48,534 nucleotides of DNA from Nitrososphaerota archaeon. Lineage in GTDB: Archaea; Thermoproteota; Nitrososphaeria; Nitrososphaerales; Gagatemarchaeaceae. The notes under the pieces are model-generated. The model did no database searches, had not been told where the DNA came from, and saw only the letters and a program-made list of their open reading frames with translations. Positions 1 through 48,534 of the stretch are shown piece after piece. The position numbers were made by a program, and so were the translations under genes. Where the stretch lies: NCBI GenBank assembly GCA_029785375.1, contig JAFLZV010000001.1:76320-124853 (forward strand), given 5' to 3'. Each line of letters begins with the position of its first letter. Within the stretch, counting starts at the first letter, position 1.

Positions 1-306
1 ACAAACAGGCTGATCGGCAGGAGGGAGGGGAACCCCATAGACCTCTCGAAGGTCATAGAGGCAGCGAAGAGGAACGGCAAGATGCTCGAGATAGATGGGG
101 AACCTGACAGGCTGGACCTCGACGAGGTGTGGGCGAGGAAGGCCATGGAAGAGGGAGTGCCCGTGGTGGTGGACTCCGACGCGCACTCCGTGGGCGGGCT
201 GGACAACGCTGCCTATGGGGTGGCTATCGCCCGGAGGGCCTGGCTGGAGGCCGGAGATGTCGCGAACACCAGAGAGCTCCGCGACTTCTTGGAGCTCCTC
301 GGCTAG
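1..306 (+). CDS. polX: DNA polymerase X family protein, C-terminal PHP domain (5' truncated)
   Basis: The reading frame is open from base 1 to the TAG at 304-306, so only the last 101 residues are present. They match the end of the PHP domain in bacterial and archaeal PolX proteins: a GRREG stretch, then EIDGEPDRLDLDE, then SDAHS with the conserved Asp/His metal ligands, then an NTRELRDFL tail. In the family this domain is a metal-dependent phosphoesterase or exonuclease joined to a family X polymerase used in base-excision or gap repair. The polymerase part lies outside the window, so a stand-alone PHP phosphoesterase cannot be excluded. Confidence 0.8.
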   Translation, partial: TNRLIGRREGNPIDLSKVIEAAKRNGKMLEIDGEPDRLDLDEVWARKAMEEGVPVVVDSDAHSVGGLDNAAYGVAIARRAWLEAGDVANTRELRDFLELLG

Positions 307-349
307 CGTCTTTCCAATGTTAATAACGCAAGATTCCCGCTCGACCCCT

Positions 350-449
350 GCGGGGGTAGCTAAGCTTGGCCAAAAGCAGGGGACTTAAGCGGGCGTTCGC
401 AGAGATCCCCTCCCTTAGGGGTTCATGGGTTCGAATCCCATCCCCCGCA
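350..449 (+). tRNA. tRNA-Leu (TAA), one intron
   Basis: The acceptor GCGGGGG (350-356) pairs with CCCCCGC (442-448), followed by A449. The T arm is ATGGG-TTCGAAT-CCCAT (425-441). A long class II variable arm lies at 411-424. The anticodon stem GGGGA (379-383) pairs with TCCCC (406-410). The loop is CTTAAG plus A405, with anticodon TAA at 386-388. Bases 390-404 (15 nt) are surplus and sit at the canonical 37/38 intron position. A TATA-like GTTAATAACG at about 319-328 is correctly spaced. CCA is not encoded. Confidence 0.93.
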
Positions 450-715
450 TCCCTAGGACTCGGAGTCCGTCCTGGGTTTGAACCCGCTCCTTGAAACCCA
501 AGATAGAGGGGGCCCGCGCGTAACTTCCTGGCAACGCCTCTGCCAGTTTTGACGAGGCTTGCGGCCTAGATGGGCCCCTAGCCGGTCCAGGAATGCACGT
601 CCCCGGAGCGGAGGCGAGGTCACTGTCGAGGCACCCTCTTCGGCTTGGAGGGCTCGTCCACGCGCGCTGACAGCTGTGCGAGCCGTCCCGACCGGAACCC
701 CCTGTAGGCGGAGAT

Positions 716-958
716 CTAGGCGTCAAGTTCCTTGAGCCCGCCCGGCGCCGGGGCGTAGACCCTCTGCTGGCCCATTGGGGAGACGCTGACCAACCCTGCC
801 TCGCGGAGGGCCCTGAGATGCCTGGAAACCGCAGGCTGCGCCAGTCCGGGGAGGGCCGCCCCAAGACCTCCCGCCGTCATTTCGCTCTCCCGCAGCATGT
901 CCAGGATCCTCCTCCGCTCTGGATTGGAGACGGCAGCGAACACCACGTTGCTCGGCAT
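716..958 (-). CDS. ArsR-family winged-helix transcriptional regulator
   Basis: This 80-residue protein is almost entirely a winged helix-turn-helix. It shows SNPERRRILDMLR (helix 1), LAQPAVSRHLRALREAGLV (recognition helix) and a wing with QQRVYAPAP. This is the usual ArsR/SmtB architecture for small DNA-binding repressors that sense metals or other stress, but no cysteine metal-site motif (ELCVCD) is visible, so the ligand is unknown. ATG at 956-958 is the start. Directly upstream on the same strand is the remnant of a VOC/glyoxalase gene; ArsR plus VOC is a common pairing, so this may once have been a two-gene unit. Being a single domain, it could also belong to a neighbouring HTH family. 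Confidence 0.75.
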   Translation of the reverse strand: MPSNVVFAAVSNPERRRILDMLRESEMTAGGLGAALPGLAQPAVSRHLRALREAGLVSVSPMGQQRVYAPAPGGLKELDA

Positions 959-959
959 C

Positions 960-1175
960 GTCCCACCGGACTCCTAGGAAGACGGCTTCGGAGGCTGTTG
1001 ATGGAGAACAAGTTGCCGCCAGGGTCGGCGAAGGTGACAAAGACGGCCCAGGCGTACTCCCGGGGCTCCTGTGCCAGGCTGACCCCTTTGGACTCCAGGT
1101 CGTCCGCAGCCTTCCGGACGCCGGGAACCCTCATGACTGCCTGAGGATTGCCCCCGGGCTTCCAACGGCTCGACC
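960..1175 (-). pseudogene. VOC (glyoxalase/bleomycin-resistance fold) fragment
   Basis: Translation of the minus strand here gives only the second half of a VOC domain: VRKAADDLESKGV, then EPREYAWAVFVTFADPGGNLFSIN, the typical last beta-alpha-beta-beta-beta module. The first module is missing, and an in-frame TAA lies just upstream (about 1186-1188). The first ATG (1134) would give less than half a domain. The frame then runs on into the ArsR gene in a different frame. This is best read as a 5'-truncated remnant. VOC proteins include glyoxalases and antibiotic-binding proteins; no substrate can be inferred. Confidence 0.55.
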
Positions 1176-1210
1176 AATCTTAAATCTCCGGGGAGAGGAG
1201 ACGGCAAAGG

Positions 1211-3247
1211 ATGGCCGGAGCAGACTCGGATGTAGCCGAGACGCAGATAGCGGTGCACTGGAAAGAGGAGCATCTCGTCGACCCGCCAGCTGCCTTTGCC
1301 ACCCAGGCGAACATGCGCGACAGGGGCATCTTCGAGCGCTTCTCTGAGGAGAACTTTCCCGAGTGTTTCAGAGAGTACGCGAGCCTACTGACATGGGATA
1401 AGGGCTGGCACACCACCCTCGACGCGTCCAACCCGCCATTCTGGAAGTGGTTCGTCGGGGGGAGGCTCAACGTGGCATACAACTGTGTTGACCGGCACCT
1501 ACAGAAGTACGGCAACAAGGCTGCCATCGTCTGGGTTCCAGAACCCGAGGACGAGGCCCACGGGGTGGTCACCTACCGGGAGCTCTACAGGAGGGTCAAC
1601 GAGTTCGCGCTCGTGCTCCAGAGCCTGGGGCTGAAGGCTGGGGACAGGGTCACCTTCCACCTCCCAATGACCCCCGAGCTCCCAATCTCCATGCTGGCCT
1701 GCGCCAGGCTCGGCATCATCCACAACCAGGTCTTCGGCGGATTCAGCGCCAGGGCTTGCGCCGAGCGGGTCGAAGACTCGAGAAGCCGGGTGCTGGTGAC
1801 CATCGACGGATACTACAGGAACGGGGGCGTCATCGACAAGAAGAAGGAGGCCGACGTCGTGGTAGAGGAGGCAGGGAAGCTCGGCGCCCAGGTCGAGAAA
1901 GTTCTCGTGTGGAGGCGCCATCCCGGGAGATACATTTCGGCGGCACCCATGGTCGAGGGTCGGGACTTCTTCGTAGACAGTCTGGAAGCGCGGTTCCGGG
2001 GGAAGACTGTGGCCCCTGTGTCCATGGACTCGGAGGCGCCGCTGTTCCTGATGTACACCAGCGGCTCCACTGGGAAGCCCAAGGGCGCCCAGCACCGGAC
2101 CGGTGGTTACCTGGCGTACGTTGCCGCCACCTCGAAGTACGTCCAAGACATACACCCAGAAGACGTCTATTGGTGCTTCGCTGACATCGGGTGGATCACC
2201 GGTCACTCCTACATAGTGTACGGACCCCTGGCGCTTGCTGCCACTACAGTGATGTATGAGGGGGTGCCCCTATATCCGGACGCGGGGAGGCCCTGGAGGA
2301 TAGCTGAAAGGCTGAGAGTGAACATCTTCCATACAGCGCCTACGACCATCAGGATGCTGAGGAAGTCGGGGCCGGAAGAACCTCTGAAGTATGACTATCA
2401 CTTCAAGGCCATGACCACGGTGGGCGAGCCCATAGAGCCAGAGACCTGGAGGTGGTTCCATGACGTGGTCGGAAAGAAGGAGGCTGTGATCACTGACACC
2501 TGGTGGCAGACTGAGACAGGAGGGTTCCTCTGCTCGACTCTGCCTGCAATCAGCCCCATGAAGCCCGGGAGTGCCGGTCCCGGGATGCCTGGCATCTATC
2601 CGGTGATCTATGACGAGGACGGCGCCGTGGTCCCTGCCGGGGAGAACAAGGCAGGGAACCTGTGCATCAGGAACCCCTGGCCAGGCATCATGCAGACCAT
2701 CTGGGGGGACCCCGACAGATTCGTCAGGACGTACTACTCGAAGTACAATAGGGACAGGGGGAGCAAGGACTGGCACGACTGGCCCTACTTCGCCGGAGAT
2801 GGAGCGGTGCTGGCTTCCGACGGATACTTCCGCATCCTCGGCAGGGTGGACGACGTGATCAAGGTGGCCGGCCACAGGCTGGGGACCAAGGAGCTGGAGA
2901 ACGCTGTCCTGACCACCCCTGAGGTTGCCGAGGCCGCGGCGATAGCAATGTCGGACGAGATCCGTGGTCACGTCCCTGTCGTGTATGTGGTGCTTAAACC
3001 AGGAGGGCCAGGCACCTCCCCGAAGGCGTTGGAGGAGGCCATCAAGGAGAACGTGGTGAAGCAGCTTGGTCCCATAGCGAGGCCGAGGTCTGTCCACGTC
3101 GTCCCCGATCTCCCCAAGACCAGGTCAGGGAAGATCATGAGACGTGTCCTCGTGGCCATTTCGGACGGGAAGGACTACGGAGACATCACCACCCTGGCGA
3201 ACCCGGACGTGGTCGACGCCATCAGGAAGCAGATACAATCTGCGTAG
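1211..3247 (+). CDS. acs: Acetyl-CoA synthetase (AMP-forming)
   Basis: Acs converts acetate, ATP and CoA to acetyl-CoA, AMP and PPi in the cytoplasm. The 678-residue protein has the full Acs layout: an N-terminal WDKGWHTTLDASNPPFWKWF region, the P-loop YTSGSTGKPKG (about 282-292), DTWWQTETGG (from 429, with the Trp associated with acetate-size specificity), the hinge GRVDDVIKVAGHRLG (from 544) and the C-terminal RSGKIMRR whose Lys (about 641) is the conserved acylated/catalytic lysine. Length matches the family (about 650-680). ATG at 1211 follows a CTTAAAT box at about 1180. The gene is monocistronic. Propionyl-CoA synthetase is an alternative, but the Trp motif favours acetate. Confidence 0.93.
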   Translation: MAGADSDVAETQIAVHWKEEHLVDPPAAFATQANMRDRGIFERFSEENFPECFREYASLLTWDKGWHTTLDASNPPFWKWFVGGRLNVAYNCVDRHLQKYGNKAAIVWVPEPEDEAHGVVTYRELYRRVNEFALVLQSLGLKAGDRVTFHLPMTPELPISMLACARLGIIHNQVFGGFSARACAERVEDSRSRVLVTIDGYYRNGGVIDKKKEADVVVEEAGKLGAQVEKVLVWRRHPGRYISAAPMVEGRDFFVDSLEARFRGKTVAPVSMDSEAPLFLMYTSGSTGKPKGAQHRTGGYLAYVAATSKYVQDIHPEDVYWCFADIGWITGHSYIVYGPLALAATTVMYEGVPLYPDAGRPWRIAERLRVNIFHTAPTTIRMLRKSGPEEPLKYDYHFKAMTTVGEPIEPETWRWFHDVVGKKEAVITDTWWQTETGGFLCSTLPAISPMKPGSAGPGMPGIYPVIYDEDGAVVPAGENKAGNLCIRNPWPGIMQTIWGDPDRFVRTYYSKYNRDRGSKDWHDWPYFAGDGAVLASDGYFRILGRVDDVIKVAGHRLGTKELENAVLTTPEVAEAAAIAMSDEIRGHVPVVYVVLKPGGPGTSPKALEEAIKENVVKQLGPIARPRSVHVVPDLPKTRSGKIMRRVLVAISDGKDYGDITTLANPDVVDAIRKQIQSA

Positions 3248-3303
3248 CCTCTCCTCTCCAACGCAGTCTGTGGTGTGGGGGGCAGGGGAGGGCTGCGCGC
3301 GTC

Positions 3304-3942
3304 TCAGGGACTCGAGCTCGGCGCCTGCGGCTGTGGCCTCGCGGGGTCATCAGTCGACATCATGTGCCCGCCGAACCCCAGCGACCAGATTAGGGACGGA
3401 TAGACCACCATCCTCTCCATCCCCCCCGCGCCGAGGCCGAAGTACTCGCCTCCGATGAAGAGGACGAGGGCGGCGAGGGTCATCGCGCCGAGGACGACCG
3501 AGAAGTATGACATCGGCCTCTTCTGGTATCTGAACGTCAGAATCGCCGAAAGCCCCGCGAAGAGGAAGACGATGAGGGAGAACACGCTGTGCCATATCCC
3601 TGTCGTCTCTGGGAACAGGCCGACGCCCATGGCGCCTACTCCGGCAAGAGCGACGACTATAGCAGTGGGGGTCGAACGGAAGGCCCGTCGGAGGTAATAG
3701 GCACCCAGGAGTATGAGCAACCCAAGGAGGATGATAGACCCGTTGAAGATGTCGGCCGAGGGCTCGATGATGCACGGCCCTACCGAAGGGCAGAAGGCTC
3801 CCAGGTCACTGATGTAATTGGTGGAGACGTTGTAGTTCGGGAACATGATTTCTGCAAGCACTAGGCAGACGGTGAACTGGGCTGCCCCCAGAAAGATTGC
3901 TGTACCTGCCTTCGAGGCGTTGGACAGTGCCAACGCGACCAA
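3304..3942 (-). CDS. DUF998-type integral membrane protein
   Basis: This 212-residue protein has about six hydrophobic segments. An early STNYISDLGAF motif follows the first helix, then a PSADIFNGSIILLGLLIL helix, a GLFPETTGIWHSVFSL segment, and later GGMERMVVYPSLIWSLGFG. The NYISDLG and PE-x8-H pattern is typical of DUF998 proteins, whose function is unknown. The start is TTG at 3940-3942, with a CTTTTAGC box about 20-25 bases upstream. It is divergent from the amidohydrolase gene, each with its own TATA-like element. The C-terminal tail is Pro/Ser-rich. Confidence 0.72.
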   Translation of the reverse strand: MVALALSNASKAGTAIFLGAAQFTVCLVLAEIMFPNYNVSTNYISDLGAFCPSVGPCIIEPSADIFNGSIILLGLLILLGAYYLRRAFRSTPTAIVVALAGVGAMGVGLFPETTGIWHSVFSLIVFLFAGLSAILTFRYQKRPMSYFSVVLGAMTLAALVLFIGGEYFGLGAGGMERMVVYPSLIWSLGFGGHMMSTDDPARPQPQAPSSSP

Positions 3943-4008
3943 GGCCTCAGGGTGTGCTAAAAGGATGAGCCCTAATGGAAGCTTCGGGGACGAGTTGGAT
4001 GTCGACTC

Positions 4009-4016
4009 CTTTTATC
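4009..4016 (+). promoter_or_regulatory. TATA box of the amidohydrolase gene
   Basis: CTTTTATC lies about 26 bases before GTG 4038-4040. This is the spacing expected if transcription begins at the start codon, and it supports the GTG over the upstream ATG at 3975, which would precede the box. Confidence 0.55.
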
Positions 4017-4037
4017 CGTCCCTGCGGCACGCCAGCC

Positions 4038-5228
4038 GTGGACTTCCTGGCGGAGGCGAAGAGGATCGAACCTGAGCTGATCAGGACCAGGAGGACCCTG
4101 CACCAGCACCCCGAGCTTTCGTACCGCGAGACATGGACTTCGAAGTTCGTCGCCGACAGGTTGGAGGCGCTCGGGATCAGCGTGAAGAGGGGGGTCGGGG
4201 GGAACGGAGTGGTTGGCATCCTGAAGGGAAGCGCTGAAGGCAGCGTCGTGGCACTGAGGGCGGACATGGACGCCCTGCCTGTCACCGAGGCCGCCGACGT
4301 AGACTTCAAGTCGAAGGTCGACGGGGTGATGCATGCGTGCGGGCATGACACCCACATGGCGATGCTGCTGGGCGCTGCCGAGATCCTGGTCCGGGCCAAG
4401 GATGAGCTGTACGGCACGGTGAAGTTCTTCTTCCAACCTGCCGAGGAGCACGGAGGGCGGGGGGGTGCGCTCCCTATGATAGAGGACGGAGTCATGCTCG
4501 ACCCGAAGGTCGACTACGTGTTCGGCCTGCACATCGACGGCGACAGGAAGGCCGGCGAGTTCGGGGTGAGGGAAGGACCGGTGATGGCGGCCCCAGACTC
4601 GTTCAGGATCAGGATCAAGGGGAGGGGAGGGCACGGTTCTGCCCCCCACAAGACAGTCGACCCGGTCTATATCGCGGCCAACGTGATTCTGGGCCTGCAG
4701 GGCATCTCTTCCAGGATGATGGACCCTGTCCGTCCCTTCGTGATTACAGTCGGGTCGGTCCACTCAGGGACCAAAGAGAACATCATCCCTGACTACGCCG
4801 AGCTTAATGGGACCATAAGGACACTCGACGAGGAGACAAGGAAAGCGGCCAAGAGGAGGGTGGCGAGGGTCGTCGAGGGGATCTGCAGGTCCTATGGAGG
4901 GTCGGCCGAGGTCGAGTTCGAGCGGGACGCATATCCGGTGACAGTGAACGACCCCAGGGCGACGGAGCAAGCAGTGAAGCTGCTCCGCAAGATCCGCGGC
5001 GCCAGGGTGAGGAGGATGGAGCCGATTCTCGGCGGTGAGGACTTCTCGAGGTTCTTGCAGAAAGCGCCTGGCATGTTCTACTTTCTGGGGGCGGCCAACA
5101 CGGCCAAGGGGTGCGTGTACCCGAACCACAGCTCGAGGTTCAAGGTCGACGAAGACACTCTCAAATTCGGAGCCGCGTCGCTCGCCCTGCTCGCCTCCGA
5201 GTTTGGCAAGATGAGCACGCCGAAGTGA
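4038..5228 (+). CDS. M20D-family amidohydrolase (hippurate/indole-acetyl-amino-acid hydrolase type)
   Basis: This is a metallo-peptidase family enzyme that hydrolyses N-acyl amino acids or related amides. Visible motifs are RRTLHQHPELSY near the N terminus, LRADMDALPV, MHACGHDTHM (about 98-107, metal ligands), PAEEHGG with the catalytic Glu (about 136), the dimerisation/lid domain KGRGGHGSAPH, and a C-terminal GGEDFSRF metal site. From GTG 4038 the protein is 396 residues, the normal family length. An ATG at 3975 would add 21 unmatched residues and lies upstream of the TATA box. The MBL-fold gene follows after 6 bases, so they are probably cotranscribed. The substrate cannot be told. Confidence 0.87.
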   Translation: MDFLAEAKRIEPELIRTRRTLHQHPELSYRETWTSKFVADRLEALGISVKRGVGGNGVVGILKGSAEGSVVALRADMDALPVTEAADVDFKSKVDGVMHACGHDTHMAMLLGAAEILVRAKDELYGTVKFFFQPAEEHGGRGGALPMIEDGVMLDPKVDYVFGLHIDGDRKAGEFGVREGPVMAAPDSFRIRIKGRGGHGSAPHKTVDPVYIAANVILGLQGISSRMMDPVRPFVITVGSVHSGTKENIIPDYAELNGTIRTLDEETRKAAKRRVARVVEGICRSYGGSAEVEFERDAYPVTVNDPRATEQAVKLLRKIRGARVRRMEPILGGEDFSRFLQKAPGMFYFLGAANTAKGCVYPNHSSRFKVDEDTLKFGAASLALLASEFGKMSTPK

Positions 5229-5234
5229 CCCTGC

Positions 5235-6137
5235 ATGTACGCGAAGAGGATCTCTGAAAAAATCTACCTGCTGGACACCTACGCCCTCGGGATCCCCGGG
5301 ACGGTGGGCGCATACCTCTTGAAGGGCCCGAAGCCAGCCCTCGTCGACTGCGGATACGCTTCATCTTACGAGGCCGTGCTGAAGGGCCTGGCTGAGGTCG
5401 GGGTCATGCCCTCGGATGTGAGGTACATCATCCCCACCCACGTCCACCTGGACCATGCGGGGGCCGCGGGGAGGCTTCTGAGAGAGATGCCCAACGCAGA
5501 AGTGCTAGCCCACGAGAGAGGCGTCCCCCACCTGATCGACCCTACGAAGCTGGTCGAGAGCTCGACGAGGGTCTTCGGAGAGTCGATTATGGCGCTGTAT
5601 GGCCTTCCTGAGCCTATAGCCGCGGAAAGGGTGACGGGGGTCGGCGCGGAGGCACACCTCGACCTCGGGGACGGCTTGACCGTCACCTTGATGCACAGCC
5701 CGGGACATGCGCCCCACCAAATCTCTGTCCTTGTGGACGGGGCCAGGTCGCTGCTGACCGCCGACGCGGTGGGCATCGTCTATCCTGACCTTAAGGCGCT
5801 GATACCTACGACCCCTCCCCCGAGCTTCGACCCGTCGCAGCTTGTAGCCACCGTCGCCACGCTGCGGCAGACCTCTCCTGCAGAGCTGCTCCTCCCGCAC
5901 TTCGCGGCCAGGAAGGACGTCGAGTGGGTTTTCGACAGGACGGCGGAGCTGGTCGAGTCATGGGTCCGCCAAGTTAGCCGCATGAGGAAACAGAACGTCG
6001 GCCTTGACCAGGCGGCCGAGTCCATGGAGAAGACCGTGGCTGCTGACGCCGGGGTAGAGGGCCTTCCGGTCTATGCGAGGGTGTCAGTGAGGACCTCGGT
6101 GATGGGGATCTTGCACTATCTCGAGAAGGGTGGCTGA
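5235..6137 (+). CDS. MBL-fold metallo-hydrolase
   Basis: This 300-residue metallo-beta-lactamase-fold hydrolase has the signature THVHLDHAGA (about 68-77). A later HSPGHAPHQ supplies a histidine ligand and LLTADAV the bridging Asp; LLLPHFA is near residue 218. These are the zinc or iron ligands of the glyoxalase II-like branch. ATG 5235 lies 6 bases after the amidohydrolase stop, indicating an operon. A role in a shared catabolic or detoxification route is plausible, but the substrate is unknown. The last ~80 residues are a helical extension of no recognised type. Confidence 0.85.
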   Translation: MYAKRISEKIYLLDTYALGIPGTVGAYLLKGPKPALVDCGYASSYEAVLKGLAEVGVMPSDVRYIIPTHVHLDHAGAAGRLLREMPNAEVLAHERGVPHLIDPTKLVESSTRVFGESIMALYGLPEPIAAERVTGVGAEAHLDLGDGLTVTLMHSPGHAPHQISVLVDGARSLLTADAVGIVYPDLKALIPTTPPPSFDPSQLVATVATLRQTSPAELLLPHFAARKDVEWVFDRTAELVESWVRQVSRMRKQNVGLDQAAESMEKTVAADAGVEGLPVYARVSVRTSVMGILHYLEKGG

Positions 6138-6293
6138 ATAGCGCGAAGCATCCTCCGGCTCGATACCTCTCGTCTGTGCGTGCATAGCCTCTCGGGGAGG
6201 AGATGTGGTCCCTGGCGTAGAGGATGGGGCAGGCGTGGCCGCAGAGGCTCCAGACCAGATGCAGGCCGAAGGCTCGCAGAAAGTGGCCGCTTG

Positions 6294-7943
6294 TTACTGC
6301 TCAGTTGGACCGGCCTCTTTGCCTTCCTCCTCTCCCAGCGATTCGACCAGCTTTCGCAGTATCTCTCGCTCGAGTATCGTTCCCAGCATCTTCCCATTTG
6401 CGTCGACGACGGCGACTATGGGGACGTTGGTCTCCCTGAAGGTGGTCGTGAGGTTGAGTCCGGGCTCGCTCTCCCGAACCCTCACCACGTCTGCCAGCGG
6501 GATCTCTGAGACGTCCATCGTGGACATCTCCCGCGCGGAGAGGCCGATGATGTCATGCATCAGCAGGGTCGCCACGGGCTTGTCTTCCCCATCTACCACC
6601 ACCGCTGCCCTGGCGTTGAGGACTGAGAGCTTCCTAATGGCCTCCCGGGCGAGGTCGTCATAGCGGACGGTCACCGTGGGCAGGGTCCTGCAAATCTCGG
6701 CGGCTGTCATTGACCGGAGCCGCTCCATGACAACCTTCTTCTCGGTACCTGCCTCGTGGTCTATGGAGACGAGAGGGGCGCGTCCCTTGAAGAGCAGAGG
6801 AGCCGCGAGCGAAAGGAGGGCGATTGCTATGGCCGTGGAGGAGTACACGAACCCGCCGATGAGCACCGCCCCCGCGGCGAGGGCGGAGACCAGAAGGGCT
6901 GCGTCGACCCCTCCTTTGACCGTGGTACCGAAGGCATAGCGCCACCTGTCGATCCGTAAGAAACCCGCAGACACCCCTCCCACCAGAACCCCAGACGCCA
7001 GGGCGACGCCGAATATCCCCAGTCCAGCCACTATGAGGACGGGGGTGACTCGCACGAAGTACAGCCCCAGCCCTGCGAAGAACATCGGCTCGAAAAACCC
7101 GTAGGTGAACGACCGCAGCTTCTCCATCAAGACGGGCCTGGCCGCGAGGAACTTCTGCATCAGCAGCCCCAGGAAGAGAGCCACTATGGCCGCGTTGAAC
7201 CCTGCGAGCTGGCCGATGAAGCCCGCTATCAGCAAGATGGATATTATCGTCGCGAAGACCGCCTCTCTGCTCTTGAACCTGGCCTCGACCCTCTCGAGCA
7301 ACGGGATCATCACGTACCTCCCGAAGGCCACGATGCCGAGTATGGCTGCACAGAGCTCCCCAGCCGTCAGCGCCACTGACATCAGCGTCACGGCCCTCCC
7401 GGCAAGGTCAAAGACGAATGAGTAGAGGACCACGGCGGCGACCTCTATCACGAGGACCTGCGAGAAAATCGTGGTCCCCTCGGCGGTCCTTGCAAGGCCC
7501 GTGTCTGTGAGCAGCCTCGACAGCGGGCCGGCGCTGCTCATCCCGACCACTATCCCAATCACCACCGCCTCCGTGAGCTGATGGAATGCGAAGTATGAGA
7601 CCGCGGCGACCGCCAGGAACCGGATGGTGAACTGCGCGAGGGGGACGGCTAGAGACTTCTTCTTCGCCAGCACGCTCCTTAGCCTGTCCGCCTCGAACTC
7701 CTCTGCCCCGCTCACGAAGAGAAGGAAGTCTATCCCGATGGTCACGAAGAGGGCGATGGTCGGGAGCGCGTCGACCACGCCGAAGACTCCCGGCCCAATC
7801 AGGATGCCGAAGAGTATCGCGCCAACGAAGGGGATGAGGCCCAACTTGCGGAACGCCTCCTCCCCAAGCTTGGCCCCGACCAGGAGTATCCCGAGGTACG
7901 CCAGCGAGGCCACGTCAACAGGCAGTCCGGAAAGAATCGCCAA
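6294..7943 (-). CDS. CPA2-type cation:proton antiporter with C-terminal CBS pair
   Basis: The 549-residue protein has about 12-13 membrane segments in residues 1-385. They resemble Kef/NapA antiporters: GILIGPGVFG, FLLFVSGAEEFE (the family's core acidic segment), GFNAAIVALFLGLL and an amphipathic KGGVDAALLVSAL. A cytoplasmic part (about 405-530) contains two CBS motifs, the first around RKLSVLNARAAVVVDGEDKPV and the second around ETNVPIVAVVDANGKMLGTI. CBS pairs usually bind adenine nucleotides, so transport may be energy-gated. The start is TTG 7941-7943, with GTTAAATCAC (7978-7986) upstream. The ion (K+ or Na+) cannot be decided. Confidence 0.85.
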   Translation of the reverse strand: MAILSGLPVDVASLAYLGILLVGAKLGEEAFRKLGLIPFVGAILFGILIGPGVFGVVDALPTIALFVTIGIDFLLFVSGAEEFEADRLRSVLAKKKSLAVPLAQFTIRFLAVAAVSYFAFHQLTEAVVIGIVVGMSSAGPLSRLLTDTGLARTAEGTTIFSQVLVIEVAAVVLYSFVFDLAGRAVTLMSVALTAGELCAAILGIVAFGRYVMIPLLERVEARFKSREAVFATIISILLIAGFIGQLAGFNAAIVALFLGLLMQKFLAARPVLMEKLRSFTYGFFEPMFFAGLGLYFVRVTPVLIVAGLGIFGVALASGVLVGGVSAGFLRIDRWRYAFGTTVKGGVDAALLVSALAAGAVLIGGFVYSSTAIAIALLSLAAPLLFKGRAPLVSIDHEAGTEKKVVMERLRSMTAAEICRTLPTVTVRYDDLAREAIRKLSVLNARAAVVVDGEDKPVATLLMHDIIGLSAREMSTMDVSEIPLADVVRVRESEPGLNLTTTFRETNVPIVAVVDANGKMLGTILEREILRKLVESLGEEEGKEAGPTEQ

Positions 7944-8464
7944 GGCCCGGGCCCTCTTGCCTACTGTCCTTCGCTGGGTGATTTAACTAACTTTGGTACG
8001 CGCGCAAGGCGCCCCCACTGGTGCCTGGGGCCCACGTCGAGGTTCTGCCGACTCCTAGCGCTGGCGCCCGCGGCTGTAAGGAGCAGGGTCTGGGGCATCC
8101 CCTCGTTCAGAAGGGAGGTCCCCACGAACCCGATGAGCATCATAGAAGACAGCTCCGGCAAGAAGACCCCTGAAATCAGAGCCACATGGGCTCACTGCCC
8201 AGACTCGCACGGCAGCCTTCCAGGGCGTGGTATCAAATCCGGCAAGCTTTGCATCGTCAACCCCAGGGTCACGACGGGATGCGTATTTGAGCGCAAATGC
8301 CTGTGGGTTCGATCAGTGGATGCGAACAAACGTCATCAGCGGTCGCCCGCTCTAGCGACCCGTCGGCCACAAGAAGCCTCGGCGTGAACTCTTCGCCTAT
8401 CCTCGCAGAACGAACAACGTAGTGCGCGAAATCAGCCCACGCATGCCCGCGGCTGCTGGTCGGC
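7944..8464. other. Intergenic stretch, about 520 bases
   Basis: It holds the antiporter promoter on the minus strand (GTTAAATCAC at 7978-7986). I see no convincing gene in the rest. A short minus-strand frame at 7961-8185 begins with a hydrophobic segment, but matches nothing I know and runs through the promoter. Confidence 0.5.
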
Positions 8465-8881
8465 CTACCCGCCGAAGATGGGTATGTAGGGGGTCACGAG
8501 CATGCTGAACAGCAGCAGTATGAAGACTGTCAGCGTGATGTAGACGTAGGTCCTGTTGTGCTCTGCCGCGAAGAGGAATATAGAGAAGAGCACCCTGGAC
8601 ACGGGTGTGGCGAGCAGGACGAGGACCCCGAGTTCTATTACGGCTATCGGTGACCCTTTCGCGAGACTTGCGGCAAGTCCGTCGAAGGAGACAGGAAAAG
8701 AGCCGTGGGGAATCTGGCTAGGATTGTACGACAGGAACGCAGCGACCTGGGAGAAGCCGTCGTGGGCGACGAGGAGGACTACGCCCAGCGCGATGACAGC
8801 AGACGAGAGTACGACTCCGTACCTCAGGACCTTGCTGATGATCGCGTTCATCGAATCTGGGTCGCTCGGCGTCATGGCCAC
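8465..8881 (-). CDS. DUF1634 membrane protein
   Basis: This 138-residue protein has three membrane segments: VLRYGVVLSSAVIALGVVLLV, then SPIAVIELGVLVLLATPVSRVLFSIFLF, then TYVYITLTVFILLLFSMLV. The arrangement, and the LATPVxRV motif between helices, are those of DUF1634. That family is usually encoded beside a TauE/SafE exporter, as here, with a 24-base gap. It is probably an accessory membrane subunit; this is inferred from context only. The start is GTG 8879-8881; ATG 8875 is an alternative. Confidence 0.82.
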   Translation of the reverse strand: MAMTPSDPDSMNAIISKVLRYGVVLSSAVIALGVVLLVAHDGFSQVAAFLSYNPSQIPHGSFPVSFDGLAASLAKGSPIAVIELGVLVLLATPVSRVLFSIFLFAAEHNRTYVYITLTVFILLLFSMLVTPYIPIFGG

Positions 8882-8905
8882 GCCTCCTTCGAGGGGCCTA
8901 GAATC

Positions 8906-9742
8906 TCAGATGCCAAGGGCCCTCAGCACCATCTCTGCGCCCGCGAGGGCCAGGACTATAGCGAACAGCTTCCTGACGGTGGGGTTCCTCGCCCTTGTGA
9001 GCAACCTCGCCCCCACGAAGGCGCCTATCAGTATCCCCAGGGCCACGGGGGCGACGATGACGGGGTTGACGTCCCCTCTGACGAAGTAGATGCCGGCGCT
9101 GGCGGCCGCGGTCACCCCAATCATGAAGTTGGACGTGGTGGTCGACACCTTCATGGGGAGCTTCATCGCCAAGTCCATGGAGAGAACCTTGAACGTCCCG
9201 CTCCCTATACCGAGGAGCCCCGAAATCAGCCCCGCCACCACCATGCCGGCGAGCCCCTCGACTGGGCGAGTCGCGTTGTAATCTACGGTCGAGCCGTCGG
9301 TCTCGACATAGGACCCGGTGAGCTTGAGCTTCTTCGACAGCCCTGAAAGCTCGGGGTTCTCAGGGACGTCCTCGCCTATCTGGCGGATGAGCGGGAGGAG
9401 AGAGGCCAGGAGGATGACGCCGAAGACCAGCTCGAGGATGACGGAGTTGGCGTAAGCCGCTATCAGGGCCCCGACTATGGCCCCGGAGGTCGTTCCGAGC
9501 TCAAGGAACATGCCGACCCTGAGGTTCGTCATCTTGTCCCTGACGTAGGTCGCCGCGGCGCCGCTCGAAGTCGCTATGACAGATACTATGCTCGCGCCTA
9601 TCGCATAGTGGATGTCCACCCCGAGACCGATGGTGAGTATCGGGATGACTACGACGCCGCCACCCAGGCCCACCAGGGAGCCGACTAGACCAGCGGCGAT
9701 CGAGACGAGGAACATTATGATGAGGAGCTCGACTATGAGCAA
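8906..9742 (-). CDS. TauE/SafE-family sulfite/organosulfonate exporter-like permease
   Basis: The 278-residue membrane protein shows the family's duplicated signature. The first half has GLVGSLVGLGGGVVVIPIL; the second half has GMVVAGLISGLLGIGSGTFKVL. About eight membrane helices surround a hydrophilic insert (residues ~140-180). Family members (TSUP/UPF0721) export sulfite, sulfoacetate or related anions. The DUF1634 gene follows and is likely cotranscribed. The start is TTG 9740-9742, with an AT-rich TAATTACC element about 25 bases upstream. The substrate is not shown by the sequence, and no sulfur-metabolism gene lies nearby. Confidence 0.87.
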   Translation of the reverse strand: MLIVELLIIMFLVSIAAGLVGSLVGLGGGVVVIPILTIGLGVDIHYAIGASIVSVIATSSGAAATYVRDKMTNLRVGMFLELGTTSGAIVGALIAAYANSVILELVFGVILLASLLPLIRQIGEDVPENPELSGLSKKLKLTGSYVETDGSTVDYNATRPVEGLAGMVVAGLISGLLGIGSGTFKVLSMDLAMKLPMKVSTTTSNFMIGVTAAASAGIYFVRGDVNPVIVAPVALGILIGAFVGARLLTRARNPTVRKLFAIVLALAGAEMVLRALGI

Positions 9743-9832
9743 ACGAGCCGCTCCCCATAATGATGGTAATTACGCGTTTTCAAAGGGTGAGTCCTTGTCG
9801 ACCTTTGGCTGCACGTCTACGGGCGGCCGTAG

Positions 9833-11509
9833 TCAGCGTGCGACTAGGAGCGAGGGGATCTGGCGGCGCTCCGAAAGGCCGTACCTGGTAGCCTTTTCAA
9901 GGTCCAGACCTCGCTTCTTGCAGATTGACTTCACCTGGCGGAACATCACCCAGCCGCCCAGTCCGACCATGGCCCCGGTGACGTACCTCGCGGCCAGGCT
10001 GGCGTCGCTCGAAGCGCTGGTCGCGTCCCGGGCGGCTATCTTAGCCAGATGCCTGTAGGCAGCGAAGTACACGGCCAGCTGTGACTGGTCCAGTTTCAAA
10101 GACGCGAAATCCCTGCTCTTGAGGAGCCCAAGCGGGACGTGCTGCATGGGGGTGACGGTGAATTCGAACGGGAGCCCGTTGTCGAGGACAGAGTTGCTCA
10201 TCCTGTTGATCAGACCCACCGTGTCCCAGTTGTCTTCGGGGGTTTCGGCCGCCTGCCCCACCTGGACCGTGAAAGCAGGCCTCCAGTAGTATTTGTTCAT
10301 GACATAGGTCCCCCTCCAGACGATGTCGGACCACGACCCGTCCGGGCCGACTTTGAGTGGAAGCGTCTTGTTGGGCATGTGCATCCTCGCCAGGCGGTCG
10401 CTCCCCGTCTCGATGCCGACCTGCAGGCCGATCCAGTTGTTTCTCCCAGCCCTCATGACCGAGGACATCTTGCGCATCAGGTCTGGATAGGCAGCTGGAA
10501 TCGAGATCCTGCCGTGGGTCGGATTGGTGTGGGTGATACCCGGAATGGCCATGACAGCCCTCATCAGGTCTAGGATCGCGTCCTCGTTGGGGACGTAGTT
10601 GCGCCCGTGCTGGTAGGCGAAGACTTCGTCTGTGTGGAGCCAGGCACTGCTCTGGCCAGAGCGGACGTTGACTTCGATTTCGCGCCTCGCTTTTTCAGGC
10701 GAATAGTAGCGTAGAGGCCTGAGCGTGACCTCGCAGAAGTCGCAGCCTATGCCGCACCCGCGCATGATTTCTGTCATCCCCTTCACAGAGGGGTGGACTA
10801 TGTCAGGGATATCGTCGAGAGACGGGAACTGCTTCGAGAACTGGTACCGACTTACGAACTTGGAATTGGGCTCCCACTCCTTCCTGAAGTTTGCGTCGAA
10901 GGTCTGATACCCCCTGAAGAACTCTGTCTTCTCTGTAGAGTCGTCGGAGAGGTACCGGAAGAGGTCACCGGCTATATCGTCAGCTTCGCCCTGGAAAGCG
11001 AAGTCAATCCGGTTCTTGTCGAGTTCCTCTGGCCGGACGGTCAGCTCCCAGACCCCGGGCCCGCCGACGAGAAGTTTCGCCTTCTTCCCCGCCCTCGCTT
11101 TGTTCACCCGCGCGAGCAGGGCTTCGAAGTCCCTCTGGACGTAGGCGCGCGCCCTGGTCTCGAAGAAAACCGCGTATGACATGGTCAGCGGCCCAAGGCC
11201 TAGGGGGTCCATGGTCGAGACGCCGATCACCTCCGTATCGTCGTCTACGAACTCTGAGATATGGTCCTCGTGAGCCACGACCACCTCGTCGCTGGTGAAC
11301 TCCTTTAGCAGGGACGCCTCCAGCTTCCTGATGGCGTAGGGGGCGAGCGCTGCCCTCCCATCGGCGTCGGGAGGAGCGGGACCCTTGAGGAATGAATAGA
11401 TGGCGCCAGGGAAGGCGCTCGTGGGCGCGCTGGCTAGGAAATCGAGCAGTGGGACGCTTCTGTAGCTGCGAGAGAGGGTCGTGTCTGATACAAGCACGAA
11501 CCGGGCCAT
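9833..11509 (-). CDS. Radical SAM protein with N-terminal B12-binding-like region
   Basis: Starting at ATG 11509 (MARFVLVSD), this is a 558-residue protein. Residues 1-200 form a Rossmann-like region (EVIGVSTMDPLG, KLLVGGPGVWEL) like the cobalamin-binding-type domain of B12/radical SAM enzymes. The 4Fe-4S motif is C252-x3-C256-x2-C259 (GCGIGCDFC), followed by PEKARREIE and GLQVGIETGSDRL, typical of the radical SAM barrel. No DxHxxG cobalamin-ligand motif is evident, so B12 binding is doubtful. The enzyme class (methylthiotransferase-like or other) and substrate are unknown. A longer frame starting at 11689 would begin upstream of the TTTTTTAAG element (11540-11550) and overlap the next gene, so I reject it. 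Confidence 0.82.
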   Translation of the reverse strand: MARFVLVSDTTLSRSYRSVPLLDFLASAPTSAFPGAIYSFLKGPAPPDADGRAALAPYAIRKLEASLLKEFTSDEVVVAHEDHISEFVDDDTEVIGVSTMDPLGLGPLTMSYAVFFETRARAYVQRDFEALLARVNKARAGKKAKLLVGGPGVWELTVRPEELDKNRIDFAFQGEADDIAGDLFRYLSDDSTEKTEFFRGYQTFDANFRKEWEPNSKFVSRYQFSKQFPSLDDIPDIVHPSVKGMTEIMRGCGIGCDFCEVTLRPLRYYSPEKARREIEVNVRSGQSSAWLHTDEVFAYQHGRNYVPNEDAILDLMRAVMAIPGITHTNPTHGRISIPAAYPDLMRKMSSVMRAGRNNWIGLQVGIETGSDRLARMHMPNKTLPLKVGPDGSWSDIVWRGTYVMNKYYWRPAFTVQVGQAAETPEDNWDTVGLINRMSNSVLDNGLPFEFTVTPMQHVPLGLLKSRDFASLKLDQSQLAVYFAAYRHLAKIAARDATSASSDASLAARYVTGAMVGLGGWVMFRQVKSICKKRGLDLEKATRYGLSERRQIPSLLVAR

Positions 11510-11550
11510 ATCTGCACGTCCGAAATCAGTGACCCGGAGCTTAAAAAATC

Positions 11551-12090
11551 CTACAGATAGCCTTGAGTTCGATCTAGCCCCGCCTGGAGAATCTTGGTGG
11601 GAGAGCGGCCCGTCTCGGCCGAGAGGTCGTAATCGTTCGCGTCGTATCCCGCCCTGCAATAGGAGTCCCTGTACTTGATGACAAGCCATGCCTCCCTCGA
11701 GGGACCCAGCCCTTTGGTCCGCACGAGGGCGAAGGAGCCCTTTAGCTTCTGGCCGAATAGGACGAACTTCAGGTTACCCTCGCGCAGCCCCGAGACGGCC
11801 ACTTCGTCCGCTTCGTCCCTGTCCTTGACTGCGCGGCGCGTTCCTGAGGTTTCGACTTCGGGAGCGTAGGTTCCCTGGTCCCAAATCATGACGGCGCTCG
11901 CCCCGTAGCTGCCCCCTGGGATCACCCCCTCGAACCGCCTGTATTCTAGCTCATGAGGTCCGGCCGGTATGGCGAGCCTCCTCGCAGAGGGGTCCAGGGA
12001 AGGCCCCTTTGGGACAGACCATGACGGCATCACTCCGTGCGCCTCCAACCTCAGGTCATAGTGGAGAGACCTGGCCCTGTGCTTGTGCAC
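11551..12090 (-). CDS. Stand-alone LigD-type 3'-phosphoesterase (PE domain)
   Basis: The 179-residue protein matches the phosphoesterase domain of bacterial LigD: HKHRARSLHYDLRLE, SWSVPKGPS, the FEGVIPGGSYG loop and IWDQGTY, with the conserved His, Asp and Arg residues of the Mn-dependent active site. In LigD this domain trims 3'-phosphate or 3'-ribonucleotide ends during end joining. No ligase, primase or Ku gene is nearby. Homology continues upstream of the GTG start (FVV before HKH), back to a TAG about 18 codons earlier, but I see no ATG, GTG or TTG in that stretch. The N terminus may thus be short of a few residues or use a rarer start. The epimerase gene ends 42 bases upstream. Confidence 0.83.
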   Translation of the reverse strand: MHKHRARSLHYDLRLEAHGVMPSWSVPKGPSLDPSARRLAIPAGPHELEYRRFEGVIPGGSYGASAVMIWDQGTYAPEVETSGTRRAVKDRDEADEVAVSGLREGNLKFVLFGQKLKGSFALVRTKGLGPSREAWLVIKYRDSYCRAGYDANDYDLSAETGRSPTKILQAGLDRTQGYL

Positions 12091-12132
12091 GACGAAGAGG
12101 AGAGGGCCCCTGTCCGTGCTGACTTCGCCAGG

Positions 12133-13005
12133 CTAGCTTTGCTGGCGTCGCCAGCTGTGCTCCGGTTCGTAGCCGAGCATCCTCCTCGCCTTGTCTATGG
12201 AGAGCAGTGTCTCGTTCCTGCCGAGACTCTTCTTCACTGGGACCTGTGGGAAGGCAGAGGCCAGGAGCTCCTCGTCGCTCGCGGCCATAACCGTGTCCGA
12301 GTTTGCGATGATGAAAACCTCCGCGCCCTTGATTTTCACTTCGAGCGCCCTTCGCACAGCCTGGGCTGCGTCTCTGGCGTCGATGTACCCCCAAAGGTTC
12401 CACTTGCGGATATTCGGGTCACCCTGGAAAGCTCCGAACTTCTCGTAGTCGTTGGGCTCCATTATGTTAGAGAATCGCAGCGCCACTATCTTCAGGTCAG
12501 GGTCCCACCTGCAGTACTGTTCGGCCATCCTCTCCCCCATGATCTTGCTCAGCGAGTAGGTGCTCTCGGGTCGCCCGGCATACTCCTCGTCCACCGGGAG
12601 GTAGGGGGGCGGGATGTCGAAAGGGAGGCCCAGGACTGTCTCGCTGGACGCCCACACGAGGTTCTTGATCGCGAGCCGGGCCGATGCCTCGAACACGTTG
12701 TAGGTGCTCATGACGTTGTTCTCGAACGTCACCGAGTTGGTGAACAGCCTTGAGTCAGGGATCGCTGCCAGGTGCACCACCCCGTCGACGCCGTGGGGGC
12801 CGCGCTCGACCGCCGCCAGGGAGTCCATGGCCTGGCCGTAGTCAGCGAGGTCGGCCTGTATGGAAGGGCAGAGCTCTTCCGCCGGCTTCTTCTTGTCCAC
12901 GTTGAACACCTCGTAGCCGTGCTCCTTCAGGTCCCTGATGCATGCCCTGCCCGCCTTCCCGCTGCCGCCGGTTACCACCACCCTGGTCAATCTCAACTCG
13001 GCCAT
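12133..13005 (-). CDS. NAD(P)-dependent epimerase/dehydratase (extended SDR)
   Basis: The 290-residue protein has a Rossmann nucleotide-binding motif TGGSGKAG (about 12-19), an acidic DK at the end of beta 2, VDGVVHLAA, and the catalytic YxxxK (Y150, K154, in YSLSK). This is the extended short-chain dehydrogenase fold of nucleotide-sugar epimerases and uronate dehydrogenases. The substrate is unknown. ATG 13003-13005 lies inside the end of the upstream beta-lactamase-fold gene (13-base overlap), so the two are probably cotranscribed. The C terminus (RRMLGYEPEHSW) is typical of this family. Confidence 0.85.
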   Translation of the reverse strand: MAELRLTRVVVTGGSGKAGRACIRDLKEHGYEVFNVDKKKPAEELCPSIQADLADYGQAMDSLAAVERGPHGVDGVVHLAAIPDSRLFTNSVTFENNVMSTYNVFEASARLAIKNLVWASSETVLGLPFDIPPPYLPVDEEYAGRPESTYSLSKIMGERMAEQYCRWDPDLKIVALRFSNIMEPNDYEKFGAFQGDPNIRKWNLWGYIDARDAAQAVRRALEVKIKGAEVFIIANSDTVMAASDEELLASAFPQVPVKKSLGRNETLLSIDKARRMLGYEPEHSWRRQQS

Positions 13006-14384
13006 GTGGTCTCTGTGCGCAGAGGAGAGGGACCGGCCCTCCGGTACCTGTATCTTTCAAAGAACAACTCCACTCCGTGCTGGTCGAACTTGAAGACGAC
13101 CTCCAGCCGAGCGGCCCCTTCTAGGGTGAAGAAGCGCGCCTCTTCACCCTCCCCGCCATCTGGGACAAGTACGATGTTGTTGCCTATGTCCTCCCCCGAG
13201 AGCATCAGGAAGCTACCGGCCTTCTTGACCTCGGCGACCAGCGTGTCCTTGTACGTCGTGTACTGGCCCTCGAGCCTCCTCAGCAGCCGCTCCAGCCTGA
13301 CCGCCCGTAGCTCCTCAGGGTCGGCTCCCGCAAGGAGGGACACGGCAGACATCCCGAGCAGCCCCATGCTGTAGCCGGTGCCGTTGGACAGCAAGACTAC
13401 CCCGGACCTGATGTCACGGACGTACTCCATGTCTGAGGTATAGACGTCCACCGAGCCGCCGTGGCGAACGACCTTGTGCCCGTGGAAGTCTGGGATTATC
13501 ATCAAGCCGTATCCATAGGAGTCCCCCCCGTAGTTTTCGGCGGACCACTTCGCGTAGGGGGTCTCCATCTTGGAAAGGATGTCCCAGGAGACCACCCTCT
13601 TCCCCTCGAACTCTCCGCCGTTGATCAGCATGGTCACGTAGTTTGAAAGGTCTGCGGCGCAGCTCATGATCCCTCCCGCCGCGCCGCTCCCGTATGGGAT
13701 GGGGGTGGGCGTCACCTTCGCGCCCCTTATGGCGTATGGGGTGGCGACGTCAATATCGGTGGAGATGTCAGACCTCGCGAGGAAGGTCCTCTTCATGGCC
13801 AGCGGCGCAAGGACCTCGGCTCTGAGATAGTCGAACCAGTGGCCGCCGCTCACCTTCGAGACTATCTCTCCAAGGAGGACGAATCCCTCGTTGAGATAGT
13901 GGAGCCTCGCCCCCGGCTTCGACACGGTCCAGTCGTCCACCCCGTCCAAGAAAGAGGACATGTCGTCGAGGCTTGCTATGGGGAGCCAGTGATGGTACTC
14001 TCTGAACGCGCTGAACAGGATCACCTCCAGCGAGCCTAGGCCCGGGATCCCGCTCGTGTGGGAAAGCAGGTGGTGTACCTCGACCCCTTGGAAGGCTTTC
14101 TGCTTGAGAGGGATGTACTTGGTGACCTGGTCGTGGAAGTCCATCTTGCCTGACTCCACGAGCTTGCCGACCGCGAGGGCGACGAATGACTTCGTGATCG
14201 AGCCGATCCCATAGAGTGTCTGCGGCGTCGCCGGGCTGGCGGCCCCGGCGTCCTTCCAACCGAAGCCTCTCATATGCACGACCTTCCCATCCTCGATGAC
14301 TGCCGCTGAAACGCTGGGGATCTTGGTCTCGCTCATTCTCGCGAAGACCAGGTCGTCGAATCTCTGCGCGTCGAAAGCTACCAC
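12993..14384 (-). CDS. Serine hydrolase, class C beta-lactamase/penicillin-binding fold
   Basis: The protein carries the three active-site motifs of the family: S62-x-x-K65 (SITK), Y163-x-N165 (YLNEG) and an HxG-type third motif (RHGGS, about 308-311). Archaeal members are usually peptidases or esterases rather than true beta-lactamases. From GTG 14384 it has 463 residues. A TATA box GTTAAAAG (14406-14415) lies exactly 26 bases before this GTG, so I favour it over the upstream GTG 14435. The latter would give 480 residues and overlap the dipeptidase stop as GTGA, a possible second start from the longer transcript. The last ~120 residues (after the catalytic domain) look like a separate small beta domain. 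Confidence 0.83.
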   Translation of the reverse strand: MVAFDAQRFDDLVFARMSETKIPSVSAAVIEDGKVVHMRGFGWKDAGAASPATPQTLYGIGSITKSFVALAVGKLVESGKMDFHDQVTKYIPLKQKAFQGVEVHHLLSHTSGIPGLGSLEVILFSAFREYHHWLPIASLDDMSSFLDGVDDWTVSKPGARLHYLNEGFVLLGEIVSKVSGGHWFDYLRAEVLAPLAMKRTFLARSDISTDIDVATPYAIRGAKVTPTPIPYGSGAAGGIMSCAADLSNYVTMLINGGEFEGKRVVSWDILSKMETPYAKWSAENYGGDSYGYGLMIIPDFHGHKVVRHGGSVDVYTSDMEYVRDIRSGVVLLSNGTGYSMGLLGMSAVSLLAGADPEELRAVRLERLLRRLEGQYTTYKDTLVAEVKKAGSFLMLSGEDIGNNIVLVPDGGEGEEARFFTLEGAARLEVVFKFDQHGVELFFERYRYRRAGPSPLRTETTWPS

Positions 14385-14405
14385 AGGAGGAGTCGCCGGT
14401 CGCCG

Positions 14406-14415
14406 GTTAAAAGAG
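14406..14415 (-). promoter_or_regulatory. TATA box within the end of the dipeptidase operon spacer
   Basis: On the minus strand this reads CTCTTTTAAC. It is centred 26 bases before the GTG start at 14384, consistent with a leaderless transcript for the beta-lactamase-fold gene. Confidence 0.5.
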
Positions 14416-14431
14416 ATGCCATGAACGTGCT

Positions 14432-15430
14432 TCACCAGTGCGACGAACGCTCGAGGATGTACCGGTAGGCGTTACCGTGCATGACCCCGTCCGCCCGATC
14501 TGGGGTAAGTCCAGCACCTACCAGTGCCTTCCTGAGCTTACCCACCTTGGAGACGTCACCGATTTCCTCGGGAGCGCTTGACATCCCCAGGAAGTCTGTC
14601 CCCAGGGCAGGCGCTGCCGGGCCGCCCACCTTGATGAAGCGCTTGGCATGGTCGGCGAGCCTGGCAGGCGTGAACGGGCGGCCGATGCAGCTCCGGATGA
14701 AGGTGAGTCCCACTATTCCACCCCTCCGCCCCGTCTCGCGTATCAGCTCATCCGAGATGTTCCTCAGATTGGGCTGGACCCCTGCGGCGTCAGAGTGGCT
14801 GAAGAATGGGGAGAGCTCGGACGAGCCCAGGGTGTCCGCCGCCGTTCTGGGGGAGGCGTGTGAGAGGTCGACCATCACGCCGAGCTTGTCAGCTGCCGCG
14901 ACGAGTGCCTCGCCTTCGCCTGTGAGCCCGTAGTCCTTGGACGAAAGGCATGACGCCGCAAACTTGTTGTCGTAGTTCCAAGTGAGACCGATGGAGCGCA
15001 CCCCTAGATTGAAGAAGACCTCGAGGTCTTCAGGCTCCCCCAGTGCCTCGCACCCTTCTATGTGGAGGACGACACCGACCCGCCTGCCGAGGGACTCGAT
15101 GTCTTCCCTGGTCCTGACTATCTTGATGTCCTTCGGGTGCATCTTCTCCAGGGCGTAGTATATCTTGACGAGTTCGATGGCGACGTCCCTTGGGGATACG
15201 AGGGCTGAAGAAGCGGACCAGCGCCCATACATCTTCTCCATGGCGGCTATCTTCCTAGGATTGAGGCTCCCGAGGAGCGGAAAGATGGAGCCGAGGACCA
15301 GGGTCATGTCGGCCCTCCTCCACTTCGGGATGTCTGCCTGTCGACCGCGCGCGTCTTCCGAGAACTGCCTGGACCCGCCCATCAGGTAGTAGTAGCCGAT
15401 GTCCTCGTGGAGGTCCACCACCATGGCCAT
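14432..15430 (-). CDS. Membrane dipeptidase-like peptidase, family M19
   Basis: The 332-residue zinc amidohydrolase has VVDLHEDIG at the N terminus (family D-x-H/N-D metal site), EGCEALG (bridging Glu), MVDLSHASPRTAADTL (second-site His), FFSHSDAAGVQPNLRNISDE and a GTDFLG Asp motif. M19 enzymes hydrolyse dipeptides, including those with D-residues. A GATTTAAC box (15447-15454) is 26 bases from ATG 15424, two codons inside the first ATG; either may be used. It lies directly upstream of the beta-lactamase-fold hydrolase, so together they may process peptides. Confidence 0.85.
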   Translation of the reverse strand: MAMVVDLHEDIGYYYLMGGSRQFSEDARGRQADIPKWRRADMTLVLGSIFPLLGSLNPRKIAAMEKMYGRWSASSALVSPRDVAIELVKIYYALEKMHPKDIKIVRTREDIESLGRRVGVVLHIEGCEALGEPEDLEVFFNLGVRSIGLTWNYDNKFAASCLSSKDYGLTGEGEALVAAADKLGVMVDLSHASPRTAADTLGSSELSPFFSHSDAAGVQPNLRNISDELIRETGRRGGIVGLTFIRSCIGRPFTPARLADHAKRFIKVGGPAAPALGTDFLGMSSAPEEIGDVSKVGKLRKALVGAGLTPDRADGVMHGNAYRYILERSSHW

Positions 15431-15466
15431 GACGGATTCGAGTGCCGATTTAACTGTCTCGAGCGC

Positions 15467-16935
15467 TCAAGCGTCAGGCGCTGGCGCTTCCTCAGGGGGC
15501 ACCTGAGGGGACGGGCGAGCCTCGCGGGGCGGTCTTCCCCCTGCAATCAGGACGAAGACGAAAGCTACCGCGAGCAGGGCGGCAGAGATCTCAAACGCGA
15601 AGCGTTGGCCGGACAGATAGGAGATGGCGAGGCTCGGGGGAAGCCTGCCCGACAGGTTCCCTATGAAGAGCTCGTACACCACGCCCGTAGGGATCACTGA
15701 GGTGGCCGCGGTGAGCGAAAGCGCAAAGCTCAGGACCATCCCGGTGTTCCTGAAGGTGTTCATTGCCCCTGATCCCACCCCGTACCTCGCCGGGGGCGTC
15801 GATGACATGATGGCGGAGGTGTTCGCGGGCCAGAAGAAGGCGAGGCCTATCCCAGAGGCCGCCTCGATTCCTCCTATCTGCAGCAGGGTCGTGCTCACGG
15901 TCAGTTGGCTGAAGAGCAGTAGGGCGCCCAGAAGCACCAGGGTGCCCACGGCGGAGACACTCCTGAAGCCGAACTTGTCGGATAGCAAGCCCCCTATGGG
16001 GCCGAGGGTAGCGTTCGCCACTGCGAAAGGGATGATGAGGTAGGAAGCGGTCAGAGCGGAGAGCCCGGTGATGCCTTCCAGGTAGAAGATTAGAAGGAAG
16101 TTGACGCTGAAGAGCGCGACGAACTGGAGCATCGCGGCCATGATAGAGAAGGTGAAGACTCTGTTCCTGAAGAAGTCGAAGTCGAGGATTGGATCCACGC
16201 TGTACCTGTCCTCCCATATGGCGAAGGCGACAAAGAACGCCGGAGAGAGCACCAGAGCCGCAATCGTGGTTGAGTCTCGCCAGGAGTAGAGCAGGCCCCA
16301 GGTCACCCCCACCAGAAGTAAGAGCAGGCCCATCGTGAACGACACGGCCGCCGGGATATCGAACGACCCTCGCCGCCCTCCGGCTTGACCGTCCTTAGAG
16401 TCCTGTATCCCCAGACGGTCCCGAAGATGCCTATGGGAATGTTGATGAGGAATATCCAACGCCATGTGGTATAGGTTATGATCACTCCGCCTAGGATTAT
16501 TCCCACTATGTTGCCGAGCCCCTACACAATCGACTGCAGGCCGAACGCCCGACCGGTCTCGCTTCGTGGGAAGGCCTCTGAAAGGATGGCGAAGGAGTTT
16601 GAGGTGAGTAGGGCGGCCCCGATGCCCTGGATCACCCTGAAAGCCACAAGAGGCAGCCCGCTGGAAGCAAAACCACAGAGGGCCGAGCCGACCGTGAAGA
16701 TGGCGAACCCGATGTTGTAGAGTGACTTCCGTCCGTACATGTCGGCGAGCCGCCCCAGGCTCAGCACCATGGCTGTGTTCACCACAAGGTAAGCGACGAC
16801 CACCCAAGCCATGGTCAAGTCTGACTTCAGGTCGGCAGCCATGGGGAATAGGGCGAGCAGGACGACGGTGCTGTCCACCGCCGCCATCATGGCGCCTGTG
16901 GAGGTGACCTACAGAGCCTTCCACTTGTATTCCAA
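15467..16935 (-). pseudogene. MFS drug/proton antiporter (DHA2/EmrB type), broken
   Basis: Pieced together, this is a 14-helix EmrB/QacA-like transporter. It begins at TTG 16935 with MEYKWKAL, then an in-frame TAG (16909-16911), VTSTGAMMAAVDSTVV and the motif A-like GRLADMYGRKSLYNIG. A second in-frame TAG (16522-16524) sits between QSIV and [12 protein letters not shown]. After KPEGGEG (about 16375) a one-base frameshift moves into the frame [13 protein letters not shown], which stays open to the stop at 15467. The C-terminal half (from about 16370) is intact, with helices such as DPILDFDFFRNRVF. Three lesions make it a pseudogene unless they are sequencing errors. It lies next to a transposase remnant. 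Confidence 0.8.
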
Positions 16936-16952
16936 AATGATTCACAAAGAAC

Positions 16953-17112
16953 CTATGTCAGAACCGTTCGTAGAGTCAAGCCGCAGGCGAGCCTGACCAG
17001 CCCCAGGAATGCATCCGGGAGCAGCTCATACCTGACCACGACCTTCATGTAATCTTCCAGCCGGCCGAAGAACCTCTTAACGCTGTACCTAACTGAAGGC
17101 CGAAGAGGCCTC
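16953..17112 (-). mobile_element. Transposase C-terminal remnant (IS5/IS4-like)
   Basis: Reading the minus strand from about 17112 gives SVRYSVKRFFGRLEDY, then RYELLPDAFLGLVRLACG, ending at a TAG (16953-16955). R-x-x-V-x-R-F-F/W-x-x-L, followed by RYE and FLxxVxLAC, is the characteristic last 50 residues of IS5-type DDE transposases. Nothing of the catalytic core is present, because the APC transporter gene begins immediately. No terminal inverted repeats are visible. This is an old, truncated insertion. Confidence 0.5.
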
Positions 17113-18819
17113 TCACTTTTCGGCTTTTTGTTTTTCGCTCTTCTGACTCGCAGGGGAACTTTCAGGAAGCTCGCTCGCCACGAACTGGGTTCCGAGGGTA
17201 GCCATCTGCTCTATGTCAGTTGTCCTATAGCCCGACTTCACTGACCATACGTAGAAGATCAATCCGACGATTATAACGACCACGAAGTCTATGGGAAACT
17301 GGAGGACTCCAATTCCCCCGTAGTCCGTCTCGCCCAGGTAGGACAGCACAACAAGCGTCACGATGTAGACCGGAACCCAGGCCCCTGCTTTCAGAGCCTG
17401 TCCTGTGAAGATGTTGATTGTATCCTTCCTGTTTGCCGCGGCCAAGACACCGTAGACCAAGAGGCCGAGGAATATTGCGGCAGCTACGTAGCCCACGACG
17501 GGCCAACCTGACCAGTAGACTACGAGAGACGCCCCGACGAAGGAGGCGGGCGCCATCACACTCGCACCGCCGAGTTTGAAGGGCCTCTTGAGTTCTGGTG
17601 CATACTTCCTAAGCGTCGTCAACGCCGAGCCACCTACGATGTAGGTGAATACCGTCGAACTAGATATGAAACCCACGAGCTTGTACCAGCTCGGGAAAGG
17701 CGCAAAGAAGATGAACCCCACGAGCGTCGATATCACAAGTGGAAGGACAGGAATCCTAAACCTCTCATGGATCTTTGTCAGCGATTTCGGTAGCATCTTC
17801 AGGGTCGCAAGTCCGTAGAGGGTTCTCTGTGACGTCCCAAGGTAGACGTTAAGGGTGCCAGAGGGCGAGACGTACGCGTCCGCGTACAAGATGTATGTTA
17901 GCGCGACCAAACCGGCTGCAGACGCGGCCGTGGCGAACGGGGCCGTCACTATCGGGCCAGAGAGAGACGACCAGTCACCCGGAGTCACCCCTGCGGGCCA
18001 GGTGACGTGGCCGATGAACACGACCTGCAACAGAACGTAAATGGCCATGCCTATCAGGACCGAGAGCACCGTGGCCAAGGGCACGGATCTTTGCGGGGTC
18101 TTGGCCTCGCCGCCGTAATCCAGAGCTTGTCTGAAACCCAGGAATGAGAAGATTATCCCGGCAAGGGAAACCGAAGAGAAGACGGCGGGCCAGCCATATG
18201 GGATAAATCCAGTGGCCAGCGAGAAGTTTGATGCGTTAAAGCCGGCAACGAACAATATGACCACAGTCCCCGCAGGGATTATCAGTTTCCACCACGTGAT
18301 TCCAGTGTTCGCCTTCCCCATTACCTTGACTCCCATGTAGTTCAAGACGAAGAAGATGGCGGTCAACAACATCGCGAGAATGATTCCTTCTCCCGTCAGT
18401 ACCCCGCTGGGTGAAACCAGGCCGTTGATGTACGTCCCAGCATATGTTATCACAGCCTCAGCTTCGATGGGCGGTACGGAAACTGCCGAAAGAAAATAAG
18501 CCCATCCAAACATGTAGCCTGCAAAGCTACCATGGGAGTATGCGCCGTACCTTACGATGGCACCGGACCTTGGAATCATCCCGCCCAGCTCTGCGTACAC
18601 CAATGCTATGACGAGTACTATCGACCCGCCGATAATCCACGACAAGATTGCCGCGGGCCCCGCAAGTATCGATGCGGCCGCAGCAGCGAAGAGCCAGCCG
18701 GACCCTATAATCGCGCCCAGGCTCAGCATCAAAAGGTCAGTCGTTGATAGCGCACGCCTTAGCTTCTTGTCACTCGTGGCTTCAGTGGCTTGGGACACTC
18801 TGTTTGTTCGTCCAATCAT
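17113..18819 (-). CDS. APC-superfamily amino acid/polyamine permease
   Basis: The protein (about 568 residues from ATG 18819) has 12-14 membrane helices. It begins with the APC signature STTDLLMLSLGAIIGSGWLFAA, then AELGGMIPRSGAIVRYG (helix 3) and IIFSFLGFRQALDYGGEAKTPQRSVP (the family's conserved helix 6-7 region). The last 30 residues are a charged Lys/Glu/Ser cytoplasmic tail. A strong TATA (TTTATATA, 18831-18840) lies so close to ATG 18819 that transcription should begin near 18810. The in-frame GTG at 18798 may therefore be the real start. The substrate is unknown; an aromatic or branched amino acid importer is possible. Confidence 0.85.
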   Translation of the reverse strand: MIGRTNRVSQATEATSDKKLRRALSTTDLLMLSLGAIIGSGWLFAAAAASILAGPAAILSWIIGGSIVLVIALVYAELGGMIPRSGAIVRYGAYSHGSFAGYMFGWAYFLSAVSVPPIEAEAVITYAGTYINGLVSPSGVLTGEGIILAMLLTAIFFVLNYMGVKVMGKANTGITWWKLIIPAGTVVILFVAGFNASNFSLATGFIPYGWPAVFSSVSLAGIIFSFLGFRQALDYGGEAKTPQRSVPLATVLSVLIGMAIYVLLQVVFIGHVTWPAGVTPGDWSSLSGPIVTAPFATAASAAGLVALTYILYADAYVSPSGTLNVYLGTSQRTLYGLATLKMLPKSLTKIHERFRIPVLPLVISTLVGFIFFAPFPSWYKLVGFISSSTVFTYIVGGSALTTLRKYAPELKRPFKLGGASVMAPASFVGASLVVYWSGWPVVGYVAAAIFLGLLVYGVLAAANRKDTINIFTGQALKAGAWVPVYIVTLVVLSYLGETDYGGIGVLQFPIDFVVVIIVGLIFYVWSVKSGYRTTDIEQMATLGTQFVASELPESSPASQKSEKQKAEK

Positions 18820-18830
18820 TTCTTTCCCAT

Positions 18831-18840
18831 GATATATAAA
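18831..18840 (-). promoter_or_regulatory. TATA box of the APC permease gene
   Basis: The minus strand reads TTTATATATC. The predicted start of transcription, about 26 bases on, is near 18810, downstream of the first ATG (18819) and upstream of GTG 18798. Confidence 0.6.
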
Positions 18841-18903
18841 CGCACGCCAACACGAGGCTTTGCGACAAAATTCGCGCTTCTGCATCATAACAGACAGCGA
18901 ATC

Positions 18904-18923
18904 TTTCGATAAAGCTATCGAAA
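18904..18923. promoter_or_regulatory. Perfect inverted repeat upstream of the permease, possible operator
   Basis: TTTCGATA, 4-base spacer, TATCGAAA: perfect 8-base arms. It is centred about 75 bases upstream of the permease TATA box, a position compatible with an activator or regulator site. No regulator gene is adjacent. It is not followed by a T-run on either strand, so a terminator is less likely. Confidence 0.4.
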
Positions 18924-19474
18924 TTCAGTTGCATGCCCGTGAGCTGTGCCAACCGAGATGTCTTTGAGAATTAAGAAGGAAGTGTGTGGTCGGGCGAAAA
19001 ATCTGATTTCTGTCGCAAAGCACCAACACGGCAGTCAACAGTATTTCGGGGTGAGCGCTGGTTCTTGGCGTTCAGAGCCTTATGAAGCTAAACTGGACGC
19101 ACGACGAGTCGCGGATGTTCATCAGCCTCCTCTCCCTCCCAAAGCCCAAGGAGAGGTCCACAAGGCCAAGGCTCCTCGACAGAGGTGAACACCACAGCGT
19201 CAGAACCGAACGTCTTACTCGTTCGTCTGAAGTGCTAGGAACCGCCAACATTAACCCGAGACCATATTCAGGAGGCAACCGGATTGGTCCTGCGGGCTGT
19301 AAGAAACGCCTGCCGCGTCCGGCAAAGATAGATAACACAAGGCGGCTGGGCTGACAAGAGTCAGAAATCGCAAAAAGTCCGCAATTCACAGGCAGTGGCG
19401 CATAAGTGACCCGGCCCTAGGTTGGCCCGTCGTGAGCCGCTTTCCACCGGGCGCTGCTTTGACGCGTGATCGGC
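18924..19474. other. Intergenic stretch with no recognised gene, about 550 bases
   Basis: The stretch lies between the permease promoter region and the helicase stop. Short open frames occur on both strands (for example 19082-19354 plus, 19072-19389 minus), but they are Arg/Pro-rich, overlap each other and match no family I know. It is somewhat AT-richer than its surroundings in the first half. Confidence 0.45.
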
Positions 19475-21322
19475 TCACCGGAGTCTGTTGTGGCGGCGCC
19501 GATGACGGCCCAGAGCGACTACGTCGAACAGTATCTTCCGGAAGTTGACTGTCACGCTCCTCGCATAGAACCGGTCTTCGATTAGCACGCCTCTCAGGTC
19601 GTAGTCTTTCTTCTCGCGGAAATCGTATCTTTCGAAGGAGAGGGAATTCGTCAGGTACGACTCGAGATGGTCAGGTTCTGAGTCGACAGTCACCTCCAGT
19701 GGGAGAGGGCCTCCCTTTGAAGATAGCAGAAGGTCGTTCAGCGAGTCCCTCGCCGCGCCGTAGTTCTTCCAAGCCTCTTCGACAAACCGGGAGAATATGC
19801 CGTTGGCCGTCAGCTTTGCTTTGAACGAGCCGTCTGTGTCTTCCGAGTACCCCTTCAGGAGATGCGCCTTGACGTTGAGCTCGTTGGACCTGTCCATCCT
19901 GTAGAGGAACTGCCGGGCAGGGCGCTCGAAGTCGACCTTGTAGGCGTGGTTGAGCGAATCCCCGAAGGCTCCGCAGGCCAGAAAGAACCCCGCCATGTCG
20001 TAGTCGTCCGAAAGGAGCGCGTCTGAGATCATGTGCGCGAAGTCTGGGTCGTAGGGGATTTCGCTCATCAGCAGGCCCTTCCTGGTGATGCCGCGCGGGC
20101 TGAGCGTTATGGCGCCGATGTCCCTCAACCAGCCTTCGGCGAAGCCTACCTCTTTGTGGTTCACTCTCGACATGAACTCTAGACTTGAGAGGTCGAGGCC
20201 GTACTTGGCCATCAGGAGGACAAGGTCGAATGGGGTTTCTGTCTCCAGGTCCTTGTGGACGGGGGCCGGGTCGATTTTCTTGGGGACAGGCGTGCTGGTG
20301 AGAATGACTGCCCGCCCAGGCTTGAACCGTCCGACCCTCCCCATCATCTGCAGGAGGGAGTTGTTGTCCAGCTTGCCGTACTTGAGCGTCTTCTGCCCGA
20401 GGTTGTCCTTGCTGCTGATGACGTCGTTGAATATCAGCGCGTTGTCCACGTAGATGTTCACGGACGAGGCGATGACGTTGGTGGCGAAGATCCTCAGGTT
20501 CCTGTCCTGCTCTGCCCTACGCTGGATTTTGTTCACCTCCGACCCCTCCAGCCCCCCGTGGATGTACACCCCGCCGTAGATCCCCGCGTACTTCTCGACT
20601 AGCCGCCTCGTGGGCAGGAAGACCAGCCAGGACTCGCCTTTGGGCTGCGCGTACAGATACCTCGACAGGGTGTCGAACATGGCGTCCAGGTTGCGGACGA
20701 GCTCTACCTCAACGCGCACCGGGTACCTCCTGCCGCTGACCGAGTGTAGTTTCATGATACCCAGAAAACGGAGGAACTCTCCCGGGTCGATGGTGGCACT
20801 CATCACCCTGAACAGGTTCTTCGCTTCCTGTTTGCCTTTCTTCGCCAGGGACATGCAAAGCTCAAGCTGGGAGGTCATCTGGTGGCTCTCGTCAAAGTAG
20901 ATCGAGGAGCCTGTGACGGACCGGTCTGCGAGCATTCTGATGAGTACGCCGTCGGTCACGATCTTGACCTGACCCTCGACGTTGACCTTGGTGTCCTTGG
21001 TTATGATCGCCAGATGCTCCTTGACCTCCGGGTGCAGCGCTTCGAGGGAGTAGTAGAGCGCGTTGCACGAGGCCCTCGAAGGCTCCCTGATGATGATCTG
21101 ACGTTCTCTCCCCGACTTCTCGAACTCGTGTATTGGGACCACGGTGCTCTTCCCCGTCCCCACGTCTCCGAGGAGCACAAAGTGGTCCGAGAAGTCGATG
21201 GAGTCTAGGATGGGGTAGATTGGCAGGTCGGGCGCGGCCTTGGGCCGCGGCAGCTGGCCTCCCTCTTCCGCCTCTTCCGGGACGATCGACTCGAAGGTGT
21301 CGTCCACTCCAGACTCGCTCAT
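19475..21322 (-). CDS. DEAH-like superfamily 2 helicase with DESH box
   Basis: The 615-residue protein carries SF2 helicase motifs in order: Walker A GDVGTGKST (52-60), REPSRASC (motif Ia, about 79-86), FDESHQ (143-148, motif II, DESH instead of DEAH), MSATID (174-179, motif III), FLPTRR (motif IV region, about 235-240), an ATNVIASSVNI motif V and QMMGRVGRFKPG (325-336, motif VI). The layout resembles HrpA/DEAH RNA helicases and viral NS3-type enzymes, but the C-terminal ~230 residues show no recognised ratchet or OB domain. ATG 21322 is the start. It is divergent from the GNAT gene and has no cotranscribed partner. It most likely remodels RNA or an RNP; this is inferred. Confidence 0.8.
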   Translation of the reverse strand: MSESGVDDTFESIVPEEAEEGGQLPRPKAAPDLPIYPILDSIDFSDHFVLLGDVGTGKSTVVPIHEFEKSGRERQIIIREPSRASCNALYYSLEALHPEVKEHLAIITKDTKVNVEGQVKIVTDGVLIRMLADRSVTGSSIYFDESHQMTSQLELCMSLAKKGKQEAKNLFRVMSATIDPGEFLRFLGIMKLHSVSGRRYPVRVEVELVRNLDAMFDTLSRYLYAQPKGESWLVFLPTRRLVEKYAGIYGGVYIHGGLEGSEVNKIQRRAEQDRNLRIFATNVIASSVNIYVDNALIFNDVISSKDNLGQKTLKYGKLDNNSLLQMMGRVGRFKPGRAVILTSTPVPKKIDPAPVHKDLETETPFDLVLLMAKYGLDLSSLEFMSRVNHKEVGFAEGWLRDIGAITLSPRGITRKGLLMSEIPYDPDFAHMISDALLSDDYDMAGFFLACGAFGDSLNHAYKVDFERPARQFLYRMDRSNELNVKAHLLKGYSEDTDGSFKAKLTANGIFSRFVEEAWKNYGAARDSLNDLLLSSKGGPLPLEVTVDSEPDHLESYLTNSLSFERYDFREKKDYDLRGVLIEDRFYARSVTVNFRKILFDVVALGRHRRRHNRLR

Positions 21323-21460
21323 GCCGCCTCAGGCTCGCCCAAATTCGGGGCGATTTGAACCTAGGGCGTACGTCGCCTCGGCGACGGGGCGAAGGCCCTG
21401 CCGGGCACCCTGTGAGGCGATGGCTCCCCTCACGTCGGTCGGCCCGGCCGCAGCCAATGC

Positions 21461-22084
21461 TTGGATAGACACAACCGGCATGAAATCCGATGCCCTCTGG
21501 GGGACCGAGCTGCTCCACCGACGAGCTGTCGCCGAAGACATGGGGGACTTGGGCTCTTCCGGAAGCCCGGCGAGTGGAGCAGCTGCCAGTGCATGTGGTT
21601 CCACCGCCGTGGGCCGCGACCGCGGGAAGAGCAGCTCTGGAGCGCGAAGCGCAGGAACGAAAAGAACTTCCAGGACAAGAAACGCCTCGTGGAAAGCGGG
21701 GAGTCCCACGGAGTCATCGTCTATGCGGACGGCGAAGCGATGGGATGGTGCCAGTACGGCCGCAGCGATGAGCTCCCCCGGGTCGACCGTAGCCCGGGAT
21801 ACAGCAAGGCCCCTCGCAGCGGCGGCACATCGTGGAGGACCACCTGCTTCTGCGTCGACAAGAGGCATCGCCGACAGGGGGCGGCGAGAACGGGGCTGCA
21901 CGCCGCGGTCGACTCGATCCGGAAGAGCGGAGGAGGAGAGGTGGAGGCACATCCCATACTGCGACAAGGAGGAGTGGCGCTGCATCGTGGGACGGTGCCG
22001 ATGTTCAAGAGCGAAGGTTTCGAACTTGTGGCCCACCTCGGCAGGGACATCGTTCTGATGCGACGGACGGTCAGCCCTGCTTGA
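21461..22084 (+). CDS. GNAT N-acetyltransferase, apparently frameshifted near the N terminus
   Basis: From about 21550 the frame gives a recognisable GNAT: GLFRKPGEWSSCQCMWF, LVESGESHGVIVYADGEAMGWCQYG, then CFCVDKRHRRQGAARTGLHAAVD (acetyl-CoA loop), and GTVPMFKSEGF at the end. The expected N terminus (DELSPKTWG) lies in a different frame, ending at a run of five G (about 21542-21546). Removing one G would fuse the two. The gene therefore has a one-base insertion there, or a sequencing error, or starts inside. The acetyl-CoA loop has QGAAR rather than QGVG/A, and the 21960-21990 part is poorly conserved. The stop overlaps the convergent transporter gene by 14 bases. Confidence 0.55.
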   Translation: MDRHNRHEIRCPLGDRAAPPTSCRRRHGGLGLFRKPGEWSSCQCMWFHRRGPRPREEQLWSAKRRNEKNFQDKKRLVESGESHGVIVYADGEAMGWCQYGRSDELPRVDRSPGYSKAPRSGGTSWRTTCFCVDKRHRRQGAARTGLHAAVDSIRKSGGGEVEAHPILRQGGVALHRGTVPMFKSEGFELVAHLGRDIVLMRRTVSPA

Positions 22085-22844
22085 CTGGTCCCCGCGCAGC
22101 GGCCAGACCGATGCTCTGAGCACGCACGGAGCCCTCTCGCACTTCCATGTACGACTCCAAAGCCTCCTTCCCCACAAAGACTAAGATCACAGCTGTGGCC
22201 AGGTAGTCAGCCCACCATAACCCGAACAGGTATTCCGCCAGGAGGCCCGCCAGGAGCGCCAGGGACATGAAGAAGCACGTCGCTGACTCGATAGCGTCGA
22301 CCGAGAGCGGGAGGCACCTCGTCTCCTTCCCTATCCTTCTTTTCTCCAGCCAGAAGTACGGCATGACCAAGACCGCCCCCGCGGCTATGGCCACACCCAG
22401 CAACGAGCCTTCTGGCCTGAGACCAGACGCGTATGAGTAGGCTGTACCTAATCCGATTGCAGGGGCCAGGCAGAAGAGCATCAGAGTCGTCGCCAGGGCT
22501 GTCCTCCTTCCCAACCCGGCCGAGCCCGCCACGTCCCCTCTGAGGTGGTTGAGCACCACGAACGCGGAGAAGAGCTCGACCACGCTGTCCCCCCCGAACG
22601 CAAGCAGGGCGGGGCTCCGTGAAAGGATCCCTATGCCTATCGAGCCGGCGATTTCGACCGCCATCCAGGCCGAGCTGATGAGCTCTATTGAGAGCGCCCG
22701 GCGGAGCCTCCCCATTCTCCATTCTCTGTGGCCCGCAGGGCAGCAGCAGCCGGCGCAGTTGGCGCACTGGTCCGAAACGGTACAGCTCTCACAGGAGTTC
22801 CCTGTGCAGCCGCACGACTGGCAGGCGGTGGTAATCACGGCCAT
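22071..22844 (-). CDS. Cation-efflux-like transporter with Cys-rich N terminus
   Basis: The 257-residue protein starts at ATG 22844. The first 35 residues contain ten cysteines (CQSCGC, CESC, CANCAGCCC), a likely soft-metal-binding tail. Then come five or six membrane helices in the cation diffusion facilitator order. Helix 2 carries FGGDSVVE and helix 5 SVDAIESA, the D/E-type metal site of a CDF-like family, in place of the HxxxD pairs of classical zinc exporters. It probably exports a divalent or soft metal ion; the ion is not known. A longer frame from 23018 adds 58 residues without family resemblance. It is convergent with the GNAT gene. Confidence 0.78.
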   Translation of the reverse strand: MAVITTACQSCGCTGNSCESCTVSDQCANCAGCCCPAGHREWRMGRLRRALSIELISSAWMAVEIAGSIGIGILSRSPALLAFGGDSVVELFSAFVVLNHLRGDVAGSAGLGRRTALATTLMLFCLAPAIGLGTAYSYASGLRPEGSLLGVAIAAGAVLVMPYFWLEKRRIGKETRCLPLSVDAIESATCFFMSLALLAGLLAEYLFGLWWADYLATAVILVFVGKEALESYMEVREGSVRAQSIGLAAARGPVKQG

Positions 22845-23410
22845 AGAAAAGCGCCTGCGGTCGGACCGTTTGGCGCGCCTTATCAAGCTGGTTCCCGTCC
22901 AAGGCGCGGGACCAAGCGGCGAACGGTCTTGGACTAGGTTGTGCCAAGACAGATTGTGACTTGGCCCTTCGAAACAGCCGTCGAAGCGCAGGGACGTGGA
23001 CGTATAGATCTTCTTCAAACTTCTCCGGCGCTGGAGGCTGCTCTACTTCACGCTTGGACTAGCCATTTCCCGACGGAAGCGCAACGAACCCAATATACGC
23101 CTGGAATTGGTCCGATTCTCATGAATCACTCAACCTCGTGCTCGGGTGTCAAGCGGTCCCACCAACAGATCCCAGACACAGGCCGTCAAAGGTTACACCG
23201 ACGATTACTCGGCGGAACTGACTTCTTAGACCAAGATGCGGCGGAGACCGGCGCGACAAGCGTACTGCGATGGGGAATGTGGGCGTCCATCTTCCTGCAC
23301 TCGCCATGGATGCCTCATGTTGGACTTCTTTTACCAAATAGAGCCTAGGGATGCCCCGGCCTGGACTCGGGCCTGCAGATGCGGGCCTAAGAGCCTATCC
23401 CAAAATCGCA
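22845..23410. other. Intergenic stretch, about 565 bases, no recognised gene
   Basis: The stretch lies between the Cys-rich transporter and the methyltransferase pseudogene. Open frames occur (22941-23348 plus, 23236-23457 plus), but their translations have no known motif and no promoter-like element. The second has a CDGECGR...CTRHGC cysteine pattern, too short to interpret. It is probably decayed DNA. Confidence 0.4.
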
Positions 23411-24133
23411 TTACTTGCTTCCCCAAACAATGGAATAGCGCGACATGCAAGAGATAGGCCCCTTGGCTAGCTGTTCCTCCATCCGCTTCAAACCTCTCTG
23501 GAAATCTTGCTCAGAGATCAGCTGAAGCGAGGAGAACACTTTGCTCCGGTAAGCCGACGCGTCAGTTAGCTCGTACGGAAACTCGACCATCTTATCCTTG
23601 ATTTCGTGAAACCCACCATCTTACATCAGGCCTGTTATCTGGCTGATCGATGGGTACCTCGTCAGCTCCGCCGCAACTGTCTCTGGGAAGTAAACAGACA
23701 ACGGCTGACGGTTACGAATTATCCATTCAGAATCGGTCACCGTGCAAACCCTTCCACCTGGCTTCAGTGCCCGGTAAGCTTCTCGGAAGTGTGACAACTT
23801 GTCAGTGATGTGATGGATCACGTCCACCGAGAAGACCAGGTCAAACAAGTCCGGTTCGAAGCCAAGCTTCTCGGCCTTCCCTATCCAAAGGCCCAACGAC
23901 GGAAATTTCTCTTCCGCAATGGATGGTATTCGCTGTGAGGGGTTCAATCCCGTATGACCGGCAGTGGGTCAGCTGGTGGAGTCGGCCTATGTAATTCGCA
24001 GTGCCGCAGCCAACCTCAAGAACGCTGGAAGAACCCCCAATCTTCCCGTCGGAGATGTGAGAGACTCGAAGACTCTTGGATGAATCTCTCGATTTTTCGC
24101 ATATTCGGATGCCATCCTATTGTAATCGATCAT
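23411..24133 (-). pseudogene. Class I SAM-dependent methyltransferase (Methyltransf_11 type), multiply broken
   Basis: The pieces read in order as one methyltransferase. MIDYNRMASEYAKNREIHPRVFE (from ATG 24133) is followed by a frame change near 24065 and SSVLEVGCGTANYIG (motif I). A second frame change in a CCCC run near 23943 leads to SQRIPSIAEEKFP, VFSVDVIHHI (motif post-I/II) and LKPGGRVC (motif III). Then GLM is followed by in-frame TAA (23621-23623), after which homology resumes with DGGFHEI and continues to SRYSIVWGSK and the TAA at 23411. Two frameshifts and one stop codon make it non-functional. A good TATA (TTTTATAC, 24161-24170) survives. Confidence 0.8.
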
Positions 24134-24392
24134 GGGACTGACGGCTAGCATCCATTCCTTTTGTATAAAATCAGTGGGCTTGGCTATCAAGTTCAATTTT
24201 TGGGATAGGGACTAAGCACTTACGTAAACGTCGGGCACCTGCCTGTCAATGTCCCCGCTGGCGCATACCCCAACCCTATCACTTCCCTTCTTTGTCGCGC
24301 CTCTGCTATTCAACTCCGTGCGCATGTAGCGTGATGACCTGACGCGGGCGGTCGCCGGGATTTCCGGGAACATATGTGGACTGAAATTCCTT

Positions 24393-24953
24393 CTATCTTG
24401 GGAACCATTCAATTTCCATGTGAATCTCTAGTTTGTGGTTTTCTTTGGCGTAAAGGAACTTGAAGGTCACGGGCTCGGTAGGTCTGATCTTCAAAGGAGT
24501 CTTCCCCGGAAACAGTTCAGACACCTCGAGAACGCCTTCGTGCAAAGAGGCGCCTAGCTTTGTTAGTACTGTTGCCAATTCGTCCTTGCTGACTTGCACT
24601 TTATGCCTATCTATCGACTCGTGCACTTCACGGTAGTTCTCCAGCACCTCTGTCATTCTTGTCCAATAAGTCATCGACTGAGTGAGCTCGTCCCTTCCCT
24701 TGTCAGTTAAGGCGTAGTGCTTCCTGTCGGGGACCTCCTCCATGAACTCTATCCTACTCGTGACAAGCTTGTTCCCTTCGAGCTTCTCCAAGGCGGGATA
24801 GATAGTCCCCGTCTTGGGCTTCCAGAAGCCCGAGAAGCGTTGCTCCAATTCCCTGATTATCTCATATCCGTACATAGGCCTCTCAGCTAGGAGTAGAAGC
24901 AGCCACAACGACACGGCCCCTACCTTCATTCCTCTTGGCGATACTCCTGACAT
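24393..24953 (-). CDS. PadR-family transcriptional regulator
   Basis: The 186-residue protein has the PadR winged helix: LWLLLLLAERPMYGYEIIRELEQRF, then GTIYPALEKLEGNKLV, then a wing with RKHYALTDKGRDEL. The second half is helical with Lys/Glu-rich segments and a C-terminal beta-strand part, long enough to form the dimer and ligand-binding region. It is divergent from the ChrB-domain gene, with only 66 bases between the start codons. Inverted repeats in that gap suggest it represses both itself and chrB. ATG 24951-24953 is 26-30 bases from the shared TATA. The effector is unknown. Confidence 0.88.
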   Translation of the reverse strand: MSGVSPRGMKVGAVSLWLLLLLAERPMYGYEIIRELEQRFSGFWKPKTGTIYPALEKLEGNKLVTSRIEFMEEVPDRKHYALTDKGRDELTQSMTYWTRMTEVLENYREVHESIDRHKVQVSKDELATVLTKLGASLHEGVLEVSELFPGKTPLKIRPTEPVTFKFLYAKENHKLEIHMEIEWFPR

Positions 24954-24980
24954 ACCTGACTTCGATGCTCCCTCGAACCT

Positions 24981-25019
24981 TTATATAAGTAGATTATCTA
25001 CCTACGTAGTAGAACTACT
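24981..25019. promoter_or_regulatory. Shared divergent promoter and candidate PadR operators
   Basis: A palindromic TATA element TTATATAA (24981-24988) is correctly spaced for both padR (minus) and chrB (plus). Downstream are two perfect dyads: GTAGAT-T-ATCTAC (24989-25001) and TAGTAG-AA-CTACTA (25007-25020), with TACGTA (25003-25008) between them. They cover the predicted chrB transcription start, as a repressor site would. PadR binding is inferred from adjacency. Confidence 0.6.
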
Positions 25020-25484
25020 ATGAAGTGGATAACGAGAGAGAAGGCGAAAGTGGACAGGATCGCATGCCCCTGGGTCATCAAGAGGTTCGTTGACCCCCAG
25101 GCCGAGTTCCTGTTCGTCCCCAAGGAGAAGGTGTTGGAGGTAGCGAAGAGCAAGAACGCAACGCCGTTCGACACCCCTGGCGCAGAGCTGATGCACTACG
25201 AGGAAAACGGGGAAGAGCGGGTCAGCTTCGACGCAGTCATCAGGAAGTACGGCCTCAAGGACCCCGCCCTCCTAGAGCTCGCGAAAATCGTCAGGGGCGC
25301 GGACGCCAGGATCCCGGACCGCCCGCACGAGTCGGCGGGGCTGGAAGCGGCTGCCTTGGGATTCAGGGCAATCGCCAAGGACGACTTTGAAAACATGAAG
25401 CTACAGTTCCCCTTCTATGACGCCATGTACGGCTACTGCCAACAGAGGCTGAAGGAAGGGACGAAGCTGGAGCACGCCGTCTAG
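25020..25484 (+). CDS. ChrB C-terminal domain protein (chromate resistance-associated)
   Basis: The 154-residue protein corresponds to the ChrB C-terminal domain: MKWITREKAKVDRIACPWVIKRFVDP at the start, FDTPGAELMH, and GADARIPDRPHESAGLEA in the middle. ChrB regulates or supports chromate efflux in bacteria, but this protein lacks the N-terminal part and there is no ChrA transporter nearby. Stand-alone archaeal copies are of uncertain function. It is followed after about 20 bases by a beta-propeller gene and driven by the PadR-linked promoter. ATG 25020 directly follows a dyad, leaving almost no leader. Confidence 0.82.
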   Translation: MKWITREKAKVDRIACPWVIKRFVDPQAEFLFVPKEKVLEVAKSKNATPFDTPGAELMHYEENGEERVSFDAVIRKYGLKDPALLELAKIVRGADARIPDRPHESAGLEAAALGFRAIAKDDFENMKLQFPFYDAMYGYCQQRLKEGTKLEHAV

Positions 25485-25504
25485 ACCGGGGCGGCTCTAG
25501 CGGC

Positions 25505-26401
25505 ATGCCTCGTCTGGTCGGCCACATCAGGCTCCCGTCCCGTGCTGACGGGGAGTACGACCACGCTGACGTCCACATCCAGAGCGGCAAGATCTACATC
25601 GCCAATACCGCCGAAGGTTCAGTGGAAGTCGTCGACGGAGAGTCTATGGTCTATGCTACCACCGTCGGGGGGTGTAGGGAGGCGAGCGGCGTGCTCTGCG
25701 CCCAGGACGAAGGGACCGTCTTTGTTGCTGCCAGAGGCGCCGGGAAAATCCTTGCGATCGATGTGGCGCATGACAAGGCGATCAAAGAGATCCCCGCAGG
25801 GTCGACCCCGAACGGGCTCGCTTGGGACTCCCGGCGGAAGCATCTACTTGTCGCCGACGTGAAGGACAACCATACGAGGCTCATAGACCCCGCCTCAGGG
25901 ACGGTGCTCTCCTCAGCCGTCCTCAAGGGGAGGCCGCGCTGGTGCCTCTACGACAAGGAGCTTAACGTCTTCCTCGTCAACGTCCGTGACCCAGCCGGGG
26001 TCTCGATAATCTCCCCGGAGACGATGAAAGAGGAGCGTTTCGTCAGGGTGTCAGCAGCCGGACCTCACGGTCTGGGGACGGTAGACGGGTCAGGGCGTGT
26101 CTACGTGGCCTGCGACGACAGGAACATGGTGGTACTCGATCTCAATCAGGAGCGCGAGGTGGCACGCATTACTCTGTCAGGGCCCCCGGACGTAGTCTGG
26201 ATGAACCTGCAAAAGGGACGCCTGTACTGCGCGACGGGGGAGCCCGGAGTCATAGACGTGATTGACACGTCCAAGCTGGTACACGTCGGGAAAATCCCCA
26301 CCGAGGAAGGGGCTCACACCCTGACCTTCGACGAGAAGAGGCAGAGGCTTTACTCCCTACTCCCGAAGTCAAACAACGTTGGAGTTTACTCCGAGGACTA
26401 G
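25505..26401 (+). CDS. YVTN/YncE-like beta-propeller protein
   Basis: The 298-residue protein is built of about seven repeated strand units of the type SGKIYIANTAEGSVEVVD, RKHLLVADVKDNHTRLID, SGRVYVACDDRNMVVLD and RQRLYSLLPKSNNVGVY, spaced roughly 40 residues apart. This is the signature of seven-bladed YVTN/cytochrome D1-like propellers. There is no signal peptide, so it is probably cytoplasmic. It lies 20 bases after the ChrB-domain gene, in the same operon. Its role (ligand sensing or a scaffold) is not known. Confidence 0.82.
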   Translation: MPRLVGHIRLPSRADGEYDHADVHIQSGKIYIANTAEGSVEVVDGESMVYATTVGGCREASGVLCAQDEGTVFVAARGAGKILAIDVAHDKAIKEIPAGSTPNGLAWDSRRKHLLVADVKDNHTRLIDPASGTVLSSAVLKGRPRWCLYDKELNVFLVNVRDPAGVSIISPETMKEERFVRVSAAGPHGLGTVDGSGRVYVACDDRNMVVLDLNQEREVARITLSGPPDVVWMNLQKGRLYCATGEPGVIDVIDTSKLVHVGKIPTEEGAHTLTFDEKRQRLYSLLPKSNNVGVYSED

Positions 26402-26607
26402 GCCGGGCGGCCGGTTCTTCGCATACTCGCACATCCTTGCTGCCTCCTTGCAGAGCTTGCTCTCCCGCCACTCCGCCTCGTAGGTCTGCCAGTTCGTCCT
26501 AATTGCGGTAACCTTGCGCCAATGACATTGATGGAATCTCGATGGCGATTTAGGTTGTCATCCTCCTCTTCCGACCCGGAATACCTCGGACTTGACCCGA
26601 AAAGGTA

Positions 26608-26717
26608 TGCCCCGGCCGGGATTCGAACCCGGGTCGCCGACTCGAAAGGCCGGCATACTCTCGACACTTTGGGTTTGACCGGGCTTTACGCCCTTGCGGA
26701 CTCTATACTACCGGGGC
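26608..26717 (-). tRNA. tRNA-Glu (TTC) with an enlarged D-arm (probable intron/s)
   Basis: Acceptor GCCCCGG/CCGGGGC plus A73, T arm CCGGG-TTCGAAT-CCCGG and anticodon stem CCGGC/GTCGG with loop CTTTCGA (anticodon TTC at 26644-26646) are all intact. The D stem GTAT/GTAT-type (26705-26708 with 26655-26658) encloses 44 bases where about 9 are expected. The canonical core CCCGGTCAA is at 26675-26683, leaving about 19 bases before and 16 after it. These are best explained as one or two introns in the D arm. The anticodon loop has no insertion. A TATA-like CTCTAATTGC is at about 26740-26749. Confidence 0.88.
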
Positions 26718-26753
26718 TGAGCGAGGCCGCGCGGGTCTGCAATTAGAGCTTTC

Positions 26754-27461
26754 TCATTCTGGGTCGAAGAAGCACCACTCTCCGGCCTCCAAGGCGACCT
26801 CGGAGGCGCATTTCATTGTAAGGGACGGCTCGAAGTTCCTGAAGATCCCGTCTCGGGGGACATAGCAGTTTCTCGGTTTCATCTCGCCCACCGCCCTGAG
26901 AGCCGTTTCAGCCTCAGCCCCCGGCATGAGGGACCGGAAATACAGCCTCCGGCCGAAGATCAGCGGGGGCGACTCATCGGTCGGGAAGTCAGTCACCAGT
27001 GGTCCGACAAGGTCAGCCGAGCCCATGAGTTTTGCCGTTGCGAGGCGCTCGTCCGGGGTCAGCCCGCAGTCCCCTGAAGCCCTGAGCCGTCCCCAGTTCG
27101 AAGCCGCCTCCAGCCTTGGTCGGGCCTTGACCGAGGGAACCCCGTCGGCGAAGAAAGCCGAGAAGTACATCTGGCTGAACGCCCTGGCAGGGACTCGCTC
27201 CTTTGGGAATGCGAGCAGGTCTGGAACAAGGGGGAGTATCAGGTCAGAGGGGTCTTTCGAGGACCAGCAATAGCCGGCCTGCTCCAGGTGAACCGCGCAG
27301 CCCCGGGACGTGGCTGTGACTGACCCCGCTTCCTGTCTCACAGCGAAGCCCCTCTTTTCCATCTCCTCGACGAGGAACCTCTGCTGCGGCGAGCTGAGCT
27401 TAGGGAGAGGCAGGACGTGCCTGTTCCCGATCAGCAGTTGGTGCACCTTGAAGGGAATCAA
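26754..27461 (-). CDS. Unknown protein divergent from isoprenyl diphosphate synthase
   Basis: The 235-residue protein is of no family I recognise. It has no membrane segments or signal peptide. It contains basic segments early, one Cys near the middle (SGDCGL) and two Cys near the end (NCYVP, MKCASEVALEAGEWCFF). The start is TTG 27459-27461, about 25 bases from a palindromic TATA shared with the divergent synthase gene. The reading frame is complete and codon use resembles its neighbours, so it is probably a real gene. Its promoter arrangement suggests coordinated control with the lipid synthase. Confidence 0.6.
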   Translation of the reverse strand: MIPFKVHQLLIGNRHVLPLPKLSSPQQRFLVEEMEKRGFAVRQEAGSVTATSRGCAVHLEQAGYCWSSKDPSDLILPLVPDLLAFPKERVPARAFSQMYFSAFFADGVPSVKARPRLEAASNWGRLRASGDCGLTPDERLATAKLMGSADLVGPLVTDFPTDESPPLIFGRRLYFRSLMPGAEAETALRAVGEMKPRNCYVPRDGIFRNFEPSLTMKCASEVALEAGEWCFFDPE

Positions 27462-27471
27462 CTGCCTGAGT

Positions 27472-27505
27472 GATTAGGAGAACTCATTATATAACGAGCC
27501 TAATC
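27472..27505. promoter_or_regulatory. Symmetric divergent promoter with palindromic TATA
   Basis: A perfect palindrome TTATATAA (27487-27494) lies inside the near-palindrome CTCaTTATATAAcGAG (27483-27498) and between perfect arms GATTAGG (27472-27478) and CCTAATC (27499-27505). The TATA is about 26 bases from the starts on each side (TTG 27461 and ATG 27520), giving two leaderless or nearly leaderless transcripts from one element. Confidence 0.6.
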
Positions 27506-27519
27506 CGTTCGTTATTGCC

Positions 27520-28386
27520 ATGAGGAGAGTGGGAGAAGACAGGGCCGTGTCGCTCGAGTCGCTTGAAGAGCGCATGAAGTCCTATGCCCTGCGCGTAGAT
27601 TCCGCACTGGTCCGCGAGTTCAAACTCTATTCCCATTCGAGGTTTCACGACCCACTGGCCTATGCTACAGAGGGAGGGAAGCGGGTAAGGCCTGTTATGC
27701 TCATGCTGTCGGCGGAGGCCCTCGGCTGCAGAGACGACAGGGTCCTCGGGGCTGCGGTCGCCGTGGAGCTCCTGCACACCGAATCAATCATCCACGACGA
27801 CGTCATCGACGAAGAGAAGGCCAGAAGGAACAAGATACCCTTCCACCTGAAGTACGGTTACAGCGCGTCGCTCCTCAGCGCGGACTTCGTCTTCGCCATG
27901 ATACTCGCCATAGCGGCGAGGTACGACGACAAGAGAATAGCCGAAGAGGTCAGCAGCGCAGCTCTCCAGATGTCCGAAGGAGAGTACTCTGAGCTCACCA
28001 TCGACCCCCAGATATACAAGCTCACGTGGGACGAATACATCAGGATAGTGACCGAGAAGACCGCGTCGCTCTTCGAGACGTCGGCGAAGCTCGGCGCCAT
28101 GATTGCTGGGGGTGACGAGAAGGAGGTCCAAGCCCTGGCCGACTACGGCAGGTGCATAGGTATCGCGTACCAGCTCAAGGACGACCTGCTTGACTGGAGG
28201 TCCAAGGACAAGGTGTCGCTGGGGCTGCTGAAGACACACAGCGAGAGCGAGGTGGTTGGGAAGATAACAGCCCAGGCCCAGTCCTACGCGGAAGAGGCCA
28301 AACGGGTGCTCATCCACATCCCCAGAAACGAGGCCACCGTCCTGCTAGAAGACCTGGCTGACTTCTCCATCAGGCGCCAGCACTGA
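27520..28386 (+). CDS. idsA: Short-chain isoprenyl diphosphate synthase (geranylgeranyl-type)
   Basis: The enzyme elongates allylic diphosphates with isopentenyl diphosphate, supplying chains for archaeal ether lipids. The 288-residue protein has GGKRVRP (52-58), the first Asp-rich motif DDVID (93-97) and the second DDLLD (221-225). At the position five before the first Asp-rich motif it has Glu, not the Tyr/Phe of farnesyl synthases, so a C20 or longer product is expected. ATG 27520 follows the shared TATA. It is divergent from an unknown gene. Confidence 0.88.
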   Translation: MRRVGEDRAVSLESLEERMKSYALRVDSALVREFKLYSHSRFHDPLAYATEGGKRVRPVMLMLSAEALGCRDDRVLGAAVAVELLHTESIIHDDVIDEEKARRNKIPFHLKYGYSASLLSADFVFAMILAIAARYDDKRIAEEVSSAALQMSEGEYSELTIDPQIYKLTWDEYIRIVTEKTASLFETSAKLGAMIAGGDEKEVQALADYGRCIGIAYQLKDDLLDWRSKDKVSLGLLKTHSESEVVGKITAQAQSYAEEAKRVLIHIPRNEATVLLEDLADFSIRRQH

Positions 28387-28458
28387 GTTCGTATCACCGC
28401 ATGTGCGTAGATGGAAGTCCTCTCTCCGCCGATTGCCTACCGCGTTGCCTGAGCAGCG

Positions 28459-30510
28459 TCAGGCAGGCACTGCCGCCGGCTCTGCCGGGACGGCCTGGCC
28501 CTTCGCTGCCATCTCCATCCTGCTTATGGTATAGGTCCGCCTCCCTCTGAATGGAGTGAACATCCTGCCCTGCCCGTGATAGAACTTCGAGAAGAACTCT
28601 ACGTAGATGAGCCTGGCCCCTTGGATTCCTGGTTCGAACAGGGCAAGCACCAGGTTGAACAGTTGCCCCATCACGAGTATGACCACACCCATGACCGCGT
28701 AGGCTGGCCCGCCAGACATGTCGCCGAGGAATAGGGTGTCCACCACTAGCGCGAGGGCGACAGAGGCGAGCAGGATTCCGACAAGCCTGGTGTAAGAGAG
28801 TATGTGGCTCACGATAGATGGAAGCTCGATGAGCGCCTGTCCCCCCTCTCCGTAGGCGATGAGCGCCATGCCCGCCACGGCGAGCCCTATGTAGCCGCCC
28901 GCGAGCGGGTTGGAGGCGGGGTTGATGTCCCCGTGGTGGAGGACCGTCAGGCCGATGAGCACGATGCCCCAGGCTTCGAACAACCAGCCGAGCTTGCCGT
29001 AGATGTGACGCGTCTCCCCCTCCCAGTACTTGTTGACCATCCCCATCACCAGCCCCAGGGAGACCTCGAAGAGGCCGACGTAGCCGCTGAGAAGGAGCAG
29101 GGTCTTGAGGCCCCGCGAGGATATCGGGTCGAGGATTGCGCCGTTGGTGGTGAGGGTCTGCGGGAGGTTGAGTTTGAGAGCGGTGTTCAGGTAGGAGTAG
29201 AAGTACTGGTTGAGGTGGAACCCGAAATACGCATTGAAGATGAAACCAAAGATGATCCCCATAATCGAGCCAGGAATCATGGCCAGTGCAAGCTTCCGGA
29301 ACTGGGTCGGCTTGAAGATGTTCCGAGCGAACTTCCTCAGGCCGGCCGGGACCATGGTCTTCCCCCCCGGGTGCTCGACCCGCTTGATTATCCAGAGCGA
29401 CACGCCCAGAATCACCAGGCCGTACCCGACGTCGCCGAGCATCAGCCCGAAGAAGATGGGGAAGGTGAATGCGAAGATCACCGTGGGGTCGAACTCGTTG
29501 GACTGTGGGAGCGAGTAGAACCTTACGAAGGATTCGAAGAACCTGAGCCTCTTCGGCGTCTCCATCAGAGTGGGCGGCTTGCTGTCGCTGGGGAGGTCGA
29601 AGACAAGGGTCGAGCTGCTGTGGCTGGCGATGGCATCCTTTAGGGCTGGCTCGCTCCTCCTTGGGACCCACCCTTCCATCACGAAACTGCTCTCAGTGAA
29701 CCCGAACTGGTTGATGACCTCGTAGATCCTCGCCTCGATGTGGAGCTGCTCCTCGACTGAGGAAAGGGTACCATAGTATCTCTCCGAGAGGGCCCGGAGG
29801 CCGTCAGCGACCTTGGTGAGCTCGGACTCGGCCTGAGACCTTTCCGCTTCAAGGGAGGCCAGCACCTGGGAGGCGGTACCCTTCATCGGTGGGATGCGCT
29901 CAAGCCTGACGTTGGCCGCCTGGACTACCGAACCGAACTTCTCGAGGGCGTCCTTCGGGACGACGACCACGACCCGCACCGGACCTTCGCCGGCAGACTG
30001 GACCATCGCGCCCTGGATGGACGAGAGGCCGTTTGAGAGCTGGGTGAAACCGTCAGCCGGGAGACTTGCGAAGAAAGAGACCGCGCTCTCGAGGTCTAGG
30101 ACCCCAAGGTCAGCGTTGATGAAGTCTAGGCCCCTGACGAGGGACACCCTGGCCCCGAGATCGTCTATCTTCGACTTCAGGCGCTCTTCACTCTGCTTGA
30201 GGGAGGCCACCTCGGCGTCTATCTTCACCGACCTCGAAACCCCCATCACCTCTTTCGTGGAAGAGAACCCAGTCTTCCCCGCCGCTGCCGCCTTGGGGAG
30301 GGCTGACAACAGCGACCTGATTCGCAGCAGTTCCTCGGATACCTCCTTGGAGGCCGCGGCTTCGGCGTCGGCGCGGAGGAGTGCGGCCGCCTCTTCCGAG
30401 AGAGGCTCTATCTGGACGACCCCCAGGTCGTGGAGGAGTGAGACTACGTGCTGTCTCTCCTCGCGTGGCCCGACCACCCCTACCCTCTGCATCGCGGCCG
30501 GCTTCAGCAA
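28459..30510 (-). CDS. atpI: A-type ATPase subunit I (a subunit, membrane stator/proton channel)
   Basis: The 683-residue protein has a soluble N-terminal half with coiled-coil segments and a C-terminal half of 7-8 membrane helices (for example TVIFAFTFPIFFGLMLGDVGYGLVILG), as in subunit a/I. It forms the ion half-channel and links to the peripheral stalk. TTG 30508-30510 is the likely start (LKPAAMQRVGVVG), two bases after the subunit H stop. ATG 30492 is an alternative. It is the last gene of the ATPase operon. Confidence 0.9.
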   Translation of the reverse strand: MLKPAAMQRVGVVGPREERQHVVSLLHDLGVVQIEPLSEEAAALLRADAEAAASKEVSEELLRIRSLLSALPKAAAAGKTGFSSTKEVMGVSRSVKIDAEVASLKQSEERLKSKIDDLGARVSLVRGLDFINADLGVLDLESAVSFFASLPADGFTQLSNGLSSIQGAMVQSAGEGPVRVVVVVPKDALEKFGSVVQAANVRLERIPPMKGTASQVLASLEAERSQAESELTKVADGLRALSERYYGTLSSVEEQLHIEARIYEVINQFGFTESSFVMEGWVPRRSEPALKDAIASHSSSTLVFDLPSDSKPPTLMETPKRLRFFESFVRFYSLPQSNEFDPTVIFAFTFPIFFGLMLGDVGYGLVILGVSLWIIKRVEHPGGKTMVPAGLRKFARNIFKPTQFRKLALAMIPGSIMGIIFGFIFNAYFGFHLNQYFYSYLNTALKLNLPQTLTTNGAILDPISSRGLKTLLLLSGYVGLFEVSLGLVMGMVNKYWEGETRHIYGKLGWLFEAWGIVLIGLTVLHHGDINPASNPLAGGYIGLAVAGMALIAYGEGGQALIELPSIVSHILSYTRLVGILLASVALALVVDTLFLGDMSGGPAYAVMGVVILVMGQLFNLVLALFEPGIQGARLIYVEFFSKFYHGQGRMFTPFRGRRTYTISRMEMAAKGQAVPAEPAAVPA

Positions 30511-30512
30511 AT

Positions 30513-30845
30513 CTATTCTCCCTTGAATTCTGAGAACAATATCTCGTCGACTATCTCCCGGAGCCGCTTCTTGCCCAGCGACTTCGCCGAGAGGGCGTCG
30601 GCGTCCTTCTTGGTCGCGGCGAAGAGGGCGTCAGCCTTCTTCCGGGCTGCGTTCCTGGCCTTCTCTGACTCGTCGGCGACGTAGGCGTCGGCTGCGGCTT
30701 TGGCGTCTGCGATGGACTTGTCTGCCTCATTCTCCAGGGAGAGGAGCTCCGCCTCCAATGCCTTCCTCCTCTCGGATATCTTGCGGTTGCTGGCCTCCTC
30801 AGCCTCCTTGATCTTCTTCAGGACGTCCGTGTAGTTTGTGGACAC
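30513..30845 (-). CDS. atpH: A-type ATPase subunit H (peripheral stalk coiled coil)
   Basis: The 110-residue protein is an almost continuous amphipathic helix with Glu/Lys/Ala heptads, from about residue 8 to 90, ending in a short globular tail. This is the standard subunit H (G-like) of archaeal ATPases, which pairs with subunit E in the stalk. The start is GTG 30843-30845. It is tightly packed between the 64-residue gene and subunit I. Confidence 0.75.
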   Translation of the reverse strand: MSTNYTDVLKKIKEAEEASNRKISERRKALEAELLSLENEADKSIADAKAAADAYVADESEKARNAARKKADALFAATKKDADALSAKSLGKKRLREIVDEILFSEFKGE

Positions 30846-30846
30846 T

Positions 30847-31041
30847 CTAGATTACCCCTATTATCATCAGGGCGACGGCGGCGATGGCGGCCACCTTCGC
30901 GACCTTGAGAGCGGTCATGATTAGGTGGAAGCGCCTCTGTTGCCCGTTGACGAAACCCTTCCGACTGGGCTTTGGCGGGGCCGCCCAGTAGAATGGCGGG
31001 AGGCCCAGCAGCTTCCTGAGCTTCTTGGGTTCCTCGCTCAT
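30847..31041 (-). CDS. Small membrane protein within the ATPase operon
   Basis: The 64-residue protein has a basic, Pro-rich N terminus (PPFYWAAPPKPSRKG) and one C-terminal hydrophobic segment (LKVAKVAAIAAVALMIIGVI). ATG 31041 overlaps the subunit D stop by four bases (ATGA) and the H gene follows after one base, so it is translated with them. No family is recognised. Position suggests an accessory or assembly protein anchoring to the membrane. Confidence 0.65.
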   Translation of the reverse strand: MSEEPKKLRKLLGLPPFYWAAPPKPSRKGFVNGQQRRFHLIMTALKVAKVAAIAAVALMIIGVI

Positions 31042-31697
31042 GCCTTGGCTTCCTCCTCTTCTCTCTCGGCGAGCTTCCTCTTCACAGTCTTTAGCTTGGT
31101 GAAGCTTTCCCGCTCCATCTCGTCGAACCTGAACTTGATGTAGCGAGCGTTGGCCTGGAGCCTGGGGATGAGGACGTTTTCGATGGCGTTGGACCTCCTC
31201 TTGACCTTCTCTATCTCCATCAGGAGCTTCCTCAGGGCGGTCTCCTTCTCCGCCACGTCGAGCACCATCCGGTGGAGGCTCTCGAAGGACTTTATCGCCT
31301 GGCTCACCGCCGCTGGTATCTCGAGGAGGTACTCCTGTCCGGCGCTCCCGGAGACCTGCGAAGTGATTTCTGGTATCCTGACGCCCATCACGTTCTTGCT
31401 CTTGAGGGTCAGCTCGTGGATCCGCGGGATTCGCATGGACTCGTACTCGAGCCTGAGCGGCCCCACGAACATCTCCGTCGCGTGGATCCCCTCGTACCCC
31501 TTGACCAACTTGGACTGCAGGCCGCTCCTCATGTCCGCCAGGGTCTTGCTCAGGTTGAAGAACTCGAGTATGAGAGCGGACCTCTTGAGCTTGAGAAGCT
31601 TCAGCCCCTTGCGGGAGACGGCGATCCTCCGCATAGTCCGAAGATATTCCATCCTCGTCGGCTTGATGTTGATCGCGGCGGGCAACGCTCCCTCCAC
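31038..31697 (-). CDS. atpD: A-type ATPase subunit D (central stalk)
   Basis: The 219-residue protein matches the V/A-type D subunit: INIKPTRMEYLRTMRRI at the N terminus, a long helical region, a central globular part (MRIPRIHELTLK...) and a C-terminal helix with AIENVLIPRLQANARYI, the family's characteristic motif. It forms the rotor shaft. The start is GTG 31695-31697, five bases after subunit B ends. Confidence 0.9.
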   Translation of the reverse strand: MEGALPAAINIKPTRMEYLRTMRRIAVSRKGLKLLKLKRSALILEFFNLSKTLADMRSGLQSKLVKGYEGIHATEMFVGPLRLEYESMRIPRIHELTLKSKNVMGVRIPEITSQVSGSAGQEYLLEIPAAVSQAIKSFESLHRMVLDVAEKETALRKLLMEIEKVKRRSNAIENVLIPRLQANARYIKFRFDEMERESFTKLKTVKRKLAEREEEEAKA

Positions 31698-31702
31698 CAG
31701 CC

Positions 31703-33091
31703 CTACTGGGGCGTAGTTCTCTTCCGGTACTTTTCGACGAGCTCTGGTTTTATCCTTTTGATTTCGGTGTCAGAGAGTGGCTCTATGACCTTCCACCCGA
31801 TGTCGAGTGTCTGCTCGATGCTCCTGTCTTCATAGACGCCCTGCTTGACGAACATCTGCTCGAACCGCTCCGCGACCTTCAGGAACTTCCTGTCAGTCTC
31901 GCTGAGAGCCTCCTCGCCGACGATGGCCGAGAGTGCGCGGACGTCCTTCCCCTGGGCGTAGGAAGCGTAGAGCTGGTCTGCCATGCCCCTGTGGTCCTCC
32001 CTGGTCCTCGTGGGACCTATCCCCTGGTTCATCAGCCTAGAGAGCGACTCGAGGACGTCGATGGGCGGATAGACCCCGGACCTGTCCAAGTCCCTGCTGA
32101 CGTAGATCTGCCCCTCGGTGATGTAGCCGGTGAGGTCGGGGATCGGGTGGGTCTTGTCGTCAGCGGGCATGGTGAGTATTGGGATCTGCGTAATCGAACC
32201 CTTCCGGCCCTTGATCTTGCCCGCCCTCTCGTAGAGGGTGGCGAGGTCCGTGTAGGTGTATCCCGGATAGCCTCTCCTGCCGGGGACCTCGTTGCGCGCC
32301 GCGGCGATCTCTCTGAGCGACTCGCAGTAGTTGGTCATGTCGGTGAGTATGACGAGGACGTGGCTCTCCCTCTCGTAGGCCAGGTACTCTGCGGTCGTGA
32401 GCGCGAGCCTGGGCGTGAGGATCCGCTCCATCGAGGGGTCGGAAGAGAGGTTGAGGAACAGGACGGTCCTCTCCAGAGCGCCCGTCTCCTCGAACTGCCT
32501 GATGAAGAAGTTCGCCTCCTCGCTGGTGATCCCCATCGCCGCGAAGACCACGGAGAAGTTCTCCGAGGAGTTGAGGACCTTGGCCTGCCTCGCGATCTGA
32601 GCGGCTAGGAGGTTGTGAGGGAGGCCTGCGGCAGAGAAGAGCGGCAGCTTCTGCCCCCTGACGAGAGTGTTCATGCCGTCTATGGTCGATATCCCTGTCT
32701 GGATGAACTCCGAAGGCTCTTCCCTGCTGTAGGGGTTCATGGCCGAGCCGACTATTTCCACCTTGGTCTTCGAGACGATGGCGGGGCCGGAGTCGCGCGG
32801 GTTCCCGAGGCCGGAGAAGACCCTCCCTAGCATCTCGTCTGAGACTGATATCCTCGCCGTCTCGCCGAGAAACCTGACCGAAGTGCCGGTGGTACTCAGC
32901 CCGAGGGTCGAACCAAAGACCTGGACGACCGCCAGGCCGGAGCCGGCGTCGAGCACCTGCCCGCGGACCCTCTCCCCGAGGGCGTTGGTAACTTCGACCA
33001 TCTCGCCGTAGGCAGCGTGCTCCACCTTCTCCACGAAGAGCAGAGGGCCTGCGACCTGGGAGACTGTCCTGTAGGAGACTGGCTCGGTCAC
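31703..33091 (-). CDS. atpB: A-type ATPase subunit B (non-catalytic nucleotide-binding)
   Basis: The 462-residue protein is the regulatory B subunit, without a P-loop but with the characteristic [28 protein letters not shown] region, [30 protein letters not shown] and [17 protein letters not shown]. It alternates with A in the hexamer. The start is GTG 33089-33091, one base after the subunit A stop. Confidence 0.95.
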
Positions 33092-33092
33092 C

Positions 33093-34859
33093 TCAGACCT
33101 TGACCTCCTGAACTAGTGCGCCGAACTGCTGGTCCATCTCGGTCATCACTCCTTTGACGAAGTCATCCACCTGGTCCTCGGGGGTCCACTTTATTCTCCC
33201 TATCTTGACCTTGACGGGGAGAGATGAGACCTGGGAGGCCTGGGCACCGGCTCTGATGGCGTCCGCCTCCTCCCGTCCGAAGGCGAGGATGGTGTTCAAC
33301 ATCAGGTACTGCTTCTTCATGGAAGTGTAGGTGTCGACCGCGTCGTAGGCGCTCTGCTGCAGATAGTCTTCGCGGATGCTCTTCGCGACGTCCATGGCCC
33401 CCTTCTCCGACTCCGGGAGGGCGTCGTAGCCCACCAGCTGGACAATGTCGTTGAGCTCTGCCTCCTTCTGGAGTATGCCCAGCGCCTCGGCGCGCATGTC
33501 GGGCCACTCCTTGGCCACCGTCTCCTGATACCAACCCTTCAGGTCGTCGGTGTAGAGCGAATAGCTCGTGAGCCAATTGATAGCGGGGAAGTGCCTCCTC
33601 GAGGCGAGGCTCGCGTCGAGCGCCCAGAAGACCCTCGTCACCCTGAGCGTGTTCTGCGAGACGGGCTCGGAGAAGTCGCCTCCGGGCGGGGAGACAGCCC
33701 CCACCACCGTGACCGATCCGACCCTGCTGTCCGGCCCCAGCGCGATGACCTTGCCTGAACGCTCATAGAACTCGGCGAGCCTGCTGCCGAGGTACGCGGG
33801 ATAGCCTTCCTCGCCGGGCATCTCTTCGAGCCTGCCTGATATCTCCCTGAGCGCCTCGGCCCACCTCGACGTGCTGTCGGCCATGAGGGCGACATCGTAC
33901 CCCATGTCTCTGTAATATTCCGCGAGCGTGATCCCCGTGTAGATGCTCGCCTCCCTGGCCGCGACCGGCATGTTGGAGGTGTTCGCTACGAGAATCGTCC
34001 TCTCCATGAGAGGCCTCTTGGACCTGGGATCCTCGAGCTCTGGGAAGGTCGCGAGGACCTCGGTCATCTCGTTCCCCCGTTCGCCGCAGCCCACGTAGAC
34101 GATTATCCTGCTGTCGCTCCACTTCGCAAGCTGCTGTTGAGACACCGTCTTGCCGCTCCCGAATGGGCCAGGAATGGCCGCGGTCCCTCCCTTGGCTACG
34201 GGGAAGAAAGTGTCGAAGACCCTCTGCCCGGTGAGGAGCGGGGTGTCTGGAGGGAGCTTCCTGGCTATCGGCCTCGGGGTCCTGACCTTCCACTTGGTGG
34301 CGAGGAAGACGTCCACATCTTCGGTGGAGGTCTTGATCTTGCCGACCACCTCTCTGATGGTGAACTTGCCTTCTTTGAGCTCCTTGAGCTCGCCGGAGAC
34401 CCCCGGCGGCACCATGATCTTGTGGGAGACGAGCTGCGTCTCCTGGACCGTCCCGATAATCTCGCCTGGAGCTACCTTGTCCCCTTTCTTCTTGGAGGGG
34501 ACGAACTCCCACTTCTTCTTCTCGTCCAGCGCGGGTATGACGAGTCCCCTGCTGATGAAGTCCCCGCTCTGTTCCCTGAGGACGTTGAGAGGCCTTTGGA
34601 TGCCGTCATAGATCGACGTAAGGAGCCCAGGGCCGAGCTCCACGGAGAGCGCCTGCCCTGTGTTGACCACCTTATCGCCTGGCCTCACGCCCGTGGTGTC
34701 CTCGTAGATCTGGAGTATGGCAGTCGTGCCCTGGAGCTTGATGACTTCGCCGACGAGCCCGAGCTCGCCGACTCTGACCACGTCGAACATCTTCGCCCTC
34801 TCCAGGCCCTCCGCCGTGACCACAGGCCCCGTAACTCTGATGATGGTTCCGTCCTTCAT
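33093..34859 (-). CDS. atpA: A-type ATPase subunit A (catalytic)
   Basis: The 588-residue catalytic subunit has the P-loop GPFGSGKT (231-238), the non-homologous A-specific region (about 110-200), the [12 protein letters not shown] motif, and [27 protein letters not shown]. It hydrolyses or synthesises ATP at the A/B interface. No intein is present at the P-loop, where many archaeal copies carry one. ATG 34857-34859 overlaps the subunit F stop. Confidence 0.96.
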
Positions 34860-35212
34860 TGCGCGCTCCCCTTGATGTCTACCCCCAGCACCCGCCTGGC
34901 TAGCTTGGAAAGGGACTCCTCCTGGGGGACTGCCGAGTCGACCGGGGGCATGAAGACGACGAGCGGGATTATCGACGAGTCGAGCTTCTCCCTGGCTGCA
35001 GAGGAGAGCGCCTTCCTGACCTCGTCCCCGGCTACTATCAGACCGTAGCCGTTTGAGTTGAAAAGGTCCATGAGGGTCTTCTGGCCGTCCTCCTTGGTAG
35101 CGACGAACGCGTCCTCCACCCCAAGTATACGGTAGCCGAGGACGAGCTCTCGGTCACCGACCACGGCTATCTTGCCAGCCTGCGCAACTTGTTTTCCACT
35201 CAACTTCTTCAC
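34856..35212 (-). CDS. atpF: A-type ATPase subunit F (central stalk)
   Basis: The 118-residue protein shows the F-subunit pattern: KIAVVGDRELVLGYRILGVEDAF, YGLIVAGDEVR, and a C-terminal helix with SLSKLARRVLGVDI. It sits on the rotor and couples rotation. The start GTG 35210-35212 overlaps the end of subunit C. Confidence 0.9.
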   Translation of the reverse strand: MKKLSGKQVAQAGKIAVVGDRELVLGYRILGVEDAFVATKEDGQKTLMDLFNSNGYGLIVAGDEVRKALSSAAREKLDSSIIPLVVFMPPVDSAVPQEESLSKLARRVLGVDIKGSAQ

Positions 35213-36273
35213 CCGGAGAGAATTGTTGACTTTATGTATTCTTCGGTCATGCCATACTGCTTGGCATAGGTTATCCTCCTGATGTTCGACCTTTCGAACT
35301 CAGCCTGGAGCACGAAAGCGAAGACCGATGTGATGGAAATCGCGAGGCTCTTGAACTTGGGGATGTACTTCCCGACTATCAGGTGGTCCATCGCCACCTC
35401 GAAGGCTGTGAGGTCGTGGTCACGCACGTATCTCTCGAGGGGCTCGCCGATGTCCATCCAAGGCGCAAGCTTCTTGGCGATATCTGCAGGCTCGGGGGAA
35501 GAGTAGGCGTCCAGCATCCCGGCGGCGGAAAGCAACCCTCCTTCCACGATGTGCTTCGAGAAGACCTCTCTGCCGATCCCCGCTTCCTTGGCTCTAAGGA
35601 GGCCGAGGACGTTCCTCTTCGTCACTTCAGTCCGCATGTATTCCCTGAGGACCCCCTCGTCCCCCTGGAGGAACCTGAGCTCCTGGAACAGCCTGGAGTA
35701 GTAGAGGTTCTGGAGCGCGACCGTGAATACCCCGAGGTCCCCGGACTTGCGGAACTCCCCCAGCTGCTGCAGGAGGACTGCGCCGTAGCCGTATTTCAGG
35801 AGAGAGTTGATCACCGCTTCGACGTCGGGCTGCTGCAGGAGCGCGTGGAGCTCGCTCAAGGGTATGGTGCTGGTCGAGATGCCAACGGGGACGTTCCGCG
35901 AGGAGACCAGGAAGGCCTCAGTCTGCTCGAGCGTCCTACCCAGGCTCTTGGCCGCTATTATCAGCTCGATGTTTTCTATGTCCCACTTTGCGAGATAGGC
36001 CATCAGAGCGTTCTTTCCGAAGACCGGCGCGGCCTGAAGGGCGGTCCTGTTCACGTAGACCAGATGTTTGTTGACGGCGATCTCGATCGACTCAGGAGCC
36101 TTGTAAGCTGCCTGCGCCGCCTCGATGTCGGGGCCGTACCACGTCGGCTCCAGGCGCTGAGCTATCTCGCCCACGTCCTTGGCCCTGGCGAGCTCTTCGA
36201 GCTGCGCCTTTGTAAGGAGGCCGAGGGAAAGCACCTTGATTGTGCCAAAGCTCGCGCCGTACGAGGACTGCAA
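35209..36273 (-). CDS. atpC: A-type ATPase subunit C (d-like, rotor-to-membrane adaptor)
   Basis: The 354-residue all-helical protein has three pseudo-repeats typical of subunit C/d, such as VLSLGLLTKAQLEELARAKDVGEIAQRLEPTWYG and MDHLIVGKYIPKFKSLAISI. It caps the c-ring and holds the central stalk. The start is TTG 36271-36273, six bases after the subunit E stop. It overlaps subunit F by four bases. Confidence 0.88.
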   Translation of the reverse strand: MQSSYGASFGTIKVLSLGLLTKAQLEELARAKDVGEIAQRLEPTWYGPDIEAAQAAYKAPESIEIAVNKHLVYVNRTALQAAPVFGKNALMAYLAKWDIENIELIIAAKSLGRTLEQTEAFLVSSRNVPVGISTSTIPLSELHALLQQPDVEAVINSLLKYGYGAVLLQQLGEFRKSGDLGVFTVALQNLYYSRLFQELRFLQGDEGVLREYMRTEVTKRNVLGLLRAKEAGIGREVFSKHIVEGGLLSAAGMLDAYSSPEPADIAKKLAPWMDIGEPLERYVRDHDLTAFEVAMDHLIVGKYIPKFKSLAISITSVFAFVLQAEFERSNIRRITYAKQYGMTEEYIKSTILSG

Positions 36274-36279
36274 GGCGCG

Positions 36280-36837
36280 TTATTCCGTCCCGATGATAGC
36301 TGCGCGCGCGTCCTCGTCGTGGGTCCGGAGGAGCTCCTCGAAGGTCATGTCGAGGGCGAGGGTACCGTCTTCGCTCGTCGCGTTGAACCCACCGATCGAG
36401 GGGAGGTCTGACGAGGCTACTTTGACGCCCAGCTTCTTCAGAGCGGCCGCGTCGGAGGGGCGACACTCCACGCTTATCGAGGCGCCGAGCTTCTTCTGCG
36501 CATAGGAGGCCATCTTTGCGAGCATGCTCTGGTACTCCTTTGACTCGGCGTAGTCAGCGAGGACCTGCCGGAGTGCAGAGAGATTAGACTCGAGCTCTTT
36601 CTCCGTCGCGTCGAAGATCATCTTCTTGGCCTGGAGCTTGGCAGCGCCCTCGATCCTTACCCTCTCTCTCTGGGCAGCCGCCTCTGCCTCCTTCTTCCCT
36701 GATTCCTGGATGTACGACCTCTGCTCGGCCGCCTTCCTGGCGACTTCGCCCTTCTTGACCAGATACTCTGACTCCAGCGCCCTGATGGTGTCATTGCACT
36801 TTGCCTCGACCTCTCCGAGCAACGCTTCGGCGGCCAA
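36280..36837 (-). CDS. atpE: A-type ATPase subunit E (peripheral stalk)
   Basis: The 185-residue protein has an N-terminal coiled coil rich in Ala/Glu/Arg (AEALLGEVEAKCNDTIRALE, KKEAEAAAQRERVR) and a globular C-terminal half, as subunit E. It pairs with subunit H. The start is TTG 36835-36837, nine bases after subunit K ends. Confidence 0.83.
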   Translation of the reverse strand: MAAEALLGEVEAKCNDTIRALESEYLVKKGEVARKAAEQRSYIQESGKKEAEAAAQRERVRIEGAAKLQAKKMIFDATEKELESNLSALRQVLADYAESKEYQSMLAKMASYAQKKLGASISVECRPSDAAALKKLGVKVASSDLPSIGGFNATSEDGTLALDMTFEELLRTHDEDARAAIIGTE

Positions 36838-36846
36838 TCCAGTCGC

Positions 36847-37071
36847 CTAGAGGATGTTGAGCAGTAGGATAATCCCGAGCACGAACCCGATGATCCAAAG
36901 GGTCTCTGGGATTACGAAGAAGAAGAGCACCTGTCCGAACTTTTCAGGCTTTTCGGCGATGATACCCATGCCCGCGGCTCCGATGCCCTGCTGGGCGAGT
37001 CCGGTTCCAATCAGCCCTCCGGCCATCACTATAGCGGCTGCGATTGCGAGCTCGGGACTTACGACCGCCAT
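36847..37071 (-). CDS. atpK: A-type ATPase subunit K (c-ring proteolipid)
   Basis: From ATG 37071 the protein is 74 residues: two membrane helices with a polar loop. Helix 1 is Gly/Ala-rich (AIAAAIVMAGGLIGTGLAQQGIG) and helix 2 carries the ion-binding Glu (E56, in VIPETLW). This is the rotor ring subunit. An in-frame start at 37101 would add a Lys-rich 10-residue tail but lies too near the TATA (37106-37115), so I choose 37071. It is the first gene of the ATPase operon. Confidence 0.9.
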   Translation of the reverse strand: MAVVSPELAIAAAIVMAGGLIGTGLAQQGIGAAGMGIIAEKPEKFGQVLFFFVIPETLWIIGFVLGIILLLNIL

Positions 37072-37105
37072 CTCTCGATTCTCGTTTTTGGTTCCCTTCA
37101 CGAAC

Positions 37106-37115
37106 CGTATTTATG
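37106..37115 (-). promoter_or_regulatory. TATA box of the ATPase operon
   Basis: The minus strand reads CATAAATACG, about 35-40 bases before ATG 37071 and just after the nuoN end and its 180-base spacer. Predicted transcription begins near 37084, giving a leader of about 13 bases. The rest of the 37116-37282 spacer shows nothing I can name. Confidence 0.55.
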
Positions 37116-37282
37116 CGTATCTGAAATCCGTCGCGTTCGAGGCGGAAGAGAAGGCGACAGGGCGCCGGGATGCGGTCGGACAGAAACCTGGGACTTCGCG
37201 AACCGAAGGACAGGCATGGCCCTGGCGACACAGTGCGGCTGGCCAGGGTCCAGCGGGGGCCCCACTCTGATGGACGCCTTTT

Positions 37283-38755
37283 CTACGGGAAGAGACTCGT
37301 GGCGGCGGCATGGGCGAAAGCGATGAACCCCTGGGGGAAGAGCCCTATGCCGATTATCAGGCCGACCAGCACCGCGAACACGACGACGAACCCGGAGGGC
37401 TCATTCACCCTCTCTGTGCTCTCACCTTGGTCGAGGTACATCCTCTTGATGACCCAGAAGTAGTAACCGAGGCTGAATGCGCTGTTCAGTATCGCAGCCA
37501 CTGCGACCCAGGCGAGCGGGGTGTTGATGACCGACAGGAACAGGATGAGCTTGCTCCAGAAGCCGCTGAGCGGGGGAATCCCGGCCAGGGCCAGGAACGC
37601 GACGGCGAGAGTGAACGCCGTGATGGGCATCCTCTTCGCAAGGCCATTGTAGATGTCAAGGTCGCTCCTCTTCAACTGGATGAGCACGAGCATAGCCGCT
37701 AGGAAGGCGGCGCCCTTCATTATCGCGTGGTTGACTATGTGGAAGAGGGCACCTGTCATCCCTAGCACGGCGTTGTAAGCATACAGCCCTGTCTGTTGGC
37801 TGTAGGCGAAGATGGCGAAGCCTACCAAGATGTATCCTGCCTGGGCGATGCTGGAGTAGGCGAGCAGCCTTGTCATGCTCTTCTGCGTCAGTGCTGCAAC
37901 GTTCCCCAGTGTCATCGTGACGACCGCGAGGACGGCGAGGACGTTGGCCAGTGTGAAGACCGAGTTCGGCGCAAGGGCGTAGACGGTGGCTACAGCCAGG
38001 ACCACCCTGATGGCTGCCACGAACCCCGCCTTCTTGGTCGCCGTCGCGAACAGGGTGGCTACCGCCGGAGGTGACCCCTCGTAGGCGTCCGGGACCCACA
38101 TGTGGAACGGGACTATCGACATCTTGAACCCGAACCCTACGATGAAGAGGAGGATGGCTACGCTGACGAGCGGGTTGAAGGGTTCAGAGGCTATCCTGGC
38201 CACCACCCCGGAGATCTGGGTGGTACCGGTCATGCCGTAGGTCAGGCTCATGGCGTAGAGTATTATGGCCGACGAGAGGGCGCCGAGGATGGCGTACTTC
38301 GCTGCAGCCTCGTTGGACTCCACCCTCTTCTTGTCGAAACCCGCCAGGACGTAGGTAGGGAGGCTCATCAGTTCCCAGGCGACGAACAGCATGAGCAGGT
38401 CGGCGGAGTAGGATAGGAGGAGCATCCCCAGGGCAGAGAACAACAGGAGCGAGTAGTAGGAGGGGATGTTCGGGGCGCTGGGGGACGAGTAGAGCGAGAC
38501 GACTGCCACCGCGAGCGACACAGAGAGGACGACCAGGGCGAACAGGTCCCCCAGGGCGTCGGAGACAAGCAGGTGACCGAAGTAGGAGACGCCTCCCCCG
38601 TAGGCAGTGTTAGCAGCCACCATCACGATGGCGACCCCTAGGGCGGCGATGGACGCGTAGGCGCCCGCTCTGAACCTGCGCCCCACTGTCTGCAGGAGGG
38701 GGGTGCCCAGGGCGGCTGCGCCCAGCGCGATGACTGCTGCTAGTATGTACTCCAT
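37283..38755 (-). CDS. nuoN: Complex I subunit N (antiporter-like)
   Basis: The 490-residue protein has 14 predicted membrane helices of the Mrp antiporter-like fold. It has SYSADLLMLFVAWELMSLPTYVLAGF (TM5 Glu) and FGFKMSIVPFHMWVPDAYEGSP (TM7 Lys), TKKAGFVAAIRV and NHAIMKGAAFLAAMLV. These acidic and basic residues form the proton path. Start 38755 lies just after the upstream nuoM stop at 38757. It is the last gene of the operon. Confidence 0.92.
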   Translation of the reverse strand: MEYILAAVIALGAAALGTPLLQTVGRRFRAGAYASIAALGVAIVMVAANTAYGGGVSYFGHLLVSDALGDLFALVVLSVSLAVAVVSLYSSPSAPNIPSYYSLLLFSALGMLLLSYSADLLMLFVAWELMSLPTYVLAGFDKKRVESNEAAAKYAILGALSSAIILYAMSLTYGMTGTTQISGVVARIASEPFNPLVSVAILLFIVGFGFKMSIVPFHMWVPDAYEGSPPAVATLFATATKKAGFVAAIRVVLAVATVYALAPNSVFTLANVLAVLAVVTMTLGNVAALTQKSMTRLLAYSSIAQAGYILVGFAIFAYSQQTGLYAYNAVLGMTGALFHIVNHAIMKGAAFLAAMLVLIQLKRSDLDIYNGLAKRMPITAFTLAVAFLALAGIPPLSGFWSKLILFLSVINTPLAWVAVAAILNSAFSLGYYFWVIKRMYLDQGESTERVNEPSGFVVVFAVLVGLIIGIGLFPQGFIAFAHAAATSLFP

Positions 38756-38756
38756 C

Positions 38757-40253
38757 CTAGTGGCTCACCAAGTTGAGCAGGTGCTGCACGACCGGGGCCG
38801 CGGGCCCCAGCACGAGGGCCGAGAAGAACATCATGATGATCAACGGCACGAGGTAGAGAGCCAGGACAGCCGCGTCCACGTCTTGTATGTCAGTCCCAGT
38901 GGACCCGGTGAGAGGCGGCGACAGCACAGCCCGCTTGATCATCCACAGCATGTACCCTCCTATCATCACTGGGACCAAGATGGCGACGGCTGCATAGGGG
39001 GTAGCGTGGATCCCTCCCACTATCACCAGGACCTCGGCGACGAAGCTCCCGAAGGGAGGGAGAGCCATCGCCCCCACGCAGGCGAAGACGAGGAGCGTCC
39101 CCGCTCGCGGGATTACGCTCCGAAGGCCGCTCATCAGGGAGATGTCAGTGGTGCCGAGCCCCTTCTGGATGTAGCCCGCGAGCATGAAGAGGGACCCGGC
39201 GGTGAAGGCATGGACGAACATCTCGAGTATGGCTCCCTGCATCCCTATGATGCTCCCAGACGCCACAGTCGCGAAGGAGCCGAGCACGACGAACCCCATC
39301 CCAGCGATGCTCGTGTAGGCGAACATCGACCTCAGGTTCTTGGAGAGTATGGCGACCCCCGCGCCGTAAAACATCGTCACTATCCCTACGGCCATGAACG
39401 CCCAGGCCCACTGCTCGGCCGCCTGAGGGAAGAGCCCGATGCTGATTCTTATGAGCCCGTACCCGCCCATGGCTGACTGCACCCCCGCGAGAAGGACTGC
39501 GACGGGGGCGGGCGCCTGGGTGTAGGCGTCCGGAAGCCAGCTGTGAAGCGGGAAGACAGGGAGCTTGATGCCGAAGCCGATGAAAGACGCCAAGAGAGGC
39601 AGGTACTGGACGGAGGCTGGAATCCGTCCAGCCAGACTCGGGATGTCGAAGGTCGTCGGACTGACCCCCATGTAGGCCGCCATCAGGGCCAGAAGGAGTA
39701 TCATACTCCCGGTGAAGATGAATATCATGAACTTCATGGCCGCGTACTTCTTCCTGTCGCCGCCCCAGATCCCAATCAGGAAGAACATGGGAATCATGAC
39801 CAGGTCCCAGAAGAAGTAGAACAGCACGAGGTTCAGAGACAGGAAGACGCCTACGATTGCTCCCTCGAATAGGAGGATGAGAGAGTAGTATGCGGGCTCC
39901 GACCTGTCTATCAGCCTCCTCGACCCGATTACTGCAAAAACGGTCAGCAGGGCGGTCGCCAAGACGAGCGGAGAGCTGAGCCCGTCCACCCCCACCAGGT
40001 AGTTCACCCCGAAGGATGCGACGCTCACCCAGCTGTACTGTTCCGTCAGCGCGTACTGGCCCAAACCCGAGTGGCCCAGGCCCGGAAAGTTGGCGTATAC
40101 GAAGTAGAAGACGTACAGAGCGAGGACGAGCTCGGCTAAGGCCACGCCCAGGGTGAACCACACCCCCACCGACTTGCGCCTGCTGAGGATCAGGTAGGCA
40201 GGGACGGACGCCGCGATGGGCAGGAACAGCAGTATCGAGAGTATTGGGATCAT
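38757..40253 (-). CDS. nuoM: Complex I subunit M (antiporter-like), copy 2
   Basis: The 498-residue protein has the NuoM signature FYFFWDLVMIPMFFLIGIWGG (TM5 Glu/Asp region), KLPVFPLHSWLPDAYTQAPAPVAVLLAG (TM7-8 Lys) and about 14 helices. It pumps protons or sodium as part of the membrane arm. ATG 40253 overlaps the nuoL stop (ATGA). It is the more classical of the two NuoM-type proteins here. Confidence 0.93.
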   Translation of the reverse strand: MIPILSILLFLPIAASVPAYLILSRRKSVGVWFTLGVALAELVLALYVFYFVYANFPGLGHSGLGQYALTEQYSWVSVASFGVNYLVGVDGLSSPLVLATALLTVFAVIGSRRLIDRSEPAYYSLILLFEGAIVGVFLSLNLVLFYFFWDLVMIPMFFLIGIWGGDRKKYAAMKFMIFIFTGSMILLLALMAAYMGVSPTTFDIPSLAGRIPASVQYLPLLASFIGFGIKLPVFPLHSWLPDAYTQAPAPVAVLLAGVQSAMGGYGLIRISIGLFPQAAEQWAWAFMAVGIVTMFYGAGVAILSKNLRSMFAYTSIAGMGFVVLGSFATVASGSIIGMQGAILEMFVHAFTAGSLFMLAGYIQKGLGTTDISLMSGLRSVIPRAGTLLVFACVGAMALPPFGSFVAEVLVIVGGIHATPYAAVAILVPVMIGGYMLWMIKRAVLSPPLTGSTGTDIQDVDAAVLALYLVPLIIMMFFSALVLGPAAPVVQHLLNLVSH

Positions 40254-42391
40254 ATCAGAAGGTGCACCCCCGACAGGAGCAGGAAGAGCAGCAGGAGTAT
40301 GATGAGGCCCACGGCGAGGACGAGGGCGTACTGCTCGAGGACCCCCGTCTGCAGCCTGCGGAAGGCCCTGGAGAGCCGCTTACCGGCCCTCGCGGCGCCA
40401 TCTGAGATCATGTCAATCACGTTTCTGTCGAACCAGTTCCCTCCCGCCGAGAACCACAGGGCGAGCGCCCTGGCCCCGTCGTTCACCCTCTCGAGCCCCC
40501 CTATCTCGAGGTTGTCGAAGGCCCAGTAGGACGCCCTCAGGGGGGCGTTGACGAAGACCTTGTAGTAGACTGCGTTGATGTACCAGCGGTTCTCGAGGAA
40601 AGTGTGGAGCGTGTGGGCGACCCCGGACTCCCCGACGATACGCGACGGGGAGACCTTCCGCCTCACATATAACTGGACCGAGAAGAACAAACCCACGATG
40701 ATGAAGCCTATGGTGATCAGGGAGGAGACGTAGTTGAACGAGGACGTCGGGGCGAGGCTGGAGAAGGAGGCGCCGGAGAAGAGGGAGTAGATGTAGGTGA
40801 TTGCCGCGGCCTGCAGGAAGTTTCCGAGGTTGAAGAACCCCAGTATCCCTATGAGCACAGTCCCGACGCCGAGGACCGAATATGGGACCCAGCTCAGCGG
40901 AGACGCCTCCTTCGGCTCGTGCCCCACCTCTTCGTGGCCGGGCTTGGCCCTGATGCCGTAGAAGACCAGGCCGAGCATCCTGAAGGCGTAGAATGCCGTC
41001 AGCCCTGCGGTGGCGGACCCGACGATGAAGAGGCCATACTGCCCCGCCCCCCAAGCGGTGGCCAGGATGGCGTCCTTCGACCAGAATCCGCTGAGCGGAG
41101 GAATTCCCGAGAGCGCGGCCGCAGCGATTAGGAAGACGGCGAAGGTGATCTTCAGCTTGTCCTTGAGCCCCCCCATCTCGTTGATGTACTTCGTCCCGGT
41201 GAGGTGGATGAGGAACCCTGCCATCAGGAAGAGGGCCGCCTTGAAGATGGCGTGGCTTATCAGCTGGAATAGGCCGGCCGACAGCCCCTCGGCGAAGTTC
41301 GTCGAGAGACCGGCGAGGCCGAGGGCCAGAATCATGTAGCCTATCTGAGACACCGTCGAGTACGCCAGCAGCTTCTTCAGCTCGAAGCCCACCATGGCCT
41401 GGGTGGCCGCCATGAAGGCGGTGAACGCGCCGATCCAGGCGACCACCATGAAGAACGGTTGAATCAGGGCGGGGTTGGAGGCGAGGGCGAAATAGAATAT
41501 CGGACCTATGCGCGCGACGAGGACGACCCCTGCGTTTACCATGGTCGCCGCGTGGATCAACGCCGACACCGGCGCGGGGCCGGCCATGGCGTCCGGGAGC
41601 CACTCCTGGAGCGGGAACTGGGCCGACTTGCCTATGGCTCCGCCGAAGATGAGCAGCGCGACAGGGACTAGGAGTCCCGAGGCCGCGAGGGCCGTGGCCC
41701 ACCCCGTGGAAGTGGCCAGGTCGTGATAGTTGAAGGTCCCCGAAAAGACGAAGAGGATTAGAATCCCGGCGAGCATGGCCAGGTCCCCCACCCTAGTCAT
41801 GAAGAACGCCTTCATCCCCGCGTGGGACGGAGAGTATGCCTGCTCCTCTCCCAGCGCCATCGACCCGGGGGTCCCGACCCAGTTCTCGGTTTCGTCGTGA
41901 TAGTAATAGCCGATGAGGGCGTAGCTGCACAGCCCCACCCCCTCCCAACCGATGAAGAGCCCCAGGAGGTTGTTCGACAGCACGATGAGCTGCATGCTCC
42001 CTATGAAGAAGCTCATGAAGAACCAGTATCTCGTGAGCCCGCGGTCCCCTTTCATGTAGTCCACGCTATAGAGCATCACGAGGAAACTGATCCACGCGAC
42101 GAGGTTCGCGATGATGACCGTGTACGGATCGGATAGGACCCCGAAGCTGATGCCAAGCTCTGGTATCCAGGGGACGGAAGCCGGGATGACTGAGTTGACC
42201 AGCGAGACAGTGTTTCCCTGGACCACCGGGATGAGGAGGTCGAGCGCGAAGAGAGCCGACAGCAGCGGGAAGAGCACCGCCAAGGCGTCCCTGACCCTCC
42301 CTTTTCCGGTCAGAGGGGCAACCACGGTCCCGATGTATGGGAGGATGAAGATCAGCCAGACAAAGTACGATGGGACGGGGACGGCGGTCAT
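40250..42391 (-). CDS. nuoL: Complex I subunit L (distal antiporter with lateral helix)
   Basis: The 713-residue protein has LFIGWEGVGLCSYALIGYYYHDE, KSAQFPLQEWLPDAMAGPAPVSALIHAATMV (TM7-8) and FAAAALSGIPPLSGFWSKDAIL-type loops, plus a long C-terminal extension with RWYINAVYYKVFV and a final helix VGLIILLLLFLLL. NuoL of most bacteria is about 610 residues, so about 100 extra residues are present, mainly in the C-terminal half. A longer lateral helix would fit an extra antiporter subunit (see the two NuoM copies). Confidence 0.94.
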   Translation of the reverse strand: MTAVPVPSYFVWLIFILPYIGTVVAPLTGKGRVRDALAVLFPLLSALFALDLLIPVVQGNTVSLVNSVIPASVPWIPELGISFGVLSDPYTVIIANLVAWISFLVMLYSVDYMKGDRGLTRYWFFMSFFIGSMQLIVLSNNLLGLFIGWEGVGLCSYALIGYYYHDETENWVGTPGSMALGEEQAYSPSHAGMKAFFMTRVGDLAMLAGILILFVFSGTFNYHDLATSTGWATALAASGLLVPVALLIFGGAIGKSAQFPLQEWLPDAMAGPAPVSALIHAATMVNAGVVLVARIGPIFYFALASNPALIQPFFMVVAWIGAFTAFMAATQAMVGFELKKLLAYSTVSQIGYMILALGLAGLSTNFAEGLSAGLFQLISHAIFKAALFLMAGFLIHLTGTKYINEMGGLKDKLKITFAVFLIAAAALSGIPPLSGFWSKDAILATAWGAGQYGLFIVGSATAGLTAFYAFRMLGLVFYGIRAKPGHEEVGHEPKEASPLSWVPYSVLGVGTVLIGILGFFNLGNFLQAAAITYIYSLFSGASFSSLAPTSSFNYVSSLITIGFIIVGLFFSVQLYVRRKVSPSRIVGESGVAHTLHTFLENRWYINAVYYKVFVNAPLRASYWAFDNLEIGGLERVNDGARALALWFSAGGNWFDRNVIDMISDGAARAGKRLSRAFRRLQTGVLEQYALVLAVGLIILLLLFLLLSGVHLLI

Positions 42392-42393
42392 GC

Positions 42394-43902
42394 TCAGCGG
42401 ACTCCTAGCCCGATGCCGCTGGCGAAGTGATAGAGAGACCTGAAGAGCAGGTCAGGGTAGATGCCTATGGCAATGGCGAGCACAGCGAGGAAGAAGATTG
42501 GGAGGATCATGATGAGTGGCGCTTCCCGGACGTCTTGCAGCTCGGCCCGGAGAGGTCCGAAAAATATCCTGCGCATCGGCCAGAAGGTGTACGCCACGGT
42601 CAGGATAGTGGCCGCGAGCCCTCCGATGGCGACGACGAAGTTCCACTCAATCCCTCCGGTCGTGCCCCGGGCGAAGACGCCCTCGAACAGTATCCACTCG
42701 GCCTGGAAGCCGCCGGTAGGGGGGACGGCGGAGATTACCATGGTCCCTATGAGAGCCAGGGCGGCGGTCAGGGGCATCTTGGACGCCAGGCCGCCCATCT
42801 TGCGGATGTCCCTGGTCCCGACCTGTGAGACCAGGATGCCAGCGACGCAGAAGAGGATGGTCTTTCCGATTATGTGGTTGAGGAAGTAGAACACCCCTCC
42901 GGACACGCCGAGGAGGGTGAGGCTCCCTATGCCGAGGAGCGAGTAAGCGTTCTGGCTGATGGTGGACCAGGCGTAGACGTACTTCACGTCGTTCTGGACC
43001 ATGGTCATGGCTCCGCCGAACACCATGGTGATCAGGGCGATCACCATCAGGGGAAAGGAGAATGGCAGGAAGGCGGCCGGCATCCCCTCGACGAGCAGCC
43101 TCACTACGACGTAGTTCCCCACTGCCACGATGGTGGCCATTATCGGCGCGAAGGAGGTCGGGTGCTCCGCGTGGGCGTAGGGGAGCCACATGTGGACACC
43201 GAAGACCGCCATCTTGATGAGCCAACCGACTAGGATGAGGCCGACCGCCCAGTAGGCGACGGTCCCCAGTGGGATGGTGGAAAGGGCCGAGATCTGGAAG
43301 CTCCCGGTCGCCGTGTACACTAAGACTATCCCCGCGAGGAAGATGAAGGCGCCGAGGTGGTTCCAGAGGAAGTACATGATTGCGACCCGCTCCCTGTTGA
43401 CGTACCCGAAGAGCGCCATCATGAATGCCGAAGGTATCAGCATCAGCTCGAGGAACATGTACAGTTCCAGGAGGTTGGTGGAAAGTGAGATGCCTATCAG
43501 CCCGGCGTCCAGGAGCATGAAGTTGAGGAAGTAGAGCGAGTACTGCCCCTTCCTCTCTTCCCCGTACATGGCCTCTAGCCTGTGCTTCATGTACCCCATC
43601 GAATAGACCGAGGTGGCTGTGACGATGATGTTCATCGTCAGGGCCACGGGGATGCTCAGGTTGTCCCCGAGGAACCCGAAGACCAGGCCCGACACCGGGA
43701 CCCAGGCATAGGACTCCGTCACGCTGGCCCCACCGTTGAACAGGGAGGAAGCGAGGTAGGCGAGGAGCAGCGTGGTGTAGAGCAGGGAGGCGAATGCTAC
43801 CCAGCCGACGTTACGGCCGAGCTTCCTGCCGAGGAGCAGGACAACAGGGGCGACGACGAGTGGTACCGCCACTGTCTGGAGAAGGATATATTCCACTGGC
43901 AA
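42394..43902 (-). CDS. Complex I subunit M-type antiporter, copy 1
   Basis: The 502-residue protein with 14 helices has LYMFLELMLIPSAFMMALFGY (TM5 Glu), GWLIKMAVFGVHMWLPYAHAEHPT (TM7-8 Lys) and YFLNHIIGKTILFCVAGIL. It is related to NuoM, HyfB and Mrp subunits but clearly different from the second NuoM. The start is TTG 43900-43902 (GTG 43896 is possible). It lies between nuoK and nuoL, where most complex I operons have nuoL directly. Confidence 0.88.
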   Translation of the reverse strand: MPVEYILLQTVAVPLVVAPVVLLLGRKLGRNVGWVAFASLLYTTLLLAYLASSLFNGGASVTESYAWVPVSGLVFGFLGDNLSIPVALTMNIIVTATSVYSMGYMKHRLEAMYGEERKGQYSLYFLNFMLLDAGLIGISLSTNLLELYMFLELMLIPSAFMMALFGYVNRERVAIMYFLWNHLGAFIFLAGIVLVYTATGSFQISALSTIPLGTVAYWAVGLILVGWLIKMAVFGVHMWLPYAHAEHPTSFAPIMATIVAVGNYVVVRLLVEGMPAAFLPFSFPLMVIALITMVFGGAMTMVQNDVKYVYAWSTISQNAYSLLGIGSLTLLGVSGGVFYFLNHIIGKTILFCVAGILVSQVGTRDIRKMGGLASKMPLTAALALIGTMVISAVPPTGGFQAEWILFEGVFARGTTGGIEWNFVVAIGGLAATILTVAYTFWPMRRIFFGPLRAELQDVREAPLIMILPIFFLAVLAIAIGIYPDLLFRSLYHFASGIGLGVR

Positions 43903-43966
43903 CCCCTCTAGCGAAGCTCAGCCCTTGGCATCGGACCAGTGTTCTCGAAGGCGTGTTGTAGCACCG

Positions 43967-44284
43967 CTATCCCTCCAAGGTCTTCATTTCGCTCACGTCG
44001 ATGTTGTTGTGCAGCCTATAGGCGACTATCACTATGGCCAGGATCACAGCGGCCTCGGCGGCGGCCAGGGCGATCGAGAACAGCACGACCGTCTGGCCCA
44101 CGGCGTTGCTCGCCTCCTGGTAGGGGAGGTACTGGTTGAATGCTACGAAGTTCAGGTTGGCGGCGTTTATCATCAGCTCGACGGCGAACAGGAGCCTCAT
44201 GGCGTTCCGCTTGGTCACCAAACCGTAGACGCCTATGCCGAAGAGGAGGGCAGAAACTACGACGAAGTCGGAGAGAGAATTCAA
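43967..44284 (-). CDS. nuoK: Complex I subunit K
   Basis: The 105-residue protein has three helices. Helix 2 has AVELMINAANLNFVAF with the conserved Glu, and helix 3 has ALAAAEAAVILAIVI with a second Glu, both typical of NuoK. The start overlaps nuoJ by four bases. It is the small linker between the Q module and antiporters. Confidence 0.9.
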   Translation of the reverse strand: MNSLSDFVVVSALLFGIGVYGLVTKRNAMRLLFAVELMINAANLNFVAFNQYLPYQEASNAVGQTVVLFSIALAAAEAAVILAIVIVAYRLHNNIDVSEMKTLEG

Positions 44285-44763
44285 CGAGTGTCCCCCTCCC
44301 TGTCGACTCTGGACAGGGCCAGGGCGCCCACGATGGAAGCGGCCAGAACCAAGGCGAGCACCTCCAGGACGGGCGCGTAGCCTGTCGAGATGAGCTTGCC
44401 CACGTCTATGTAGGTCGCTGTGTTAGCGATGACGGTGAACCTCGAGAGGTCGGTCGCCAGGACAGCGAAGGTCAGCGCGAGTATGACCGCCACCGCTGCG
44501 ATCACCCCTGCGACGGTCGTAGTCGACTTCGGCCTCGCCTCTCCGGCCCAGCCCTCCTGCCTCACCAGCATCACGGTGAACAGGATGAGGACCGCCACGG
44601 CCCCGATGTAGACGGCGATCTGGAAGACCGCCACGTAGGGGGCATTGAGGAGGAAGAAGAGAGTGGCTACCCCGAACAGCGAGCCTGCGAGGCCGATGGC
44701 GCCGTAGACGAGCTCCTTCGCCTCAAGAGAGACTATCGCACCACCGACCGTGACGACCGCCAT
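44281..44763 (-). CDS. nuoJ: Complex I subunit J
   Basis: The 160-residue protein has five helices, including LNAPYVAVFQIAVYIGAVAVLILFTVMLV, the NuoJ signature with the pi-bulge helix. ATG 44763 is 16 bases after the nuoI stop. It overlaps nuoK. Confidence 0.9.
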   Translation of the reverse strand: MAVVTVGGAIVSLEAKELVYGAIGLAGSLFGVATLFFLLNAPYVAVFQIAVYIGAVAVLILFTVMLVRQEGWAGEARPKSTTTVAGVIAAVAVILALTFAVLATDLSRFTVIANTATYIDVGKLISTGYAPVLEVLALVLAASIVGALALSRVDREGDTR

Positions 44764-44779
44764 GGCCAGGAAGACGGCG

Positions 44780-46399
44780 TCAGCCGTAGGTGACCACCCC
44801 CTTTTCGGTGTCGAACTTCACTTTGTACTTCTTGCCTTCCAGCTTCGGCGGGACGGCGAGCATGTCAGGCGTGTACTTCAGGCCCATCTTGTCGTAGGCC
44901 GCCAGCTCGTATTCGTTGGTCATGTCGAGGGCGTCGAAGGGGCATGCGTCGACACAGAGGCCGCAGAAGACGCAGTTGTGGACAGAGACATTTGAGGCAA
45001 CGTAGCTGTTATCTCCTTCGACCTCCAGGTTCTGCACAAGATAATTGCTTACTTCCTTAACCTCGATCTTGACCACTGGGGAGACTACCATCCGGTCGCT
45101 GATGTGTACGTAACTGTGCGAGACCTCGTTATTCTTCGCAGGGAGTTCCACAAGCTGACCCATCGCCTCGACATAGGGCGTGTGAACTGTGACCGAGTAG
45201 CACAGCTTACGGTCTTTCTGCTTCTCAGTGCTGACGGAAGACAGTATCTCCAAGCGACTCAGGATATAATGCGTCTGCATCGCCAACTCGCTTGACGTTG
45301 TTCGGATGATGAAGTAGTTCGAGCGCATCTTAGTGGCGTACTCGTAGAATTTATTCGAATAGTGACCATCGCTCCAGAATTCACCACGGACTATCTCCCG
45401 TATGTTGACAGGCGGGAGCAAGACCATCCACCATGGCAGCTTCTTGGTGTCTGCCGAATGCCCGAACTGCGAGAAGAAAGCAGCAACCCTGACCGAGTCG
45501 ATGCGTAGTTTCAGGCCGTCAGAATCCGCTTCGGGTTTGAGCGATATGCCAGTTCCGAAGACTTTCAAAGTGCACTCGACTATATCGTCTTTGATGTCAG
45601 TCTCGTTCTTGTGTATATCGAATGAGACCCTGTAGCGATCAGACGACCCTTCGGCAAGATAGTAACCAATCAGCCTCATCAACTCTGGCGTAGCCCCTAG
45701 AGAGACCGTTTCAGTGGTGAACATGCCACCTCGTCCCGCAGGATGGTATAGCTCGTAAGAGTATTCGATTTGCTCCCTCGGTTCTTCTTCAGCAATGATC
45801 GGCCTTGTGAGGTATGTCCGGCAGGAGACCTCGTTTGCGAAGACCCACGAGACCCCCTTCTCTCCGTATACCAGAATCGGGTGGTCTTCTGTCGTCGTAA
45901 GTGGTTCAGAGTTGCCCAGAGTCTTGAAGGTGTAAAGCTTGCCCGTGTATTTTCTAGCGAATAGGCGAGTCACCTTCCTGAACTTCCCCGTGTGCGTCAA
46001 CACTCTGTCGCCCACACGGACCTCCGACAGGGGTTTGATGCCGCCGAGCGTCGTTATGGGTGTAGAAGGCGGAAGGCATCTGCCGTAGTCGACGGCCGGC
46101 CAGATCTCCTTCTTGTTTTGGGGCTTCCCCTTCTCGACCTTCTGCATGTCGATGGCCATGGCGACGCCGTCGCAGGCTATGGCGCAGAGCTGGCAGCCGG
46201 TGCACTTCTCGAACCTGAGTATGTGCCTCCCCTTGAACCCTGGGAGCCCGACCCCCTGTCGGGCGTCGTACCTGTACCCCTGCCCCTCGAGGTCCTGCTT
46301 CTGGTCTGGGTAGCGCAAGGTCATCCTGGGGCGGAAGAAGTGCCGCACCCCAGACCAGGTCGCTACTAACACACCTTTGACGTAGTTCCAGGTGCCCAC
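44780..46399 (-). CDS. nuoI: Complex I subunit I (two 4Fe-4S ferredoxin-like), interrupted by an intein
   Basis: The mature NuoI is 171 residues: 107 N-terminal (from GTG 46397-46399) and 64 C-terminal. It carries electrons between the input and quinone modules. The N-extein ends with CTGCQLCAIAC (first cluster, about 66-76) and VDYGR. The C-extein begins CVFCGLCVDACPFDAL (second cluster). Between them are 368 in-frame residues, an intein (separate entry). GTG 46399 shares one base with the nuoH stop; a longer frame from 46711 overlaps nuoH in another frame and is rejected. Confidence 0.93.
   Translation of the reverse strand: MGTWNYVKGVLVATWSGVRHFFRPRMTLRYPDQKQDLEGQGYRYDARQGVGLPGFKGRHILRFEKCTGCQLCAIACDGVAMAIDMQKVEKGKPQNKKEIWPAVDYGRCLPPSTPITTLGGIKPLSEVRVGDRVLTHTGKFRKVTRLFARKYTGKLYTFKTLGNSEPLTTTEDHPILVYGEKGVSWVFANEVSCRTYLTRPIIAEEEPREQIEYSYELYHPAGRGGMFTTETVSLGATPELMRLIGYYLAEGSSDRYRVSFDIHKNETDIKDDIVECTLKVFGTGISLKPEADSDGLKLRIDSVRVAAFFSQFGHSADTKKLPWWMVLLPPVNIREIVRGEFWSDGHYSNKFYEYATKMRSNYFIIRTTSSELAMQTHYILSRLEILSSVSTEKQKDRKLCYSVTVHTPYVEAMGQLVELPAKNNEVSHSYVHISDRMVVSPVVKIEVKEVSNYLVQNLEVEGDNSYVASNVSVHNCVFCGLCVDACPFDALDMTNEYELAAYDKMGLKYTPDMLAVPPKLEGKKYKVKFDTEKGVVTYG
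44975..46078 (-). mobile_element. Intein with LAGLIDADG endonuclease in NuoI
   Basis: 368 residues, starting with Cys1 (CLPPSTPITT, block A) and ending VSVHN with penultimate His367 and Asn368; the +1 extein residue is Cys. Block B is TTTEDHPI (61-68, Thr and His). Dodecapeptide 1 is LIGYYLAEG (136-144), the second FWSDGHY (234-240). Block F is SNYLVQNLEVEGDNSYV (344-360). All splicing residues are intact and both endonuclease motifs have an acidic residue, so homing may be active. Its DNA is visibly AT-richer than the flanks, suggesting transfer. Confidence 0.95.
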
Positions 46400-47568
46400 T
46401 AGTGAACCACCCCGAGAGAGACCAGCACCATGGTGAGGAAGATGTTGGCGAAAGAGATCGCAAGCAGCTTCACCCATCCCGCCCTGAGCAGCATGTCGAT
46501 CCTGAGCCTGGGCATTATGCTGCGCGGGAGCATCATGAAGATGTCTACGATGGTGACCTTGACCAGGAACCAGGCCACGGGCGGGACGGGGGCGGGCCCC
46601 AGCCATCCACCAAGAAAGAAGGTGGTGAAGAGCCCGGCCATGACGTACATCCTCGTGAAGTTTGCCAGTTGGAAGCTGCCGAAGAGCATGCTTGAGTATT
46701 CCGTCTGCCACCCGGCCACGAGCTCGCTGTCAGCCTCGGGCAGGTCGAAGGGTATCCTCTCGAGCTCCGCCAGGGCGCAGATGTAGAAGACCACCGCTGC
46801 CAGGAACTCAGGGACGATGTTCCAGAGCCCCGTCTGGGCGGTGACTATATCCATGAGGTTCAGCGAGCCCGCGAGGACCACCACCCCGACGAGGGACAGT
46901 ATCATTGGGATCTCGTAGGCCACCAGCTGGTGAAGAGCCCTGAGCCCGCCCAGGAACGGGAACTTGCTGTTGCTTGCCCACCCCGCTATGAGCACCACCA
47001 GCGGGGTGAATCCTAGGATGGCGAAGGCCATGACCGCCCCCACGGGGGGGTTGGCGATGAAGACCGTGGGAGAGAGCGGGAGGAGGGCGACCAAGGCGCC
47101 GGCGACCGCCATGAGCGCGAGCGGGACGGCCAGGAAGGTGGCCCGGTCCACTCCGCTGGGTATCAGCATCTCCTTGAACGCGAGCTTGAGGAAGTCGGCC
47201 ACGTTCTGGAGTATCCCTTCGACCTTCCCGGCGTACATCGGGCCGGTCCTCAACTGGATTTTTGCCGTCATCTTCCTCTCGACCCAGCCCATGAAGATGG
47301 TCCCATAGACGGCCACGAAGGAGAAGCCTGGGAAGACGACCAGCGCGAAGATGGTCTTGAAGGGCTCGGTGGAAAGGAGGCGGAGGACGAATGCGAAGAC
47401 TAGGCCCGGGTTGCTGGCGATCCGAATGAAATCGACAGGGAGGTGCAGGTAGGAGCCGACCACGTAGTAGACTGGGAGGCCGACCACGGCTAAGATCAGC
47501 AGCAGGAAGATGACTACGACGAGTACCCGCTTTACGAAGCCTTCGAAGGTCACAATAGGCTTCGACAT
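46399..47568 (-). CDS. nuoH: Complex I subunit H (quinone-binding membrane subunit)
   Basis: The 389-residue protein has nine helices. GWVERKMTAKIQLRTGPMYAGKVEGILQNVADFLKLAFKE is the quinone-site signature, followed by ERIPFDLPEADSELVAGWQTEYSSM, the conserved acidic loop. ATG 47568 is downstream of TATA 47601-47606. It is the first gene of the operon; nuoA-D are not in the window. Confidence 0.95.
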   Translation of the reverse strand: MSKPIVTFEGFVKRVLVVVIFLLLILAVVGLPVYYVVGSYLHLPVDFIRIASNPGLVFAFVLRLLSTEPFKTIFALVVFPGFSFVAVYGTIFMGWVERKMTAKIQLRTGPMYAGKVEGILQNVADFLKLAFKEMLIPSGVDRATFLAVPLALMAVAGALVALLPLSPTVFIANPPVGAVMAFAILGFTPLVVLIAGWASNSKFPFLGGLRALHQLVAYEIPMILSLVGVVVLAGSLNLMDIVTAQTGLWNIVPEFLAAVVFYICALAELERIPFDLPEADSELVAGWQTEYSSMLFGSFQLANFTRMYVMAGLFTTFFLGGWLGPAPVPPVAWFLVKVTIVDIFMMLPRSIMPRLRIDMLLRAGWVKLLAISFANIFLTMVLVSLGVVH

Positions 47569-47599
47569 GGAACTTCTGATTGCGGCGGCCCGGTTTACC

Positions 47600-47609
47600 C
47601 TTTAAAAGC
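47600..47609 (-). promoter_or_regulatory. TATA box of the complex I operon
   Basis: The minus strand reads GCTTTTAAAG. Transcription should start near 47578, about 10 bases before ATG 47568. This puts a promoter directly ahead of nuoH. Confidence 0.6.
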
Positions 47610-47631
47610 TTGAACAGTTAGACAGGGAATA

Positions 47632-47928
47632 TCAGATTATTTCGATTGAGCTTTCAGAAAATCCGTTCTCTTTGAGCATCTTCGCCGCGGTCTCTCTGTG
47701 GTCTCCCTGGAGTATCATTATGCCGTCCTTGACAGTCCCCCCTGTGGCCAGTGCCCTCTTCATCTTAGAGTTAAGCCCGTGAAGGTCCTTGTCGCTCATC
47801 TTGATCCCCTCTATCACCGTTGTGGGTTTGCCGAAGCGTCTCATCTCCATCCTAATCTTCACGCGCGCCTCTTCACGGTCGAGTTCAGCTAGGATATCTT
47901 CGAAACCCTCGTCTTGATCCTTGTTCAC
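47632..47928 (-). CDS. Translation initiation factor eIF1/SUI1 homologue
   Basis: The 98-residue protein matches aIF1/SUI1: RVKIRMEMRRFGKPTTVIEGI, LKRALATGGTVKDGIMILQGDHRE-type core, and a C-terminal AAKMLKENGF. The N-terminal 20 residues are acidic. It promotes start-codon fidelity on the small ribosomal subunit. The start is GTG 47926-47928, with a CTAAATAACC box at 47958-47967. It is divergent from the tRNA gene. Confidence 0.92.
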   Translation of the reverse strand: MNKDQDEGFEDILAELDREEARVKIRMEMRRFGKPTTVIEGIKMSDKDLHGLNSKMKRALATGGTVKDGIMILQGDHRETAAKMLKENGFSESSIEII

Positions 47929-48013
47929 TGCTACTGGGTTTCAGACAACCTCTGGGGGGTTATTTAGGTTTGGCCGCGGCGCTTAAAGGTGGCAGCCAAG
48001 GAGCCGTGAAAGT

Positions 48014-48119
48014 GGGCCCGTAGCTCAGTGCATCTGCGAGAAGTTCGGTTAGAGCGACCGGCTCATAGGAGCCGCTCGGAGAGACCGGTCGGTCGCCAGT
48101 TCAAATCTGGCCGGGCCCA
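48014..48119 (+). tRNA. tRNA with CAT anticodon (elongator Met or Ile2), two insertions
   Basis: Acceptor GGGCCCG/CGGGCCC plus A48119, D stem GCTC/GAGC, anticodon stem ACCGG (48057-48061)/CCGGT (48085-48089) and T arm GCCAG-TTCAAAT-CTGGC pair perfectly. Anticodon CAT is 48064-48066. Surplus 48030-48044 (15 nt) lies in the D loop. Surplus 48068-48083 (16 nt) lies at the 37/38 site. GGGCCCG is unlike the initiator; it resembles archaeal tRNA-Ile, so tRNA-Ile2 (agmatidine-modified CAU) is possible. A TATA-like GCTTAAAGG lies at about 47980-47989. Confidence 0.9.
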
Positions 48120-48132
48120 TCCTTCTTCACCC

Positions 48133-48432
48133 CTACTCGTTCAAGAACCTCTTGATCGAGTAGCCGAAGTTCAGGACCATGAACCAGAAGCCCAGCAGGA
48201 GCAATGCAATGGAGTAGGAGTCATAGAGCCTCATATATGCCAGGGCCAGCCCGATGATGGTCGCCAGGGCGAAGTTGGCGCTCCCCCATGCGACGTTGGT
48301 CTTCGGAGGCGAGCGCTGGCCGAAGGGGCTGCGGAAGAGCTTGCCCGCCCTCCCGAACACGAAGTGCGGCACTCCGTTGGCCATCAGGAAGCCCATCAGG
48401 AAGTACCATACGTCATACAGGTCGAGGGACAA
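48133..48432 (-). CDS. Small membrane protein of unknown function
   Basis: The 99-residue protein has three hydrophobic segments: YDVWYFLMGFLMANGVPHFVFG, NVAWGSANFALATIIGLALAY and SIALLLLGFWFMVLNFGYSI. A conserved-looking GKLFRSPFG loop follows the first. The start is TTG 48430-48432, about 28 bases after a GTTAAC element. No family assigned. Confidence 0.65.
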   Translation of the reverse strand: MSLDLYDVWYFLMGFLMANGVPHFVFGRAGKLFRSPFGQRSPPKTNVAWGSANFALATIIGLALAYMRLYDSYSIALLLLGFWFMVLNFGYSIKRFLNE

Positions 48433-48459
48433 CTGTCAGGCACGCCTGGCGCCCGCTAG

Positions 48460-48534
48460 TTAACCCTTGGGCCGGAGTCGCTGGTCTGGTCCCGGTGCGA
48501 CCCAGTCCGGGTACCGGCTCAGATGCTCGTGGGC
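48460..48534 (-). CDS. C-terminal end of an unrecognised protein (truncated by window edge)
   Basis: The minus strand is open from the window edge to TAA at 48460-48462, giving 24 residues (AHEHLSRYPDWVAP...RPKG). It is too short to identify. It could also be noncoding. Confidence 0.3.
   Translation of the reverse strand, partial: AHEHLSRYPDWVAPGPDQRLRPKG

Follow-up and report, generated by a model that had tools for sequence, protein, structure and literature searches.

A putative homing intein directly before an iron-sulfur cluster ligand of the complex I subunit NuoI in the archaeal family Gagatemarchaeaceae

In a soil archaeon of the Gagatemarchaeaceae, the gene for the complex I subunit NuoI is interrupted within its second 4Fe-4S motif by an in-frame element of 368 codons, which raises the question whether this element controls the maturation of complex I or is a mobile intein lodged in a conserved codon run. 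The locus lies in a window of 48,534 nucleotides, the whole stretch of DNA analysed, from a 728-kb MAG of 61% completeness (G000). The family corresponds to Thaumarchaeota group I.1c (GTDB f_UBA183), and the text of the paper on Gagatemarchaeaceae does not mention inteins (PMC10640624). The locus comprises the following features:

44780-46399, minus strand: interrupted nuoI (GTG start at 46399, stop codon 44780-44782)
46399-47568: neighbouring nuoH
44281-44763: neighbouring nuoJ
46079-46399, minus strand: N-extein, 107 residues, holding the first 4Fe-4S motif CTGCQLCAIAC and ending in DYGR
44975-46078, minus strand: site-a intein, 368 residues, Hint splicing domain plus LAGLIDADG endonuclease
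46076-46078, minus strand: intein Cys1, first splicing nucleophile, invariant in 26 aligned inteins
45881-45892, minus strand: block B region T63-T-E-D-H (TxxH, T63 to H66; T63 and H66 invariant)
45179-45706, minus strand: homing-endonuclease domain, approximately residues 125-300
45647-45673, minus strand: first LAGLIDADG motif, LIGYYLAEG
45365-45391, minus strand: second LAGLIDADG motif, VRGEFWSDG, with Ser replacing the usual Gly before Asp
44975-44980, minus strand: C-terminal splicing residues His367-Asn368
44972-44974, minus strand: Cys+1, first C-extein residue
44783-44974, minus strand: C-extein, 64 residues, starting with CVFCGLCVDACP
44956-44957, minus strand: site b, between C-extein codons 6 and 7, empty in G000 and filled in relatives
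Junction peptide of the predicted spliced NuoI: CVFCGLCVDACPFDALDMTNEYELAAYDK

Computed removal of the intein gave a NuoI of 171 amino acids, as the first-pass annotation of this DNA had predicted; once spliced, it contains two CxxCxxCxxxC(P) motifs, and the gene stands in a nuo context. The NuoI model TIGR01971, the best-scoring family, matched the spliced extein in one piece with 101 bits and the precursor in two pieces with 88 bits; the 101 bits did not reach the curated cut-off of 113, which may be expectable for a divergent archaeal NuoI. We take cysteines 1-3 of the second motif to bind cluster N6b and cysteine 4 to bind N6a, as in Nqo9 of T. thermophilus, and the intein thus sits directly before an N6b ligand. 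This supports the earlier suggestion that Cys+1 is both splicing nucleophile and cluster ligand, and it is plausible that the cluster could not be inserted before splicing.

The element forms a stop-free minus-strand frame (44975-46078) reading CLPPSTP...VSVHN, followed by Cys. An alignment of 26 related inteins showed C1, T63, H66 and N368 to be invariant, and the combination of Cys1, block B TxxH and C-terminal Asn with Cys+1 (HN, then C) is that of class 1. The first-pass annotation had placed the intein at the same coordinates, between Arg and the first cysteine of CxxCxxCxxxCP; the frame puts it exactly between Arg107 and the first cysteine of CVFCGLCVDACP, and the intact splicing residues (Cys1, T63xxH66, H367-N368, Cys+1) were all found. 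The two dodecapeptide motifs that it had named were recovered as LIGYYLAEG and VRGEFWSDG, each helix ending in its acidic residue (E143 and D237); since motif 2 carries SDG instead of the usual GDG, the endonuclease of this copy may be weakened. The Pfam model Intein_splicing matched the precursor at an E value of 2e-7 and the isolated intein at 7e-8; the latter match missed the curated cut-off (32.9 versus 35.8 bits), which reflects a scoring threshold and not a functional feature. LAGLIDADG_3 scored above its Pfam cut-off.

The AF2 model of the intein (pLDDT 90) retrieved solved inteins by Foldseek with best E values of 3.8e-22 to 1.9e-15 (TliVMA, PhoVMA, PI-PfuI, PI-SceI), and the predicted structure has the Hint fold. 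The exteins in an AF2 model of the whole precursor were of low confidence (mean pLDDT 64), and nothing is therefore concluded on the cluster geometry before splicing. A comparison of base composition, proposed at first pass, gave a GC content of 0.52 and a GC3 of 0.66 for the intein versus 0.59-0.63 and 0.89 for the exteins. The uninterrupted frame, together with the Hint domain that the two ends of the element make up, led us to reject an intron or a free-standing endonuclease. A chance resemblance is excluded by the Pfam scores, by the model with its Foldseek matches and by nucleotide-identical copies of the element in two other MAGs. Judged by sequence and model, we are dealing with a full-length class 1 intein of the standard type that carries a homing endonuclease and is presumably active.

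The reading that we consider very probable is that nuoI harbours a class 1 intein, presumably active and equipped with a LAGLIDADG endonuclease, that is subject to homing, horizontal spread and later endonuclease decay. The Hint domain would excise itself after translation by an N-S shift at Cys1, transesterification to Cys+1 and cyclisation of Asn368; the rejoined exteins would yield the 171-residue NuoI, in which Cys+1 would then ligate cluster N6b. At the DNA level, the endonuclease would cut intein-free nuoI at the conserved codon run, and repair would copy the intein in; the horizontal transfer described below supports such cutting of the empty site indirectly. Horizontal spread would come first, and the endonuclease would then decay or be deleted, while the intein would persist because at an essential ligand nothing but its exact removal can be tolerated.

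The distribution of NuoI inteins was analysed in 46 genomes of the family, 36 of which have a readable nuoI; the gene was interrupted in 28 of these and empty in eight. Two insertion sites are used: site a (DYGR/CVFC, the slash marking the insertion point) and site b (CVFCGL/CVDACP), which precedes the third Cys and lies 18 bp downstream of site a. Alleles with site a alone, site b alone or both filled occur. The middle extein of double alleles is six residues long (CVFCGL; CVFCAL in G012), so that two splicing events must finish for one 4Fe-4S motif. Most site-b inteins end in ATSN, not HN, and the intein's own Cys1 stands in for the third cluster ligand at this site. The complete genome G019 has a single-copy nuoI that carries a site-b intein, and splicing should therefore be needed there. 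Outside the family, site a is filled in f25 (G429) and site b in f9 (G097, G103), f45 (G384) and f72 (G574, G619), with a further site-b match by search only in f72 (G595); the remaining NuoI frames listed in the order have no interruption. The G028 bin (8% contamination) contains two nuoI alleles (L012, L051), one matching G021 and one matching G039, and is probably mixed.

NuoI inteins of sites a and b form two clean clades in the intein tree, and their occupancy requires eight changes at site a and eleven at site b on a host tree built from NuoH, NuoJ and the NuoI exteins. The intein of G000 shares 95.2% DNA identity with that of G021 (dS 0.13), versus a dS of 0.82 for the exteins and 81% identity for NuoH. 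G023 is a closer host to G000 (NuoH 95%), yet its intein is only 69% identical at the amino acid level. In approximately unbiased (AU) tests, the intein sequences rejected the grouping of the hosts (p = 2.7e-54) and the host sequences rejected that of the inteins (p = 4.9e-9), p values that are optimistic because the groups were named after the trees had been seen; the likelihood gaps are large (96 and 311 units). The nuoI of G040, a complete genome and the sister of G021 on the host tree, is empty. A comparison of G021, G040 and G000 around the site revealed no clear co-conversion tract. Viruses, phages and plasmids were considered as source and gave only distant generic matches, mostly at 22-29% identity with a few short pieces at 41%. 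The strong conflict between the intein and host trees shows that the site-a intein is a horizontally moving element.

Endonuclease decay is seen in several relatives. Site-a inteins of G039, G012 and G014 are 172-182 amino acids long with the endonuclease absent, the catalytic acids are lost in endonucleases of G004 and G005, and in G005 both endonucleases are without the first catalytic acid and the intein GC3 equals that of the host. Four of five double alleles (L051-L056) have a dead or deleted site-a endonuclease, versus one of 12 site-a-only alleles (Fisher p = 0.0099, with kinship ignored and the comparison picked post hoc), which fits the mutual interference reported for neighbouring inteins (PMC10643990). 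Taken together, the alleles give a picture of what appears to be a homing cycle of arrival, fixation, endonuclease decay and loss.

Within the same family, further inteins were found in NuoB, between the tandem N2 cysteines (ETAC/CSVEV) and, at a second site, before the next N2 ligand (MGA/C[SA]ITGG; NuoB intein loci L103, L104, L109, L111 and L113-L126). Both NuoB sites are filled in G004 and G005, and G005 carries four inteins in complex I, across two subunits, each directly before a cluster ligand. The site-a intein thus belongs to a hot spot that includes site b, 18 bp away, and the two NuoB N2 sites. Other inteins precede Fe-S ligand cysteines in KorB (2-oxoacid:ferredoxin oxidoreductase beta; WCPG/CGDFG), an Mrp/NUBPL-type iron-transfer NTPase (CPH/CGEK), aconitase (CTT/CIGNSG) and the radical-SAM enzyme AmmeMemoRadiSam (CSWA/CSYC), and SufB has inteins at cysteines (L152, L153, L058, L060, L064 and L065 for these five hosts). 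KorB inteins at WCPG/CGDFG also occur in family f10 (L083, L084; G193, G109), so this Fe-S site is more widely shared within the order. The one-contig complete genome G019 has seven inteins, five of them directly before a 4Fe-4S ligand, the ligand roles being taken by us as established; the remaining two hosts are MCM and a Ski2-like helicase. This Fe-S enrichment is not general, the intein hosts of G036 and G040 being mostly NTPase, replication and translation proteins.

The window's own genome has three more inteins, in an eIF2-gamma-like GTPase (P-loop), topoisomerase VI subunit A and GlmS (L072, L073, L074), and two uninterrupted NuoB copies (G000:C3:64179-64703 and G000:C11:4371-4895); one of the latter is approximately 57 kb from nuoI, so the complex I genes are not in a single cluster. 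Elsewhere in the window, the minus-strand gene at 12993-14435 encodes what is likely a Pab87-like peptidase, with a serine beta-lactamase fold and a Pab87 octamerisation domain; two minus-strand ORFs at 9833-11689 (618 aa) and 19475-21322 (615 aa) matched no Pfam family at an E value of 1e-10.

The first-pass annotation had suggested that, through the intein, complex I assembly could come under the influence of redox or metal state. In such a switch, oxidation of Cys1, Cys+1 or nearby Fe-S cysteines, or metal binding to them, would hold splicing back and so restrict complex I maturation to suitable conditions. In its favour, inteins stand immediately ahead of Fe-S ligands in several of the family's proteins, as do five of the seven inteins of G019. 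At site b, KorB, Mrp and aconitase the Fe-S motif moreover supplies an extein Cys at -3; a Cys in this position traps Cys1 by a disulfide in the MoaA intein and in the DnaE redox-trap construct (PMC3922620). Site a, however, has no N-extein Cys near Cys1 and no Cys at -3, and the regulatory suggestion is thus without specific support there. The eight relatives without a nuoI intein and the patchy spread leave no conserved regulatory use evident, and inteins generally prefer conserved catalytic codons. We therefore consider a redox- or metal-gated switch at this locus very unlikely. The wider proposal, that inteins of the family at complex I (NuoI a/b, NuoB 1/2) and at other Fe-S ligands gate maturation, with redox or iron state acting via Cys-3/Cys1, Cys1/Cys+1 or metal binding, seems to us unlikely as well, if a little less so; the case for redox or metal control of splicing would be weakest at site a, site b having a Cys-3. 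The simpler explanation is that a homing element has settled in a run of conserved codons under functional constraint, in view of the patchy distribution, the empty close relatives, the horizontal transfer and the endonuclease decay; we infer splicing, DNA cleavage and the dispensability of any regulatory role.

An inactive or slow intein in a decaying nuoI allele is hardly credible: the change from Gly to Ser in the second LAGLIDADG motif shows drift of some residues, but the splicing residues are intact, the site-a intein is under purifying selection (dN/dS of approximately 0.2, G000 versus G021), no second full nuoI was found in the 61%-complete genome, and the surrounding complex I genes are intact. 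An assembly artefact or chimera, to which the incomplete MAG and an intein GC unlike the flanks might point, has a negligible probability, given identical junctions in independent MAGs over a wide range of sequence distances, a site-a element nucleotide-identical to that of G000 in two other MAGs, and the site-b junctions in the one-contig genome G019.

The site-a intein in NuoI resembles TliVMA, PhoVMA, PI-PfuI and PI-SceI in its Hint domain and two-motif LAGLIDADG endonuclease, but shares only 11-16% sequence identity with them, and their hosts are the VMA ATPase and ribonucleotide reductase, as opposed to an Fe-S subunit of complex I. Its nearest relatives are the site-b NuoI inteins (approximately 35% identical) and the KorB inteins (approximately 30%), which likewise stand before Fe-S ligand cysteines but form separate clades. 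The inteins of Mycobacterium tuberculosis SufB and Pyrococcus abyssi MoaA, which are reported to respond to oxidative conditions or a Cys-3/Cys1 disulfide (PMC5874633, PMC3922620), also lie in Fe-S-related proteins, though in different hosts; NuoI site a lacks the Cys-3 of the MoaA-type trap, whereas site b has it in relatives. Haloarchaeal MCM-a and MCM-d are two neighbouring mobile inteins with patchy distribution, single and double alleles and mutual interference (PMC10643990), whereas the NuoI sites are just 18 bp apart and their two inteins are related. A 2023 survey of 18 Thaumarchaeota genomes reported a single intein and no gene with several (PMC10643990). The first-pass expectation that NuoI is an uncommon intein host was borne out in so far as the open literature searched, which covers the field incompletely, yielded no description of inteins in either NuoI or NuoB; public genomes, though, contain many NuoI inteins at this exact site and at a second one. 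Both the hot spot in complex I and the middle extein of six residues appear to be new.

Complex I subunits thus seem to be previously unreported intein hosts. The empty, single, double and endonuclease-less alleles of the Gagatemarchaeaceae provide a natural series on how neighbouring inteins interact, and site b, with its native CVFC-GL-Cys1 arrangement, offers a direct way to address the debated question of redox-conditional splicing within the natural host protein.
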